Source: Gloeobacterales cyanobacterium ES-bin-313 (lineage in GTDB: Bacteria; Cyanobacteriota; Cyanobacteriia; Gloeobacterales; Gloeobacteraceae). From it: a stretch of 64,000 nucleotides of DNA. The stretch covers positions 1 through 64,000 of the forward strand of contig JACMLN010000182.1 in NCBI GenBank assembly GCA_014379585.1, in the 5' to 3' direction. Position 1 is the stretch's first letter, and every line of letters begins with the position of its first letter. Below the pieces are notes generated by a model, which was not told where the DNA came from, did no database searches, and worked only from the letters and a program-made list of their open reading frames with translations. Positions 1 through 64,000 of the stretch are shown here, piece by piece. The position numbers and the translations under genes were made by a program.

Positions 1-7
1 TGAGAGA

Positions 8-354
8 AATATGGCGAACTGCATTAGGGGGCAGGGGCAAGCCCCGCCCCCTAAAACCCCCGCCCCGTGGGGGACAGAAGCCTGTCCCCCACACCCCCTT
101 GGCAACTTTAGTGGCTTGATACTTGGTGTTGCTGGGTTGCGCAGTCCTCTTCCCACGTTGCGGGCGGGTGCGCAATCACCGCAGTCTGTGGACTGGTGGC
201 ACGGTAGGTATGACGCTGCGCGTCCCAGGCTCATGGCGAAAACCATTGAATTCAAAATTAAGAATTCAAAATTTTGAATTTTGAATTCTTAATTTTGAAT
301 TTTGAATTTCCCCGCGTGGTGACGCGGAATTGGAGTGGGATTGGGAGAGGTTGG
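8..354 (+). repeat. Interspersed repeat, copy A
   Basis: This stretch is repeated in opposite orientation at 12588-12818. Shared blocks, in order, are an ATGGCGAACTGCATTAGGGG start, a run of G/C-rich short palindromes (CAGGGGCAAGCCCC type), CCTAAAACCCC, a GTGGGGGAC block, GTGGCTTGATACTTGG (TGGCTTGATGCTTGG in the other copy) and GGATTGGGAGAGGTTG. Copy A is longer because it holds extra sequence, including the AT-rich hairpin at 249-301. The start block can be read as a short peptide beginning MANCIRGQG in both copies, but the frames diverge afterwards, so I treat it as a non-coding repeat family. The type of element is unknown. Confidence 0.75.
249..301. repeat. AT-rich perfect hairpin built from AATTCAAAATT units
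   Basis: Positions 249-271 and 279-301 are perfect inverted repeats of 23 bases around a 7-base loop (TTTTGAA). The arms consist of the short unit TTCAAAATT and its complement. The flanks are GC-rich and belong to repeat copy A, and the second copy near 12.6 kb lacks the hairpin. It therefore looks inserted. Short AATTCAAAATT-type repeats are familiar from cyanobacterial genomes; the link to a named family is inference. Confidence 0.85.
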
Positions 355-927
355 GTTTGCCGATGGGAGGCGCATTGGGTCCGAAGCCTCAGGCACTGAT
401 TTCGATGGCGAATCGGTATTACTTTGTTTCAACAGCAACGAAAGATCGATGGTTTACACTGGTTATAGTTTTGGCATTTCTTGGAATCAGGCATGATTAT
501 TCGGGTGGCTCGTTTCCTTTGGTGTTGGGTTGAGCCTGTCTACTTAGAGACTGCTCAGTCTGACCGTGGAGAACCCGCATCTTTGTGTCGATTTCGTCAC
601 TGGGAAATCCTAGTCGAGAGCTTTGAAGAGATTGCTACACCTGAACGGCCAAGGCAAATTGAATGGTGGCTTTTTGGAAAAGGTGATCAGCGTAGCCAGA
701 TGCTATTGCGATGCGGTAAGTGGCGCTGGGCTGTGCGGTATTTGGCAGCACTCCTATGTGGGCGTTTTACTCAATCAGCGGAAGATGAGCTACTTGGAGG
801 GGCTGCTGTTGGTGCTCGGATAAGTCCGAGAAAGCCCGGTGGATTGCCCCCAATGGAAAGCCCCGAAGCATACTGAGCATTTTTACTATGGAAAAGTCGG
901 TTGCTTTAGCTTTGGAAAATTCAATGA
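355..927. other. Gene-free stretch, possible decayed coding sequence
   Basis: No gene can be supported here. Two overlapping plus-strand frames are open (481-876 and 623-823), but neither has a convincing ribosome binding site or any protein family that I recognise. The frame of the second continues upstream of its ATG, to about position 545, if one stop codon at about 614 is ignored, which could mean an old, interrupted gene. I see no tRNA, terminator or promoter that I would defend. Confidence 0.4.
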
Positions 928-2490
928 TTATCCTTTTGCCCCTCTACGGAAAATGCGGCGCAAAAGTGGACTGAGCAGTTTCCCCACTTCGCGGTTGCGC
1001 CAGAGCAATATCCAAAGAACTTGGACTGAGATTCCAACTGTACTGGCCGCACTTAGCTTAAGCAGGATCGGAAATATTCCAGTAATTGGCCAAACGACAG
1101 AAAGTAGATTGTAAGCACCCCAAGCAGATAGTCCGGTCAATATCGCGCCGATGAGCAAGTTAAAAAGGGTTCCACCCAAACCTGCCCAACCCAGTCTCCC
1201 TAGGCGTTTATGCAGTGCAAAGATAAGTAGGAGACAGGCAAGCGCACTCACTCCACTGGTTGATAAAGTCAATCCAGCAGGACCGAAAAATTGAATAAAC
1301 GTCCAGTCCAAGGCAAGGTTCACACCAATGCCAATCAGACTAATGCGTAGAGGCAGTTTGGCTTCTCCAAGGGCGTAAAAAACCCGGATCAACATGTCGC
1401 GGCTGAGATAAAAGACCATTCCCAAAGCGGAACCTGCGAAGACTTGGGCGGTCATCAGCGAATCTGCAGGTGTAAATCGGCCTCGCTCATAGATTGCACT
1501 CACCACAGGTACAGCAAGAGCGACAGTCAACGCACTAAGCGGCAAAACAATAATGCAAACAGTTAAAATCGTTTCACGAATTTTAATCCGCAACTCCGGC
1601 CAATCTTTCGGATTTGCTAGACGGCTAAAAGCAGGTAGAGCAGGAATCAATAAAATATTCGAGAGAATGCCTATGGGAGCCTGAACGAGTAAATTCGCGT
1701 AGCCAAGGGCGGAAGGCACACCACTTCTGAGTTGAGAGGCGAAAAATAAGTCTGTGTAAACGTTCAAGTTTGAAAGCAGAGAACTCCCCGCCGCAGGAGC
1801 TGAAATACTGACAAATTCTTTGACGGCTTTATTGCGCCATCCCCAACGTAGGCGCAAACTCCCTAAACCTAGTTTGGCTTGCAAAGGCAATTGAACTAAC
1901 CACTGCAACAGTGCTCCAATCAGCACTCCCCAAGCAAGAATATTGGCATCTTGATGACCAAAGAACAGCACAGCAAAGATGACTGCAAGACTAGAGAGAA
2001 TTGGGCTTAAAGAAGGCAACGCAAACTTGTTTGCCGTCGTCAACACCCCAAAGCCAAGGCCAATCAGCCCCGAAAGCACCGCCATCGGTGCCATGATCCG
2101 CAGTTGGGCAATCGCCATCTGTTGAATTTCAAGACTGGCTTTATTTGCCACCAGGCCAATCAGCAGGGGCGCTCCGAACCAAAGTCCAACCGCAACTACC
2201 CCCATGACAACCGTTGTCAATGTATTGAGAGTTTCCATCAGGGGTGCAACCCGCTGACTTTTCCGGCGGCCAATCACACTGACTACCGCACTATAAAAAG
2301 GTCCATTCACCCCACCGAGCAGGGTGAGCATAAATCCTGGTAACTTATAAGCGTAGTTAAACGCATCGGCACCTGCTGTCGTTCCAAAGCTGTAGGCAAT
2401 GATCTGATCGCGCAACAGAGCAACAACTTTGCTGAGGATCGTCGCACTACCAATAATCCCAGCCAAACGGAACGACGAATTTTTAGCCAC
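928..2490 (-). CDS. murJ: Lipid II flippase MurJ (MviN family)
   Basis: The 520-residue polytopic inner-membrane protein belongs to the MurJ/MviN branch of the MOP exporter superfamily, which flips the peptidoglycan precursor lipid II across the cytoplasmic membrane. The N-terminus has the typical start of the family (SATILSKVVALLRDQIIA, then FGTTAGADAFNYAYKLPG), and about 14 hydrophobic segments follow, with the charged loop RVFYALGEAKLPLRIS seen in MurJ near residue 375. The length matches cyanobacterial MurJ. Its 5' end lies only about 37 bases from the truncated glycohydrolase remnant on the other strand, so its promoter must lie in or near that scar. There is no co-directional neighbour close by. 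Confidence 0.93.
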   Translation of the reverse strand: MAKNSSFRLAGIIGSATILSKVVALLRDQIIAYSFGTTAGADAFNYAYKLPGFMLTLLGGVNGPFYSAVVSVIGRRKSQRVAPLMETLNTLTTVVMGVVAVGLWFGAPLLIGLVANKASLEIQQMAIAQLRIMAPMAVLSGLIGLGFGVLTTANKFALPSLSPILSSLAVIFAVLFFGHQDANILAWGVLIGALLQWLVQLPLQAKLGLGSLRLRWGWRNKAVKEFVSISAPAAGSSLLSNLNVYTDLFFASQLRSGVPSALGYANLLVQAPIGILSNILLIPALPAFSRLANPKDWPELRIKIRETILTVCIIVLPLSALTVALAVPVVSAIYERGRFTPADSLMTAQVFAGSALGMVFYLSRDMLIRVFYALGEAKLPLRISLIGIGVNLALDWTFIQFFGPAGLTLSTSGVSALACLLLIFALHKRLGRLGWAGLGGTLFNLLIGAILTGLSAWGAYNLLSVVWPITGIFPILLKLSAASTVGISVQVLWILLWRNREVGKLLSPLLRRIFRRGAKG

Positions 2491-2527
2491 AGACTCCAGA
2501 TCAAGGACAGCCCAATCATTCTACAGC

Positions 2528-3310
2528 GGGCTTACCTACGCTGTGGCTGTTTCAGCATTTTGGGCGATACGATTTCGTGAAGAAGGAAGCACAAGGAATA
2601 GAATAGAATTTTTAGAGTTAGTACTTAAGTCCATCCCCGCAAGTACAGTACGTAGAAAATTGATTGAAATCCTGCAACTCCCTGAGCAAGCTTCTAATCA
2701 GTCTGGATTTGATTTGTTCTTAGAAAATTCAATGCTTTCTTCTGAAAATATTGTTGCTTTCGCGCTTTGGTTAGCAGTAGGCAGCTTAGAAAATTATGAG
2801 AATGCTATCTGGCAAGCTTCATCAGGCATGAACGATTGTGCTACAATTTGCGCTATTGTTGGCAGTATCGTTACTCTGAAGGCAGGTATTGAAGCCATTC
2901 CTATTGAATGGTTAACTAGCTGCGAAGACTTACCAGATTGGCCGTTTCTAGACGAATATCAGTTGCGTGAAAGTACAACAATTCTTTATCGACCTGTTGG
3001 CCCAAGAGAACTAAATTTGATTGTGCAAAGTGATTACCGAGCCTTTCCACCACGATTACCAGAACAACCTATTTTTTATCCAGTTACCAATGAAGAATAT
3101 GCAACTCAAATTGCCCGTGATTGGAATATTCCTGCTTCAGGTGTCGGTTATGTCACTCGCTTTGCTGTGCGAAGTCTATTTTTGAGTCGTTATAGTGTAC
3201 GTATAGTTGGTAATTCGCTCTGCAAAGAATACTGGATTCCAGCAAAAAATTTAATAGAGTTCAACGACAACATCGTAGGAAAGATCGAAGTTATTGGTGA
3301 GTACCGATAG
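2528..3310 (+). pseudogene. 5'-truncated ADP-ribosylglycohydrolase / crystallin-J1 fusion
   Basis: The reading frame is open from inside murJ to 3310, but similarity to known families begins only near 2528. The first part resembles the C-terminal half of ADP-ribosylglycohydrolases (VAFALWLAVGSLENYENAIW, then CAIVGSIVTLKAG and IPIEWL). The second part, from about 2990, resembles the small bacterial proteins annotated ADP-ribosylation/crystallin J1 (YRPVGPRELNLI, FPPRLPEQPIFYP, EEYATQIARDWN, EYWIPA). The N-terminal half with its first metal-binding motif is missing. The usual GDxDT metal site reads NDCAT here, so the second Asp is Ala (codon at about 2840). Base composition is more AT-rich than in the neighbours. 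I infer an acquired gene that was cut by the rearrangement that placed murJ beside it. A working single-domain product from an internal start cannot be excluded. Confidence 0.7.
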
Positions 3311-3371
3311 TCTGATACCATCTCTCTAATTTTCTGAGCGGTAGGTAGAATAAGAAGCTCCCTGTCTGGTT

Positions 3372-3449
3372 GGAGCCAGACAAGATCGCTGCAACGATTT
3401 TGCTGACAGTAATCAGCCCGTTACCAATTAACGCTGCAATAACTGTTTT
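3372..3449 (-). pseudogene. Relic of a cation diffusion facilitator N-terminus
   Basis: Read on the minus strand, 26 codons begin KTVIAALIGNGLIT and continue VSKIVAAILSGS. This closely resembles the first transmembrane helix of cation diffusion facilitator (cation efflux) proteins. A stop codon lies immediately upstream in frame, and the similarity ends abruptly after SGS, so only a fragment is left. It sits in the gap between the truncated glycohydrolase and the lipoprotein gene. The identification rests on a short stretch only. Confidence 0.35.
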
Positions 3450-3701
3450 TTAGAACCTGATGCCATGGAGACTACTCTTCCAACACTGGGACAATTCTAA
3501 ATTGAGATGGAAGCAGAAGTGTCTGAATTTCCGATTCCGCACTAGGGATACCCAGTATTGCAAGTTTCAAGAAATCCATAACCATGTAGGAAAGTTACTA
3601 AAAAATCTGCGGAACGTAAGTAGCGCCCCACAGATGTTGAAATTTCCTTTGCTAGCTACTAAGCGCTAGAACTTGTAGAAAGTACAGTGGAAGTCTCTTA
3701 A
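3450..3701. other. Gene-free remainder of the 3.3-3.7 kb gap
   Basis: Between the truncated glycohydrolase (ends 3310) and the lipoprotein stop (3702) there is no gene with a recognisable family. A 69-codon plus-strand frame at 3460-3669 has no ribosome binding site and an implausible composition. Apart from the cation-efflux relic the gap looks like decayed sequence. Confidence 0.4.
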
Positions 3702-4553
3702 TTAACGGCGGCGACCACCTGCTTTAGAGCGTCCACTTCCAAAACCGCTGGAGCGATTGGTTCCACGGTTATAGTTACTCCCCGATGAGGGTGTATCCGA
3801 GGGGCGTAGAGTGCTACTGCCGAATCCTGAACCAGAAGAACGCGTTGAATTACTACCCACTGGCTGGCGGGTGGTCGAAGGCGAATTGAGGCGACCCGTG
3901 CTACGGAATGAGCGGTTATTGCTGACAGCAGGGGGCAAGCTACTGTAGCGAGATTGGTAGCGACCCACGGCTTGGTTGTAAGTGTTGCCGTAACCGCCGT
4001 ATCCACTAAGACCTCCAGGACTGTACATAGGCGGCACATAGTATTGTGGCCTAAATAGGGCATTACCAATTGCAGCCCCTGCAAGCGAACCGAAAAATGG
4101 TGACCAGAAGCTTGACTCTTGACGAACTACTACAGTCTGAGGCTGGCCTGTCTGGGGATCAGCGCGGGTCTCAGTGACATTGTGAACGTACTCAATTTTG
4201 TAGTCCTGGGTCAAATAGAGCGAGGGCTGATTATTCTCTACCTTCAGAAAACTCTTTTTGCCAGCAGCGATATCGGCGTCAGTCAAACGTGCTAGAGGCA
4301 AATTGGCAGTCTGTAGACTTGAGGAACTGCCTGGCGGAGTATTGAGCAGAAGAATATTGTATTCGCCGTTAGCATCGTTGTAGGTAGCTTGTTGAAGAGG
4401 ATATTGCCCATCAGGAAGCTTGGTCGATGAGCGTTTCTCACCAGTTGGCGCTTGTCCTTGGGTCGTGTTCGGTGTTGAACTGGAGCAGGCAATCACTGAC
4501 AAACTGAGCGTCAGGGCCATCAACAGGGACAGCGTTTTGCGCAGTTGGATCAT
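3702..4553 (-). CDS. Putative lipoprotein with Gly/Ser/Arg-rich tail
   Basis: This 283-residue protein starts at the ATG at 4553, which has GAGGAG eight bases upstream; an upstream in-frame start at 4607 would bury the signal peptide. Residues 1-24 form a lipoprotein signal (MIQLRKTLSLLMALTLSLSV) ending in the lipobox VIAC, so the mature protein should be anchored by a lipidated Cys. The middle has a short hydrophobic, Gly/Ala-rich segment (FFGSLAGAAIGNALF). The last 100 residues are low-complexity Ser, Gly, Arg and Asn and end in GGRRR. I do not recognise the family. It follows the DUF1517 gene on the same strand after 56 bases and may be co-transcribed with it. Confidence 0.7.
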   Translation of the reverse strand: MIQLRKTLSLLMALTLSLSVIACSSSTPNTTQGQAPTGEKRSSTKLPDGQYPLQQATYNDANGEYNILLLNTPPGSSSSLQTANLPLARLTDADIAAGKKSFLKVENNQPSLYLTQDYKIEYVHNVTETRADPQTGQPQTVVVRQESSFWSPFFGSLAGAAIGNALFRPQYYVPPMYSPGGLSGYGGYGNTYNQAVGRYQSRYSSLPPAVSNNRSFRSTGRLNSPSTTRQPVGSNSTRSSGSGFGSSTLRPSDTPSSGSNYNRGTNRSSGFGSGRSKAGGRRR

Positions 4554-4609
4554 TTGGGGACTCCTCTGAGTCGAGAAAAAAGCAGTAGAACAAACAATGT
4601 CTGCCATAG

Positions 4610-5215
4610 CTAGAGAGGCAGAAGTTCAGGAAAATTGGCCAGTAACTGGTCGGAAGTTAGCTCGTCACCGAATTGCGCTGGAGAAAAATGCACCTGAATC
4701 GCTCGTAGACTGCCTTGGTAGTGCAGGTTGATCAAGGTTTTAAGTCCCTTGGCCAAGGTTTCAGCACTAGAAAGATCCGTCTCTAACTCAGCTACCTCCC
4801 CTGTGAAGGCAACAGTGAGCATCACCACTAGATTGCGGGTGACTGGCAAGGCAAGCTCCTTTGTCGGTGGGATCAAGGCACTTTCCAAGTCAGGACTGCT
4901 CAAGTAGCGACTGCCAGAGTCTGTAAATAGCTCATTCACGAAGTCAGCAGCCTCACCTTCACTCCAAAACACATCCCCTTCATTGGCTGCTGAACGCCAG
5001 AAGGTGTCGTACTGTAGGAGTGCTTGAGCAACGGCCACTAGGCTCTCACCTAGAACTTCCATATCGCCATCTGACTCCATAGCAGATCGGGCTGCATTGT
5101 TAAGGATGCCGAGAATAGGGGCGGCACCCTCTCCAGATAAATGGACAAAGATCCGACAGACCACATAGCGGGTCCGCCCAGTTAAGCGATTTAAACGATC
5201 ACCCCAAGATGTCAC
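4610..5215 (-). CDS. DUF1517-like protein
   Basis: The 201-residue protein resembles the conserved domain of the cyanobacterial and plastid DUF1517 family. Features are an N-terminal segment with RYVVCRIFVHLS, a central region with tryptophans (FWRSAANEGDVFWSEGEAADF), a beta-strand core RNLVVMLTVAFTGE, and a tail ending in LTSDQLLANFPELLPL. The hydrophobic or glycine-rich N-terminal extension common in the family is absent. The start is a GTG at 5215 with AAAGAAG upstream. The function of the family is not known. It is the first gene of a likely two-gene unit with the lipoprotein downstream. Confidence 0.6.
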   Translation of the reverse strand: MTSWGDRLNRLTGRTRYVVCRIFVHLSGEGAAPILGILNNAARSAMESDGDMEVLGESLVAVAQALLQYDTFWRSAANEGDVFWSEGEAADFVNELFTDSGSRYLSSPDLESALIPPTKELALPVTRNLVVMLTVAFTGEVAELETDLSSAETLAKGLKTLINLHYQGSLRAIQVHFSPAQFGDELTSDQLLANFPELLPL

Positions 5216-5291
5216 AGCTTCTTTGAAAATCTACTAGTCCATCCTAGTAAATAGACAGTAAATCGGCATCCCTCTGTTTGTTTAAGTCCAA

Positions 5292-5882
5292 CTAAACTTC
5301 GAGAGTGAGATCTTCTCGTCGATTGCAATTTAGAAACATGCTTAGGTTGTCTACAGAAAGTGCCTGAATTGGGTTCTCAGCAAGCCAGTGGTAGAAAGAC
5401 TTTCGGCCTGTGCCGAGATAACTTTTCAAAGAAGATAAGCAACGACTGCGATAAAAAGCGCAAAGTGGCTCCCACCGATTTTCGTAGCGCGGAACCAGGG
5501 CAAGCACATCGCTGGGAACTTCTTTGAGGCTCCTCGACCAAGTTTCTAAAACATGACCGTCTAGCTTTGGCATGTCGCAGGCAAGCAATAAAACCCACTC
5601 GCTAGAAGTATGCTCTAACCCACAGAGAAGGCCGGAAATCGGGCCTTGGGTAATGCAAGTTTCGGCAATGAAAGTCGCGTCTTGCAGCTCCAATGCAGCA
5701 TAACGCTCCGGCCAAGGCGTAACGATTGCAATCGGGACATCCAGATTCTGAGCAGCCTGCAAGACGTGGAGAAGCAATGGCAACCCCTCGTAGCAAACGA
5801 GGGCTTTGTCAGTGCCCATGCGCGTACTCAAGCCACCCGCAAGGATCAAGACGCTCAGGCTGACATCTACTTGCTGGGTCAT
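5292..5882 (-). CDS. mobA: Molybdenum cofactor guanylyltransferase MobA
   Basis: MobA attaches GMP to molybdopterin to give the bis-MGD form used by nitrate reductase. The nucleotide-binding signature is near the N-terminus (LILAGGLSTRMGTDKAL), followed by GPISGLLCGLE and LLLACDMPKL, the metal-binding Asp region, and the C-terminal RWEPLCAFYR. From the ATG at 5882 it has 196 residues, normal for the family. It starts 13 bases after the nirA stop on the same strand, so both are probably one operon. That places molybdenum cofactor maturation next to nitrite reduction, although the nitrate reductase gene itself is not in this window. Confidence 0.9.
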   Translation of the reverse strand: MTQQVDVSLSVLILAGGLSTRMGTDKALVCYEGLPLLLHVLQAAQNLDVPIAIVTPWPERYAALELQDATFIAETCITQGPISGLLCGLEHTSSEWVLLLACDMPKLDGHVLETWSRSLKEVPSDVLALVPRYENRWEPLCAFYRSRCLSSLKSYLGTGRKSFYHWLAENPIQALSVDNLSMFLNCNRREDLTLEV

Positions 5883-5895
5883 GAAGAGGGTACTT

Positions 5896-7422
5896 TTACG
5901 CGGTTCGTTCAACCCATTCTGAACGCTCCACTGCACCAAAATGTTCGATCAAGAGGCTTTTCAAGATCGGGATGAGATCCTCGCAGGGAACCCCCTCAGC
6001 ATGAACTTCAGCGAGGCGAGCATCTTTGCCAACTTTGCCACCCAATAGAATATCGACTGCATCGACGGTCACACCGTTGCGCTTCGTCTTGCCACCGATG
6101 AGACCAATATCCCCGAGTTGTGGTTGACCGCAGGAATTGGTACACCCTGACCAGTGGATACGCACTGGAGCAGGGAAATAGAGTTCTTCAGAGAGAATAT
6201 GGCTGATTTTGAGGGCGCGCTCTTTGGTTTCGATGATCGCCAGATTACAGAACTGTGCCCCCGTGCAGGAGACCAGGCCGCGCAGTAAGGGATCGGGATC
6301 GGGAGAGAATATTTGGAGAAGTGGTTCTTTGTAGAGAACTTCCAAGCTCTCCATGCGAACATTCGGGATTAAGAAACTTTGCTCAACAGTAAACCGGACT
6401 TCCCCACTGCCATAAGTATCGGCAAGGCGAGCCATCTCAAACACCTGGGGTGCATAGATCCGCCCAATCGGAACGTGCAGACCTATGAAGCAATACCCAG
6501 CTTGCTTTTGTGGGTGGACACCGACGTGATCTCGCTTGTCGTAATCGATAAATTCATGGTGGGAAGCACGGTCTAGGGGCTGCCCGAAAGCTTTCTCAAT
6601 TTCCTCTCGAAACTTGGCGACGCCCCAATCGTCGATCAAATACATGAGCCGTGCCTTTTGGCGCGCTTCGCGAGGGCCATTATCTCGATAGACTTCGAGG
6701 ATCGTCACGCATAAGGCTGCAACTTGCTCCGGCAATACAAAGCAATCGAGCGGAAGTGCTGGCGTGGCGCGTTGGGAGTTCAGAACTCCACCGACGAGGA
6801 CATTGAAGCCGATCTGTCCGTCTTTTTCGGCGGGAATAAAACCAATATCGTTAATTTCGGCGTGGGCTGAATTTTCGCGGTCTCCCGTGATCGAGATATT
6901 AAATTTGCGCGGCAAGTCACTCAGTGCAAAATTGCCCTTGCCACTATTGGTAATCGCGTCATTGATCTGCTGAACCAAATGCCGAACATCGATCACTTCG
7001 TTAGGGTCAAGACCGGCTACCGGAGAGCCAACGACATTGCGGACGTTGTCCATGCCGGATTGGACGGTGAACAGGCTCACAGACTCCAGGCGCTCTGTAA
7101 TCTCGACGATGTCTTCGATACGAAGACCCCGCATTTCAACATTCTGGCGGGTGGTGATATCGAATTGCTGCACATCGGAAAAATCCGCCAAGATGCCACC
7201 GATGACTCGCAATTGATCTGAGGTGAGAATCCCCCCAGGCACCCGTAGCCGCACCATGCAGCGTCCCGGTGTTCTGCGCCGGAAAAACCAGCCGATCCAC
7301 TTGAGACGTTCTTGATCGCCCTTGGAAACAGCCTCCCAGCCTAAAGCGGCTAACTGAGCGATCTCTTGCTTGATAGCGAGACCGGGCTTTTCTGCCTTGA
7401 TCTTCTCAATTGGATTGCTCAT
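5896..7422 (-). CDS. nirA: Ferredoxin-nitrite reductase
   Basis: NirA reduces nitrite to ammonium with six electrons from ferredoxin. The 508-residue sequence has the cyanobacterial NirA start (MSNPIEKIKAEKPGLAIKQ), the siroheme-region motifs TRQNVEMRGLRIEDI and VQSGMDNVRNVVGSPVAG, and the four 4Fe-4S/siroheme cysteines in CTGAQFC and SGCTNSCG. The nitrite-type context (NLPRKFNISI, HAEINDIGF) favours NirA over sulfite reductase, as do the divergent ntcB and cnaT genes. I place the start at 7422 because the family begins there; open codons up to 7521 look like leader. A candidate NtcA site lies about 200 bases upstream. Confidence 0.93.
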   Translation of the reverse strand: MSNPIEKIKAEKPGLAIKQEIAQLAALGWEAVSKGDQERLKWIGWFFRRRTPGRCMVRLRVPGGILTSDQLRVIGGILADFSDVQQFDITTRQNVEMRGLRIEDIVEITERLESVSLFTVQSGMDNVRNVVGSPVAGLDPNEVIDVRHLVQQINDAITNSGKGNFALSDLPRKFNISITGDRENSAHAEINDIGFIPAEKDGQIGFNVLVGGVLNSQRATPALPLDCFVLPEQVAALCVTILEVYRDNGPREARQKARLMYLIDDWGVAKFREEIEKAFGQPLDRASHHEFIDYDKRDHVGVHPQKQAGYCFIGLHVPIGRIYAPQVFEMARLADTYGSGEVRFTVEQSFLIPNVRMESLEVLYKEPLLQIFSPDPDPLLRGLVSCTGAQFCNLAIIETKERALKISHILSEELYFPAPVRIHWSGCTNSCGQPQLGDIGLIGGKTKRNGVTVDAVDILLGGKVGKDARLAEVHAEGVPCEDLIPILKSLLIEHFGAVERSEWVERTA

Positions 7423-7624
7423 GGACACACCCGTCTGCTTTCTTTTCACAGCAGACAAGGAATCGGTCATCCTAAATGTGCGTTTCATTACAGAAAGTTG
7501 CTCACTTGCCGTAATTCGCATGAATTCGATACGACTTCTGCATGGCTTTCAAGGATTTTGGCCAAAATTGGCACTTTCTAGGGCAGAGTTGGCAATGTAT
7601 TTCAAAGGCTTAGATATGACATTC

Positions 7625-7638
7625 GTTTCATTGGATAC
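7625..7638. promoter_or_regulatory. Candidate NtcA-type site between nirA and ntcB
   Basis: The sequence is GTT-N8-TAC on the plus strand and GTA-N8-AAC on the minus strand, one base away from the NtcA consensus GTA-N8-TAC. Toward ntcB, 22 bases later, there is TAGCTT (TAN3T, 7661-7666). Toward nirA, about 25 bases away, the minus strand reads TACATT (7594-7599). The spacing is what NtcA-activated promoters show. It is a weak match, chosen because both genes are expected NtcA targets. Confidence 0.3.
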
Positions 7639-7708
7639 AGCAGCCTTATGCGGAGGCGCATAGCTTCTTAATACTTTGGTCGCCTTGAATTGGGGATGGA
7701 GGGGACCT

Positions 7709-8650
7709 GTGGATGTCAAACAACTCAAGTACTTCTTGGCATTGGTGAGCACCGGAAATTTTCGCATGGCTGCAAATCTGTGTGATATTTCGCAGCCTGG
7801 TTTAAGTCGGCAGATTATGGCCTTAGAACAGGAGATGGGTGGCCCCTTGTTCGATCGCACTGGCCGCAAAGCGACTTTGACCCCCATCGGTGAATGCTTG
7901 CTGCCCTACGCACGCCGGGCTGTGAAAGAGATAGACCAAGCCCAAAATTCGATTGTCGAGCTACTGCGACCTGATCGCGGCGAAATCTGCATCGCTGGCC
8001 TGCATTCCGTAAATACTTACTTGCTTCCCAGTCTGTTGGCAAGTTTTCGTGAACGCTTTCCGAAGACTCAGCTGCGCCTCACATCTCTCGGCTCCGAGCG
8101 GATTGTAAAGGTTTTACTTGACAAACTAGTTGATTTGGCGGTGGTGATGGGGCCAATAACCACCCCAGATATTGTCAGTACATTTTTGTACGACGAAGAG
8201 CTTGCTGTTCTTGTGCCTTCCGATCATCCCCTTGCTCGTCATCGGCGGGTACTGTTTTCGCAGATCACACCTTATCCACAGGTTGTTTTTCGCGATGGTT
8301 ATGCGATGCGCACCGCCCTCAGCCATTACTTTGCCCAAGTCGGAGCACCTTTAGAAATTGCTGTCGAGATCAACACCCTTGAATCTTTCAAAGAAACGGT
8401 TCGCCAAGGCGTTGGCATTGCCGTTTTACCGATCTCTGCGCTTCAGAATCTTCCCCCCGATTTGGTGCGGGTCGATATTGCCAGTCCGACACTGAAGCGT
8501 CGAGTCGAACTGATCTGTCGCCGAGATAATTATCAGATTCCAGTCGTGGCTGCTTTTTCGGATCTGCTTGTCAAGCGTCTACCACTGATCTATCAACAAC
8601 ATCTTCAGCAGTCTCAAGACCGGGAGAATCTTAAGCTGGTGGGTGGATGA
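7709..8650 (+). CDS. ntcB: LysR-type nitrogen regulator NtcB
   Basis: This 313-residue LysR-family regulator has an N-terminal winged helix (VKQLKYFLALVSTGNFRMAA, SQPGLSRQIMALEQEMG, LFDRTGRKATLTPIG) and a C-terminal effector domain. It is divergent from nirA and overlaps the cnaT start by four bases. In other cyanobacteria NtcB activates nitrite/nitrate assimilation genes and lies beside cnaT, so the context supports the name. The GTG at 7709 has GGAGGGG four bases upstream and starts right at the conserved DVKQLKYF; a TTG at 7676 is possible but less likely. The N-terminal domain alone would not separate NtcB from CbbR-type relatives. Confidence 0.82.
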   Translation: MDVKQLKYFLALVSTGNFRMAANLCDISQPGLSRQIMALEQEMGGPLFDRTGRKATLTPIGECLLPYARRAVKEIDQAQNSIVELLRPDRGEICIAGLHSVNTYLLPSLLASFRERFPKTQLRLTSLGSERIVKVLLDKLVDLAVVMGPITTPDIVSTFLYDEELAVLVPSDHPLARHRRVLFSQITPYPQVVFRDGYAMRTALSHYFAQVGAPLEIAVEINTLESFKETVRQGVGIAVLPISALQNLPPDLVRVDIASPTLKRRVELICRRDNYQIPVVAAFSDLLVKRLPLIYQQHLQQSQDRENLKLVGG

Positions 8651-9693
8651 GTATTGCCTTTCGGGAGTACGTCAAAAAAATTGGTTCTGGGCGATTGACT
8701 GGTCGTGATCTCAGCCGCGAAGAATCCTGCGAAGCAACGATCATGCTTTTGCGGCAAGAAGCCACTCCTGCCCAAGCTGGTGCTTTTTTGATCGCCCACC
8801 GAATCAAACGCCCCACATTTGAGGAACTAGCAGGCATTCTCGATGCCTTCGATACCCTCGCCAAGCCCTTGACCATTTCAGAAGATCTCCCTCCCCCTGC
8901 AGTCCTCTCTAGTCCCTACGACGGTCAAGATCGCCTTGCCTGCGTCACACCATTAACCGCACTTATCTGTAGCAGCCTTGGTCAAGGGATTGTGCTGCAC
9001 GGCAGCACAGATATGCCCCCGAAGCACGGCCTGACCAGTTTTGATATTCTTGCTGCACTTGGCATTGATCTGTTCCAAAGCCCCGAAATGCTCACCCAGC
9101 AGTATAAAAGCCTGAACTTTGGCTGGGTCTATTTGCCTGCCCACTTTCCTGAAGCTTTCTCACTCCAAACCTTGCGGGACGAACTCGGCAAACGTCCACC
9201 CCTTGCCACTGCCGAATTGCTCTGGAATCCAGTCCGTGTCGGGCTTCCCGTGATCGGCTATACCCACCGCGAGACAATTACGCTTGCCATCGGTACCCAT
9301 CAACTGCGGAACGATGTTGCGCAGATGGTTATGGTGCGCGGAGTTCAAGGCTCAGTGAACTGCAACATGTTCCATCCAAACTTAGGCTGCCGTTGGCAAA
9401 AGGGAATGTCCCTTCCTGTCGAATTTCGTCTACTTGCTGCGGATTACGGGCTAGGAGACGATGATCTAGCTCTTTTGAAGGATGGCAAAGACCTCGAACG
9501 CCACCAAGACCTTACCCTAAGCACCTTAGCTGGGGAACCAACTTCCCTACGTCGTGCTGCAATCTTTAGTAGTGCTTTTGTGATGACCCAAACCGGGTTT
9601 TGCAGTTCCTTAGAAAACGCCATTGCTCTCGCAACAACGGCGTTGGCTGAAGGCACAGCCGAAAAGCACTTCCGAAAAGTACTACTTTCCTAA
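8647..9693 (+). CDS. cnaT: CnaT-like anthranilate phosphoribosyltransferase homologue
   Basis: This 348-residue protein belongs to the anthranilate phosphoribosyltransferase/nucleoside phosphorylase class III family. The N-terminal helical domain (REYVKKIGSGRLTGRDLSREE, ATPAQAGAFLIAHRIK) is followed by the phosphoribosyl-binding core (LHGSTDMPPKHGLTSFDILAALG). In true TrpD the glycine loop reads KHGNR; here the loop differs, which argues against tryptophan synthesis. CnaT is a TrpD-like protein described in Anabaena as needed for expression of nitrate assimilation genes, and it lies next to ntcB. The ATGA overlap with ntcB implies translational coupling. The biochemical activity is unknown. 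Confidence 0.82.
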   Translation: MSIAFREYVKKIGSGRLTGRDLSREESCEATIMLLRQEATPAQAGAFLIAHRIKRPTFEELAGILDAFDTLAKPLTISEDLPPPAVLSSPYDGQDRLACVTPLTALICSSLGQGIVLHGSTDMPPKHGLTSFDILAALGIDLFQSPEMLTQQYKSLNFGWVYLPAHFPEAFSLQTLRDELGKRPPLATAELLWNPVRVGLPVIGYTHRETITLAIGTHQLRNDVAQMVMVRGVQGSVNCNMFHPNLGCRWQKGMSLPVEFRLLAADYGLGDDDLALLKDGKDLERHQDLTLSTLAGEPTSLRRAAIFSSAFVMTQTGFCSSLENAIALATTALAEGTAEKHFRKVLLS

Positions 9694-9744
9694 GAAAGTG
9701 TTTGTTGCTGAAAAATTGGTATTTTTATGGGATCGCAAGTCTGT

Positions 9745-10059
9745 TTAGCGATCTCTTTCTCGCATTTCATGATCGACTCGCCAAGCAGCGAGAAGCAAGA
9801 TGGCATTGCTCTGCTCATCTGAGATATCGAATTGCTGGTTGAGACTTTGAAGTGTTTCCTGCCGTAGGGCAATGTAGCGTTCTGTGTTCTCGCCGATCTT
9901 CTGGTCAACTAAAGCTCCATAAGCAAAATTGATTGCTTTTTCGATTCGATTTCGTCCCATTCTAAACTGAAGTTCAAGAAAAGCTTGCTTGACCGAAGCT
10001 GGCAAATAGTCTTTATCTTTTTCAGTCTGAGTTCCCTGGAAGCTCTGATTTGTCGTCAT
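9745..10059 (-). CDS. Small hypothetical protein
   Basis: The 104-residue, mostly helical, charged protein has no signal peptide or membrane segment. Amino-acid composition and a continuous frame ending in HEMRERDR suggest a real gene. I do not recognise a family. It converges with cnaT, 51 bases from that gene's end, and is isolated on its upstream side. The start at 10059 is an ATG with only weak AAAG upstream. Confidence 0.55.
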   Translation of the reverse strand: MTTNQSFQGTQTEKDKDYLPASVKQAFLELQFRMGRNRIEKAINFAYGALVDQKIGENTERYIALRQETLQSLNQQFDISDEQSNAILLLAAWRVDHEMRERDR

Positions 10060-10376
10060 CTTTGTTTACCAATTGAAAACACTGAGGTTAAACATTCTGA
10101 CCAGTATGGAGCATCCAACAAAACTGCGCCAGTATCTCTTTATGAGCCTGTAAATTCTGGGGATCAAGGCGAGTATAAATACCTACAAACATTGTTGTAG
10201 AAGGAACTTTAGTTATTCAGTCAACGCTGTTGCTGAAGATATTCAACGGAATAATCCATCGCCGATCAGCCAGTCGGCCTGATCCGCCGTCTGCTTGAGG
10301 ACAAACTGCCTAATCAGCGATCTAAAAATATCGGAGACGGACTCTTTGAGCGGCCATAGGCATTACACCCGCTATC
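10060..10376. other. Gene-free stretch before the ABC exporter
   Basis: There is no supported gene. On the minus strand, about 10258-10370 stays open with plausible protein-like codons (LKESVSDIFRSLIRQF and on to DGLFR then stop), but it has a stop just upstream and no start codon. It may be a remnant of a gene end. Promoters for the divergent neighbours should lie here, but I cannot point to one. Confidence 0.4.
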
Positions 10377-11342
10377 ATGATCTTGCACAAAGTTTTATTG
10401 GTCACTACTAAAACTGTGAGTGTCGAAGTTCTCTCTCTTGCAAGATCCTATGGTCAGCGTCAGGCAGTGGCGGATATTTCTTTTTCGATTGCCCCTGGGG
10501 AAATCTTTGGCTTTCTAGGACCCAATGGTGCTGGTAAATCGACGACAATCGGCATGATCGCTGGATTGATCGCGCCTGATCATGGGACTGTCAAGATCTG
10601 TGGTTTCGATATCGTCGCTGATCGCCAATCTGCGAAGCAACGTTTGGGACTGGTTCCCCAGGATTTGGCACTTTACGAAACCCTTTCGGCTGAGGACAAT
10701 CTCCAATTCTGGGGGCAGATGTACGGTCTTGGTGGTGTGGCACTCAGAAAACGGATTGGGGAAGTGCTGGAATTTGTCGGTCTAGTTGGTCGGGAAAAAG
10801 AACAAGTTGCCCAGTACTCCAGTGGCATGAAGCGGCGCTTAAATGTGGCGGCGGCACTTTTGCACAAACCAGAGGTTTTACTCCTTGATGAGCCGACAGT
10901 CGGGGTCGATCCCCAGAGCCGCAATCGACTGCTTGAAGGGATCGCTCACCTCAAAGCTCAGGGGATGGCGATTCTTTACACCAGCCATTATTTAGAAGAG
11001 GCAGAACGCCTTTGTGACCACGTCGCAATTGTTGAATCGGGTCGTTTGATCGCCCTTGGTACACCTCAGACACTCAAGGCCAAAGGAGGAGGAAGTCTTC
11101 GCCTAGAAGTGCTTTCTGGTTTTCCAGATCTCGCTGAAATAAAAAAACTGAAGGCTGTTGCGCGGGTTATTTGGCAAGAAAATCTTCTGCACATTGAGTC
11201 AGATCGACCCCAAACAATTATCGCCGCAGTGCTCTCGCTCTTACAGGCTGAAGGTGTGATAATTCGCAATCTTGAACTGTTCGAGCCGAGCTTAGAAACC
11301 GTCTTTTTGCAGCTGACCGGTAAATCGCTCCGGGATCAGTGA
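10377..11342 (+). CDS. ABC transporter ATP-binding protein, ABC-2 exporter type
   Basis: This is a 321-residue ATPase of the CcmA/DrrA/NatA type that drives the permease encoded immediately downstream. It has Walker A (GPNGAGKSTT), the Q-loop (LGLVPQDLALY), the signature SSGMKRRLN, Walker B (EVLLLDEPTVG) and the switch His in TSHYLEE. The C-terminal 80 residues are the usual extension of the subfamily, ending with LEPSLETVFLQLTGKSLRD-like sequence. Its stop overlaps the permease start (GTGA), so the two are translated together. The substrate cannot be told: drugs, lipids or ions are all possible. Confidence 0.92.
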   Translation: MILHKVLLVTTKTVSVEVLSLARSYGQRQAVADISFSIAPGEIFGFLGPNGAGKSTTIGMIAGLIAPDHGTVKICGFDIVADRQSAKQRLGLVPQDLALYETLSAEDNLQFWGQMYGLGGVALRKRIGEVLEFVGLVGREKEQVAQYSSGMKRRLNVAAALLHKPEVLLLDEPTVGVDPQSRNRLLEGIAHLKAQGMAILYTSHYLEEAERLCDHVAIVESGRLIALGTPQTLKAKGGGSLRLEVLSGFPDLAEIKKLKAVARVIWQENLLHIESDRPQTIIAAVLSLLQAEGVIIRNLELFEPSLETVFLQLTGKSLRDQ

Positions 11343-12538
11343 AGATGTTTTGGCAACAGATAGGAGCGTTGACCTGGAAAGAATTTAAGATCTTGATCAC
11401 GAACAAAGGAACTCTCATTCTGTTGTTTGTCATGCCAGTTATTTTTCTCTTTGTGATGACTCTAGCTCTCGATGGACTTTATAACCAAAACAACCTTCCG
11501 AAAGTCGCGATTTTCAATCAAGATCGAGGCAGTCTCTCTAAAGATATTTTGGCGGAGATCGGCAAGTCTAACAGCTTAGAAATATTGACCTTTCGAGATC
11601 GGAACGAAGCCAACCAAAGTGTGGTTCGTCAGCAATCACTGATAGCAATTATCTTTCCGAAAGACTTTAGCCAAGCGGCAAAAAACGGTGGGACTATTAC
11701 TCTGATTTCTGACCCGACTGCGCCATTGCAGGTGATCGCTCCTTTACGAGGGATTATTTCTGGCACTGTTGAACGTTCCCTCGGTCGTCAGGTCGTCATC
11801 GGTGAACTCAATGCGAGAATTTCTGCTCAAATTAAAGATCCTGAAAGTCGTCAAAAGTTGCTCATTGCTCTTGGCGATATTCAGATTCCGCACATTCAGT
11901 TTGATGAGCTTTCGACAGGCACAGCGGAACCAAGACCGAATAGCCGACAGCAAAATGTCCCTGCCTGGACGATCTTCGGAATCTTTTTTATTGTCGGCAC
12001 GCTCGGACTGTCTTTCTTACAAGAGCAGCAAGCGGGAACTTTTATGCGTTTACGCACAGTTCCTCTCTCCCCTGTTGTTTTACTGCTCGGCAAACTTTTG
12101 CCCTTTTACCTGATCAATCTTTTACAGGCCGCTCTGCTATTTATCCTTGGCATCGCGGTTTTGCATCTGGAACCTGGCACAGAATTCTTGGCACTCTTCA
12201 TCATTACGCTAGAAACAGCTGCAGTCGCTACGAGCCTTGGTCTACTGCTTGCCACATATTTTCAAAATACCGAACAACTCAACAATATTGCCAACGTTGG
12301 AATGGTTATCCTAGCGGCATTAGGTGGCATCCTGGTTCCCTTACACGTTATGCCTGCACCCCTAAAATTGATTGCACGTCTCACGCCCCAATACTGGGCA
12401 CTGGTTGCCTACCAAGATATTTTGCTGCGTGGCAAGCATCTGCCTGAAATATGGCTGTCCCTAACCATCCTTTTCCTGTTTGCTTTTTGCTGTTTTGGCT
12501 TAGCTGTGGGTCGATTGCGTAACAGCTGGCTAAGTTAG
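11339..12538 (+). CDS. ABC-2 type permease
   Basis: The protein has 399 residues if the GTG at 11339 is used, or 397 from the ATG at 11345. One transmembrane segment near residue 25 (LILLFVMPVIFLFVMTLAL) is followed by a large extracytoplasmic domain, residues about 45-205, and then five hydrophobic helices in the C-terminal half (VPAWTIFGIFFIVGTLG onward). This is the layout of ABC2_membrane_3 permeases. It forms the membrane half of the exporter with the ATPase upstream. The putative leaderless overlap indicates an operon of two genes; nothing co-directional follows. Confidence 0.9.
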   Translation: MKMFWQQIGALTWKEFKILITNKGTLILLFVMPVIFLFVMTLALDGLYNQNNLPKVAIFNQDRGSLSKDILAEIGKSNSLEILTFRDRNEANQSVVRQQSLIAIIFPKDFSQAAKNGGTITLISDPTAPLQVIAPLRGIISGTVERSLGRQVVIGELNARISAQIKDPESRQKLLIALGDIQIPHIQFDELSTGTAEPRPNSRQQNVPAWTIFGIFFIVGTLGLSFLQEQQAGTFMRLRTVPLSPVVLLLGKLLPFYLINLLQAALLFILGIAVLHLEPGTEFLALFIITLETAAVATSLGLLLATYFQNTEQLNNIANVGMVILAALGGILVPLHVMPAPLKLIARLTPQYWALVAYQDILLRGKHLPEIWLSLTILFLFAFCCFGLAVGRLRNSWLS

Positions 12539-12587
12539 GCTGTTTGGCCTTGAGCGGTCTTACGAAGCTGACCTATCTATTGGTGCT

Positions 12588-12818
12588 CAACCTCTCCCAA
12601 TCCCCCTCCAATGATTTCTCCATTGGCACCCAGAACTCTATCGATCCCCCTCCAATTCAGCACCACCACGGGTCGCACCCAAAGCTATTCCAAGCATCAA
12701 GCCATTAAAGGGCGCCGAGGGGGCATGGGGAACGGGGAACGGGCGCGTCCGTCCCCCATGGGGTAGGGGTTTTAGGGGTAGGGGCAAGCCCCTGACCCCT
12801 AATGCAGTTCGCCATATT
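12588..12818 (-). repeat. Interspersed repeat, copy B (inverted relative to copy A)
   Basis: The reverse complement of this stretch matches 8-354 over its GC-rich palindromic start (TATGGCGAACTGCATTAGGGG), CCTAAAACCCC, ATGGCTTGATGCTTGG, CGTGGTG followed by GAATTGGAG, and the final GGATTGGGAGAGGTTG. It lacks the AT-rich hairpin found in copy A. Together with the rest of 12539-12855 it makes up a gene-free stretch of about 317 bases; the remainder shows no other feature that I can support. Confidence 0.75.
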
Positions 12819-12855
12819 TATTTCACTTACCAAAATTTCGAGGAGGAGATTCTCG

Positions 12856-13140
12856 CTACTTACCAGCGAGCACAGGCTCTGTGACATGCTCATGATTGCA
12901 GCAGATATCCAAAACTTCCGCTGCTTTTTGTGCTGCTTGCAGTGGCTCAAAATTGTCTTCGCACTGAATCAAGACATAAGCAGAATTGACGCGTAGATTG
13001 TTCTGTGCCTGAACCGCCACATTTCCTGCTCCGTCGAGCACAAGCTTAAGTCCGCGAATGTCAATCTGGAACTGATCGTCGATTTGCTTCACTTTTGTAT
13101 TGCGGAAAAGGAACCAGAGAAGCTTTAAAAAGTCCATCAT
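12856..13140 (-). CDS. Small hypothetical protein divergent from the PAAR gene
   Basis: This 94-residue protein has a good ribosome binding site (GAAGAGG, six bases before the ATG at 13140). It starts with a hydrophobic stretch MMDFLKLLWFLF and then has a beta-rich central part with FQIDIRGLKLVLDGAGNVAVQ and a C-terminal helix with Cys-Cys-His-Glu-His. I do not recognise the family. It is divergent from the PAAR gene, 113 bases apart, and it ends close to repeat copy B. A role linked to the PAAR protein is only a guess. Confidence 0.55.
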   Translation of the reverse strand: MMDFLKLLWFLFRNTKVKQIDDQFQIDIRGLKLVLDGAGNVAVQAQNNLRVNSAYVLIQCEDNFEPLQAAQKAAEVLDICCNHEHVTEPVLAGK

Positions 13141-13253
13141 TTTACCTCTTCATTGAGTTGCTTGCTAAAGCCTAAGGGCAACGGTTGCAGAGTTTATGCA
13201 GAGCTATTATACTGCACAATAAGCATATTCTGTTATCTCGAAATGGAGCTGTT

Positions 13254-13781
13254 ATGGGAAAGATGGCCGCCCGCATCACCGACCCTGTTGTTCATCCTTT
13301 GCCGCCAGTGCTTACAGGCGGCCCTGGCAGTCCAACTGTGATGATTGGCAATCTCCCGGCATGGCGCGGCATCCCCCTTGCAGCAGTTGCGGCACTCCAA
13401 TCTGCGAAACAAGCAACGGATATTGCGATCAAAGCTGCAGAAGCGGCAACGGTTGCAGCCGCAGGAACTCCCGGTGCCCCTGCTGCCCTGCTCACAGAAC
13501 AAACCACGAAAACCACCTCCGCTGCTTCGATGAGTGCGGCGATCAGTGGTGCAGTCTCGGCTTCACCCGGAGCCTCCATGGGCAAGGGAACAACGGATGT
13601 CCACCAATGTGCTACCCCTCTACCGATTCCTCCCCACGGCCCAGGCGTTGTGATCGATGGAAGCGCAACAGTCATGATCAATGGTCTTCCCGCTTGCCGC
13701 CAAGGAGACACAATCTTAGAAGCGCTTGGTCCCCCCAACAAAATTGCCATGGGTCATCCGATGACTTACATCGGTGGCTGA
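13254..13781 (+). CDS. PAAR-domain protein
   Basis: This 175-residue protein has the fold signature of PAAR proteins, which cap the VgrG or spike tip of contractile injection systems. It contains paired motifs: RITDPVVHPLPPVLTGGPGSPTV-type start with VMIGNLPAWRG, and later HQCATPLPIPPHGPGVV, then VMINGLPACRQGD. A Ala/Thr-rich insertion of about 60 residues lies between the halves. Candidate metal ligands are His and Cys in the second half. GGAG precedes the ATG at 13254; an earlier ATG at 13185 would add 23 unlikely residues. No other sheath, spike or baseplate gene is in the window. Confidence 0.8.
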   Translation: MGKMAARITDPVVHPLPPVLTGGPGSPTVMIGNLPAWRGIPLAAVAALQSAKQATDIAIKAAEAATVAAAGTPGAPAALLTEQTTKTTSAASMSAAISGAVSASPGASMGKGTTDVHQCATPLPIPPHGPGVVIDGSATVMINGLPACRQGDTILEALGPPNKIAMGHPMTYIGG

Positions 13782-13799
13782 TTCGCTACTACTTGTCCT

Positions 13800-13817
13800 G
13801 GAAAACTCAAGTTTTCC
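13800..13817. terminator. Palindrome between convergent genes, likely bidirectional terminator
   Basis: GGAAAACT and AGTTTTCC form a perfect 8-base-pair inverted repeat around two bases, followed on the plus strand by CCTTT. It sits in the 64-base gap between the convergent PAAR and chp genes, where a terminator is expected. The stem is AT-rich and the T-run is weak. Confidence 0.4.
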
Positions 13818-13845
13818 CCTTTAAGGATCATCCAACAGAAGAGCG

Positions 13846-14958
13846 TTAATACTGACACTCGAAACGGCTGGCCAAGAAACTATCGACGCAGGAACCTTTC
13901 AAGCGCTCTAACCAGCCTTCCAGATAGACGCGGTTGGCGCGGCGTTCCTCCACAACCAACGTTGAAAGAGGGTAGGGAGCAAGTCCCTGGATGGCGGCTG
14001 TGGTCACACAACACATCGACTTTTGAAAGCCGATACAGATCTGAACCCGTAGATCTTCCTCTCCCCGCAACCCACTCAGATACTGCTTGCGTAAGTCGGC
14101 AGGCAAATACGTATCCATGTCCTGCATCAGCAGCGTCGGTGGGATGCCTGCAGCGCCAGTCATTAGGGGATCGGCAAAGAGTGCACCGTAGCTAAAATCT
14201 TCGGGGGCTGGAGAGATTTTTTGGATCTGAGCATTGTAGGAGACAGTGCCCATGAACGGCAAAGAACGCAAAAAGATCGCCTCGACGTAGGGAATACCGG
14301 CATCAGCCAGAAAAGTCAGTCCCACAGATTCAGGAATAATTTCGAAGGTTTGATCGTTAATGTTGACACTGTACGTAATGGGGATGGAGGCAGCCTCCAC
14401 CAGTCCGTTGCGAATGTAATCGACTACATCGGTAATCGTTTCAATCTTGCCCTGTTTGTACGCCTCGGCCAAGTTCAAAAACAGCGGACTCATCACTCGC
14501 CAGAATTGGCCTAACAAACTGTAAAGGCAGGCTTGACGTACCCATTCCAACAAAAATTCGGGGAATGAACGGTGCAAGACTTTCATGCCAAAGTTGCCCT
14601 TGAACTTCGCTTGAATGGCCGACTCTGCTCGCTCTAGAAATTCAGGGCTTTCTAAGTAGGCATCTAAACCACCACCGCCGTGCCAGAGCATCGTCTTTGC
14701 ACAGTACTCAGCAAACTCGTAATTGATGCGCTTATGGGTAAGGTGGCTCGCTAGCTTTGCTGGAGTGAACTTGCCATTGAAGTACTTGAAAAACGGAAAA
14801 ATGACGAGAAACTCTTTCTCGGAAATATACAAAAGATTTTTCCAGTAGGCATCAAGGACAATCCCGTAACTTTCGAGTACCCCACAGACTTCAAAGACAT
14901 TCTGCTTAGTATCTGGAAGTAAGGCACCCCCGCATTCTAGGCGATTGACAAATACCAT
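13846..14958 (-). CDS. CO2 hydration protein (ChpX/ChpY, CupB-like)
   Basis: The 370-residue soluble subunit belongs to the Cup/Chp family, which binds to specialised NDH-1 complexes and hydrates CO2 to bicarbonate. Family motifs are visible near the N-terminus: ALLPDTKQNVFEVCGVLESYG, VLDAYWKNLLYISE, FFKYFNG, then the conserved EYCAKTMLWHGGGGLDAYLE near residue 85-105, with the His of the metal site region. It follows ndhD by three bases on the same strand, so ndhF-ndhD-chp is one operon. No CupS follows, which favours the constitutive CupB (NDH-1MS') type over CupA; that choice is inference. Confidence 0.88.
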   Translation of the reverse strand: MVFVNRLECGGALLPDTKQNVFEVCGVLESYGIVLDAYWKNLLYISEKEFLVIFPFFKYFNGKFTPAKLASHLTHKRINYEFAEYCAKTMLWHGGGGLDAYLESPEFLERAESAIQAKFKGNFGMKVLHRSFPEFLLEWVRQACLYSLLGQFWRVMSPLFLNLAEAYKQGKIETITDVVDYIRNGLVEAASIPITYSVNINDQTFEIIPESVGLTFLADAGIPYVEAIFLRSLPFMGTVSYNAQIQKISPAPEDFSYGALFADPLMTGAAGIPPTLLMQDMDTYLPADLRKQYLSGLRGEEDLRVQICIGFQKSMCCVTTAAIQGLAPYPLSTLVVEERRANRVYLEGWLERLKGSCVDSFLASRFECQY

Positions 14959-14961
14959 GGT

Positions 14962-16431
14962 TCAGCGCTCCTGGGCAATCGTAGGGACGACAAAAGTATT
15001 GGCTGTTGCTTCGCTCCAGCGCGTCAACCAATTAGGTTGGATGCCAAGGATGACGATCACAACTGAAATGGCAATTGCGGGAATCCGCTCGATCCAAAGC
15101 ACTTTCGGAAGTTGAGAGAGTTCTTTCGGCAATCGACCAAAAAAGGCACGGTTGATCAAATTTAGCAAATACACTGCGCTTAATCCAGTCCCGATCATAC
15201 AGATCAAAGTTTGGATGGGGAAAGCGACGAAACTACTGCGGAAGACCAAAAACTCTGCCACGAAGCCAACCATACTTGGAATTCCAGCACTGGCCATGAC
15301 TGCCAAAATTAACAGGCTCCCCACCAAGGGCATCCCTTTTTCGGGATTGAGCAGGCCACGCAGCACGCGCAGATCTCGGCTCCCCGAACGTCGGTAGACG
15401 ACACCCACCAGCAAGAAGAGCAGCGCCGAGATCAGGCCATGGCTAACCATCTGGCAAAGCGCTGCCACAATACTGAGTGGCGTAGCAACAGCGAGGGCAA
15501 GCAGAACGTAGCCCATGTGTGAAACAGAACTGTAGGCGACCATCTGCTTCATATCGTTCTGGGCAAGAGCAGCCATGCAGCCGTAGATCACGGTAAAAGC
15601 AGCCCAGCCAGCCAGCCAGGGTGCCCATTGTTGCCATAACTCTGGAAAGAAACCGAGGCCAAAACGCAATAATCCGTAGGTACCCAGTTTGAGAAGCACC
15701 CCAGCAAGAAGCACTGAAACACTCGTCGGTGCCTCGACGTGGGCATCGGGAAGCCAAGTGTGGAAAGGCACTAAGGGCATCTTGATCGCAAAAGCCACGA
15801 TGATGAAACCGAGCAAAACTGCCTGAATCCCCATGGGCAAATGTTGCGTGCGGAGTACCTCAAAGTCGAAACTCTGCATCCCACTAAGACCTGCCAACCC
15901 GAAAAAGGCAGCCAGCAGTAAGATCCCAGAAATTGCCGTGTAGAGCAAAAACTTGGTAGCGGCATAGTTGCGGCGCGTCCCTCCCCAAAAGTTAATTAAG
16001 CAGTAGATCGGGATGAGCACCAATTCATAAAAAAGCGCAAACAACAGGCCATTCTGAGCCAGAAATGAGCCAGCGATCCCCCCTCCAGTCAGCAACATTA
16101 AGCCGTAGTAAAGACGAAAGCGTGGAGTATCGAGATTGCTACAAAGAATGGCGATCCAGACCAAAAAACTATTGAGAATCAGAAGAGGCAAGGAGATGCC
16201 ATCGACTCCGAGGGAGTAGGAAAGACCAACCAACCGGATCCAGTCGAGATGTTCGCGAAATTGCAGACCACTTTCACCAATATTAAATTGGATAGCAACC
16301 AAAGCCGTCAGCAAGAGCTCAAGAATAGCGAACATCAGTGCCACAGCGCGTGTGCGCTCACTCGTTAGGTTGGGCCAAAGGCAAATAGCAAATGCACCGA
16401 GCACAGGTAACCAAATCAGACCACTGAGCAT
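14962..16431 (-). CDS. ndhD: NDH-1 subunit NdhD (CO2-uptake type)
   Basis: This 489-residue antiporter-like membrane subunit of photosynthetic complex I has the conserved proton-channel features of NdhD/NuoM: LFYELVLIPIYCLI with the membrane Glu, the KMPLVPFHTWLPDAHVEAPTSVSVLLAGVLLKLGTYG-type region on helices 7 and 8 (residues about 220-255), and NDMKQMVAYSSVSHMGYV. About 14 membrane helices can be traced. It lies ten bases downstream of ndhF and three bases upstream of the CO2-hydration gene, which identifies it as the NdhD3/D4 type, not the respiratory NdhD1. Confidence 0.93.
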   Translation of the reverse strand: MLSGLIWLPVLGAFAICLWPNLTSERTRAVALMFAILELLLTALVAIQFNIGESGLQFREHLDWIRLVGLSYSLGVDGISLPLLILNSFLVWIAILCSNLDTPRFRLYYGLMLLTGGGIAGSFLAQNGLLFALFYELVLIPIYCLINFWGGTRRNYAATKFLLYTAISGILLLAAFFGLAGLSGMQSFDFEVLRTQHLPMGIQAVLLGFIIVAFAIKMPLVPFHTWLPDAHVEAPTSVSVLLAGVLLKLGTYGLLRFGLGFFPELWQQWAPWLAGWAAFTVIYGCMAALAQNDMKQMVAYSSVSHMGYVLLALAVATPLSIVAALCQMVSHGLISALLFLLVGVVYRRSGSRDLRVLRGLLNPEKGMPLVGSLLILAVMASAGIPSMVGFVAEFLVFRSSFVAFPIQTLICMIGTGLSAVYLLNLINRAFFGRLPKELSQLPKVLWIERIPAIAISVVIVILGIQPNWLTRWSEATANTFVVPTIAQER

Positions 16432-16440
16432 TCCTTTCTC

Positions 16441-18258
16441 CTAGCGTGCAACGAGAACAACGACGATCAACATGCCCACCAACATGGTCAACAGATAAAA
16501 TTGCGCCCGCCCAGAACCGCTTCGCTTCAGGCTTTCGCCCCCGATCAAAGTGGTTGCACCGACGAGATTGACAAGCCCATCGACCCATTGGCGATCTAAG
16601 CGAGCGATGGTTTGGGCTGTGTCGCTGATCCAGCGAATAATGCTCCAACGATAGAACTTTTCGATGTAGAGATCGTAGGCAAGAAAATCATGGACTCCAT
16701 CGAAGATCGCCAACACGGGCTTCGGCCAAGTGAAGCGAAAAATACCTTTCGAGAGGGGCAAGATCAATTCGCCACTCCCCCAACCGATCGCCCCAGAAGC
16801 GACCAAAGCAAAGAGCACAAACCAGGGTGTCCGACCTAAGGGCAAGATCTGATCCTGCCACAAAGCAAAGGGCAACAACAAATTCAAGATGATCAGCGAA
16901 ATGATCGGAACGGCCATCTGCCAACCGACTTCGGGGGCACGGCGGGTTTTCACCTGCGGAGCACCAGCAAAAATCAAAGCAAAAACGCGGCTGAGATTCA
17001 GGGCAGTTAGGCCATTCACCAGAATAATCAGCCAGACAGCCCAGGTTGAAAGCTCCCAGAGTCTCTGTGCCCCAAAGAGCATAGACCAGAAGCTTCCTAA
17101 GGGTAATGTAGCAATCAAACTGGCCGAGCCAACTAAGAAAGCCGCGTAGGTAGCGGGCATTCGTTTACCAAGACCACCCATTTCATTGAGGTTCTGGGTA
17201 TTGGTGGTCAAGATCACCGAGCCAACACTCATAAAAATTAAGGCTTTAGCGAGGGCATGGGTGAGCAAAAACAGAAATGCAACTTCGTCTTGTTGAAAGC
17301 CAACGGCAACGAAGACAAGTCCCAAGTAGGCACTGGTGGAATGGGAAATCGATCTTTTGATATCGATTTGAGCCAGGGAGACCAACGAAGCACCGATGGC
17401 AGTGACCGAACCGATCACAATCAAAGCGGTGAGGGCGATAGCAGAATGGGCGATCACGGGCTGCATCTTGATCAAGAAGAAAGCACCAGCTGCGACAACT
17501 ACCGAATTGCGCAAGATCGAAGCAGGATTTGGGCCTTCCATCGCCTCATCAAGCCAAAAGTGCAGAGGGATCTGAGCGCACTTTCCTGTGGGACCAGCGA
17601 TCAGGGCGAGGCAGATCAAGTCCACTGCGTAGGCGGGCAACGTGGAATGATCTGCCCAAACTGCGAGATCATGAAAATTCAAACTGGGCGCAAAAGTGGC
17701 GAGAGCGACGAGTCCACCGAGCAACATCAAGTCCCCAACCCGCTTAGTCAAGAAGGCATCGCGGGCAGCCGTGGCAACTTGCGGTTGGGCGTACCAGAAA
17801 CCGACTAATAAATAGGTGGAGAGGGTGAGCATTTCGAGTAAGCCGTAGCTGACCAGAACCGAATTGCTCAGGGCAAGTCCGCAAATAGCCCCTTCAAAAA
17901 ATCCCATCAGGGCAAAGAAGCGCGCCAGTGCCCAATCTTTTTCCATGTAGCCCAAGGCGTAAATCTGAGCGAGCAGGCTTAGACCCGTTACCACTGTGGC
18001 TGCGGCGAAGTTGAGAGCCGAATATTCGAGGTCTAAGTTAAACCGTAAACCGAGAACATCCCACCATGTCCACTGAAAAGGAACAGGGGGCTTTCCCCAG
18101 GAGTCTGCCAGGAGGAGAAGGCAGTGCCCAAACGCGAGCACAGTCGTCAACAAATTGAAGTAAGCGACTGGACGTGGGCCTGTGCGCTTAATTGTCCACG
18201 GTAGGGTAAAAACCGCACCAGCCAATCCGTAGAAGGGTACCCACCAGCCACTTAACAT
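16441..18258 (-). CDS. ndhF: NDH-1 subunit NdhF (CO2-uptake type)
   Basis: This 605-residue membrane subunit of the NuoL/NdhF family carries LLEMLTLSTYLLVGFWY, the channel region around GKCAQIPLHFWLDEAMEGPNPAS (residues about 225-247) and DIKRSISHSTSAYLGLVFVA. The C-terminus has the long amphipathic segment and a final membrane anchor (LLTMLVGMLIVVVLVAR). It is the first gene of the ndhF-ndhD-chp operon. In cyanobacteria such trios form the NDH-1MS or MS' complexes for CO2 uptake. The HFWLDEAMEGP form with MEGP is typical for the NdhF3/F4 type. Confidence 0.92.
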   Translation of the reverse strand: MLSGWWVPFYGLAGAVFTLPWTIKRTGPRPVAYFNLLTTVLAFGHCLLLLADSWGKPPVPFQWTWWDVLGLRFNLDLEYSALNFAAATVVTGLSLLAQIYALGYMEKDWALARFFALMGFFEGAICGLALSNSVLVSYGLLEMLTLSTYLLVGFWYAQPQVATAARDAFLTKRVGDLMLLGGLVALATFAPSLNFHDLAVWADHSTLPAYAVDLICLALIAGPTGKCAQIPLHFWLDEAMEGPNPASILRNSVVVAAGAFFLIKMQPVIAHSAIALTALIVIGSVTAIGASLVSLAQIDIKRSISHSTSAYLGLVFVAVGFQQDEVAFLFLLTHALAKALIFMSVGSVILTTNTQNLNEMGGLGKRMPATYAAFLVGSASLIATLPLGSFWSMLFGAQRLWELSTWAVWLIILVNGLTALNLSRVFALIFAGAPQVKTRRAPEVGWQMAVPIISLIILNLLLPFALWQDQILPLGRTPWFVLFALVASGAIGWGSGELILPLSKGIFRFTWPKPVLAIFDGVHDFLAYDLYIEKFYRWSIIRWISDTAQTIARLDRQWVDGLVNLVGATTLIGGESLKRSGSGRAQFYLLTMLVGMLIVVVLVAR

Positions 18259-18377
18259 CTGCAGCGCCAGCCTTTTAGAATTTCTTAATTATTATACTTG
18301 GGCTTACCCTTCAGGATTATCAATCGTGTTCATTGCGATGATAAGCATTTTTCTATAGATTAGTTTCGATGATTCAC

Positions 18378-18881
18378 CTAGACTTTTGATGCTTCTTCCC
18401 GATGCACAAGGGCTGGAACCCGCATCCGCCAAGCCGTTAAGGCAATGGCGAGGGCATCAGCTGCATCGTCGGGTTTCGGCAGGCATTCGAGGCTCAGTTC
18501 CCGTTGAACAGCCAACTGCACATCTTTTTTATCCGCTCGGCCATTCCCAGTAAGCACCTGCTTGATCTGGGGAGGGCTAAATTCGACGTAGGGAATTTCT
18601 TTTTGCGCCGCACAGAGCAAGATGACTCCACGGGCCTGTGCCACCCCGATGATGTTCCCCATGCGATAAAAAAAGAGTTTTTCAATAGCGATCAAGTCGG
18701 GCTTGAAGGTGACGAGCAGACTGCTCATGTCTTCGTAGATCGCCATCAACCGCTGCGAAAATTCTGTCTTCGATGAGGTTTGAACGATCCCAAAATCGCC
18801 GACTACCGGTTCGCGCTCGGCAATATCGATGGTTCCATAACCAACAGTGGCAATACCGGGATCAAGACCAAGAATTCGCAT
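18378..18881 (-). CDS. ruvC: Holliday junction resolvase RuvC
   Basis: RuvC cuts Holliday junctions during homologous recombination. All four catalytic acids can be seen in the 167-residue protein: Asp7 in ILGLDPG, Glu in IAIEKLFF, and the Asp pair in PDDAADALA. GVAQARGVILL and ADKKDVQ are also standard. The length is normal. The gene stands alone, with 119 bases to ndhF downstream and a gene-free 244 bases upstream. Confidence 0.95.
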   Translation of the reverse strand: MRILGLDPGIATVGYGTIDIAEREPVVGDFGIVQTSSKTEFSQRLMAIYEDMSSLLVTFKPDLIAIEKLFFYRMGNIIGVAQARGVILLCAAQKEIPYVEFSPPQIKQVLTGNGRADKKDVQLAVQRELSLECLPKPDDAADALAIALTAWRMRVPALVHREEASKV

Positions 18882-19125
18882 TTCTGTGCAAAAGCGTTCA
18901 CTTTGTTTACTCTAATCGAGTTTTGCCTTTCTGCTCCACAGATTTTTCCTCAAGAAACTATTTCCTGGCTTGTCTCAACTGAAGAGGGCGAGTTGGTCGT
19001 GGATGCCGATGGCCAGCGAAATCCAGAACATTAGTCAACCCAGAGCCTTATGGAAACTTCTTGGGCAAATTCAATCGTTTCTTGATTGAGACAGCATAGA
19101 ATATTAATAGCATTGATTGGTAATA

Positions 19126-19509
19126 ATGTCGAAACAAAACTACAAGATCTTGTTGATTTCTTCCTTGAAAAGAAATCGCGATTTTTCAGAAGAAGAGCAG
19201 TTAGAACTAAGCGATGGTTGCATTACAGAGGACGGTCACTTCTGTCTGATTCTGGCGCAATTGGACGAAGATCCAGGTTTTCACACAGATGAGACTGTTG
19301 TTATCGATAATTTTTGCTTGGGCGATCAAGTGTTTCGGATCAAAGGACGGGTGAGTAAGCGCCAAAAATGGCTGATGCTCCTCGACAAATCGGCTGGGGG
19401 AGAAGATACGATCAGTACCCACATCGTGATTGAAGCAGACGCAAGAGAAGCAGCTGTCCAGATTTCGCGGCTCTACAAAGAAATCCACCCAGGCGTGTTT
19501 GCTGGTTAG
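19126..19509 (+). CDS. Hypothetical protein
   Basis: This 127-residue soluble protein starts at the ATG at 19126 (an in-frame TTG nine bases earlier is possible). It is rich in acidic residues at the front (DFSEEEQLELSDG) and has a beta-rich centre (VVIDNFCLGDQVFRIKGR). No family is recognised. It is followed 135 bases later by a TPR gene on the same strand. The continuous frame and ordinary codon use argue that it is real. Confidence 0.55.
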   Translation: MSKQNYKILLISSLKRNRDFSEEEQLELSDGCITEDGHFCLILAQLDEDPGFHTDETVVIDNFCLGDQVFRIKGRVSKRQKWLMLLDKSAGGEDTISTHIVIEADAREAAVQISRLYKEIHPGVFAG

Positions 19510-19644
19510 ATCACAGCCCAAATTATCAATCTTTTTCGAGATCCACTGAGAAGTCGTGTTTCTATGAAGATATTTATTTTCTAAGGGTTATTAGTAAATA
19601 TAGGTTAGGGTTGTACCTGGATGCACTAATGTGGCTTGAATGTA

Positions 19645-20265
19645 ATGCGCGCTAAAAACTGGCTAAATATGGGAGTGCTGAAGATTCAGGAAGGGGATTA
19701 CTCAGGCGCTTTTAAGGATTACAACCAGGCGCTTAGCATTGACCCCAAGTTCGCTGAAGCCTACTGCAATCGTGGAAATGTTCAGTACAAGTTGAAGAAT
19801 CGCCTAGCAGCGCTAGCTGATTATACCCTAGCTATTCAGTTTAAAAAGAATTTCGCTGAGGCTTACTTCAACCGAGGAACGCTTCATTCCTGCTTGGGAG
19901 ATTATCTTTCAGCAATTGCTGATTTTGAAATGGTACTAAGGCTGGACTCTGTTGATGCGAAAGCTTACTACAATCTTGGCAATGCTTTTCATCGGTTAGG
20001 AAAACTGGAGATCGCCTTAGACAACTACAGTGAAGCCATTAAAATTGATGATCAGTATGCGGATGCTTACGGCAATCGAGGCTTGGCGCTCAATAAAATG
20101 CAGGACACCCAAGGCGCTGTGAGCGACTTACGAGTTGCGGCGGGTCTGTATTTAAGTCTTAGAAATATGGCACGTTACCATCAATTGATTAGCATGATCG
20201 AAAAGTTGGCACCCACACCAGAATTTGGTGACTATGTGGTTCAGAACGAGGTGAAGCGCAAGTAA
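19645..20265 (+). CDS. TPR-repeat protein
   Basis: The 206-residue protein consists of about four tetratricopeptide repeats in a row, seen as the periodic AEAYCNRGNVQYKLKN, AEAYFNRGTLHSCLGD, AKAYYNLGNAFHRLGK and ADAYGNRGLALNKMQD, each followed by a helix ending in a Asp-Pro or Asp-rich turn. It has no signal peptide and should be a cytoplasmic scaffold for protein contacts. The ATG at 19645 is chosen over a TTG at 19636. It is 155 bases upstream of the double-AAA protease gene on the same strand; a functional link is possible but not shown. Confidence 0.82.
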   Translation: MRAKNWLNMGVLKIQEGDYSGAFKDYNQALSIDPKFAEAYCNRGNVQYKLKNRLAALADYTLAIQFKKNFAEAYFNRGTLHSCLGDYLSAIADFEMVLRLDSVDAKAYYNLGNAFHRLGKLEIALDNYSEAIKIDDQYADAYGNRGLALNKMQDTQGAVSDLRVAAGLYLSLRNMARYHQLISMIEKLAPTPEFGDYVVQNEVKRK

Positions 20266-20420
20266 ACCCCTTGGGTCAACCAAGGTAGAAATTCTTGATT
20301 TGTCTTTTGTCGAATCAGGGCATTTTTATCGATAAATTTGGATTTGATCGTGTGGCGAGTTAGATACAAACCGCCAAACTTCAAGCTCTGATAGCATAGG
20401 GAAAAATTGCTGGTCGCAAT

Positions 20421-22697
20421 ATGCTTGCTTTCCAAGTCTTGCAAGCCATCCTCCATACGCTTTTGCAACTGATCGTGATTCTCGTCCAGGGAATCGCCTA
20501 CGCCCTCAGCTTTTTGCTGATCTTTATGGCTGGAACGGGACTGGGGCGCTCACGCACCCAACCCATAGAAAAGAAACGCTGGTTTTGGCAGAAGCAAAAT
20601 CTTGCCCAAGCAGTGACCTTTAAGGATGTTATCGGTCTGGACGAAGCGAAGCAAGAATTGCAACAACTCGTCGATCTGCTCAGGCGGCCAGGAGCGTATC
20701 AAAAAATGGGCGCGGAGTTACCAAGCGGGATCTTGCTGGTTGGCCCACCTGGAACTGGAAAAACGATGCTCGCCCGTGCCATCGCCAACGAAGCAGGGGT
20801 GCCATTTTTTAGTCTGGTCTCAGCAGATTTCGCCAATATGTTTTTGGGGGTCGGCGCTTTTCGGGTACGCCAGATCTATCGGCAAGCCCGCCGCCACCCA
20901 AAGGCCATCGTTTTTATCGATGAACTAGAAGCGCTAGCGAAGGCGCGAAACTCAGAAGTTGGTAATTTTGGCGGCGACGGCAATACTTTATCGGCGTTTC
21001 TAGAAGAACTCGATGGATTTAAAGTTCAAAACAATGTAATTACGTTAGCAGCAACTAATAGTGTCGAACAAATCGATACAGCGGTTCTGCGTCCTGGTCG
21101 GCTCGATTGGCAGATCTACATCGGCCCACCCGACGAAGCAGATCGTGAAAAGCTATTTGCTTTTTACTTAGGGCGTGTCCAAAGTGGCGCAGATCCGCTT
21201 AAAGGGGCAAAGCTTGCCGTGAATTTTACTCCAGCAGAAGTGCGGCGAGCAGTGAACGAAGCTGGTTTGCTAGCCGTGCGGGAAGGAAAAGCAAAGATCT
21301 TAGATGGGCACCTTGGCGCTGGCATCGACCGGGTGGCCGCGACGTTAGAACGCAAAGTTGGCACGTTCGTGATCACGCGATCTGGTGATGTGCGTGTGGC
21401 AATGGCAGATGTGATCGGCTGTGAGGAAGCGAAAAGCGAAGTTCAAGAATATATCGATTTTTTGAAAAACCCAGAGAAATATCGACGCATCGGAGCCAAG
21501 GTTCCCCGTGGTTTCCTCTTTGTTGGCCCCCCAGGAACTGGCAAAACTTTGCTCGCAAAAGCCATTGCAAACACGGCTGGAGTGCCATTTTATGCGCTGT
21601 CTGGGGCGGATTTTGTCGAAGTATATCCAGGACTGGGCGCTTCGCGGATCCGCCAAGTGTACGCCCAAGCCCGTAGGCACCGATCTGCGATTGTCTTTAT
21701 CGATGAGATCGATGCCCTTGCGGCAAAGCGTGGTGGCCGAGGCGAGGCAGATCGAACTCTCAACCAATTTTTGGTGGAGTTGGATGGCTTTGGGCGCTCA
21801 AACGTCTTAACCATTGGCGCGACGAATCGCCTCGATACTCTCGATCCGGCGCTCCTGCGTCCTGGCAGACTTGATCGCACTGTGCTTGTGCCCTTACCAG
21901 ATCTTGAAGCCCGCGAGCAACTTTTCAGTTACTACCTTAGTACCGTCCAGACTGTTTCAGGCATTCAGTGCCGCCAACTCGCCCGAACTACCTGGAATCT
22001 TTCCGGTGCTGAAATCGCTGCTTCAGTGAACGAAGCCAGCTTTATTGCCCTGCGCAACAACCGCGAACAGGTAAACCAGTTCGATCTCAACCAAGGCACC
22101 GAACGCATCTTATTTGGCCTGAGTTCACGGCGCAGAGTCAATACCGAAGACCGTCGGCTCGTTGCCATTCACGAAGCGGGTCATGCCATCGTCGAGCACT
22201 ATGCGCGACCAGAGCGAACCTTGCACAAGTTGACGATCATGCCCAATATTGAGGGTTTTGCTGGCTATAGCTGGTCATTAGCGGATGAGAATCGTTTATC
22301 CTTTCAAACCCGCGAGCAACTTTTGGCCGAAATTCAGGTTCTATTTGGGGGCAGAGTTGCCGAAGAGGAATTTTTTGGCACGGTGACTACAGGCGCAAAA
22401 GAAGATTTAGCAAGAGCGGCTCAGTTGGCAGAGCAATTTATTTGGGAGTTGGGGATGGGGGAAGAACTAGTCGCAGGGCATCGCAGAGAGCAACTAGCGG
22501 ATCAGTCCCGTGAACGCCTCGATGGGCAAGTGAATGCGCTTTTAAAAGAGGCCAAAGAACACGCACGCAAAATTTTGCGAGATCATGCTCAAGAACATGC
22601 GCGTCTCTCTGAGACGTTACTGGAACGAGAATCCCTCTACGGCGAAGAAATTTTACAGGTTTTGCGCCTCAGCGCCTTTTCTCCTGAGTCCGAGTGA
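20421..22697 (+). CDS. FtsH-like membrane protease with two AAA modules
   Basis: The 758-residue protein has an unusual layout. Residues 1-42 are hydrophobic and could form one long or two short membrane helices; the periplasmic domain of FtsH is absent. AAA module 1 (about 65-310) has Walker A GPPGTGKT at 108-115, Walker B IVFIDE at 163-168 and pore loop MFLG at 140-143. Its arginine-finger motif reads RPGRLDW, with Trp230 in place of the second Arg. AAA module 2 (about 318-570) has Walker A at 369-376, Walker B at 424-429, pore loop VYPG and an intact RPGRLDR. The M41 peptidase domain has HEAGH at 584-588, the expected third zinc ligand Asp662 in TTGAKEDL, and GGRVAEEEFFG. All catalytic protease residues are present. 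Ordinary FtsH has one AAA module. The gene heads an overlapping operon with a TPR protein, ylxR and infB. Confidence 0.9.
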   Translation: MLAFQVLQAILHTLLQLIVILVQGIAYALSFLLIFMAGTGLGRSRTQPIEKKRWFWQKQNLAQAVTFKDVIGLDEAKQELQQLVDLLRRPGAYQKMGAELPSGILLVGPPGTGKTMLARAIANEAGVPFFSLVSADFANMFLGVGAFRVRQIYRQARRHPKAIVFIDELEALAKARNSEVGNFGGDGNTLSAFLEELDGFKVQNNVITLAATNSVEQIDTAVLRPGRLDWQIYIGPPDEADREKLFAFYLGRVQSGADPLKGAKLAVNFTPAEVRRAVNEAGLLAVREGKAKILDGHLGAGIDRVAATLERKVGTFVITRSGDVRVAMADVIGCEEAKSEVQEYIDFLKNPEKYRRIGAKVPRGFLFVGPPGTGKTLLAKAIANTAGVPFYALSGADFVEVYPGLGASRIRQVYAQARRHRSAIVFIDEIDALAAKRGGRGEADRTLNQFLVELDGFGRSNVLTIGATNRLDTLDPALLRPGRLDRTVLVPLPDLEAREQLFSYYLSTVQTVSGIQCRQLARTTWNLSGAEIAASVNEASFIALRNNREQVNQFDLNQGTERILFGLSSRRRVNTEDRRLVAIHEAGHAIVEHYARPERTLHKLTIMPNIEGFAGYSWSLADENRLSFQTREQLLAEIQVLFGGRVAEEEFFGTVTTGAKEDLARAAQLAEQFIWELGMGEELVAGHRREQLADQSRERLDGQVNALLKEAKEHARKILRDHAQEHARLSETLLERESLYGEEILQVLRLSAFSPESE

Positions 22698-23161
22698 TGA
22701 AACGACAACTGGCTCTCTTGCTCATATTGGGAGCGCTCTTCACATTCTTGGGGGGATTTGGAGCATTTTGGCGGTTTTGCACGCTGATGGCCAGCGAATA
22801 CTACCTGTTGCAAGGAGAACAGTCATTAGATCCTGGGCTTGCCCAGGAAGCACTCAAACAGTCCATTGCCTTGAATGCGCACTCAGCACGAGCGCACCTC
22901 AGTCTGGCGCGAGCTTATTACCAGGGCCGCTGGTACACAGGCGCAGTGGTTGAAGGTCAAAAAGCATTTGCCCTCGCTGATGATCCCCACCAAAAGTCTG
23001 AAGTGATTGCTATGGTTGGTCTTGCCCACCAAGGTGCCCAGCAAACTGCCCTTGCCATCGACGCTTTTAAACTGGCCATCGAACTTGATTCCCAAAATCT
23101 CCAAGCTCAGGCGCAACTTCAACAGTTACAACTAAAGGACAGTCTTTCTAGTCCCCCATGA
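22697..23161 (+). CDS. Membrane-anchored TPR protein
   Basis: This 154-residue protein has one N-terminal membrane helix (residues about 4-30, LALLLILGALFTFLGGFGAFW) and then two to three TPR-like helix pairs (ALKQSIALNAHSARAHLSLA, KAFALADDPHQKSEVIAMVG, AIDAFKLAIELDSQNLQAQA). Its ATG shares a base with the stop of the double-AAA protease and its own stop overlaps ylxR (ATGA), so translation is coupled on both sides. TPR domains bind proteins, and the topology would place it beside the protease in the membrane. A role as adaptor is my inference. Confidence 0.75.
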   Translation: MKRQLALLLILGALFTFLGGFGAFWRFCTLMASEYYLLQGEQSLDPGLAQEALKQSIALNAHSARAHLSLARAYYQGRWYTGAVVEGQKAFALADDPHQKSEVIAMVGLAHQGAQQTALAIDAFKLAIELDSQNLQAQAQLQQLQLKDSLSSPP

Positions 23162-23493
23162 ATCAAGAACGGCGCTGCGTCAGTTGTCGGCGAGTCGGTC
23201 CAAAAACAAGCTTTTGGCGTATTGTCCGGATTCACCCGTCTGGGCAGATACAATTAGATACGGGGATAGGAAGATCGGCGTACATATGCCCGAGCGATGA
23301 TTGCCTGCGGCAGGCGCAACGCAAAAATCGGCTGGGTCGCGCTCTCAAAGTGAGCGTGGACGAAGCCCTGTTTGGGGAGCTACGCCAGCGCTTTGAAAAG
23401 GTGCAGATGCTGCCTCATGTCGAGAATGCGGAACTTAGTGGAGGGCCAGAGGATGACAAACGGCAAGATGCAAAACAAGGTGAGAATTTATGA
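23158..23493 (+). CDS. ylxR: YlxR/RnpM family RNA-binding protein
   Basis: This 111-residue DUF448 protein begins [20 protein letters not shown] and continues with [26 protein letters not shown], which covers the conserved GRGAYVC-like motif and basic RNA-binding surface. In Bacillus, YlxR (RnpM) modulates RNase P. In most bacteria the gene sits between nusA and infB. Here it overlaps infB by about 41 bases, but the genes upstream are the TPR protein and the double-AAA protease instead of nusA. The C-terminal 30 residues are acidic and low in complexity. Confidence 0.88.
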
Positions 23494-26074
23494 CCTGGCT
23501 CGCGATCTCGGACGGGAGAATCAAGACGTGCTCGCGATCTGTCAGCGTCTAGGAATCAGTTATAAATCCCACAGTAGTACAATATCCCAAGAGGAAGCGG
23601 ATCAGATCCGCGATGCTTTCCAGCGCGGCTTATCTGCTGGTCGCAAAAAACCCAAGATTCAAACCCAACAGCAAGCAGCCGCAGCTTCTGCCAATAAACA
23701 ACAAATCCTAGAAGTACGCCGTCCACCCGTTGGTTATCAGCCGCCTGTCAAAGCGGTTCCTGAGCTTGTCGCTGTTCAGCCTAAGCCCCTGGAAATTATT
23801 GCGCCCGCCGTCGTCATTGAACCTGTCATTCTTGAACCTGTGGCAGTTGTGCCAACTGTCGAGGTATTCGTCGCTCCAGAACCAGAGCCGATTGTTGAAC
23901 TCCCTCCAGTAGTTCTTCCAGAGCCAGTTATTGCCGTTGTCGAACCCCCCAAACTGGTGGTGCAAGAGCCGCTCAAAGTGGTCGCACCAGAGCCGCCCAA
24001 GGCCGCGATTCCCCAAGCACCCCGCCCCCAAAAGCAAGAGCGTGAAGAGGAACGTCAAGTCAGCCGGATGCAGCCCAAGCCAGGAAAAGGTAGCCAACCG
24101 ACGCCAAATAATGTTCCAGCCCGTCCAACCCGAGTGGCCGCCCAGCCGATCGGTGGTCAGCCAGCCGCACCGAGTCGTCCTGGGGGTGGGATTGCCAAAA
24201 AGGGCAGTGGACTACAAAAAGCAGGCGCTGCTCGTCCCGGTGCAAACCCAATGCGTCGCCGCGAAGAGCGTGAAGTCCAAGTCGTCGAAGAGCAACCAAA
24301 GATCTTAGTGCTTGGCGGCAACGTTTCCGTCCAGGAACTTGCCCAACGGATGAATGTCCAGACCACTGAAATTATCAAGACCCTGTTCATGCGCGGGGTG
24401 ATGGTCAATATCAACCAGACCCTTGAACAGGCGACTGCCGAAATGGTTGCCAAAGAACTCGGCTTCGAAATTCAGACAGAGGCAGCGGTTTCAAAGGCCA
24501 CCAAGACCGAAATGCTCGATATTGCGGATCTCGATGAACTCGAAACCCGCCCACCTGTGATCACGATCATGGGTCACGTTGACCACGGCAAGACGTCTTT
24601 GCTGGATGCTATTCGCTCGGCTCGCGTCGCGGAAGGCGAAGCTGGAGGGATCACCCAGCACATCGGTGCCTATCAAATTGAAGTGCCAACTGAGTCAGGA
24701 CCACGCAAACTGGTCTTCTTGGATACTCCTGGCCACGAAGCGTTTACGGCGATGCGGGCACGGGGCGCAAAGGTCACAGACATCACGATCTTGGTTGTGG
24801 CGGCGGACGACGGTGTGAAGCCCCAAACGATTGAAGCGATTTCCCACGCCAAAGCAGCTGGTGTGCCGATCTTGGTGGCGATCAATAAAATTGATAAGCC
24901 CGATGCTAGTCCTGACCGCGTCAAGCAAGAATTGACCGAGTACGACCTTGTTGCCGAAGAGTGGGGTGGCAAGACGGTGATGGTGCCTGTGAGTGCCCGC
25001 CAACGGATCAACTTAGATTTGCTGCTTGAAAGTATCTTGCTGGTTGCTGACTACGAGCTGGAGTTGCAAGCCAACCCCAACCGCGAAGCCAAGGGCACAA
25101 TCATCGAAGCGCACTTGGACAAGTCCCGTGGCCCTGTGGCGACTGCTTTGATCCAAAATGGGACGCTTCGGGTTGGCGACAGTTTGGTCGTCGGTTCGAT
25201 CTACGGTAAGGTTCGCGCCCTCTACAACGATCGCGGCGAAAAGGTTGATTCTGCTCCACCGTCGATGCCCGTCGAAGTGCTTGGTCTTCGTGAAATGCCC
25301 CAAGCGGGGGACGAGTTCGATGTCTATCTCGACGACTCCGAAGCCCAGCGCATTGCCCGCGAGCGCTCCAGTACCGCCCGCGAAGGCCGCCTCGCCCAAC
25401 AGATGACTTCCAGGCGGATCTCTTTGGGTGCGATGTCAACTCAGGCGCAAGAAGGCGAACTCAAAGAACTGAACATCATTCTACGGGGCGACGTTCAAGG
25501 TTCTGTCGAGGCGATTCGTGCTTCTCTCGACAAAATCCCCCAAGACAAGATTCAGCTACGCCTCTTGCAGGCAGCAGCCGGAGAAGTTTCGAATACGGAC
25601 ATCGATTTGGCTGCCGCTTCCAATGCTGTCATTCTTGCCTTCAACACGATCTTCTCAGCCAGCTCCCGCCAAGCCGCTGAGCAAGCTGGCGTGGATGTCC
25701 GCGAGTACGACGTTATCTACAAGCTCCTCGAAGACATCCAACTGGCCATGGAAGGTCTGCTCGATCCCGAGCTAATCGAAGAGGCCCTCGGCACCGCAGA
25801 AGTGCGCCAGGTCTTCACCGTCGGCAAAGGCCAAGTGGCTGGTTGCTACGTCAAGGACGGCAAACTGCTGCGCAATGCCCAACTGCGCATTCGTCGGGGC
25901 AAAGAGGTGGTCTTCGAGGGCCACATCGATTCCCTCAAGCGTTTCAAAGAAGATGCCAAAGAAGTGGCCACTGGCTTCGAGTGCGGCGTTGGCTGCGACA
26001 AGTTCAACAACTGGCAGGAGAGCGACATGATCGAATGCTTCCGCATGGTCACCCAAAAGCGCACCTTGCTGTAG
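23453..26074 (+). CDS. infB: Translation initiation factor IF-2
   Basis: IF-2 is the GTPase that brings initiator tRNA to the ribosome. From the ATG at 23453 (GGAGGG seven bases upstream) it has 873 residues. The N-terminal IF2_N helix domain starts at [22 protein letters not shown]-like sequence, followed by a Pro/Val/Glu-rich linker to about residue 280. The G domain has [42 protein letters not shown] and NKIDKPDA. The C-terminal domains end with [16 protein letters not shown], typical for the family. A second start at 23468 is possible. The gene ends the operon just before a strong terminator. Confidence 0.97.
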
Positions 26075-26090
26075 TCTCCACCGGAAACTA

Positions 26091-26130
26091 GCCAACAAAA
26101 AGCCCCCGTCTCCGGGGGCTTTTTGTTGGC
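26091..26130. terminator. Bidirectional intrinsic terminator
   Basis: A perfect 18-base-pair stem (GCCAACAAAAAGCCCCCG with its complement) surrounds the loop TCTC. The A5 and T5 tracts inside the stem let it work on both strands. It separates convergent infB and ahcY. Confidence 0.95.
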
Positions 26131-26151
26131 CAGTAGTGCCCCTAGGCGCTG

Positions 26152-27435
<1,284 letters not shown>

Positions 27436-27561
27436 TTACTACTCCTGAAAAAGTTCAAAAAAATCAAGTTCTACAGCACGTGACAGAATAGTAGCCATTG
27501 CTCCGGCTTTGATTCTCCTTTTGAATCATATCCCCTCTTACTAATCTCGAACGTTGCGTAG

Positions 27562-27927
27562 ATGACCACTCACACAGTCTGTATTCACGATCATCAGTCT
27601 GGGCGCACCGTTCGCCTGCAAATTGCTAGTGATCAATATGTACTGATGGCCGCTGAAGCCCAAGCAGTCACATTGCCATATTCATGTCGCAACGGAGCTT
27701 GCACTGCCTGTGCAGTGCGGATTCTTGAAGGAGATGTACATCAACCAGAAGCCATGGGTCTCTCTCCGGAACTCAAGGCTCAGGGCTACGCACTTCTCTG
27801 CGTTTCTTACCCAGCCTCAGACTTGGTGGTTGAAACCCAGAATGAGGACGAAGTCTACGAATTGCAGTTTGGCCGCTACTTTGGCCAAGGAAAAGTCCAA
27901 GCCGGTTTACCGCTAGAAGGAGATTAA
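27562..27927 (+). CDS. [2Fe-2S] ferredoxin, FdC2 type
   Basis: This 121-residue plant-type ferredoxin carries the cluster motif CRNGACTAC followed by the fourth Cys in LLCVSYP. It differs from PetF in having extra residues between the third and fourth cysteines (GDVHQPEAMGLSPELKAQGYA) and a C-terminal extension with EDEVYELQFGRYF. Both features mark FdC2, a conserved ferredoxin of cyanobacteria and plants with a role still under study. Its stop codon shares a base with the start of tlyA, so the two are coupled. Confidence 0.82.
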   Translation: MTTHTVCIHDHQSGRTVRLQIASDQYVLMAAEAQAVTLPYSCRNGACTACAVRILEGDVHQPEAMGLSPELKAQGYALLCVSYPASDLVVETQNEDEVYELQFGRYFGQGKVQAGLPLEGD

Positions 27928-28727
27928 TGATCAAACAACGTCTCGATCAGTTGCTTGTCGCCCGTGGATTAGTAGACAGTCGCCAAAAGGCCCAAGCCCT
28001 AATCCGCAGTGGCCAAGTCCGTGTGGCTGGGGAGGTTGTCGATCAACCCAGTTTTGCTTGTGCAGATGAAGTCGCTCTTGCCGTCGAGAGTCAACCACCT
28101 TTCGTATCGAGGGGGGGAGAAAAGCTCCAAGGTGCCCTCGATGTATTCGCACCGAAGCTCGCTGAACGGGTCTGCCTCGACGGTGGCATCTCCACAGGCG
28201 GGTTCACAGACTGTCTACTTCAAAATGGTGCTGCACGGGTCTACGGGATCGATGTTGGCTACGGCCAAGTGGCTTGGAAACTGCAGACGGATCCAAGAGT
28301 GATCCTCAAAGAGCGCTGCAACCTTCGTAATCTGCAACCCGAAGAACTCTACAAACCCGAAGATCCGTTCCCCGACTTTGCCACCGTTGACATCTCGTTT
28401 ATCTCCGTTCGCCTTGTTCTGCCTGCCTTGCAGCGTCTTCTCATCGCGCCAAGGGAACTCTTGATTCTCGTCAAACCGCAATTTGAAGCTGGCCGCGACC
28501 GAGTTGGCAGAAATGGCGTTGTCCGCGAAGCTTCTACCCATCGCGATGTCATCTCCGGCCTCTGGCAATCTGCTCACGTACTCGGTTGGGGTTTCTTAGG
28601 ATTGACGGGATCGCCCTTGGTTGGGCCTGCGGGCAACCACGAATACTGGCTCTGGCTTTCGCAAGCCTCCCAAGATCTTCTCGAAGACCCTGCTATACGC
28701 CAAACAGTTTCAGAGACCTTAGGGTGA
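27927..28727 (+). CDS. tlyA: TlyA-family rRNA methyltransferase
   Basis: The 266-residue protein has an N-terminal S4 RNA-binding domain (RLDQLLVARGLVDSRQKAQA, SGQVRVAGEVVDQP) and a C-terminal FtsJ-like methyltransferase domain with FVSRGGEKL, CLDGGISTGGFTDCLLQNGA, the SAM site, and VDISFISVRLVLPAL. In other bacteria TlyA methylates 2'-OH groups of rRNA. The SAM loop reads DGGIS where DVGAS is usual, a mild change. It is the second gene of the fdC2-tlyA unit and ends 25 bases before the tRNA gene on the other strand. Confidence 0.9.
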   Translation: MIKQRLDQLLVARGLVDSRQKAQALIRSGQVRVAGEVVDQPSFACADEVALAVESQPPFVSRGGEKLQGALDVFAPKLAERVCLDGGISTGGFTDCLLQNGAARVYGIDVGYGQVAWKLQTDPRVILKERCNLRNLQPEELYKPEDPFPDFATVDISFISVRLVLPALQRLLIAPRELLILVKPQFEAGRDRVGRNGVVREASTHRDVISGLWQSAHVLGWGFLGLTGSPLVGPAGNHEYWLWLSQASQDLLEDPAIRQTVSETLG

Positions 28728-28752
28728 GTATTTTGTAATCAATTTCAGAAGA

Positions 28753-28823
28753 AGCGGGTGGCGGGAATCGAACCCGCAACTAAAGCATGGGAAGCTTTCA
28801 TTTTGCCACTAAACTACACCCGC
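28753..28823 (-). tRNA. trnG: tRNA-Gly (anticodon CCC)
   Basis: The minus strand folds as a cloverleaf: acceptor stem GCGGGTG/CACCCGC, D-arm AGTTTAGTGGC with TTTAGTGG, anticodon stem AAAGC/GCTTT with loop TTCCCAT, and T-arm GCGGGTTCGATTCCCGC. The loop places CCC as the anticodon, which reads GGG. No CCA is encoded; the base after the acceptor stem is T. Confidence 0.92.
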
Positions 28824-28984
28824 ACTTGGCGTTATCCAGAATGTTAGCACAGGAGTTTTCTGTGGTGAGATTGCCACTCACAAGGTTTCTGGTATGATGC
28901 TCTCTGGAATAGCGTGCTATGCAGGTGCCTAGGTAACTGACATAGACATTTTTGTTTGCCTGAAACTTTAGAGGTGTACATCTG

Positions 28985-29176
28985 ATGAAGAAGTATTTGA
29001 TTGTTCTTGCTCTCGGCGCGTTGCTAGTTGGTTGCTCCGGTGGCACCACAACGGAATCGACGACCACCACCACCACTACTACTACTGAATCGACACCCGG
29101 GGCAATGGAAGGGGCGCCAGGTGGGTCAATGGAATCGACGACGACGACAACGACGACGACATCCACGGCTCCTTAA
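28985..29176 (+). CDS. Short Thr-rich lipoprotein
   Basis: The 63-residue product begins with a clear lipoprotein signal (MKKYLIVLALGALLVGCSGG), where LVGC is the lipobox. The 45-residue mature part is nearly all Thr, Ser, Glu and Gly: two blocks of ESTTTTTTT type encoded by imperfect ACC/ACG repeats. Such Thr-rich stretches often serve as extended surface linkers. No functional domain is left. It stands alone, and an apparent hairpin follows about 80 bases later. Gene reality rests on the perfect lipobox and the preceding AGAGGTG. Confidence 0.7.
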   Translation: MKKYLIVLALGALLVGCSGGTTTESTTTTTTTTTESTPGAMEGAPGGSMESTTTTTTTTSTAP

Positions 29177-29252
29177 CAGCATCGATTGGGGGCGACAGTT
29201 CAGAGAAAACATCTTCTCTGTACTGAAGCCTCTTAAATACAAAATTTCCAAA

Positions 29253-29297
29253 AAGAGCAGCAAGTTGGGATGCTGCTTCTTGTTTGGAACTTTTTAG
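29253..29297 (+). terminator. Possible intrinsic terminator after the lipoprotein
   Basis: AGCAGCA (29256-29262) pairs with TGCTGCT (29271-29277) around an 8-base loop; flanking AAG and CTT may extend the stem with a bulge. TTTTT follows at 29291-29295, rather far from the stem. Confidence 0.4.
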
Positions 29298-29324
29298 TCT
29301 TAACGCTATATTATCGAACCAGTT

Positions 29325-30098
29325 TCAGCGTTCTTGAAAAGCGCAGACTTTTCGAAACGTGCAATAAGCACAGTGCTCGCTAGGATGTGGTTCAAATGCT
29401 TCGTCTAGGGGCAAATCGGACTCTGCTCTTCGCAAGGATCGGCGTATTTTTTCGGCAATCTCCAAGAAATAATCCCACCATGTTTCAGCCTCTTCGTCTG
29501 TACAGGTGACTGGGATCACTTCTGAAGTAGCCAAATAGCTAAAACTAATCCGGTATTCCTGATAGTTAGGCCAGTGCATCGCAGCAAGAATCCGATAGAT
29601 CGTGGCTTGGGGATCTTGGCGTAACTGTTCAAGGCTTGGAATGACTTGGCCAGATTTGTGATCGACGACTTCGAGGGCACCGTCGGCAGCTTCGCGCACT
29701 AAGTCCGGCTTGCCCCAAAGCACTAACCCCTCGCGCACAGGTGAACGGAGCATCTTTTCGATTGCCAAGATTCGTCCTTCTCCCCAACCGTAGGGCGCAG
29801 CCAGCCAATCGCTCAAACGCCTGCGAGCAATTTCGTAGGCCGCCTCTGCTTCTAGGCGGTCTGCATAAACATTCCAAGCAAAGGTGGCATCTAACTCGCG
29901 CATTGCGTCTTCAGCGGTCAACTCAGGGGCTTGGGAGAGATGTTCGACGACCGTGTGCACTGCCCGTCCTGTGTGCATATAGGGGGCAATCACCCTTCGC
30001 CAGCGCGGAACCTTGACGACTTTATCGAGGGCATAGGCGTAAGGGCAACCTAGCCAAGTTTTGACGCTAGAAGGACTGAGGTTGATCTTGACGGTCAT
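29325..30098 (-). CDS. PD-(D/E)XK nuclease with Fe-S cysteines (Cas4/AddB-like)
   Basis: This 257-residue RecB-family nuclease starts LSPSSVKTWLGCPYAYAL, with the first Cys of an iron-sulfur site. The nuclease core shows HTGRAVHTVVEHLS, GKPDLVREA and ALEVVDHKSGQVIP, giving the Asp and the Asp-x-Lys motif. The C-terminus ends with HCAYCTFRKVC, the remaining three cysteines of a 4Fe-4S cluster. Single-domain proteins of this kind are found in AddB C-termini and Cas4. No CRISPR array or cas gene is in the window. The ATG at 30098 lies four bases after the crtB stop, so it is probably in an operon with crtB; upstream in-frame codons are ignored because they run into crtB. Confidence 0.85.
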   Translation of the reverse strand: MTVKINLSPSSVKTWLGCPYAYALDKVVKVPRWRRVIAPYMHTGRAVHTVVEHLSQAPELTAEDAMRELDATFAWNVYADRLEAEAAYEIARRRLSDWLAAPYGWGEGRILAIEKMLRSPVREGLVLWGKPDLVREAADGALEVVDHKSGQVIPSLEQLRQDPQATIYRILAAMHWPNYQEYRISFSYLATSEVIPVTCTDEEAETWWDYFLEIAEKIRRSLRRAESDLPLDEAFEPHPSEHCAYCTFRKVCAFQER

Positions 30099-30102
30099 CA
30101 GT

Positions 30103-30966
30103 CTAGGTTTTCGCTTTTGCCCAAGCGACTGGGAGCAGCAATAATTTTTCGGTTCTCGGAACGTAGGCCCGCTGCACAAAGTTCTGATAGCCGTTTTGGC
30201 GGACTTTATCGAGAATCTTCCTATACATGATCAAGGAAGCCCAAACAGGCCAACGCGCGTCAGCAATGAGGGCTGAGATTCCTTTTTGAGCCTGGTGATA
30301 GTACTCGTCGGTGCGGGCAATTTCATATTCCATCAAAGCAGCCCAGCGCTCATCGTTCACGCAGTTGAACAGATCCGCTTCACTGTAGTCAAATTTGCGC
30401 AAATCTTCGAGGGGAAGATAGACACGACCCCGACGGGCATCTTCGCCGACATCCCGCAGGATATTGGTCAACTGTTTGGCGATTCCAAGGGCAATCGCCT
30501 GCTCGCGCACGACAGGGTCTTCAGGAGCCGCTCCCATCACAGCACACACCATCAGGCCGACAGTACCCGCGACGCGATAACAGTAGGTGTGCAAGTCCTC
30601 GAAGGTTTCGTAGCGATCCTGTTTGAGATCCATGCGCATCCCCTCGATCATGTCCATGAACGGTTGGGGTTCGAGAGGGAAATTTTGCACCGCATCGGCG
30701 AGAGCCACGTCGTAAGCATCTTCTGTAGCGCCTGCGAAAATTTTCTGGAGGCGCTCCTCCCAACGGCTGAGATCCCCTAAGTCGGCAGTGGCACCAAGAC
30801 CATCGACAAGTTCGTCCGTGCGGCGACACCAGGCATAGATCGCCCAGATCGCACGACGTTTTTCGGGCGGGAACAGAAGAGACGCCAGATAAAAAGTTTT
30901 GGAGTACTCCGCCGTCAGGCGACGACAGGACTCGTAGGCATCCTGGAGCTTCACTTCAAAGAGCAT
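30103..30966 (-). CDS. crtB: Phytoene synthase
   Basis: CrtB joins two geranylgeranyl diphosphates to phytoene, the first carotenoid step. The two Mg-binding Asp-rich motifs are DELVD (in YAWCRRTDELVD) and DVGED (in LTNILRDVGEDARRGRVYLP). SKTFYLASLLFPPEKRRAIWA at the N-terminus is standard. From the ATG at 30966 it has 287 residues. That ATG lacks a ribosome site; a TTG about 20 bases upstream has GGAAGG at good spacing and would give a few more residues, so the start is uncertain. The partner desaturase crtI lies 1.2 kb away on the other strand. Confidence 0.95.
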   Translation of the reverse strand: MLFEVKLQDAYESCRRLTAEYSKTFYLASLLFPPEKRRAIWAIYAWCRRTDELVDGLGATADLGDLSRWEERLQKIFAGATEDAYDVALADAVQNFPLEPQPFMDMIEGMRMDLKQDRYETFEDLHTYCYRVAGTVGLMVCAVMGAAPEDPVVREQAIALGIAKQLTNILRDVGEDARRGRVYLPLEDLRKFDYSEADLFNCVNDERWAALMEYEIARTDEYYHQAQKGISALIADARWPVWASLIMYRKILDKVRQNGYQNFVQRAYVPRTEKLLLLPVAWAKAKT

Positions 30967-31228
30967 CAGCAGTGGTCGATTTAGCAATCTGGGGCCTTCC
31001 CTTTGCACCTAGCTTACCGGAGGAGCGGCTCCTTCCATCACAAACCCTAGATCATAAACTACAGCACCTCAAATTGTAGCGAAACGTTAAGCTTTTGGCG
31101 CTTTTGAGTGGATTTAAGCAAGTTCGGTGTTTGTGCGGTATTTCTTAGGTCATGGAAGGCTAATATTCTAGATAGACAGGATTCGGCTTGGGGGGAAGAA
31201 AGCAGGAGTTGCCGGATCCTATTTCCTA

Positions 31229-31450
31229 ATGACCTACGAAAGCCATATGGACGAGACAAAGTGTTGGTTTATTCACCGACTCGTAGATGGTACCTGCGAG
31301 ATCACCAAGGAGCCTGAGTCCCAAGGGGCTGATAAAACCTGGGGTCCCTTCGAGGCTCAGGGTGAAGCGATTGCCCGCCGCGTAGGGCTAATACGCAGCG
31401 GGCACTGCCAGCCACGCCTGAACCCTGATGTGCCACAGCCTAAGATTTGA
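31229..31450 (+). CDS. Small conserved cyanobacterial protein
   Basis: This 73-residue soluble protein contains CWFIHRLVDGTCEITKEP, then KTWGPFEAQGEAIARRVGLIRSGHCQP. I recall similar small proteins in other cyanobacteria with the same WGPF and EAIARRVGLIR core, but no function is known. A second ATG at 31247 may be the true start because the conserved part begins there. The gene is 37 bases upstream of the DUF2854 gene in the same direction. Confidence 0.65.
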   Translation: MTYESHMDETKCWFIHRLVDGTCEITKEPESQGADKTWGPFEAQGEAIARRVGLIRSGHCQPRLNPDVPQPKI

Positions 31451-31487
31451 GGCATCCTGGAGACATTAGTACTACTCCAGATCTTCT

Positions 31488-32078
31488 ATGGCTTCGCCTG
31501 TTCCCAAGTTTTTTTCACTGCCGAATGTCCTCATCGGAATTGGGTTGCTGCTTTTTGGCCTGTTTCTGCTGGGATACTTTGTGATTTCGCACCAAAAAAA
31601 TATGGAAGATCTGGGTACGAACCTTAGTTTCGCTGGGCTTAATTATTTTTTATTTCCACTCTTTATTGGCATTGCTCTAAAACTGTCCACAACCCCGCCT
31701 GCGCCAATTCTCAAGGCTCCACCAGCCAATATTGAGAAATATCGCACCCAAGCAACGCCAATTCAAAATCAGGTCTACTCTGACATCACAAAACAGGCTT
31801 ACTTCAAGGCAGCGCACATGTCCGAAGCCCTAAAGCGCATCGGTTTGAGCAAACGTGATGAAGAACTCCCGATCTTGGCTGGTTACTGGGAAACCCTTGA
31901 AGAAGAACACTATGCCCTGCACTTGCGTTTCAATTCGCCCAAAATTGGCCCTGAGCGTTGGGAAACCTGCCGACCCAAGTTAGGCACATTTTTTGGCAAA
32001 GGCGTGGATGTCCGGGTGAATATCGTTTCTGAGGAAGTCGTCGAAGTTTCTCTGGTCAACAGCGGCCAAGCAGCTTAG
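31488..32078 (+). CDS. DUF2854-like membrane protein
   Basis: The 196-residue protein has two N-terminal membrane helices ([20 protein letters not shown], then [18 protein letters not shown]) and a soluble C-terminal domain of about 120 residues. This layout, with the loop ending [13 protein letters not shown] and a domain with [22 protein letters not shown], matches the DUF2854 family shared by cyanobacteria and chloroplasts. The function is unknown. It precedes crtI by 70 bases in the same direction, so co-transcription is possible. Confidence 0.68.
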
Positions 32079-32148
32079 AGAATCAAGCTTGCTCCTGAAA
32101 AGACAGGGCACGTTAAGATATGTTGTGGTCAATTCAGAAAGGCAAGGC

Positions 32149-33789
32149 ATGGAGCGCAAGCAAGCAATCATCATCGGTTCGGGAATCGGCGGTCTCGCCC
32201 TCGGCATCCGACTCCAAAGTCTTGGCTTCGATACGAAGATTTTTGAAAAGCTCGATGCGCCCGGTGGTCGTGCCTACGTGCGTCGCGTCGATGGCTTTAC
32301 GTTCGACATGGGACCGACGGTGATCACGGTTCCACACTTGATCGAAGAATTGTTTTCGTTAGAACGAGATGCCGCTGCCCTTGCCGAGCCAGACTTTTCC
32401 CCGCAAGTTCTCGATATCAATAACCGGATCAGAACTGGGATCAGTGGTGGACCCAATACTTCGAAGTACGTCAAAATAATTCCGATTCTGCCTTTTTACC
32501 GGATCTACTTCGACGACGGCAGTTACTTCGACTACGACGGCGACCCAGAGAGTACCCGTAGACAAATTCAGGCCATTGAGCCAGAAGATCTGGCTGGTTA
32601 TGAGCGCTTTCACGACGACGCGAAGGCGATCTTTGATCGCGGTTTTTTAGAGCTTGGCTACACCTACTTTGGTGATGTAGTCACAATGCTCAAAATCGCT
32701 CCAGACTTGGTGAAGTTGGATGCGGTAAGGCCCTTATTTGCATTTGTAAAGCGCTACTTCAAAAGCCCGAAGCTCCAGCAGGTATTTAGTTTTGAGCCGC
32801 TGCTTGTTGGTGGTAGTCCGCTGAAAGTACCAGCGATCTATGCGATGATTCACTTCGTCGAAAAGACCTGGGGAATTCACTTTGCCATGGGCGGTACAGG
32901 TTCTCTCGTCAAAGGTTTCGTGCGCAAGTTTGAAGAACTAGGCGGCAAGATCTACTACAACAGCGAAGTGAGCCGAATCGACGTGGAAGGGACTCGTTTT
33001 GGGCGCAAAGTGGTGAAAGGGATTGCCCTAGCCGATGGCAGTGTTCATCCTGCTGAGTTAGTTGCTTCCAATGGCGATTACGCCAACACCTATATGAAAC
33101 TGATCGACAAAAAATATCGCTTCATCAACCAGAATGCACGGGTCAAATTTGCCAAGCAATCCATGTCCATCGTCGTGATCTACTTTGGCTTCAAGGCCGA
33201 TGGATTAGATCTGGATTTACGCCACCACAATATTATTCTTGGCCCTCGCTACGAAGCACTCCTCGATGAAATTTTCGAGCAAAAAGTATTGAGCAAAGAT
33301 TTCTCCCAGTACTTGCACATTCCTTCCTTGACCGATCCCAGCCTCGCCCCGCCTGGGCACCATGCTGCCTACACCCTTGTCCCGGTTCCTAACAACAAAA
33401 GTGGTTTGGACTGGAGCAAACTCGGTGAACCCCTCGTCGATAAAGTACTCACTTTCCTTGAAGAGCGGGGCTATATCCCAGAACTGCGCCAACGACTCGT
33501 CCACAAGAGTTTTATTACCCCTGACTACTTTGAAAACACCCTCAACAGCTACTTGGGCAATGGCTTCGGAGTCGAACCTGTCCTCACCCAGAGTGCTTTC
33601 TTTAGACCCCACAACCGCAGCGAAGACATCGAGAACTTCTATTTGGTGGGAGCCAATGCCCAGCCTGGTGGTGGCACCCCGGCTGTGATGATGTCCGCCA
33701 AAATCACAGCTCGCGTCATCGCCAAAGACTACGCCATTCCCGACACCATCGTGAAGGCTGTCGGCACTCCGAAAGTATCGTTGAAGTAG
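32149..33789 (+). CDS. crtI: Bacterial-type phytoene desaturase CrtI
   Basis: The 546-residue flavoprotein converts phytoene to lycopene in one enzyme. The N-terminus has the FAD fold ([21 protein letters not shown]), then [25 protein letters not shown]-type sequence, which is the CrtI form. CrtH isomerases have a different pattern there. The C-terminus has the family signature [21 protein letters not shown]. Most cyanobacteria use CrtP, CrtQ and CrtH, whereas Gloeobacter uses CrtI, so this gene is the best lineage marker of the window. The ATG at 32149 fits the family start; AAGG lies upstream. Confidence 0.9.
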
Positions 33790-33808
33790 TTTTTCTTCAC
33801 ATGAACAC

Positions 33809-33828
33809 GAAATTTACATGTAAATTTC
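33809..33828. promoter_or_regulatory. 20-base perfect palindrome upstream of the helicase gene
   Basis: GAAATTTACATGTAAATTTC is its own reverse complement, without a spacer. It lies 20 bases after the crtI stop and 189 bases before the helicase ATG. A symmetric site of this type fits a dimeric repressor or activator better than a terminator, since there is no loop and no T-run. The binding protein is unknown. Confidence 0.45.
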
Positions 33829-34017
33829 ACCATCGATTGTCTACCAACAAAGAAATTGCACGAGGATTCGGCGATCCCAATAGCAACCTCTGTTCAATGT
33901 TTGTTACGGTGGGTAGGAGCGGTATGTGATTTCAGTCTTTGCGCCGCAACCATCTTGTTTTTCTGCCTGAGACTGACGCCGTTATGGGCGGTAGGCCGAT
34001 ACACTTCCGGAGTTTTC

Positions 34018-35322
34018 ATGTCCTTTTCCACTTTCGGCCTATCCGACGAAATTCTTCGAGCCGTGAACGAGCGAGGTTACACCGAACCTACCCCGATCCA
34101 AAAACAAGCCATTCCTGTCGTCCTTTCAGGTGCGGATCTTCTAGCCGGAGCGCAAACAGGTACCGGCAAGACAGCGGGTTTCACGTTGCCGATTCTGCAC
34201 CTGCTTTCCGAGAGGGGCAGATCGAACACGGCAATGCCGGGACGCACGCCCATCCGGGCACTGATTCTGACCCCGACCCGCGAACTCGCGGCGCAGGTGG
34301 AAGAAAGCGTGCGCGAATACGGCAAGTATCTGAGACTGAATTCGATGACGATCTTCGGTGGGGTGAGTATCAACCCACAGATGCAGCGCTTGCGGAGCCG
34401 CATCGATATTTTGGTGGCGACACCTGGGCGATTGCTCGATCATGTCCAGCAACGCTCGGTGGATCTGTCCCACGTCGAAATCTTGGTTTTAGATGAAGCG
34501 GACCGGATGTTGGACATGGGTTTCATCCGCGACATTCGCCGTATTCTGGCTCTCTTGCCCAAAAAACGCCAAAGTTTGCTCTTCTCTGCTACATTCTCGG
34601 AAGAAATCAAGACCTTGGCCGATGGGATGCTCGATCACCCGACCATGATCGAGATTGCCCGCCGCAACTTGACTGCTGATACGGTTTCCCAAAAAGTCTA
34701 TCCAGTGGATCGGGACAAGAAGCGCCAACTGCTGACCCATTTGATTCGACAACATCGTTGGACCCAGGTGTTGGTGTTTATGCGCACCAAGCACGGGGCT
34801 GACCGACTGGTAAAACAGTTGACAGAGGATCGTATCCAAGCCCTCGCCATTCACGGCAACAAGAGCCAAGGGGCAAGAACCCGTGCTCTAGCGGAGTTTA
34901 AAGACGGTGGTCTCCAGGTACTTGTCGCCACAGATATTGCGGCACGGGGGCTTGACATCAATCACCTGCCCCACGTCGTCAATTTCGAGTTACCCAACGT
35001 GCCAGAAGACTATGTTCACCGCATTGGTCGAACGGGGCGTGCTGGCGTAGATGGTGAAGCAGTTTCCTTGGTGTGTGTCGATGAACTGAAGTTATTGGCA
35101 GATATTGAAAAGCTGATCAAACAGCCCTTACTGAAAGAAATTGTGGCTGGTTTTGAGCCGGATCCTAAGGTCAAGGCCGAACCGATTCCCAATGGCCGTC
35201 AGCAAAGACAAGGGCAATCGAGATCCCATGCTTCCGAGCAACCAGCATCGAGAACCAAGCACAAACGAACAGGCGCGAGGACGGATTCGCGCCCTTCCGC
35301 TCTCGGCAATAGAGGTAGGTAA
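34018..35322 (+). CDS. DEAD-box RNA helicase (RhlE-like)
   Basis: The 434-residue helicase has all core motifs: Q motif ([14 protein letters not shown]), motif [15 protein letters not shown], Ia PTREL, GG, TPGR, motif II DEAD in [14 protein letters not shown], motif III SAT, and in domain 2 the RGLDI and [10 protein letters not shown] motifs. The last 60 residues are a basic, Gln/Arg/Ser-rich tail that should bind RNA. GGAG precedes the ATG at 34018. The open codons upstream to 33856 are leader. The 228-base leader with a palindrome suggests regulation, as known for cold-induced helicases, but that is inference. Confidence 0.94.
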
Positions 35323-35429
35323 TCGCCCAAGAATCTTTCTCGTCCGTAGCGAGACGGAAAGACGCTAGCAGAACGAAAGAAACTCAATGAGTGGGGAATA
35401 CTAGAGTCTATTCCTCAATTTGCTCTGCT

Positions 35430-36884
35430 ATGAATACTTATCCTGATTTTTCCAGCCAGAACTATCAAGTCATTCGTGAACTTGGTCGAAATCGCGAAGG
35501 GGGCAGAATCAGTTTTTTGGCCGAGTCTGTTACAGATAAACAGCAAGTAGTAATCAAGCAATTTCGTTTTGTACAAGAGAACGCTAGTTGGGAAGGCTTC
35601 AAAGTCTACGAGCGCGAAATCTCTATTCTGCAAGCATTAAATCATCCTCGGATACCGCGCTATCTAGATTCTTTTGAAACTGGTGATGGTTTCTGTATGG
35701 TGCAAGAATATAAGGCTGCAACAACTTTGGCAATGAGAAAAAGTTTCGAACCTGAAGCGATTCAACAAATCGCTATCTCAGTATTAGAAATACTCGTCGA
35801 TTTGCAAAAGAGAGTGCCACCTATTTTTCATCGGGACATCAAGCCTGAAAATATTTTGGTGGACAAAAACAATCAAGCCTATTTAATTGACTTTGGTTTG
35901 GCAAGAGTCAATAGCCAAGAAGTGGCTTTAAGTAGTGTCATGGCAGGAACGCCAGGATTCATGCCCCCTGAAGAGTTATTTAATCGCCCTTTGACAACAG
36001 CTTCCGACCTCTACAGTTTAGGGGCAACATTGATCTCCCTCATTACCAATACTTCGGCGGTGGAGATCAGTCGCTTAATGGACGAAAATTATCAATTTCA
36101 ATTCCGTCACCTTGTCAAAGAAATCAATCTGGACTTCGTAAATTGGTTGCAAAAGATGGTTGCACCAAATGCCAAAGATCGTTTTAATAATGCTGCGGCT
36201 GCACTTCAAGAACTGAGAAATATTTCAATCACTGGCAAAGCAAAGTTCCAACCACAAAATGATCTTCAGAAATATTTGGCAGTTGTGGGTACTGTTATTG
36301 CAAGTTTTGGCGCTATCATTTTCTTTGGTTTTAGCTCAGTTAATCAAGGCTACTCACCAGTTACCAATTCACCTTCAATACCTGCATCTTCTTTAACAGC
36401 AGAAGAACAGTGGTTTAACCAGATCAAACCGAGTTGCAATTCAGTGGAAGTTGTCACTGCCATGAGTGGTGCGACTTATCCGCAAACACCTCAGGGAGTA
36501 GGATATGCGGCAAGCTGTTATGCTCTAGCTGGCAGAATTGACCTTGCGGATCAAGTTATTCTCCAACTTCCACCCAATAACCGAGTTTACGCAGCTGCTA
36601 TCGTTTTTAACATTGGTCATCCTGTAGCTGACGCTGGTGACGATAAATCTGCGGGTTTGATTATGAATTTGGTTTTGCGCTATTGGCCTGACAACTACAT
36701 GGCACTCTTTCATGCTGGCATGTCGGAATATATTCTCAATGACTATCCCCAATCCCAAAGTCATTTACAATCATTTTTGCGAGTCTATCAACAGCAAGAT
36801 GGCTGGACAGACAAAGCAAAAAGTGCATTAAACAGAATGGAAAATGGGATATCAGCCGATCAAAGTTTTAAAATTCGTGAATGA
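35430..36884 (+). CDS. Ser/Thr protein kinase with C-terminal sensor-like domain
   Basis: This 484-residue Hanks-type kinase has VVIKQFRF with the ATP-binding Lys, the catalytic loop FHRDIKPEN, LIDFGLAR, the activation segment ending GTPGFMPPEE, and TASDLYSLG. The glycine loop is divergent. The kinase domain ends near residue 270 and is followed by a membrane helix (LAVVGTVIASFGAIIFFGF) and an outer domain of about 170 residues with helical repeats similar to TPRs (ALAGRIDLADQVI, MALFHAGMSEYILNDYPQSQSHLQ). Base composition is more AT-rich than in its neighbours. The outer part could sense a signal. The target is unknown. Confidence 0.88.
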   Translation: MNTYPDFSSQNYQVIRELGRNREGGRISFLAESVTDKQQVVIKQFRFVQENASWEGFKVYEREISILQALNHPRIPRYLDSFETGDGFCMVQEYKAATTLAMRKSFEPEAIQQIAISVLEILVDLQKRVPPIFHRDIKPENILVDKNNQAYLIDFGLARVNSQEVALSSVMAGTPGFMPPEELFNRPLTTASDLYSLGATLISLITNTSAVEISRLMDENYQFQFRHLVKEINLDFVNWLQKMVAPNAKDRFNNAAAALQELRNISITGKAKFQPQNDLQKYLAVVGTVIASFGAIIFFGFSSVNQGYSPVTNSPSIPASSLTAEEQWFNQIKPSCNSVEVVTAMSGATYPQTPQGVGYAASCYALAGRIDLADQVILQLPPNNRVYAAAIVFNIGHPVADAGDDKSAGLIMNLVLRYWPDNYMALFHAGMSEYILNDYPQSQSHLQSFLRVYQQQDGWTDKAKSALNRMENGISADQSFKIRE

Positions 36885-37036
36885 ATTTCGTTTCTCCACA
36901 CACTCTCTGCGTCTCTAGTTTCCGTTGAGTTTTGCTTAGAAAAACGGGTTGATTCCCTTACCAAAATTCATCATAACTATGCACTGATCCAACTTGGAAA
37001 CACAGAAATCTTCTGCTATAGTATTTGCATTCTTAG

Positions 37037-37561
37037 ATGCGTCTTATGAATTCTCAACTCATAGTTCCTAAAAAGTTTGCTGCGAAATTCGCCTTAATCG
37101 ACGAAGTGATCGATGCTGGTCTCGCCGATCCTCCTGATGCCCAGACAGTAGAGAAAAACTGGGGGCTTTACTTCTGGCTATTGCAGTTGAAGCCTGGAGG
37201 GAAGTTTAACAGCGGCGGTCGCCTGTCAAAGCTCAACTTTAGCCTTGGGTCTTTCGTCCTTACTTTTTTCTACTGGTGTTATTACGGTCTATACAAAGAG
37301 ACGCTTCTGTTCAGTTTTTGTATGGGGATTATTAGTGGTCTGGTCCCAGATAACCGCTTCCTTAATATGGGATTCAGCATCATGGTTAGTTGTATCTTTT
37401 CTAGTTTTTTCACGCAAACCCTCTATGCAAAGTGCCGACTCACGGGTCAATCACCCAAGGGAAATTTATTCGCCGCAATCTTCGGTGGTGCGGGAGCCTT
37501 GGCCATGATCGTTGGTCTTTCATCCCTTGTATCAACATTGGTGTACAGCTGGCTAGAGTAG
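37037..37561 (+). CDS. Hypothetical membrane protein
   Basis: This 174-residue protein has a cytoplasmic start (KKFAAKFALIDEVIDAGLADPPDAQ) and three to four membrane helices from residue 72 on (LGSFVLTFFYWCYYG, LLFSFCMGIISGLV, FSIMVSCIFSSFF, AAIFGGAGALAMIVGLSSL). No family is recognised. It stands alone between the kinase and the S46 peptidase. ATGs at 37037 and 37046 are both possible starts. Confidence 0.55.
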   Translation: MRLMNSQLIVPKKFAAKFALIDEVIDAGLADPPDAQTVEKNWGLYFWLLQLKPGGKFNSGGRLSKLNFSLGSFVLTFFYWCYYGLYKETLLFSFCMGIISGLVPDNRFLNMGFSIMVSCIFSSFFTQTLYAKCRLTGQSPKGNLFAAIFGGAGALAMIVGLSSLVSTLVYSWLE

Positions 37562-37769
37562 GGACATGAACTACCCTACCGCAGCGGTAAATGGGGAATT
37601 TCGTGAAATTAGTTAAATATGCAACCCATGATGCTAACTGTCTTCGCTTGTATCTATGTTTTGCGCTGAAAAGATGCTGCGTATTTGAGGGAAGTAGCTG
37701 AGGCGGTACGATAACTTGCAGCGAGTAGCAGATCCTGAGAAACTACTCAGATGTTTACCTGGAGTTTAC

Positions 37770-39830
37770 ATGAAACGACTCGCAATCTTGCTTGCTTTGG
37801 CAGCAACGCTGGCTCCCCTTGGCGCTGTGGCAGAGGAAGGTATGTGGACATACGATAACTTTCCGTCGCAAGCAGTTGCTCAGAAGTATGGTTTTAAGCC
37901 CACCCAGGATTGGCTGGATCATGTGCGTCTTTCTTCTGTAAGACTTGCGGGAGGATGTTCAGGCTCTTTCGTTTCGCCCAGTGCCTTGGTCATGACCAAC
38001 CACCACTGCGCTTCCGATTGTATTCAACAGCTCTCAACAGCTAAGCGGGACTTTATTGTCAGTGGCTTTTTGGCTCGTACAGCCCCCGAGGAACAAAAGT
38101 GTCCAGATATCGAACTCAACACCCTCACCAATATTGAAGATGTGACGGCGCGGGTCACGAAGGCTGTGGCTGGTTTGAGTGGAAAAGATTTCAATGATGC
38201 TAAAAAAGCGGAGATCAGTCGCATTGAACAATCCTGCGGTGCTGATACGAAGATTCGCTGCGATGTCGTCACGCTCTATCAAGGAGGCCGCTACAACCTC
38301 TATCGTTACAAGCGCTATCAGGATGTGCGACTTGTCTTTGCCCCAGAGTTTCCCATTGCCTTTTTTGGTGGCGATCCGGATAACTTTAATTTCCCGCGCT
38401 ACGACTTAGATGTGAGTTTCTTGCGAGCCTACGAGAATGGCAAACCAGCGCAAGTGAAAGATTATTTGAAGTGGAATGCTCAGGGTGCTTCAGAGAATGA
38501 ATTGGTGTTTGTCTCTGGAAATCCTGGCTCTACCCAGCGTCTTTTGACCATCTCCCAATTGGAATTTTTGCGGGATGTATCCATTCCGACGCGGCTGAAG
38601 CTATATGCAGAATTGCGCGGTATCTACACCCAATTTGGCAAGCAAGGGCTAGAACAAAAGCGAATTTCGCAAGAACCGCTTTTCGGCATCGAGAACAGCT
38701 TTAAGGCATTGAATGGCGAGGAAGAAGCGCTCCTCGATAAAAGCTTCTTTGCCCAAAAAGTGGCCGAAGAACAGGCGCTTGTCACCCAAATGATTAATGA
38801 TCCCGCGAAACTTGCCCTATATGGCAATGCTTGGGGGGAGATCGCTAAGGCGCAAGTTGCCTATAAACAGATTTACAAGCCCTACTTTTTTATTGAGCGC
38901 CGCAATGGTTTCAGCTCGGAGCTATTTAAGATCGCTCGAAACCTTGTGCGGGGGGGTGAAGAACGGGGCAAGCCGAATGGAAAACGTCTGAGCGAGTTTA
39001 CCGAAGCCAGTCTGCCTCGGCTGACCCAGCAGCTATTCTCCAGTGCCCCGATCTACAAGGAACTCGAAGAGGTCGATTTGACCTTTGCGCTCACTAAACT
39101 TCGAGAAAATCTTGGGGTCGATCATCCCGACGTCCTCAAAGTACTCGGCAAAGATTCTCCAGAAACCTTAGCTAAGAAAGTCATTGCTGGCTCAAAGCTT
39201 TTCGATATTGCCTACCGCAAAAAACTTTGGGAAGGAGGAAATCAGGCAGTGCTTGCCTCCCAGGATCCGATGATCAAACTGGCGCTACTTGTCGATCCAG
39301 AGGCGCGGGCGCTTCGCAAGCAGTACGAAGATACCGTTGAGGCGCCCGAAAAGAAAAATGGTGCTCTGATTGCCAAATTACTCTTTGCCATCAAGGGTAC
39401 GAGTACCTACCCGGATGCAACCTTTAGCCTGCGACTTTCCTATGGAACCGTGAAGGGCTACCAGGAAAATGGCCAGATGGTGAAACCGTTTACGACCATG
39501 GGAGGTGCTTTTGATCGGGCAACAGGTCAAGATCCTTTTGCTTTGCCGGCCAGTTGGCTCGCGGCCAAAAATCGCTTAGATCTGTCTACGCCGTTTAACT
39601 TTGTTTCAACCACGGACATCATCGGTGGAAATTCTGGTAGCCCCGTGATCAATAGTAAGGGCGAAGCCGTTGGGCTGATCTTCGATGGCAATATTCAATC
39701 TCTCGGTGGTGCTTTCGGCTTTGATCCCCGCGTCAACCGCTCGGTTGCTGTCACGACCAATGCTCTGACTGAAGCTCTGGGCAAGATCTACCGTGCAGAC
39801 CGGATCGTCAAGGAACTCCAAGGCAATTGA
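37770..39830 (+). CDS. S46-family dipeptidyl-peptidase (DPP7-like)
   Basis: The 686-residue exported serine peptidase starts at 37770 (GGAG upstream) with the signal peptide MKRLAILLALAATLAPLGAVA. Family motifs are GMWTYDNFP, CSGSFVSPSALVMTNHHC with the catalytic His region (78-79), FFGGDPDNFNFPRYDLDVSF, and the nucleophile Ser622 in IIGGNSGSPV. The residue 18 positions after the Ser is Gly640 (FDGN); in this family Gly there goes with hydrophobic P1 preference (DPP7), Arg with Asp/Glu preference (DPP11). S46 enzymes are mainly known from Bacteroidetes and proteobacteria, so transfer is possible. It precedes another exported peptidase. Confidence 0.92.
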   Translation: MKRLAILLALAATLAPLGAVAEEGMWTYDNFPSQAVAQKYGFKPTQDWLDHVRLSSVRLAGGCSGSFVSPSALVMTNHHCASDCIQQLSTAKRDFIVSGFLARTAPEEQKCPDIELNTLTNIEDVTARVTKAVAGLSGKDFNDAKKAEISRIEQSCGADTKIRCDVVTLYQGGRYNLYRYKRYQDVRLVFAPEFPIAFFGGDPDNFNFPRYDLDVSFLRAYENGKPAQVKDYLKWNAQGASENELVFVSGNPGSTQRLLTISQLEFLRDVSIPTRLKLYAELRGIYTQFGKQGLEQKRISQEPLFGIENSFKALNGEEEALLDKSFFAQKVAEEQALVTQMINDPAKLALYGNAWGEIAKAQVAYKQIYKPYFFIERRNGFSSELFKIARNLVRGGEERGKPNGKRLSEFTEASLPRLTQQLFSSAPIYKELEEVDLTFALTKLRENLGVDHPDVLKVLGKDSPETLAKKVIAGSKLFDIAYRKKLWEGGNQAVLASQDPMIKLALLVDPEARALRKQYEDTVEAPEKKNGALIAKLLFAIKGTSTYPDATFSLRLSYGTVKGYQENGQMVKPFTTMGGAFDRATGQDPFALPASWLAAKNRLDLSTPFNFVSTTDIIGGNSGSPVINSKGEAVGLIFDGNIQSLGGAFGFDPRVNRSVAVTTNALTEALGKIYRADRIVKELQGN

Positions 39831-39973
39831 TTTGTTTATGCTTTGGATTCATGCAGGGTCAAGCCATGGTTTGCCAACCCCCAAATTTCGGGTGGTATCA
39901 ATCGACCCACGGCTTCAATGAATCGCTGCACAAGGACAATTTCGTTCCCTTGCTTGGCTGATATTGTGTGGAT

Positions 39974-41896
39974 ATGGTCAAACAATTTTCTTGGCTGCTC
40001 ATTTTCCTCTTCATTGCTGTACCCGTCCAAGGAGCACCGTTGCCTCACTTGGGCAACATCGCCCTCAACACGCGCTGCAAACCCTGCCAGGACTTTGACC
40101 GCTACGTCAATGCCGATTGGAAACGCAAACATCCGATTCCAAAAAATGCGGCGAGCTGGGATCAATTCGAAGAGCTCACCAAACAGAACGATCTACATCT
40201 GCGCAGTTTGTTGATTCAATTCGCTAGCCACACGGGATCACCTGGTAGCAGCACCCAGAAGCTCGGTGATTTTTATGCAAGTTGCATGAATACAAAACGC
40301 ATTGAAAGCCTTGCCCTTAGACCCCTTGCTTCAGAGCTAGATCGTCTCTCGCAAGTACGGGATCGTTCGAGCCTGATTGCGGAAATTGCCCATCTACAAA
40401 GTTATGGGTTAGATGCACTCTTCGACTTTGGCACGCGAGACATGGGTCGAACCGTGACGATCAAAGCCGAGATCCGACCCACAAGTTTGGCCATGGGGGA
40501 GCCCTTTTACTATCAACAGGAACTTGGAACATTCCGAAACCACGTTGCCCGTATTTTTGCTTGGACAGGGAGTACAACAGCGGTAGCAGATGCTCGAATC
40601 GTTGCCAATTTAGAGAGCAATTTGGCGCTTGCTTCGCCGCCTCGCCGGGTTCAACGTCGCCTTGAGAGTCGTCGCCTCGTTAAACGCGATCAATTCCAGA
40701 GCTTGATCCCCCATTTGCCCTTAGCCGCGTACTTTTCAGCCCTTTCACTTGAAATTCCGAACGAGTTCAGCGTCGTCTATCCAGCCTACTTTCGCGCCTT
40801 AGATCGACAACTTGCCACAGTTCCGATTGCCCACTGGAAAATCTATTTGCGATGGCGTTTGATCGATGCCCTAGCGGCTAGTTTAAATCGCCAAATTGCC
40901 AGGGAAGATTATCACTTCAATCGTCAATTTTGGGACGATGTCAGCGATGAACCGCGCTGGAAGCGCTGCATTGGGGCGACAGATGATGCCCTCAGTGGGC
41001 TTCTCAGCCAAGCCTTTGCTGCAAAATATCTCTCGCCCACAGTTCGCCCAGAAGTGCACGCCATTCTCGACAATATCCGTGGGCAGATCAAAGTTTCTCT
41101 GACTGCTCAAACTTGGATGAGCAATGAAACTCGCGAACAAGCATTTAAGCGCCTCGATACGCTTGGAGCCAAGATCGCTTTCCCCGATCATCTTTCGGAC
41201 TATTCGACGCTGAAGGTAGAGCGCGAAAACTTTGTCGCCAATCTCTTCCAATCCTGGCAGAGGGAAACCCGTCTCGACCTTCAACGCATCGGCAAACTCC
41301 CAGATCCAGACTATTGGGATACAGCGATTTCCGAGGTGAATGCTTACTATGACTTAGGCCGGAACGAAATCGTTTTGCCCGCAGGCATACTTCAGTCACC
41401 CTTTTTCATGTCTGGCGCAGAACCAGCCGCTAACTATGGAGGGATTGGCACGGTAATCGGCCACGAACTCACCCACGGCCTAAGCGCCCTCGAACAGTAT
41501 GACAGCGAGGGGAATCGGCGTTCTTGGTGGAAAGTGGCCGACCAGAAGGTTTTTCTCAAGCGTAGTATCTGCCTTGCCAATCAGTTCAATCGCCTGAACC
41601 TCAACGGCCAGTCTAGTCTGCCTGAAAATGTTGCCGATTTAAGTAGCCTGAGCTTTTCTTACGGGGCATTTCAAAAGGTACAAGCGGGCAAACCACGCCT
41701 TGCTATCGATGGATTTAGCCCTGAACAGCGGTTTTTTATCTTTTATGCGCGCCTCTGGGCCGCCAATGAACCTTACTCAGGTTACGTTCGCTACGCCCCT
41801 TCCCGTTTGCGGGTGAACCTGCCACTTGCTAACTTGGAAGCATTTTCCCTGGCTTTTCACTGTCCATTGCCCACGGAGCGCTGCCGAATCTGGTAG
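39974..41896 (+). CDS. M13-family zinc metallopeptidase (neprilysin-like)
   Basis: The 640-residue exported enzyme has a signal peptide (VKQFSWLLIFLFIAVPVQGA), an M13 N-terminal region with CQDFDRYVNADWKRKHPIP, and the substrate-binding NAYYDLGRNEIVLPAGILQ. The zinc motif is HELTH at 497-501 in VIGHELTHG, and the third ligand is Glu551 in ENVAD. The region after HELTH (SALEQYDSEGN) lacks the FDDQGRQ found in most members, and the C-terminus is shortened after CPLPTERC. Such oligopeptidases cut short exported peptides. It follows the S46 peptidase by 143 bases, suggesting shared peptide degradation in the periplasm. Confidence 0.88.
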   Translation: MVKQFSWLLIFLFIAVPVQGAPLPHLGNIALNTRCKPCQDFDRYVNADWKRKHPIPKNAASWDQFEELTKQNDLHLRSLLIQFASHTGSPGSSTQKLGDFYASCMNTKRIESLALRPLASELDRLSQVRDRSSLIAEIAHLQSYGLDALFDFGTRDMGRTVTIKAEIRPTSLAMGEPFYYQQELGTFRNHVARIFAWTGSTTAVADARIVANLESNLALASPPRRVQRRLESRRLVKRDQFQSLIPHLPLAAYFSALSLEIPNEFSVVYPAYFRALDRQLATVPIAHWKIYLRWRLIDALAASLNRQIAREDYHFNRQFWDDVSDEPRWKRCIGATDDALSGLLSQAFAAKYLSPTVRPEVHAILDNIRGQIKVSLTAQTWMSNETREQAFKRLDTLGAKIAFPDHLSDYSTLKVERENFVANLFQSWQRETRLDLQRIGKLPDPDYWDTAISEVNAYYDLGRNEIVLPAGILQSPFFMSGAEPAANYGGIGTVIGHELTHGLSALEQYDSEGNRRSWWKVADQKVFLKRSICLANQFNRLNLNGQSSLPENVADLSSLSFSYGAFQKVQAGKPRLAIDGFSPEQRFFIFYARLWAANEPYSGYVRYAPSRLRVNLPLANLEAFSLAFHCPLPTERCRIW

Positions 41897-41950
41897 GGGC
41901 AAGCGACTACGCTCCTCCTGTTCATTGCGCTTTTTAAAGCTGCTGTAGCC

Positions 41951-42151
41951 TTATACAAGTTGCGCATCATAACCAGCAGCTATTACGGCACGGATGAGCT
42001 GTTGTGGGTCTGCATTGCCCTCGATGACTGCTCGGCCAGCCACAAGATCGACGGTGGCTTCTGTGACATCCTTCTGGGCTTTAAGAATTCTTGTGACACC
42101 CGCCTGACAGCCATTGCAAGTCATGCCGTCGATCTTCAATTCAATCTGCAT
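41951..42151 (-). CDS. Heavy-metal-associated (CopZ/Atx1-like) protein
   Basis: This 66-residue single HMA domain has the metal site GMTCNGC near the N-terminus, the loop DLVAGRAVIEG and the ending IRAVIAAGYDAQLV. Such proteins carry copper(I) or other soft metals between a transporter and its targets. No metal ATPase gene is near. Its start overlaps the end of the glycosyltransferase gene by 11 bases, so it is likely to be translated from the same mRNA. Confidence 0.92.
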   Translation of the reverse strand: MQIELKIDGMTCNGCQAGVTRILKAQKDVTEATVDLVAGRAVIEGNADPQQLIRAVIAAGYDAQLV

Positions 42152-43952
42152 GGATTTTCTCCAGAAACATCTCTATCCTAATGTGTTGTTCTGACTGCCG
42201 AGCTGTTGCAATTGCACGCTCTGCACTCTTCACATTGGGACCTAAGAGGAGAAAGGCTCCGTAGCGATTCTGAACTTTGAGACTTGGGAACTGGGCCATT
42301 TCACCCATTTCGCTGGCGCGGACGACAACTTGTAAATTCGGTTGCTGAGCAATCAGCTTTTCTAGTTCAGCCGGAGAGTGAGGATTGGCAATGGCACGTT
42401 TGGCATAAAAAGGAGGTAAGTAGGTGAGGGGGCCATAAAAAGCAAGGGGCGCAGTGCCAACTTGGGCGATGTAGCGAACCATTGGGGTTTCGATGTAGGC
42501 ATCGACGCGACTGCCAAGTAGGATCCAACTGAGATTGGCACTCAATGCTCCAGTGGCGATCAGCGTCACAATTGCCGGTTTAGGTTTTCCTTGCAACCAA
42601 AAAAGCATACTCAGTGCCGTCGCCAAGAGTAGAAAACCACCAGGTAAAAATGTTTCCCATCCCCAAGTAACCGGTGTATCCAGATAGGCCTGAATCGACG
42701 CACCTGGCAAGAAGGAGTCGAGTACTTTGTGATTGTTGCCTACGTAGGGGAGGAGAAGCAGTGGTAGAGCCAGGAGGAACGCAACCAGCGTCAAAGCAAC
42801 TAATTCAAAAGCATTTACCTTGATTTTCCCCTGCCAAATTCGCCAGAGGGATTGCGCTGCGAGGAAAGAACCTGGGGCATAAAGCATCGAAGAATAATGA
42901 ATTAACTTTGTCTTCACAATCAGTTCAAAAAGTACTAGTACAGATCCAAATAGAGTAAAAGCTAGGATCGTAAACCGTCTTTCTCGATAGAGAGAACGAC
43001 GGAAAATACTCCGGAAAATAAAGATTGAGAATGGAAAACAGCCGAATAAAAAGACGAGGCTATGAAAACCGATAAAACCGGGATGACCATCGTTTGTGCC
43101 TGTGATCCTGAGCTGATAAGTCACAAATTGAATCACAAATTCAGGCCCGTAGATAAGGCTTATCACTGCAAACCAGGAGCTAGCGAGCAGTAAAGTGCTC
43201 CCTAAAAAAGCGATGACGTCGAGAGGGCGAAGACTTGGATCTTGAACAAAGAACTTATAAATGGCAAAGCTTGGTAGGACAATCGCCAAGGCTAAGGGAC
43301 CTTTCACCAAAACCGCGATTGCCAAACTGAAGACTGCGATCACACTGTAAGGAAGTTTTGGCAAAGTATGATCCACGCGATCGCGGCGACGACTTTCATC
43401 GGCTGCAAATAACCCAATCAGTGTAGAGAGGACAAAGAAGTTAAAAGTCGGATCCACCAGCCCCAATTTGCCCATCACTGCTGGCAAAAATCCAAGGCCA
43501 AATAGAGCAGCCCAAAGCAGTCCAAAACCTGGAGAGAGAATATATCTCCCTAACCAAAAAAGCATTGCTCCTGACGCAGCCGTAAAGAGAACACTGGGCA
43601 ATCTTGCCCCCCATTCGTTTACGCCAACGAGTTGGTAGCTCAGGACTTGGAACCAGAAAAATCCAGGTGGTTTTTCGAAGAACGGCTGGTAGTTGACAAA
43701 TACCCGCAAAAAGTCCTGACGTTCTGTCATTTCTCTTGCAGCCTCAGCAAAAATCAACTCATCCCAGTCAAAAAGATGTAAAGATCCCGAAAAAGGCAGA
43801 TAAACACAGATCAAAGCCGCAAAGACTGCAAGCGTTGCTGCCAAAGTGGGGAGGGTGCGCGCAGGGCGCGACGAGGAAAAGAATGGGTTGATCACAGAAA
43901 TACAGGCATCCGATTCCTTGGAAAGGTAACAAATTTTCAAGGATTGGTACAA
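42141..43952 (-). CDS. Membrane glycosyltransferase, ArnT/PMT type
   Basis: This polytopic GT-C enzyme of up to 603 residues carries the acidic catalytic motif in the first outer loop (LFDWDELIFAEAAREM), followed by EKPPGFFWFQ and a dozen hydrophobic helices. The C-terminal 90 residues form a soluble domain. Members of this group move sugars from polyprenyl phosphate to lipid A, proteins or other acceptors. The nominal start is a TTG at 43952, only 16 bases from the divergent aroH, which leaves no room for a promoter; a GTG at 43895 is a better guess. The acceptor cannot be told. Confidence 0.83.
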   Translation of the reverse strand: MYQSLKICYLSKESDACISVINPFFSSSRPARTLPTLAATLAVFAALICVYLPFSGSLHLFDWDELIFAEAAREMTERQDFLRVFVNYQPFFEKPPGFFWFQVLSYQLVGVNEWGARLPSVLFTAASGAMLFWLGRYILSPGFGLLWAALFGLGFLPAVMGKLGLVDPTFNFFVLSTLIGLFAADESRRRDRVDHTLPKLPYSVIAVFSLAIAVLVKGPLALAIVLPSFAIYKFFVQDPSLRPLDVIAFLGSTLLLASSWFAVISLIYGPEFVIQFVTYQLRITGTNDGHPGFIGFHSLVFLFGCFPFSIFIFRSIFRRSLYRERRFTILAFTLFGSVLVLFELIVKTKLIHYSSMLYAPGSFLAAQSLWRIWQGKIKVNAFELVALTLVAFLLALPLLLLPYVGNNHKVLDSFLPGASIQAYLDTPVTWGWETFLPGGFLLLATALSMLFWLQGKPKPAIVTLIATGALSANLSWILLGSRVDAYIETPMVRYIAQVGTAPLAFYGPLTYLPPFYAKRAIANPHSPAELEKLIAQQPNLQVVVRASEMGEMAQFPSLKVQNRYGAFLLLGPNVKSAERAIATARQSEQHIRIEMFLEKIHAD

Positions 43953-43968
43953 TCTTGAGCATATTGAG

Positions 43969-44355
43969 GTGGAGAATCAGGCCTTGGGTTGGCGATTATG
44001 TGGGATTCGAGGCGCGACGACGGTCAGCGACAATGGCATAGCGACAGTTGAGCAGGCGGTTCTTGAACTGCTGACCACGATGCAGGAACGCAATCACTTT
44101 GCCGCCAGCGAAATTAGCAGTGCCATTTTTACAACGACACCGGATCTGACCACGATTTTCCCGAGTCAAGTCGCCCGCAAGTATTTACCTGGATGGGAAT
44201 ATGTCCCTCTACTCGATTTGGCGCAACTTCCAGTCCATGGCAGTTTACCAAGTTGCATTCGTGTATTACTCCAAGTGAACTGCGAGAAAGCCCAGGCAGA
44301 CATTCACCATGTTTACTTGCGATCAGCTCAAAACCTCCGACCTGACCTGCTTTGA
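43969..44355 (+). CDS. aroH: Chorismate mutase, AroH type
   Basis: The 128-residue monofunctional enzyme converts chorismate to prephenate for Phe and Tyr synthesis. The AroH signature is complete: CGIRGATTVSDNG with the active-site Arg, ISSAIFTTTPDLTTIFPSQVAR with the substrate-binding Glu/Arg region, and VPLLDLAQLPVHGSLPSCIRVL. The nominal start is GTG at 43969; a TTG at 43984 has GGAG at good spacing. It is divergent from the glycosyltransferase and is followed 56 bases later by the PATAN protein. Confidence 0.9.
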   Translation: MENQALGWRLCGIRGATTVSDNGIATVEQAVLELLTTMQERNHFAASEISSAIFTTTPDLTTIFPSQVARKYLPGWEYVPLLDLAQLPVHGSLPSCIRVLLQVNCEKAQADIHHVYLRSAQNLRPDLL

Positions 44356-44411
44356 GAAATTTTTTGGCAAGAAGGGTACCCTGATCCAGAACAGCTGAAA
44401 ATGGCGAAGTT

Positions 44412-45218
44412 ATGTCGGATCGCGGGCAACGTGCAGCAATTCAGAAAGCTCTAGCGCAGGAATCCACCCATCCCGCTGGCCCAGCCTTTATCACTCTCCT
44501 CGATAGCCTGCATGGGGCGGGAGCGACAGGACAATTACAAATTCTGGCCGGCTCAGTACGGTGGATGGTTCAGCTCAACGAGGGTTGGCTCGTCTGTGCA
44601 AGCCACAATGTAGCGCCTTTCCAGCGCCTACTTTGGCATTTGCGCCGCTACGTCGGCGAAGAACAATCCTTGCACCATCAGGTCATCACAAAGTTCGCCC
44701 GTACAAGGGGGGAGAAACCGATCCCTGAATATGCAGCTGTCGGTTGGCTGCTTGCCGAAGGAGCGATCACTTTGCCCCAAGCAGTCAAAGTTTTGGAGCG
44801 CCAAACCCAAGAAGCGCTCAGTGCATTACTTTCTCTCGAACGTGGTCAGTGTAGCTTTGTCGAATTTCCCAGCCCTGCCAGTAGTCTTTGCCAATTCGAT
44901 CCGCTGCCACTCCTGGCTGAGTGCCTCGAAGAAAGGCGTGGCTGGCAAGCTTTAGGGAGCGAATTTTGGAGTCCTTACCAGCGACCACGCTATCTTGCCC
45001 AGCATTCCAACGGTGGCTTGCCACGGTTGCACCAACAGTTTCGCACTCTACTTCAAGGCAATAGTTTTCGCCACCTCTCAGCTGCCTTAAACCGCGACGA
45101 TCTTGAGATTGCCAAAGGCATCGTGCCCTATGTGCAGGCAGGGATAGTTGTTCTGGAGAATCCACAATCTCCCTTCGAGCATCTGCCAAAATGGAATCCA
45201 CAAACTGAATCTCAGTAA
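44412..45218 (+). CDS. PATAN/DUF4388-domain protein without receiver
   Basis: The 268-residue protein resembles the N-terminal part of PatA-type cyanobacterial response regulators (PixG, PilG). It shows SLHGAGATGQLQILAGSVRWMVQLNEGWLV-type sequence at the DUF4388 strand region, FQRLLWHLRRY, and the ending RHLSAALNRDDLEIAKGIVPYVQAGIVVLENP. In PatA proteins a receiver domain follows; here the protein stops instead. It may act with a separate signalling partner, and a receiver-kinase hybrid gene ends close by on the other strand. Confidence 0.72.
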   Translation: MSDRGQRAAIQKALAQESTHPAGPAFITLLDSLHGAGATGQLQILAGSVRWMVQLNEGWLVCASHNVAPFQRLLWHLRRYVGEEQSLHHQVITKFARTRGEKPIPEYAAVGWLLAEGAITLPQAVKVLERQTQEALSALLSLERGQCSFVEFPSPASSLCQFDPLPLLAECLEERRGWQALGSEFWSPYQRPRYLAQHSNGGLPRLHQQFRTLLQGNSFRHLSAALNRDDLEIAKGIVPYVQAGIVVLENPQSPFEHLPKWNPQTESQ

Positions 45219-45302
45219 AAATAAGGCTAAATTGACCACAGCGAACATTACACACGGAAGTTTCACCCCTAGAATTGCGTCATGTTGTCCGACAGTATCT
45301 CT

Positions 45303-45470
45303 ATGACTCTCGTAATTGAAAAATACCGCCAGCGCTTGCTAGAACTCCGACTAGATGTTGAAAGAGTTCAAATGTATGTTTTAGAAAACGCCAGCACCAC
45401 TGAGATTCCGGCCAAACAACGAGAAGCTGCGCAACCTAGGAAGCGCTTAGAGATGGCAGTTCCACAATAA
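45303..45470 (+). CDS. Possible small helical protein
   Basis: A 55-codon frame starts with ATG and reads as a helix (VIEKYRQRLLELRLDVERVQM) with a charged tail. It overlaps the 3' end of the histidine kinase on the other strand by about 35 bases. Protein-like composition is the only support. It could be a real small gene or chance. Confidence 0.3.
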   Translation: MTLVIEKYRQRLLELRLDVERVQMYVLENASTTEIPAKQREAAQPRKRLEMAVPQ

Positions 45471-46551
45471 ACGTACTTCCCTCGCCGGGACTACTGACAA
45501 GGCTTATCCAGCCACCGTGGGCTTCGATAATTTGGCGGCTCAGGTGAAGACCAAGTCCGCTGCCTTCTTCTGTAGCTGGACTACCTTGGGCAAAGCGCTG
45601 AAAAAGATTGGTTTGATTTTCGAGTGGGATACCTGGTCCTGTATCCTTCACTTCAAGGTAAACGTTGTTGCCCATGTTGTGGGTTGAGACCTCAACTTTG
45701 CCTTTGCGGGTGAACTTGAGTGCATTGCCTAAAAGATTCGTGATCACACGGCGTAGTTCCAGGCGATCTGCCTGGACTAAGTAAACTGATTCAAGATTGA
45801 GCTGAAGCTCAAGATTTTTTTCAGTGGCGAGTGGTGCAAGCTCTTTGCAGACTTCTTGAAGTAGTTCAACAAAATCGAGGGGTTGAAAGTGTAGCCGTTT
45901 AGCACCTGCTTCGTAGCGGTAGACCTCTAAAAGGGTACGAACCAGCTCGAGCATGTTGTGGTTTGAACTTGCCATGATCGTCACAGCTTCCGCAATGGAG
46001 CTTGGCATCTCCCCAAGTGCACCACGATCCATGAGCTTGAGCATCCGGTCAGCGGCAACCAACGGTGTACGTAGGTCGTGGGCAAGTCGGGTCACAAAGT
46101 CCTCGCGTTGACGAGCGATACTGTCTCGTTCGGCAATGGAGCGCTTGAGTCGCAACAGGGAGCGTACCCGTGCTAGCAATTCATCCGGTTCGATCGGCTT
46201 ACGAATAAATTCATCGGCACCCGCATCGAGCCCAAGTGCCGCACTGGGCTGATCAGAAGCGGTGACAAGCAAAACTGGCAAGAATTGACCACTCACTTTA
46301 AGTCTTCGAGTGACTTCATAGCCATCCATTCCCGGCATCATGACATCTAGCAAAACGAGATCTGGCGGATCTCTCATCACCATTTCAAGGCATTCATGGC
46401 CACTACTTGCCGTTTCAATCAAGTAACCTTCGCCGACAAGCAAAAATTCCAGCAGCGCAATATTATCAGGTAGGTCATCGACTACGAGGATGCGTTCAAG
46501 AGTGGAAGGCATTGAGCTTCGAGAGGTGGGAGCACGAAGACGAGTCTGCAT
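45436..46551 (-). CDS. Hybrid kinase: receiver plus histidine kinase
   Basis: This 371-residue soluble signalling protein has an N-terminal receiver domain (ILVVDDLPDN, phospho-acceptor Asp in LVLLDVMMPGMDG, Lys in FIRKPIEP), then a histidine kinase: H box LAHDLRTPLVAADRML, N box NLLGNALKFT, G1 DTGPGIP, G2 GSGLGLHL. There is no membrane or PAS domain. The order receiver-kinase fits an intermediate in a phosphorelay that is switched by another kinase. An alternative start is Met14. It stands alone, upstream of the exonuclease gene's stop by 81 bases. Confidence 0.92.
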   Translation of the reverse strand: MQTRLRAPTSRSSMPSTLERILVVDDLPDNIALLEFLLVGEGYLIETASSGHECLEMVMRDPPDLVLLDVMMPGMDGYEVTRRLKVSGQFLPVLLVTASDQPSAALGLDAGADEFIRKPIEPDELLARVRSLLRLKRSIAERDSIARQREDFVTRLAHDLRTPLVAADRMLKLMDRGALGEMPSSIAEAVTIMASSNHNMLELVRTLLEVYRYEAGAKRLHFQPLDFVELLQEVCKELAPLATEKNLELQLNLESVYLVQADRLELRRVITNLLGNALKFTRKGKVEVSTHNMGNNVYLEVKDTGPGIPLENQTNLFQRFAQGSPATEEGSGLGLHLSRQIIEAHGGWISLVSSPGEGSTFIVELPSLSAS

Positions 46552-46632
46552 TGCTTAGATTTTTTAGGGAAGATTGTGATCCCCATTGTACGAAAATCAC
46601 ACCAGAACGACTCCCACTATGGGCAGAGATTT

Positions 46633-47265
46633 CTAGTGCTCGAAGATAGCAGAGTAATTAAGTAAATCTAATTCCACTTGTGTTGGTAAATGGGCAAAAC
46701 AACGCAGAGCCAATTCATAGCGACCTTCTCGTTTGAGCATTGTCGATAATTTATCCCACGCACCAATCAAGTAGCGCACATCGTTGGCCGCGTAGCGCAG
46801 TTGCGCATCAGAAAGCTCAAAAACTGCCCCCCAGTCTGAGCTTTGCGCTGATTTGTCCAACTCGACCCCAAGGGTTTCATAAATTAGATCTTTCAGCCCA
46901 TGGCGTGGTGAGTAGGTGCGGGCTAATTTGCTGGCAACTTTAGTGCAGATAATCGGATTTACATAGATGCCAAGATGGTGGCGAAGCATTGCCACATCAA
47001 AGCGAGCGTAGTGAAAGAGTTTCTGCACCTGGGGAGCTTCAAAAAGGTGCTTGAGATTTGGGGAATTTGTACAGAATTGACTAATGCGCACGAGGCTAAC
47101 CAATCCAGAATGGTCGCAAAGCTGGATAAGACACAGACGGTCGCGGTGGGGAAGGAGACCCATCGCCTCTGTATCGACGGCAAGAGCGTCACTGGCAAGA
47201 TATGACTTGAGCATCTCATCGCTCAAGTCATCGGTAAAAATCTGAGCTTCAAAATCTGTCTGCAT
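46633..47265 (-). CDS. RNase D-like 3'-5' exonuclease
   Basis: The 210-residue DEDDy exonuclease has Exo I with ALAVDTEAMGL, Exo II around LFHYARFDVAML and Exo III YAANDVRYL, covering all four acidic metal ligands and the Tyr. The HRDC domains of full RNase D are missing, as in many cyanobacterial and proteobacterial short forms. It should trim the 3' ends of RNAs such as tRNA precursors. It is divergent from the ubiB-type kinase gene with 38 bases between. Confidence 0.9.
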   Translation of the reverse strand: MQTDFEAQIFTDDLSDEMLKSYLASDALAVDTEAMGLLPHRDRLCLIQLCDHSGLVSLVRISQFCTNSPNLKHLFEAPQVQKLFHYARFDVAMLRHHLGIYVNPIICTKVASKLARTYSPRHGLKDLIYETLGVELDKSAQSSDWGAVFELSDAQLRYAANDVRYLIGAWDKLSTMLKREGRYELALRCFAHLPTQVELDLLNYSAIFEH

Positions 47266-47303
47266 AAAACCTGGAGACTTCGGGAAATGTTACAATTTAT
47301 TGC

Positions 47304-49112
47304 ATGAGCGCCATCACTACGACGACCCCGATTGTTCCTCCCGCACCTGCGGCGCGGATATTGCCAACCAGTGTAGAGGGAATGCGGATTTACGATCCAG
47401 CATTAATCGCTAGATTTCATCAGAAGCGCTATGGAGCAATACTAAGGCGCTTTTTACAGATTGTGCTGCCTTTTGCTTGGTGGTTTGTCCAAATTCGCTT
47501 TGACAAACTCACTGGGCAGTTGGCAAAAAATGAAGTGAAACGCGCTGTCACGCTCAGAGAAATATTGACGAAATTAGGACCAACTTATATCAAGATCGGT
47601 CAAGCCCTCTCGACCCGTCCCGATCTCGTGCCCCCAGCCTACTTAGAAGAACTGACAAAATTACAAGATCGTCTTCCACCAGCCTCCAATAGCGATGCCT
47701 ACGCACTGATTCAGTCCAATTTAGGTGCACATCCCCGCGACATCTATGCAGAATTCGACGAAACACCGATTGCGGCAGCCTCTTTAGGGCAGGTTTACAA
47801 AGCTCGCCTTAAAACCGGCGAATCTGTCGCCGTCAAGGTCCAACGCCCTAATCTTATTCCTGCAGTTTCCCTTGATCTTTATATTCAACGCAGTCTCTTA
47901 GTCTGGGTCAACAAGAATATCAAATTTGTGAAAAGTGACTTGCCTCTGATCTTGGACGAGTTTGGTCGCAAGCTGTTTGAAGAGATGGACTATGTGCAAG
48001 AGGGTAAAAATGCCGAGCGTTTCGCTAGCATGTTTGTCAACTTTCCAGAAATTTATGTCCCGAAGATTTATTGGGAGTTCACCCGCCGCCAAGTGCTCAC
48101 TATGGAGTGGATCGACGGCTTGAAGTTGACGCGCCTGGACGAGATTCAGCAGCTCGGTCTCGATGCCAGTAAAGTGGTTAAAGTTGGTGTGCAGTGTTCT
48201 CTACGCCAGTTGCTTGAACATGGGTTTTTTCACGCAGATCCCCATCCCGGAAACTTGCTGGTCATGCAGGATGGACGACTTGCCTACTTAGATTTTGGCA
48301 TGATGAGCGAAGTCGATGTTGAGCAACGCTACGGCTTGATCGAAGCGATCGTGCACATGGTCAATCGAGAGTTTGATGCCCTTGCCCGCGACTACGTGAA
48401 GCTGCAATTCCTAAAGCCTGACCAAGATCTCACTCCGATCATCCCTGCCTTGGAAATTGTTTTTGGTCAAGCTCTGGGTGCAAGCATCGGTAGTCTCAAC
48501 ATCAAGAATATTACCGACAGCATGTCTGAGATGATGTACGATTTTCCCTTCCGGGTGCCGGCTTTCTTTGCGTTAATCATCCGCTCACTCGTAACCCTTG
48601 AAGGGATCGCAATTACCGTCGATCCAAACTTCAAAGTCCTCGAAGTTGCCTATCCTTACGTGGCGCGGCGTTTGCTCACTGATAACTCCCCGGAACTACG
48701 CCGTTCCCTCACAGAACTCCTCTTCAAAGACGGATCTTTCCGTTGGAATCGCCTCGAAAATCTTGTCCGCAATGCCCGCGACGCTCGCGATTACAACATC
48801 AATCGAGTGCTTGACCAGGCTGTGGACTTTTTGCTTTCCGAGCGTGGTGGTAGCATTCGCGAGAAACTCCTTGATGCCCTACTCAGTGGCACCCAAACGA
48901 ACAGCACAGAGAATGTGCAACGCCTCTGGAATCTTCTTCGGGAGGATCCAAAGTTAGAGCCATCTCGTCTTTTCCAACTTTCTTTGAAAATTCTCTCAAA
49001 GCCTGAAGGTAGAGATTTGGGTCGCCAAGTAGCGACTCGACTCGTTGAGCGCGAACTCGCACGTCTTCTGCGACGTACTTTGTTGCCAAAATTGCCGAGT
49101 CCTACAAAGTAA
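47304..49112 (+). CDS. ABC1/UbiB-family atypical kinase
   Basis: The 602-residue protein of the AarF/ABC1/UbiB family shows the KxGQ signature (LGPTYIKIGQALSTRPDLVPP), the alanine-rich nucleotide loop in PIAAASLGQVYKARL, VAVKVQRP with the Lys, FHADPHPGNLLV, and the metal-binding LDFGM. The family supports quinone synthesis or lipid handling, in cyanobacteria likely plastoquinone or tocopherol-related steps; the exact role is unknown. The C-terminal third is helical, without a clear membrane anchor. The 3' end overlaps the histidine kinase gene on the other strand by 11 bases. Confidence 0.93.
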   Translation: MSAITTTTPIVPPAPAARILPTSVEGMRIYDPALIARFHQKRYGAILRRFLQIVLPFAWWFVQIRFDKLTGQLAKNEVKRAVTLREILTKLGPTYIKIGQALSTRPDLVPPAYLEELTKLQDRLPPASNSDAYALIQSNLGAHPRDIYAEFDETPIAAASLGQVYKARLKTGESVAVKVQRPNLIPAVSLDLYIQRSLLVWVNKNIKFVKSDLPLILDEFGRKLFEEMDYVQEGKNAERFASMFVNFPEIYVPKIYWEFTRRQVLTMEWIDGLKLTRLDEIQQLGLDASKVVKVGVQCSLRQLLEHGFFHADPHPGNLLVMQDGRLAYLDFGMMSEVDVEQRYGLIEAIVHMVNREFDALARDYVKLQFLKPDQDLTPIIPALEIVFGQALGASIGSLNIKNITDSMSEMMYDFPFRVPAFFALIIRSLVTLEGIAITVDPNFKVLEVAYPYVARRLLTDNSPELRRSLTELLFKDGSFRWNRLENLVRNARDARDYNINRVLDQAVDFLLSERGGSIREKLLDALLSGTQTNSTENVQRLWNLLREDPKLEPSRLFQLSLKILSKPEGRDLGRQVATRLVERELARLLRRTLLPKLPSPTK

Positions 49113-50004
49113 AGCTGACAGGCAATTTAAGCTCGAAAGTTGTCCAGCCTTGCTGACTAAAAACAGTGATCTCACCACCAAGGCGCTCAACGACCACTCG
49201 CTTGACAAGGGCAAGCCCCAAGCCTGTACCACCCCTAGACCAAGCGTCGCTACTTGGTATGCGATAGAATTTATCGAAGATCCGTACCTGCTCACCCATC
49301 GGGATTTCGACAGTATTTGAAATAGTAACAAGAACTGATTGTGCGTCTGTTTCGCTCGATTCTGCTTCGACAGCGATATGGCCACATGCTACTGTGTGCT
49401 TGCAGGCGTTATCGACCAATTCTGTCACAACACGATCTAAACTTCGCGAGTCAATGGTGAGTTTTGGAATCGGGACTTGGACGTGGAGGGTCAGCTCCTG
49501 CTGAAATTTTTCGGCTTGGTGGCGAAACGGCTCTATACGGTGATGTAACCATTCTCCAAGGTCAATCACCTCGCACATCCGCTGTCTTGGGCGCGAAGCA
49601 AGCTCCTGCAATTCCAATAGATCTTTAATTAATCGCGACTCTCGAAGGCACTCGCGCTCTAAAATCCCTAAATAATCGGCTTTACGATTTTCGGATGCAT
49701 TTTTTAAGAGTTGGATGGCCATGGTCATATTTGCCAAGGGTGTGCGCAACTCATGGGAAACAGTATCGAGAAAGTCGTCCTTGAGTTGATTTAATCGCTC
49801 TAAATCTTGCATCTGTTGCAAATGTTCCTGCGCGCCAAACTCCATTGCAGCTAGGTGCTGCCGCAATCCGCGCAGTTCTTCAATGAGTTGATCCTTTGTT
49901 TTCTCTTCGTCTTTCATCGGCTCTGACTTGGCGCAGTCCTGATTTTGGAGGAAGTACTCATCGTTATCATGCGCTTTTTTAGTCAAACTTGGTAACTGTT
50001 TCAT
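49102..50004 (-). CDS. Histidine kinase with degenerate G1 box
   Basis: This 300-residue soluble kinase has a short coiled coil (residues about 30-75), the H box DFLDTVSHELRTPLANM, N box ELVDNACKHT, and the G2 region GGTGLGLALVKRVV. The G1 box, normally DxGxGI, reads ISNTVEIP, so the nucleotide-binding Asp is Asn and both glycines are missing; the IFDKFYRI F box is intact. No sensor domain is visible. It overlaps the PLD gene (ATGA at 50004-50001), so the two are coupled. The ATG at 50004 is preferred over a TTG at 50016. Confidence 0.88.
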   Translation of the reverse strand: MKQLPSLTKKAHDNDEYFLQNQDCAKSEPMKDEEKTKDQLIEELRGLRQHLAAMEFGAQEHLQQMQDLERLNQLKDDFLDTVSHELRTPLANMTMAIQLLKNASENRKADYLGILERECLRESRLIKDLLELQELASRPRQRMCEVIDLGEWLHHRIEPFRHQAEKFQQELTLHVQVPIPKLTIDSRSLDRVVTELVDNACKHTVACGHIAVEAESSETDAQSVLVTISNTVEIPMGEQVRIFDKFYRIPSSDAWSRGGTGLGLALVKRVVVERLGGEITVFSQQGWTTFELKLPVSFTL

Positions 50005-51335
50005 GACAAAGGGCAAGGCAAAGTCTCGATTTTACGCTTTGGCGGACCATGTTTTGTGAGGCGATAGATCCGCTCAAACTCTCTGTAGAAATGGGCTGCA
50101 ACGATCCGATTTTCAATCACCAAAGCATTTTCGTCGTTGCGAGCATCGGCGTTTGTTGACCAATTATGGGAACCTGTAATCACGATGTTCTCGTCGATCA
50201 GGGCAAATTTATGGTGCAACTTATCGTTTTTAGGAATGAGGGCAACACCGAGGCGCATGAGCCGATTCCCAGGAAAACCACTGCACCGCCGTAGACCCCA
50301 GAGATCGAGGCTTGAACTGTAGGGTCGATAGGCAAAGCCTGGATCTAAGGCACCACGGACTTGAACGCCAGTTTCGGCTTTATGGGCAAGCATGAAGGCA
50401 ATCTCTGGAGAACTGAAGTTAAACAGGGCAAAATCGATGCTCTTTTGGGCGCGCTCTAGAAGGCTCGCGATCAAGAGATTAATGCTGCTTTGTTGAGAAG
50501 CGGATGGGCCAAAAGTGACCATCACCCGCGAACCACCCACCCAAAATTGCTGTGGGGGCCGATCGGGTTTAGCCCGACTGAATTGCCCACCCCACAGCCA
50601 CGCAAATTCTTCGCTAAATGCTGCAGCGACTTCGGAACTGTCCAAGACGATGAGGTGATTGACGTTGCCTCTTGTCGTCGGATCATCAAGATCGCCATGG
50701 ATGTCACTGGTGGTGAAATTGGTCGAACCAGTAACTACTTGTTGCCCGTCGATCACGATGAATTTGTGGTGCATGATCGCGCTTCCCTTGCTGCCTCCAG
50801 CGGTATCGTCGATCATCGCAATCCCCGCATCTTTGAGCATCCAGAGGGCATCGCGGCGCTTCAACTCAGCAACAACGACAATTCCATCACCATTTTGATC
50901 GACAGATCGCTGCCACTTTTGATATTCCTCGCGCTCTTGCCTGGGCAAACGCTCAGGAAAAGCAACGGTCGGAAAATCTTGGTTGTAACGATGCTCTAGC
51001 ACTACCCGCACTTTGACACCGCGCTGTTGACAGGCAATCAGGGCTTTGGCAATTCCTGGCAAGTTCAATTGATGAATGGCCATGTCTACGGTCAAACGAG
51101 CATGGCTGAGTTCGGAAATAATCTGGGCTTCGAGGTCATCTCCATAGCGCAGCAATCCACGGTAATCGCGGTACTGGTGGGCACGAGATTGATTGAAATA
51201 GACGCGTATCGCCGGATCCTGAGGGAGCTGTTTCTCCGTTGGCAGTCCTTCCCAGGGCGTAACAACTTTTTTTGGAAAAGACAAATATCCCAAAACAGCC
51301 AGGACTATGACGGATAACAACAGCCATTTGCGCAT
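50001..51335 (-). CDS. Phospholipase D-family protein with EF-hand loop
   Basis: The 444-residue protein starts with a signal or anchor helix (MRKWLLLSVIVLAVLGYLSF). It has two PLD catalytic motifs: MHHKFIVIDG (His189, Lys191, Asp196) with GSTNF, and LHHKFALIDE with GSHNWS. Between the start of the first PLD half and its motif lies a complete EF-hand calcium loop, DQNGDGIVVVAE at 146-157, with ligands at positions 1, 3, 5 and 12. Nucleases of the Nuc/cardiolipin synthase type share the two-motif layout, so the substrate may be DNA or phospholipid. Open codons upstream to 51428 are ignored. It is coupled to a histidine kinase downstream. Confidence 0.87.
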   Translation of the reverse strand: MRKWLLLSVIVLAVLGYLSFPKKVVTPWEGLPTEKQLPQDPAIRVYFNQSRAHQYRDYRGLLRYGDDLEAQIISELSHARLTVDMAIHQLNLPGIAKALIACQQRGVKVRVVLEHRYNQDFPTVAFPERLPRQEREEYQKWQRSVDQNGDGIVVVAELKRRDALWMLKDAGIAMIDDTAGGSKGSAIMHHKFIVIDGQQVVTGSTNFTTSDIHGDLDDPTTRGNVNHLIVLDSSEVAAAFSEEFAWLWGGQFSRAKPDRPPQQFWVGGSRVMVTFGPSASQQSSINLLIASLLERAQKSIDFALFNFSSPEIAFMLAHKAETGVQVRGALDPGFAYRPYSSSLDLWGLRRCSGFPGNRLMRLGVALIPKNDKLHHKFALIDENIVITGSHNWSTNADARNDENALVIENRIVAAHFYREFERIYRLTKHGPPKRKIETLPCPLS

Positions 51336-51479
51336 TACAAGATCGCTTCGCAACTGACCCAGCCTAAAGATTTCAGGCATTCCAGGTGCGTTAAAATAGC
51401 TGCCGATAGGCAAGATCAGTTGCCGCACGTCCGGCGCTCAAGCGCATAGAATAGGTGGAAACCTTTTTATCGATCCGCT

Positions 51480-52103
51480 ATGAACGATTTCGCGCCAACA
51501 TTTACTTTCTTGCCTGCTTTGATCGGTGGCTTCCTCGCTCTACTGGCTGGTATCGGCCTGGGTGCTTTTGCTGGATCCGCGACCCGCCCGCTGGTGCGTG
51601 GAGCCTCTTTGCCGATTGCCGGTGGGGTGGGTGTTCTGATTGGCATTGTTGCCACGATCGGTTCAATCTTTTTGGTGGTTGCCCTCCCTGCTTTACGCCT
51701 TCCTTTCTTGCCGATTGGCTGGCTCGCAGCAGGTGTGTTGTTTGGGGCAATCGTCGCTGTCTCGACCCTCGACTGGGCTGGAGTCACCCTTGCCGGTGGT
51801 TTGCTCACGACCTATGTGGCCACAACATTGACCTCTTTCTTCTTTTTAAGTACTTTGTTGCGCTTGGTGCCTCCATTTATCTGGAAACTCTTGCCACCTT
51901 TTTTAGTCAAGATTATTTTCGGCGCTGTGGCTGAGAGTGTCTTTGCGATGGCCGGTCTTGCAGTGCTCTGCTTAATTGGTTACATTGCAGCGGTGACAGC
52001 TCGCGTGGTGAGCCAATTCTTTACAGACAATGGTGGTGAAGGTAGCACACCGACAACGACACCTTACACACCACCAAGTTCCTCAGCAATCCCCATCGAC
52101 TAA
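51480..52103 (+). CDS. Hypothetical membrane protein
   Basis: The 207-residue protein has about five membrane helices (FLPALIGGFLALLAGIGLG, LPIAGGVGVLIGIVATIG, WLAAGVLFGAIVAV, AGVTLAGGLLTTYVATTL, AGLAVLCLIGYIAAVTA) and ends in a Thr/Pro/Ser-rich tail. No family is recognised. It lies four bases upstream of the alpha-E gene, so the two may be one unit. The ATG at 51480 is the first codon of the hydrophobic protein and fits. Confidence 0.6.
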   Translation: MNDFAPTFTFLPALIGGFLALLAGIGLGAFAGSATRPLVRGASLPIAGGVGVLIGIVATIGSIFLVVALPALRLPFLPIGWLAAGVLFGAIVAVSTLDWAGVTLAGGLLTTYVATTLTSFFFLSTLLRLVPPFIWKLLPPFLVKIIFGAVAESVFAMAGLAVLCLIGYIAAVTARVVSQFFTDNGGEGSTPTTTPYTPPSSSAIPID

Positions 52104-52107
52104 CCCC

Positions 52108-53109
52108 ATGCTCAGTCGAATCGCCGAATATCACTACTGGTTGGGTCGCTATATCGAGCGATCCGAGAATATTGCCCGCGTCGTCGGCGATTATTACCAG
52201 ACTCTTTTGGACATTGGCCAAGGAGTCGATACAGAGACAACCAGTCGGCGATGGGAGATGATTCTCGAAATCTCGGGGGAGAAAGAATCCTACCAGAGTC
52301 GCTACGACACAGTGCATCCCGCGCTCGTTGAACAGTTTCTTTCTTTTGATCGCTCAAATCCAAGTTCGATTCTCAGTTGCATCACCCAGGCTCGCGAAAA
52401 TGCCCGTGGGATCCGCGATCAGATTTCTTCTGAAGTCTGGCTTTGCCTCAACCGCTTTTATCTTGAGTTGCGCGAAGCCCAGTGGGAGGGGGATGCCGAT
52501 ACTGAGGCAATTAATTTCTACGAAAAAGTGAAAGAGCAGTCTCAGTTGATCGACAGTTTGGCAAACAGCACGATCCTCCACGATACAGGCTGGCTCTTTT
52601 TGCGCCTAGGGCGATTTATCGAACGTGCCGCCCAAACCGCGCGCATTTTGCAGGTGCGCTACCGCTACATCGATCCGCAATTAGCGCTTCCAGAACGCCC
52701 CATTGAAGTCCAACAGTGGCTCTCTTTGTTGCGATCTGTCAGTGCTTTTGAAATTTATAGCAAACTTTATCGAGCCACAGTTGCACCCATGTCCGTGGTG
52801 CAGTTGCTAGTGCTCAATCCACGCTTTCCGCGCTCCCTGCGCTTTGCAGCGAGCCAAGTCCAAGATATTCTGCGTGTATTGGCCACGAGTCAACCAGGCT
52901 TTTATAAGAGCGAAGCAGAACGTCTCGTTGGCATCCTCTGTTCTGAGCTGATCTATGGAACCTTGGCTGAGATCGAAGATGCCGGAGTGGTTCCCTACTT
53001 GATTCAAAAAGAACGGGAAATTGATACGATTGGCAACTATATTCATCATTTTTACTTCGCCTACAGCTTGCCTGGATTTGCCCAAGCGCAAAGTATGAGT
53101 CAGTCCTAG
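52108..53109 (+). CDS. Alpha-E (DUF403) domain protein
   Basis: This 333-residue all-helical protein begins MLSRIAEYHYWLGRYIERSENIARVV, the typical alpha-E start, with later DTGWLFLRLGRFIERAAQTARIL as the repeated half. The family is usually encoded next to a circularly permuted ATP-grasp protein and a transglutaminase-like gene and is thought to act in peptide bond formation or modification. None of those partners is here. The start at 52108 matches the family. The last four bases overlap the end of the convergent membrane-protein gene. Confidence 0.88.
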   Translation: MLSRIAEYHYWLGRYIERSENIARVVGDYYQTLLDIGQGVDTETTSRRWEMILEISGEKESYQSRYDTVHPALVEQFLSFDRSNPSSILSCITQARENARGIRDQISSEVWLCLNRFYLELREAQWEGDADTEAINFYEKVKEQSQLIDSLANSTILHDTGWLFLRLGRFIERAAQTARILQVRYRYIDPQLALPERPIEVQQWLSLLRSVSAFEIYSKLYRATVAPMSVVQLLVLNPRFPRSLRFAASQVQDILRVLATSQPGFYKSEAERLVGILCSELIYGTLAEIEDAGVVPYLIQKEREIDTIGNYIHHFYFAYSLPGFAQAQSMSQS

Positions 53110-54185
53110 CTCTTCCAATAACCCAAAAAGCCAATACCGTAGCCGCTAGCTGAACCAAGCAATGAGGCTCCAGCGTTGGTCAGAAAGCTTCTCCCACTGG
53201 CAGCACCAACGGTTGCACCGATCAAAGGATCTAGCAAGGTCGATTTGAGCATGTAGGCACTACTATCGAACCCGCCAGGGTTGTAAAGGAAGTTATGGGC
53301 AGACAGCGCCATCAGAATGTAGTAGCTCACAAATGCGGTACAGATAGCAACAAAACTACCCAGCCAGCCAACGATGGGACGATTACCAAAGGGCAATAGG
53401 CTCGCCCCTAGGCACAGAGGAGCCATGGTGACACAACTCATCAGTGCATACTCGACCATGGGCAGAGTATTTTTTTGCCAGGAGAGCAGCAGGGCAATCA
53501 ACACATCTTTGATGCTGTCCCGTACAAAGATTTGATTGCTCCAGACGGTTTTTGTGTAGGGATCGATTTGCCCACTAAAAACTTGATTGATTTCATTCGC
53601 CTCTTCTTGAAAAACACCTTGAGCGACTGAATCCAAGCTGCTGACGATTGCATTGGCTTCTGCAGCGTTATCCGCCAAACAGGTTTGAAAGCTAGCTTGA
53701 GGAAGGGCAGCACATTGGTTGTAGAGGCTACGAACCATCTGTTCCATGGCAATGCGGTACCCAGCCAGGCGGATCGTATTTTGGAGGTTTAAGCTATCTC
53801 CCGCTGCCCGTAACGAAATTTGATCGACGATCGTATAGGGCACAGTCCGCGCCGCATTCAAAAATTTGACCAAATTGCTCTGGGTATTCGGTGTATGGGC
53901 AATAAAAAAGACAACGAGCATCGGCCAAATCAGATCTGTCATGGCTGGAGTAATGTCGTCCTGGAGCAGACCGCGCAGATAAAATGCCCCCCAAAACATT
54001 GCACAAAAGACAGCGATGCCCCCGGCCACAAACTCTAGCCCAGCCCACAGTCCACTATCAAAAAGCTCTTGCCAGAGGGTGCTCCAGTAAGAACGGTTAC
54101 TTTGGGCAGCAGTGATGGCTAGATCTAAGAGATCTTGTGCAGCCTGCTGTGCGCTTGTACTTGGCAAAACTTGCAGAAGCAACAT
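53106..54185 (-). CDS. Polytopic membrane protein, VirB6/TrbL-like
   Basis: This 359-residue protein has an N-terminal outer segment (SAQQAAQDLLDLAITAAQSNRSYWSTLWQ), then membrane helices at LEFVAGGIAVFCAMFWGAF and LIWPMLVVFFIAH. A long middle loop with three cysteines (residues about 125-230) follows, and then a second cluster of helices (DVLIALLLSWQ, YALMSCVTMAPLCLGASLLPF, WLGSFVAICTAFVSYYILMAL). This layout resembles VirB6/TrbL channel proteins of type IV secretion, but the resemblance is in topology, not in clear motifs. It starts eight bases after the VirB5-like gene. The ATG at 54185 has GAAGGA upstream. Confidence 0.55.
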   Translation of the reverse strand: MLLLQVLPSTSAQQAAQDLLDLAITAAQSNRSYWSTLWQELFDSGLWAGLEFVAGGIAVFCAMFWGAFYLRGLLQDDITPAMTDLIWPMLVVFFIAHTPNTQSNLVKFLNAARTVPYTIVDQISLRAAGDSLNLQNTIRLAGYRIAMEQMVRSLYNQCAALPQASFQTCLADNAAEANAIVSSLDSVAQGVFQEEANEINQVFSGQIDPYTKTVWSNQIFVRDSIKDVLIALLLSWQKNTLPMVEYALMSCVTMAPLCLGASLLPFGNRPIVGWLGSFVAICTAFVSYYILMALSAHNFLYNPGGFDSSAYMLKSTLLDPLIGATVGAASGRSFLTNAGASLLGSASGYGIGFLGYWKS

Positions 54186-54192
54186 TTTTCCT

Positions 54193-54969
54193 TCACTCCT
54201 GAGTAGAATGCCATGCCATGATCTCGGCGGCGGCAAAAGCATTTGTAGTTGTATCTAAAATTTGCTGGGAGTGATTGTAGTACTGTTCACGTAGGTGGGT
54301 ATCAAGGGAATCGCTCACATCGGAGACGAGCATCTGTAGATTGCCCAAGTTATTGTCAAGGCCATTTTGCATCTGCAGCGTTTGCAGCGTTGTTGTGAGG
54401 GACGAAGTATTCACCAAGGCGATCTGTTGATTCATCAACTTCATCACATCTTGCGTCGAAGTGGCCTCGTTGGCTGCACTGGCATAGCTCGCGGCAAGAT
54501 CGGCAGACTCTTGAAGCTGGGACTGAATATTGTTGTTTTGTTCTAGAGTATTGGATTGCCCTGTTTCGCTCACTCGGTAGGTTTGAAAGGCACGGGTGAG
54601 GCTTCGATTTGAACTGTGGGAAATTAGTTGACCGACGAGGCTACGGGGCGCAAAGGGGCCGAGGTTATAGGGATTGTTCTGGGATTGATTACTGATCGAT
54701 AGACCAACGGAAAAAGTATCCGGCAAAGAGAGGGCACCGATGGCTTGATCCTCCGGTACTTGATCGCTTCCGTAAATGTTTGCTAACTGCGTGGAATATT
54801 CGCCAGGAATTTGGCTATAGGTAGTTGTCTGAGTCTGTAAAATGAAGTCGAGCAGCTGGTTGATGTAGCTGATCAGATCGTCGTCGGACCAAGCGCTCCC
54901 TGCTCCCAAAGTACCAACCATCACCAAGGCAACGACGACTGTTTTCAAAGGTTTTATTTTCACTGCCAC
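54193..54969 (-). CDS. Exported helical protein, VirB5/TrbJ-like
   Basis: The 258-residue protein has a signal peptide (residues about 8-28, TVVVALVMVGTLGAGSAWS) and a mostly helical mature part rich in Gln, Asn and Ser. It shows helices such as QLQESADLAASYASAANEA and DVMKLMNQQIALVNTSSLT and ends in NAFAAAEIMAWHSTQE. VirB5/TrbJ pilus-tip subunits look like this and are usually followed by VirB6/TrbL, as here. No other transfer gene is present. The start is a GTG at 54969. The family assignment is by architecture only. Confidence 0.5.
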   Translation of the reverse strand: MAVKIKPLKTVVVALVMVGTLGAGSAWSDDDLISYINQLLDFILQTQTTTYSQIPGEYSTQLANIYGSDQVPEDQAIGALSLPDTFSVGLSISNQSQNNPYNLGPFAPRSLVGQLISHSSNRSLTRAFQTYRVSETGQSNTLEQNNNIQSQLQESADLAASYASAANEATSTQDVMKLMNQQIALVNTSSLTTTLQTLQMQNGLDNNLGNLQMLVSDVSDSLDTHLREQYYNHSQQILDTTTNAFAAAEIMAWHSTQE

Positions 54970-55048
54970 TCTCTGGGGTTACTTGCCCTTTGTAGTGGAA
55001 GCAAAGATTCTCGATCAACCGCCGCACGCTACCGGACAAAGTACCCTT

Positions 55049-55086
55049 AAAAAACCATCCGCTCCCGCAATTTCTTGCAGGAGCGG
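55049..55086 (-). terminator. Intrinsic terminator downstream of cysK
   Basis: On the minus strand, CCGCTCCTGCAA and TTGCGGGAGCGG form a 12-base stem with one mismatch around GAAA, followed four bases later by TTTTTT. It lies about 200 bases past the cysK stop on the same strand. The 200 bases between hold no gene that I can support. Confidence 0.7.
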
Positions 55087-55283
55087 TCTGGCCAATCTGG
55101 TTTCCGCAGTCTGACTGCCGGAAGGATACTCTCTAGAGAGCAACAGCTCCGGCGCACAGCCGACTGTTTGCGGTCCGAAGATTTAAGGATGTACTGGGTA
55201 AAGTCATCGGCACCACCTCCCTCTCCTATACGGAAAGTAAACTACTTGCACAACATAACACAGGTACAAGAAGCCGTGCAACC

Positions 55284-56246
55284 CTAGCGGGTTGCCACCG
55301 CAGGGGTTTGGTCTTCGCCCTGGAAAAGTACCGTGCTCAAGTACCGTTCGCCAAAACTGGGTTGAACAAAAACGATCAACTTACCCTGGTTTTCGGGGCG
55401 CTTGGCGAGTTGTAAGGAAGCCCAAAATGCCGCGCCTGTGGAGATGCCAGAGAGTAAACCTTCTTCTTTCGCAAGTCTTCGACCGTACTCGATGGCCTTA
55501 TCGTCAGGAACTTGGATGATTTCGTCGATCAGATCTGCCCTCAAAACTGCTGGCACGAACCCAGCGCCGATGCCCTGAATTTTGTGGGTACCAGGGTTTC
55601 CTCCAGAAAGCACAGGACTGCCAGAAGGTTCAACAGCGACGATTTTCACCGTCGGCTTACGCGCTTTCCAGTACTCAGCGACTCCAGTAATCGTGCCCCC
55701 AGTTCCAACCCCAGAGACAAAAATATCCATCGTCCCTTCGGTATCTTCCCAAATTTCTGGGCCTGTGGTTTCGCGGTGAATTTTAGGGTTGGCTGGGTTG
55801 CGGAATTGTTGGAGCATGAATGCGCCTGGAATCTCAGTCACCATCTGTTCCGCGCGCCGAATTGCTCCACGCATACCTTCTGAACCAGCGGTTAATTCGA
55901 CTTGGGCACCGTAGGCACGCAACATCGCTCGACGTTCAGAGCTCATGGTGTCCGGCATCGTCAAGATCATGCGGTAGCCCCGTGCTGCTGCCACCATGGC
56001 TAAGGCAATGCCTGTATTGCCGGAGGTCGGTTCGATCAATGTGGTGTGCCCAGGCAAGATCTGACCGGCTTTTTCGGCCTCGTCGATCATGGAAACCCCA
56101 ATGCGATCCTTCACAGAAGCGGCTGGGTTAAAACTCTCCAACTTGGCAACAATCCGAGCCGTCGCTCCCTCAGCTTGAGGAATCCGATTCAACTCGACTA
56201 AGGGAGTGCGTCCGATCAACTCGGTAATGTTGTGGGCAATCTTCAT
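55284..56246 (-). CDS. cysK: Cysteine synthase (O-acetylserine sulfhydrylase)
   Basis: CysK makes cysteine from O-acetylserine and sulfide with PLP. The 320-residue protein has the PLP Lys in [11 protein letters not shown], the substrate loop [33 protein letters not shown], the PLP phosphate loop [10 protein letters not shown], and the ending [15 protein letters not shown] then FGERYLST. The length is normal for CysK A-type. The ATG at 56246 is favoured over a TTG at 56255. It is the only gene of its unit, with a likely terminator well downstream. Confidence 0.96.
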
Positions 56247-56343
56247 AACGGCCAAGACCTATACTGCAGACTATCTAGTCTAGCAGTGCAAGGAGTTTGC
56301 TCGCATAGAGAAGCTCTAGTTGTCAAAAAACACAGCACTTTGC

Positions 56344-57294
56344 TTAAATTTTTGCGATCGTAAGGGCAAAAATTGCCAGTGAAGAAAGAATCAAAGCAAT
56401 GAGATAGGCAAGAACAAGTACTGAAAACTTTAGCCCCGTTTTGAGCCAGGAACTTCCGTATACGGTCTTCATCGACCAATAAAGATAGATACTCAGTACA
56501 AGTGGCGTCCAAGCAAACATGTCAGGTTTGCCCAATAGTGTATCAGCGGTTAACAGCAAGAAAGCGAAGGAATGATAGTGTAAGGCAAAGATCAGATGTT
56601 CTGCATAGAAGCATTTCGAGCGTACATATAAAATCTTTAAGAACAGTGCAAAAATTGGCAACAGAACAAACAAGATTTTTGGGAATTGCTCTGTAAACGT
56701 ATCTATGACCAATTTTGGTAAATTTTTGCCATCGGTAGAAATTACTTTTTCGATTTTTTCATTGATCGTCTCGTTAAGCTTTTTTTCGAGTCGTTCGTCT
56801 CGCTGCTCATTGCCTGTATGCACCGTGAGTTTGAGCGGTTTTCTGGAGGATTTTGGGGATGGTTCAGGGATCTCGGTTTTTGGTAAATCTTTTAGGTCAA
56901 GATGAAAGAGTTCCGCACTGTAGAACGGAAGTAGAAAGAAATAGGCAAAACTAATAAACAGATAGAGCCGAAATGGAGAAATGTAGCGTAGTCGGCGACC
57001 TGCACAAAACTCGCGGGTCAAAAATCCAGGCTTGAAGATCAGCGGCAGAACACTTTTGAAGAATTTTAGATCGACAGTGAGATAATCACCGATAAAATCT
57101 CCAGCAATTTTCCAAGTCGAGACGTGGAAATTGTCGTTGGCTTGGCCACAGCTTGGACAAAAATTTCCTGGGGTCAGTTCGCCACAGTTAAGACAAACCT
57201 CTGAGTGACGACCATCTTTGATCGTGGTGGTAGCCTTTGCAGGAGCGATTGGACTTGCTTCGCGGTTTGGCTCTGCGTAGTTCGCCTCGGTCAT
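56344..57294 (-). CDS. DUF3667-like membrane protein with zinc ribbon
   Basis: This 316-residue protein begins with a disordered 30-residue segment and a zinc ribbon (CLNCGELTPGNFCPSCGQ, four Cys). Next come the conserved DYLTVDLKFFKSVLPLIFKPGFLTREFCAGRR-type segment and YISPFRLYLFISFAYFFLLPF, which fit the DUF3667 family. A charged coiled segment (residues about 135-200) separates this part from the C-terminal membrane helices. The function is unknown. The start at 57294 is preferred over an earlier in-frame codon. It is divergent from htpG with 80 bases between. Confidence 0.78.
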   Translation of the reverse strand: MTEANYAEPNREASPIAPAKATTTIKDGRHSEVCLNCGELTPGNFCPSCGQANDNFHVSTWKIAGDFIGDYLTVDLKFFKSVLPLIFKPGFLTREFCAGRRLRYISPFRLYLFISFAYFFLLPFYSAELFHLDLKDLPKTEIPEPSPKSSRKPLKLTVHTGNEQRDERLEKKLNETINEKIEKVISTDGKNLPKLVIDTFTEQFPKILFVLLPIFALFLKILYVRSKCFYAEHLIFALHYHSFAFLLLTADTLLGKPDMFAWTPLVLSIYLYWSMKTVYGSSWLKTGLKFSVLVLAYLIALILSSLAIFALTIAKI

Positions 57295-57374
57295 GACGGC
57301 ATCCCAGGAGCGACAATTGACAACGATTCTAGCTTGCACTGCTATCGTATAAAAGTTGCGTTCAAGAATTTTCC

Positions 57375-59207
57375 ATGCAAGAGCGAGGAAGTATCACTGT
57401 TCATACCGAGAATATCTTTCCGATCATCAAGCGCTGGCTGTATTCGGACAAAGATATCTTCTTGCGCGAACTGATTTCTAACGCTGCCGATGCGATCAGC
57501 AAGCTGAAGATGGTCGGTTTTTCTGGAGACTTTCAGAGCGATGGTAAAGAATACGAAATTCAGGTCACGCTCGACAAAGAAAAGCGCACCTTGACTATCG
57601 CTGACAACGGGATCGGCATGACCGGCGAAGAAGTCAAAAAATATATCAACCAAGTCGCCTTCTCCAGCGCCGAAGAATTTTTGCAGAAGTATCAAGGCGA
57701 CGATGTGAAGCAGCAGATCATCGGCCACTTTGGCCTAGGCTTCTACTCATCGTTTATGGTCTCGGAGAAAGTGACCATCGACACCCTCTCCTACAAGCCA
57801 GACAGCACTGCGGTTCACTGGAGTTGCGATGGCACCACCAGTTTTGAACTCAGCGACTCCGAGCGCACTGAGCGTGGCACTGCTGTCACTCTCTACATCG
57901 ACAGCGAAAATGAAGAGTACCTGGAAGATTTTAAAATTCGCGAATTGATCCGCAATTACTGCGACTTTTTGCCTGTTCCAATTTTGTTCAACGGTGAAGC
58001 CGCGAACCGCCAAAAGCCGCTGTGGACCCAATCTCCCAATGGCCTCAAGGAAGAGGATTACAAGGAGTTTTACGGCTACTTGTACCCAATGAACGAGGAG
58101 CCGCTATTTTGGGTGCATCTAAATACGGATTACCCCTTCACCCTCCAAGGCATTCTTTACTTCCCGCGCCTAAAGCCCGACTTCGATCCAACGAAGTCCT
58201 CGATTCGCCTCTTTTGCAACCAGGTCTTTGTCAGCAATAACTGCGAAGAAATTATTCCGCAATTCCTTACTCCCCTACAGGGCGCAATAGACAGCCCAGA
58301 TATTCCTTTGAATGTCTCGCGATCTTTCCTGCAAGCGGATCGGACAGTGCGCCGGATCAGCGACTACATCTCCAAAAAAGTTGGGGATCGCCTCAAAGAG
58401 CTGCACAACGAAGAGTACGAAAAGTACGTTCAGTGTTGGAAAGACATCAATGTCTTTATCAAGTTCGGTGTGATGAATTCCGACAAGTTCTACGAGCAGA
58501 TCAAAGACGTGTTGATCTTTCAAGTAGCTGGAACTGAGACCTACACGACATTGAAGGATTACCTTGAGCGCAAGAGCGAGAAAAAGGTTTACTATACCTC
58601 CGATCAAGCTGCCCAAGGTGCTTACTTGGATCTTTTCAAGGCTCAAGGTCTCGAAGTTTTGGTGCTTGATACCTACATCGATACCCACTTCGTCGGTTTC
58701 TTAGAACGCCAAAATTCGGACGTGCAATTCGCCCGCATCGATTCAGATCTCGACGAAAATCTCCTCAGCACAGACAAAGCCGCAGAGATCGTCGATCCGC
58801 GCACGAATAAAACCCGCAGCGAAAGCCTAGCGGATTTGTTCAAGGCGAAACTTGGACTGCCCAACTTGAATGTGCGCACCGAAGCCCTCAAGGGTGAGGG
58901 TCAACCTGCCATGCTTCTATTGCCTGAGGCTCTACGCCGGCTCAAAGAGATGACTGCCCTCATGCAGCAAAAGCAGATGGACTTTTTAGATCAGCACACC
59001 TTGGTGATCAACACAACCAATCCATTGATCGAAAATCTCCAGCGCATGGACGAAACGGGTGCAGACGATGCCCTCGTTGGCCTGATCTGCCAGCATGTCT
59101 ACGACCTTGCCTTGATCTCCCAGAAAAACTTTGATGCGCAGGCAATGAGTCAGTTTGTCCAACGTTCCAACGATGTGTTGACGAGGCTTTCCCAAAAAGC
59201 AGTTTAA
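57375..59207 (+). CDS. htpG: Hsp90 chaperone HtpG
   Basis: The 610-residue chaperone has the GHKL ATPase N-terminus: LRELISNAADAISKLKMVG, ADNGIGMTGEEV and IGHFGLGFYSSFMVSEKV. The middle domain includes the catalytic Arg region NVSRSFLQADRTVRRISDYI. The C-terminal dimer domain ends with the usual NDVLTRLSQ. In cyanobacteria HtpG helps against heat and also acts on phycobilisome proteins and tetrapyrrole enzymes. The ATG at 57375 fits the family. No CIRCE element is visible upstream. Confidence 0.96.
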   Translation: MQERGSITVHTENIFPIIKRWLYSDKDIFLRELISNAADAISKLKMVGFSGDFQSDGKEYEIQVTLDKEKRTLTIADNGIGMTGEEVKKYINQVAFSSAEEFLQKYQGDDVKQQIIGHFGLGFYSSFMVSEKVTIDTLSYKPDSTAVHWSCDGTTSFELSDSERTERGTAVTLYIDSENEEYLEDFKIRELIRNYCDFLPVPILFNGEAANRQKPLWTQSPNGLKEEDYKEFYGYLYPMNEEPLFWVHLNTDYPFTLQGILYFPRLKPDFDPTKSSIRLFCNQVFVSNNCEEIIPQFLTPLQGAIDSPDIPLNVSRSFLQADRTVRRISDYISKKVGDRLKELHNEEYEKYVQCWKDINVFIKFGVMNSDKFYEQIKDVLIFQVAGTETYTTLKDYLERKSEKKVYYTSDQAAQGAYLDLFKAQGLEVLVLDTYIDTHFVGFLERQNSDVQFARIDSDLDENLLSTDKAAEIVDPRTNKTRSESLADLFKAKLGLPNLNVRTEALKGEGQPAMLLLPEALRRLKEMTALMQQKQMDFLDQHTLVINTTNPLIENLQRMDETGADDALVGLICQHVYDLALISQKNFDAQAMSQFVQRSNDVLTRLSQKAV

Positions 59208-59211
59208 GCCG

Positions 59212-59257
59212 AATTGGTGAGGGGTACGCAGCAGTGTGCCCCCTCACTTGCCAAATT
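59212..59257 (+). terminator. GC-rich hairpin downstream of htpG
   Basis: GTGAGGGG (59217-59224) pairs with CCCCTCAC (59240-59247), and outer AATTG pairs with CAAATT. It follows the htpG stop by five bases. No T-run follows, so it may be a 3'-end stabiliser and not a true terminator. Confidence 0.4.
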
Positions 59258-59364
59258 CCTATCAACAGTGAGCGGGGATCAAGAAATGAATCCCTCTTTC
59301 GGCTGAACAATATTGACCGTCAATCGAAGAAAGTTGGATCACAAAGTCCTGCTTAGGTACTCAG

Positions 59365-59820
59365 ATGCTTGCACGCTTAAGAGAACTCCGCGCTCAATAC
59401 TTTCAAGATCTAGAATCACTCAGTGAGCCTGAAATGTCTGGCGGCCATGCGACGTTGACCGATACAGATGCAGTCGAAGCGGAAGCCGCTACCTCTTCTG
59501 CGGCAGAACGCGTTTCACCAGAAATCCAAGAGGTGGTGATCGATCTGTACCAGCGCAGTTTAAAACAATTTGAATATGTCAAAGAAGCGAACGATAAATT
59601 CATCGCCATGCTAGAAGAAGCACTTGACGAAGATCCTAGCAATGCTAAGACCCAAACGGCCATTCGCGAATTTGCTGAAAGCCTTCTCTTAGATCCAGTT
59701 ATGCAACCACTTTCCTACAGCGCCGCAGAACAAGACGACATTATTGATAGCGCTCAGGGTCTCACCCAGCAAGAAGCGGTTCTTTACGGTGATGCTTCAA
59801 ATACTGAAGATACGCGGTAG
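59365..59820 (+). CDS. Hypothetical acidic protein
   Basis: The 151-residue protein is strongly acidic and helical: LARLRELRAQYFQDLESLSEPE at the start, a Thr/Ala/Ser-rich linker (residues about 27-50), then a helical part with VIDLYQRSLKQFEYVKEAND and a Asp-rich tail. No family is recognised and it has no signal or membrane segment. It lies between htpG and the flavodiiron operon in the same direction, with its own leader of 150 bases. Confidence 0.55.
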   Translation: MLARLRELRAQYFQDLESLSEPEMSGGHATLTDTDAVEAEAATSSAAERVSPEIQEVVIDLYQRSLKQFEYVKEANDKFIAMLEEALDEDPSNAKTQTAIREFAESLLLDPVMQPLSYSAAEQDDIIDSAQGLTQQEAVLYGDASNTEDTR

Positions 59821-60005
59821 CTTGACGGACGCTTCGCAGAATCTTCGCCCAGTGCTCAACGCTCTTACTACGTAGCAGCCAAAGACCCATCCTGCAAAAC
59901 TGTGTCGAAAAGCACAGAAGACAAGTCCTTGATCGATATTCGATCATTAGCTGTTAGGAACGGGCATAAGCTACAAGTAAGGCATTGGGCAAGGAGGCGG
60001 GAGCC

Positions 60006-61745
60006 ATGGTTCAGGAATTGACACGCAAACGTTTAAGTGTTCAAGTCCAAGAGATTGCGGAGCAGACAACGACGATGCGCTCCCTGGATTGGGATCGCGA
60101 CCGCTTCGACATCGAATTTGGCCTCCAAAATGGAACAACGTACAATTCTTTCTTGATTCGTGGCGAAAAAATTGCCCTCGTCGATACGAGCCACGAAAAA
60201 TTTCGTCAGCTTTATTTAGATTTACTCCACAGCCAAATTGACCCGTCCACAATTGATTACTTAATCATCAGTCATACCGAACCAGATCACAGTGGTTTAG
60301 TGGGCGATCTGCTCGACCTTGCCCCGAATATTACAGTTATTGCTTCACGGATGGCACTGCAATTTTTAGAAAATATGGTGCATCGTCCTTTTAAACAGCA
60401 GGCTGTGAAAAGCAGCGATACCTTGGATTTGGGCAACGGTCACGTACTTGAATTTATCTCGGCTCCGAACCTCCACTGGCCCGATACGATGTTTACTTTT
60501 GATCGCGAAACAAGAATTTTGTTTACCTGCGATGCTTTCGGGATGCATTACTGTAGCGACGTGATCTTCGATGAAAATCTGTCTGCTATCGAAGATGATT
60601 ATCGCTTCTACTACGAATGTCTCATGGCTCCCAATGCCAGATCAGTAGTCGCTGCCCTCAAACGCATGGAACCACTGGGAACAATAGATACGATTGCGAC
60701 AGGTCATGGCCCACTGATTCGCATTCACCTCAGTGAACTTGTGGATCGCTATCGACGGTGGAGTCACGAGCAAAACGAAGCGACTACCAGCGTGGCCGTT
60801 TTTTATGTGTCCGATTATGGCTACAGCGACCGCCTCTCCCAGGCGATTGCCCAAGGGATTACGAAGGCCCACGTTGCTGTCGAACTCATTGATTTACGGG
60901 CAACAGAACTTGCTGAAATCCAAGAAGTCGTTGGTCGCTCTGCAGCGATTGTGATTGGCACGCCACCCACGGAAGGCTCGGCTTCTGAAGCGGCGCAATC
61001 TGCTCTCGGACTAATTCTTGCAAATGTGAAATCGAAGCAAGCTTTCGGAGTCTACGAAGCTGGTGGGGAGGTTGATGAACCCGTCATGCCCCTCTACGGA
61101 CGATTTATCGATCTAGGACTTAGCTCTGGATTTGGTGCAATTCGTGCCCACCGTCCGGAAACCCCTTCCGGCGCACCAACACCCAGCATCTACAAACAGT
61201 GCGAAGAATCAGGTACGGACTTGGCCCAATGGTTGACCCGCGACAAGACCGTTCAACAGATGAAGGCCATCGATGTCAACTTGGACAAAGCGATGGGCCG
61301 GATTGCTGGTGGCCTCTATGTGATCACTGCGGCGAAGGGAGATATCAAGAGTGCCATGCTCGCCAGCTGGGTCGTTCAGGCCAGTTTCTTCCCGCTTGGT
61401 ATCTCCATCGCTGTTGCCAAAGACCGTGCCATCGAGGCTCTCATGCAAGTCGGGGATACTTTCGTGCTGAACGTCCTCGAAGAAGGCCGCTACAACGCTT
61501 TGATGCGCCACTTCCTCAAACGCTTTGCTCCCGGTGAAGATCGCTTTATTGGCATCGAGACTCTGACAGCCCAAAATGGTTCGCCGATTCTCAAAGAAGC
61601 TTTGGCCTATATAGAATGCAAAGTCGAAAGCCGCATGGATGGCAGCGATCACTGGCTGGTTTACAGTACTGTCGAAGCTGGGAATGTTTCTAACCCTGAG
61701 GGGCAGACCGCTGTTCACCACCGCAAAGTTGGCAATCATTATTGA
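60006..61745 (+). CDS. flv3: Flavodiiron protein Flv3-type (complete diiron site)
   Basis: The 579-residue protein has the three domains of cyanobacterial flavodiiron proteins. The beta-lactamase-like diiron domain has HTEPDH at residues 90-95, then LHWPDTMF, CDAFGMH and TGHGPLIR, all with canonical ligands. A flavodoxin domain (about 260-400) and a C-terminal flavin reductase domain (from about 425, AMGRIAGGLYVITA) follow. Flv1/Flv3 pairs pass electrons from photosystem I side to oxygen without making peroxide. The partner with a broken site lies 17 bases downstream. The ATG at 60006 has AAGGAGGCGGG upstream. Flv4 would be the alternative name. Confidence 0.88.
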   Translation: MVQELTRKRLSVQVQEIAEQTTTMRSLDWDRDRFDIEFGLQNGTTYNSFLIRGEKIALVDTSHEKFRQLYLDLLHSQIDPSTIDYLIISHTEPDHSGLVGDLLDLAPNITVIASRMALQFLENMVHRPFKQQAVKSSDTLDLGNGHVLEFISAPNLHWPDTMFTFDRETRILFTCDAFGMHYCSDVIFDENLSAIEDDYRFYYECLMAPNARSVVAALKRMEPLGTIDTIATGHGPLIRIHLSELVDRYRRWSHEQNEATTSVAVFYVSDYGYSDRLSQAIAQGITKAHVAVELIDLRATELAEIQEVVGRSAAIVIGTPPTEGSASEAAQSALGLILANVKSKQAFGVYEAGGEVDEPVMPLYGRFIDLGLSSGFGAIRAHRPETPSGAPTPSIYKQCEESGTDLAQWLTRDKTVQQMKAIDVNLDKAMGRIAGGLYVITAAKGDIKSAMLASWVVQASFFPLGISIAVAKDRAIEALMQVGDTFVLNVLEEGRYNALMRHFLKRFAPGEDRFIGIETLTAQNGSPILKEALAYIECKVESRMDGSDHWLVYSTVEAGNVSNPEGQTAVHHRKVGNHY

Positions 61746-61762
61746 TCTACGAGGAATTGCGC

Positions 61763-63502
61763 ATGACCAGTGCTGTGCCCACCCAACGGGATCTGCAAAC
61801 AGTCCATATCGCTGCTAATACATGGGTGCTCCGCTCCCGCAGCTTTTCGAGACTGAAATTTGAGGTGGAATATGCTCTTCAGCGAGGCACAACTTCAAAT
61901 GCCTACTTGATTCAAGGCGGTCAGCGGACAGTCTTGATCACGCCTCCCGGTGAAGCATTTACCGAAAACTTTCTTAGTGAGTTGGAGCGACTGATTCCCT
62001 TGACTGAGATCACCGATGTGATTGTCGGACATGTCAATCCCAACCGTTTTTTCACGCTTCTCAAATTGTTGGAACGTGCCCCTCAGATCCAGATCATCTG
62101 TTCAAATCCTGGTTCAGTGTTGCTCAAGGGGCTTTTTGATGCTGAAACCAATTCCCCACCGATGCCAGAAATGTTGGTGATGCGTGGCCAGGAAGTGCTC
62201 AAGTTGGGGAGTGGCCATCGCCTCCAATTTATTCCAGCGCCTACTCCCCGCTGGCCTGGTGGTCTCTGTGTCTACGACGACAAGACCAAAATTTTGTTTA
62301 GCGATAAATTTTTTGGGGTTCACGTCTGTGGAGATGCGGTTTTTGACGAAAGTGGTGCCAGCCACACCCTCGATGAGCGCCACTACTACGATTGTTTGAT
62401 GGCTTCCCAGGCTCGCCAGGTCGAAACAGTTTTGGATCGTTTTGAAGAGTGGCCTGCCCAGACCTACGCTCCCGTCCATGGTCCTCTCCTGCGTCTTGGT
62501 GGTCTCGACCGATTCGACCATTACCGGGAGTGGAATCGCCAACAACTGAATCAAACCCTTTCAGTCGCGCTGCTCTATGCCAGTGCCTACGGCAGTACAG
62601 CCACCCTCAGCCAAGCGATTGAACGCGGGATCACGAAAGCTGGAGTTGCAGTCGAAGCGATTAACTGCGAAGTGGCTACTTCCGAAGAAATTCGTGAAGC
62701 CCTCGGTCGCAGTGCAGGATTTATCATCGGTTCACCGACCCTAGGCGGTCATGCCCCAACACCCATCCAAACAGCCTTGGGAATTATCTTAGCCACCGCC
62801 GATAAAGGCCAACTCGCCGGGGTATTCGGCTCATTTGGCTGGAGCGGCGAGGCGATCGACTTACTGGTCGAAAAGCTCCAGAACGGTGGTTACACCTTTG
62901 GATTTCAACCGATCCGAGTCAAATTCAAGCCGACAGAAGCAACTCTTCAAGAATGTGTTGAAGCGGGCACAGACTTTGCCCAAGCCCTCAAAAAACAGCG
63001 CAAACCGAAGCAGGCAATCCGCCAAGATGCCACCCCGCTCGAATTGGCTGTTGGCCGAATTGTCGGTAGCTTGAGTGTCGTCACTGTTCGCCATGACGAT
63101 GTCAGCAGTGCGATGCTTGCTTCCTGGATTTCCCAAGCCTCCTTCAATCCACCCGGCCTGACCGTGGCTGTTGCCAAAGATCGTGCCATCGAATCGTTGC
63201 TCTACCCGAACAGCACTTTTGTCTTGAATCTTTTAGAAGAAGGCAAACACATTCCTTTAATGAAGCAATTCTTGAAACCCTTTGCACCGGGCGAAGATCG
63301 CTTCGGCGAGACTGAAACCAAGACCGCAAAAAATGGCTCACCGATCTTGCAAGATGCCCTTGCTTATCTAGAGTGCAAAGTCGTCAACCGTATGGACTGT
63401 GGCGATCACTGGCTGATCTATTGTTCAGCGGACGCGGGCAATGTCTTCAACCCTGGGGGCCGCACTGCTGTCCACTTCAGGCAAACAGGCACCCATTATT
63501 AG
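61763..63502 (+). CDS. flv1: Flavodiiron protein Flv1-type (degenerate diiron site)
   Basis: The 579-residue protein has the same length and domain order as its upstream neighbour. The first diiron motif reads HVNPNR in place of HxExDH, and the next His is Arg in PRWPGGL, while the later Asp (FSDKFFG) and His (VHGPLLR) remain. This loss of ligands is typical for Flv1 (and Flv2), which work as the partner of Flv3 (or Flv4). Flavodoxin and flavin-reductase parts are intact (VGRIVGSLSVVTV, ILQDALAYLECKV). GAGG lies eight bases before the ATG at 61763, and the two genes form one operon. Confidence 0.88.
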   Translation: MTSAVPTQRDLQTVHIAANTWVLRSRSFSRLKFEVEYALQRGTTSNAYLIQGGQRTVLITPPGEAFTENFLSELERLIPLTEITDVIVGHVNPNRFFTLLKLLERAPQIQIICSNPGSVLLKGLFDAETNSPPMPEMLVMRGQEVLKLGSGHRLQFIPAPTPRWPGGLCVYDDKTKILFSDKFFGVHVCGDAVFDESGASHTLDERHYYDCLMASQARQVETVLDRFEEWPAQTYAPVHGPLLRLGGLDRFDHYREWNRQQLNQTLSVALLYASAYGSTATLSQAIERGITKAGVAVEAINCEVATSEEIREALGRSAGFIIGSPTLGGHAPTPIQTALGIILATADKGQLAGVFGSFGWSGEAIDLLVEKLQNGGYTFGFQPIRVKFKPTEATLQECVEAGTDFAQALKKQRKPKQAIRQDATPLELAVGRIVGSLSVVTVRHDDVSSAMLASWISQASFNPPGLTVAVAKDRAIESLLYPNSTFVLNLLEEGKHIPLMKQFLKPFAPGEDRFGETETKTAKNGSPILQDALAYLECKVVNRMDCGDHWLIYCSADAGNVFNPGGRTAVHFRQTGTHY

Positions 63503-63684
63503 TGGAAAGTGGATTCTAGCGAGATTGCATAAAAGAAATAGTAATCCAAACAGTGACTCAGCTCCGTATCACTTATAGCTAGCGCTTCTGTCTCTTCTTG
63601 ACTGAATGACTTCACCCGAATACCTCTGCGCTAGCGTGCCCAGGTTATTGATCCGCAAAAGCAACATTATGGGGAATTAGCATC

Positions 63685-64000
63685 ATGAAATGGAATAAAT
63701 TGGCTGCCCTTTGGTTTCTCGTTGGCGTAATGTCAGTCTCAGGGACTGCTGTAACGACTTTCTCTGCCCAGGCTCAGGAAGTTCCCCTTGAGAAGAAGAT
63801 TTCTCTTTTGACCAAGAACAAGGATCAAGTTGGTACAGGGGATATGTTGCGCCGCTTCTTCTACGGTGATTTGCTGCCCCTTGGCGTGCAGCCCGGTGGA
63901 GCAGGTATGGTCGTGAATTTGTACAGCAAGACAAGTGACTACACCTTCTCTTACTGTGCTACCTACGATGTCGTTGTAGCGATCAAAAAAGGGCGAATCA
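63685..64000 (+). CDS. Exported protein, cut by the window end
   Basis: About 105 codons are visible. The N-terminus is a signal peptide (residues 1-30, with LAALWFLVGVMSVSGTAV and a likely cleavage after SAQA). The mature part begins QEVPLEKKISLLTKNKDQVGTG and has a single Cys in FSYCATYD. No family is recognised from this part. It starts 183 bases after the flv operon, with its own leader, which contains no obvious terminator. Confidence 0.7.
   Translation, partial: MKWNKLAALWFLVGVMSVSGTAVTTFSAQAQEVPLEKKISLLTKNKDQVGTGDMLRRFFYGDLLPLGVQPGGAGMVVNLYSKTSDYTFSYCATYDVVVAIKKGRI

Follow-up and report, generated by a model that had tools for sequence, protein, structure and literature searches.

Known systems

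Cyanobacterial plasmids carry a class of type IV secretion system (T4SS) named MPFc, for which the available text of PMC8600333 gives alr7206 as the virB4 and alr7213 as the virD4 gene of pCC7120alpha. The closest known arrangement to the one described here is the rvh T4SS of the Rickettsiales, presented in the accessible part of PMC2653234 as an 'archipelago' of five islets, which is chromosomal, vertically inherited and includes VirD4, but which belongs to another class, lacks VirB5 and has duplicated VirB4, VirB6, VirB8 and VirB9. For R388-type machines, the consulted sections of PMC12857230 describe a VirB6 pentamer carrying a VirB5 pentamer that starts pilus growth, with VirB5 ending at the pilus tip, and propose that in R388 Trw the two subunits, TrwJ (VirB5) on TrwI (VirB6), act as one stalk/pilus-initiation unit. 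According to the available part of PMC3158045, almost half of chromosomal T4SSs have no co-localised relaxase, relaxase-less T4SSs are known in cyanobacteria, where protein transport is their proposed use, and chromosomal conjugative elements of cyanobacteria were found only in Cyanothece; for early-branching cyanobacteria, Gloeobacterales included, the text seen of PMC8600333 reports no mobile plasmids. Our literature search, with most subscription journals outside its scope, returned no report of a T4SS in Gloeobacter. Here, we describe a pair of adjacent genes that very probably encode VirB5-like and VirB6-like subunits of an MPF_C-type T4SS whose ancestral operon has been split into three chromosomal blocks in the Gloeobacter family.

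An exported protein followed by a polytopic protein

The window, a 64,000-nucleotide stretch of the genome of Gloeobacterales cyanobacterium ES-bin-313 (G000), lies on the contig designated C14 and contains the pair. The family set comprises six genomes (G000-G005); we take G001, G003 and G004 to be Gloeobacter violaceus, G. morelensis and G. kilaueensis, hence the family name used here, and G007, which belongs to the same order, is presumably Anthocerotibacter. The features of the pair are as follows.

54193..54969, minus strand: P0001, VirB5-type gene; 258 aa, GTG start, export signal, helical, Gln/Asn-rich
53106..54185, minus strand: P0002, VirB6-type gene; 359 aa, polytopic
53511..53894, minus strand: hydrophilic middle of P0002, about residues 98-225, with C158 and C169 (hydropathy, column check, alignment A1)
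54186..54192, minus strand: P0001-P0002 junction, 7 bases, with an AGGA ribosome-binding motif (read from the sequence)

Both open reading frames were confirmed, and with them the initial annotation's description of an exported, helical, Gln/Asn-rich protein followed by a polytopic protein with a cysteine-containing loop. The gap between them, given there as eight bases, is of 7, since the TGA stop of P0001 occupies 54195-54193 and the ATG of P0002 starts at 54185. The N-terminus of P0001 has a basic/hydrophobic export signal, as judged by eye, and the protein contains no cysteine, with Gln and Asn together making up 20% of the sequence beyond residue 28. The hydropathy profile of P0002 has four clear peaks and a hydrophilic middle, in which C158 and C169 are invariant in all 15 homologues of alignment A1; this middle region may lie on the periplasmic side and the two cysteines may form a disulphide. 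The adjacent pair is conserved at 42-51% identity in four related genomes, with no internal stops. In these four relatives the two frames overlap by 4 bases, unlike the 7-base gap of ES-bin-313, which suggests translational coupling of the pair.

Identification of the VirB5 and VirB6 slots

Searches of P0001 and P0002 against Pfam and NCBIfam gave no meaningful score, and no VirB6-TrbL or VirB5-TrbJ family appeared at E-values up to 10. The VirB5- and VirB6-slot members of the operon at locus L021 were likewise unmatched by the VirB6-TrbL and VirB5-TrbJ models of these libraries. A PDB sequence search with the P0002 family profile (A1) yielded weak helical matches only, with no VirB6 or other T4SS chain among the solved structures; a fold like that of R388 TrwI is putative for P0002. 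AlphaFold models, built on two-row alignments, had low mean confidence for both proteins (41.2 and 39.7). General libraries give no T4SS match for the pair, yet no other family claims P0001 or P0002.

The assignment was instead obtained from gene order and from profile-profile comparison. Matches to P0002 were found in 12 of 59 genomes, counting ES-bin-313 itself. Four of the five other genomes of the family encode a close homologue (~50% identity), immediately preceded by a relative of P0001. The remaining matches, at 17-24% identity in alignment A1, are in other cyanobacteria and, in one case, on a second replicon of G003. The distant homologues lie between a gene whose product is an exported helical protein and, at most loci, one whose product spans the membrane once; their operons further encode a protein of ~105 aa, a VirB4-type ATPase of 900-1000 aa, TrbI/VirB10 (E 1.3e-10) and, where the fetched stretch extends to it, a coupling protein (E 1.3e-28). 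This is a T4SS gene order, and in it the P0002 homologues come after the VirB5-slot gene and before the VirB8-slot gene, in the VirB6 position of cyanobacterial T4SS operons. Using hhalign, the P0002 orthologues (A3) matched the profile of ten VirB6-slot proteins (A14) with a probability of 99.9% (E 1.3e-32, 319 columns), and the P0001 orthologues (A2) matched that of ten VirB5-slot proteins (A13) with a probability of 97.7% (E 1.7e-12, 151 columns). Control comparisons of A2 produced no match to the VirB8 (0.13%) or VirB6 (0.24%) profiles, and the reversed VirB5-slot profile and five column shuffles of it gave 0.2% and at most 0.1%, respectively. The slot alignments for VirB8, VirB10 and VirB9 leave out three rows from locus L029, which are unrelated genes.

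A tblastn search with P0002 matched 73 plasmid records, 39 of them typed as conjugative. Among genome contigs, P0002 alone found no relatives, and a five-row P0002 alignment found a single match (L031) in Aphanocapsa lilacina HA4352-LM1, the same organism as G005; scans of viral contigs returned no relatives of the pair. The MPF_C T4SSs of pCC7120alpha and of Trichormus variabilis plasmid C have homologous parts in the same order, VirB5- and VirB6-slot genes included, although VirB6 identity to the family proteins is only about 17-24%. In the annotated plasmid C, these genes stand beside TrbI/VirB10 and a T4SS DNA-binding protein and are themselves labelled 'hypothetical'. The VirB5-VirB6-like character first proposed for the pair is thus borne out by synteny in complete cyanobacterial T4SS operons and by profile-profile matches to their slot proteins, where the curated TrbL/VirB6 and TrbJ/VirB5 models found nothing, and the assignment of P0001 and P0002 as VirB5-type and VirB6-type proteins is well supported.

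Other parts of the proposed machine lie on two further contigs

Contig C14 gave no match when searched with VirB4, coupling protein, VirB8 and VirB10 profiles. Hence, the absence of an ATPase and of further channel parts noted in the initial annotation holds for this contig; genome-wide it does not, since all four are encoded elsewhere:

G000, contig C117, 59059-61728: VirB4; 949 bits to operon profile A4, single match in the genome
G000, contig C129, 1132-2631: coupling protein (VirD4/T4CP); 636 bits (A11), single match, Pfam TrwB_AAD_bind 1.3e-28
G000, contig C129, 3841-5151: VirB10; 165 bits (A9), single match, Pfam TrbI 2.3e-9
G000, contig C129, 5170-5865: VirB8; 174 bits (A8), single match

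The pair is therefore an orphan solely inside the window, and since VirB4, the coupling protein, VirB10 and VirB8 are each matched only once in the genome, no second machine competes for it. Walker A motifs are readable in both VirB4 and the coupling protein; against the NCBIfam TraC-F-type model, VirB4 scored 5.8e-14, which is below that model's cut-off. Upstream of VirB4 lie homologues of the two small genes that precede VirB4 in the operons, present in all five pair-holding genomes, for which pilin (VirB2) and VirB3 roles are suggested by their position. Between VirB10 and the coupling protein is a protein, X, that resembles the M23-bearing protein of the operons by eye and by position, and in which an M23 domain was not found. 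VirB9 is absent from this block, where ~19 bases separate VirB10 from X, and the VirB9 family profile reached a best E-value of only 0.395 against the six frames of the ES-bin-313 genome. The other five family genomes have a short VirB9 of about 155 aa, so that the outer-membrane core would be incomplete or altered.

Three conserved blocks

The genes fall into three blocks, [B2 B3 B4], [B5 B6], which is the pair, and [B8 B10 (B9) X coupling protein], and these are consecutive pieces of the ancestral order B2-B3-B4-B5-B6-B8-B10-B9-X-coupling protein. The same three blocks, pair included, are kept in G001, G003, G004 and G005, and nine components are present in all five pair-holding genomes. In G001, assembled as a single contig, the blocks lie at about 0.13, 0.66 and 2.19 Mb, and the transfer genes are therefore not in one locus. 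In G007, B2-B6 are contiguous and are followed, within about 20 kb, by a coupling protein and B8-B10-B9. The sixth family genome, G002, is fragmented (530 contigs); neither the pair nor VirB4 was found in it, while VirB8-VirB10-VirB9-X remain together on a single contig and another contig carries a coupling protein that shares 77% identity with that of ES-bin-313.

On the MPF_C plasmids the genes stand at a single locus, and the conjugative ones also encode a relaxase; the family, by contrast, has three chromosomal blocks, no recognised relaxase and a short or missing VirB9. Scattering, vertical inheritance, a chromosomal location and VirD4 are shared with rvh; unlike rvh, each part is single in ES-bin-313 and VirB5 is kept with VirB6. 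That the pair constitutes a block of its own fits VirB5 and VirB6 being one physical unit, as proposed for TrwJ and TrwI.

In stretches of up to 20 kb, the surroundings of the blocks show hardly any match beyond the block genes. The exception is a conserved gene for a 396-aa protein that precedes block 1; the Gloeobacter-like genomes also share a PG-binding/muramidase gene with small genes alongside. Block 3 adjoins tRNA-Asn(GTT) in all six family genomes (at ~1.6 kb in G002 and ~140-160 bases in the others), and block 1 adjoins tRNA-Ser(TGA) in four of five. These neighbours hint that the ancestor may have entered as an element integrating at tRNA genes, and the conserved tRNA-Asn also favours vertical descent of block 3. 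No promoter motif shared between the three blocks emerged from 18 comparisons. A 12-mer in G000 that scored beyond all 100 shuffles was rejected as such a motif, not being repeated in G001 or G004, and an 11-mer in G004 was rejected because it looks like part of tRNA genes.

The pair itself has no conserved neighbours across the family, as would be expected had it left the machine and become a two-component surface assembly with a role of its own, but this reading, raised in the initial annotation, is unnecessary for a pair that fits a T4SS spread over the genome and is very improbable, given that the family-type pair is always accompanied by VirB4, VirB8, VirB10 and coupling protein (5/5 genomes), that no genome with the pair but without VirB4 was seen among the 59, and that the tree of the pair matches those of the other parts.

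Selection and descent

None of the 45 gene copies (nine genes in five genomes) has an internal stop. All finite dN/dS values are at most 0.34, with ranges of 0.05-0.32 for P0001 and 0.07-0.23 for P0002; pairs involving G000 frequently reach saturation at synonymous sites, which makes comparisons within the remaining four genomes the reliable ones, and the VirB10 row of G005 covers the C-terminal part only. Trees of VirB4, VirB6 and the coupling protein, one gene per block, were built from 13, 15 and 9 rows, each including five family members. They agree on the topology (G000,(G004,(G001,G003,G005))), and support for the family clade is 100/100; this is the pattern expected of shared vertical descent among these five genomes. 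Fragments and unfetched rows were left out: from the VirB4 tree, in which the outgroups have long branches, G044, G014:C41, G058:C69 and both of the more distant VirB4-like genes in G003; from the coupling-protein tree, G003:C2, G010:C77, G014:C43, G044, G046, G052, G058 and G002.

Possible functions of the split system

With parts that can be identified, that form a single set in ES-bin-313, and that are under purifying selection and congruent in descent, the best reading is a chromosomal, vertically inherited, relaxase-less, split T4SS in which the pair would be the stalk/pilus-initiation module. On the model of R388, P0002, as the VirB6-like subunit, would form an inner-membrane/periplasmic platform on which the VirB5-like P0001 would dock to start the pilus, coming to lie at the pilus tip. 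Assembly and substrate entry would be driven by VirB4 and the coupling protein from the other two blocks, and the three blocks together would supply one envelope-spanning machine. A recognised relaxase being absent and the coupling protein kept, we infer that the cargo of this machine is protein, or DNA supplied by other elements, and not DNA of its own. Counted against the split T4SS are the missing or short VirB9, the lack of pair and VirB4 in G002, the absence of a shared promoter motif, the low-confidence AlphaFold models, the lack of a VirB6 match in the PDB and the occurrence of relaxases elsewhere in G003, G004 and G005.

These relaxases bear on the alternative that fares best, namely that the split machine is a conjugation apparatus that serves mobilisable elements in trans or uses a relaxase from another family. 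A conserved DNA-type coupling protein (TrwB_AAD_bind E 1.3e-28) and homologues on conjugative plasmids are consistent with it, and relaxases do occur in G003 (MOBP, at four places, one of them ~5 kb from the G003 pair), G004 (MobA_MobL) and G005 (Mob_Pre). They belong, however, to three different families, as expected from passing elements, and the relaxase families PF01076, PF08751, PF03432 and PF03389 had no match over cut-off in G000, G001 and G002. On balance, we consider this alternative unlikely.

Far less probable is that all three blocks, the pair among them, are decaying remains of an integrated conjugative element without present function, as the 'relic' of the initial annotation would have it. 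The ES-bin-313 genome without a relaxase of the four families, the lost or shortened VirB9, the lack of pair and VirB4 in G002 and the tRNA neighbours of blocks 3 and 1 (6/6 and 4/5), as found after integration at tRNA sites, would all suit such a relic. It is contradicted by 45 gene copies without internal stops, dN/dS well below 1 and conservation in five genomes, as well as by Walker A motifs still readable in the VirB4 and coupling protein of ES-bin-313.

To our knowledge, Helicobacter ComB has no relaxase. A DNA-uptake (competence) apparatus like ComB, a T4SS used for import, would share with the present system the want of a relaxase of its own and, as in H. pylori, a chromosomal location not tied to a transfer element. 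ComB is nonetheless described in the available part of PMC12857230 as lacking VirD4 and VirB5, types that are both present in ES-bin-313 and conserved here. In the accessible portion of PMC7690421, neither of the two Gloeobacter species examined lacks a com homologue, and their pil gene sets, the usual cyanobacterial uptake route, are complete or nearly so. An import function is as improbable as decay.

Implications for the Gloeobacter family

For the split T4SS, we consider the chances about even that the first-branching cyanobacterial family captured a conjugation machine that lost its relaxase and much of VirB9, broke up into three chromosomal blocks and was retained from the family's common ancestor onwards. 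It would now be a resident translocator across the cell envelope, most probably delivering proteins to neighbouring cells, and the VirB5-VirB6 stalk would be the smallest part that cannot be divided. As far as the literature searched extends, the T4SS class is known and what is new is a split, chromosomal, relaxase-less variant, undescribed for the Gloeobacter family. T4SSs are normally recognised by their co-located genes, and scattered ones may therefore hide in genomes annotated as having none. If the reading holds, 'hypothetical' proteins of many cyanobacterial plasmids would gain a role, as VirB6, and it would follow that a conjugation machine can settle into the chromosome of free-living cyanobacteria as a stable trait.

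Genes flanking the T4SS blocks

Within the window, the gene encoding the VirB6-type protein P0002 shares a 4-base stop-codon overlap (53106-53109) with a convergent 359-aa ORF (52030-53109). The virB2-B3-B4 block is preceded by a gene for a 396-aa protein matching no Pfam family, which is conserved in 5/5 genomes with 51-54% identity (e.g. L032:7093-8283). In Gloeobacter-like genomes, virB2 is flanked by a gene encoding a peptidoglycan-binding/muramidase-like protein (L033:12302-13576; L035:13060-14352), a candidate VirB1; no such gene was seen adjoining the block in ES-bin-313 itself.

In G002, three contiguous ORFs (L044:8086-11963) lie just beyond protein X, at the expected place of the coupling protein, and by eye resemble the Tn7-like transposon genes for TniQ, TnsC and TnsB. 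G003 carries, in addition to the split system, a complete T4SS in a single locus on a second replicon, as well as two more distant VirB4-like genes (stretches L026, L037 and L038).

tRNA genes adjoining the blocks

The virB8 block is adjoined by tRNA-Asn(GTT) in all six family genomes, at the following positions of the retrieved stretches:

L039:6014-6085, tRNA-Asn(GTT)
L040:8673-8745, tRNA-Asn(GTT)
L041:12518-12590, tRNA-Asn(GTT)
L042:12588-12660, tRNA-Asn(GTT)
L043:12632-12704, tRNA-Asn(GTT)
L044:1445-1518, tRNA-Asn(GTT), in G002

The virB4 block is adjoined by tRNA-Ser(TGA) in all four Gloeobacter-like genomes, and that of ES-bin-313 has no neighboring tRNA-Ser(TGA). The tRNA-Asn and tRNA-Ser neighbors of the blocks are possibly a trace of integration at tRNA sites.
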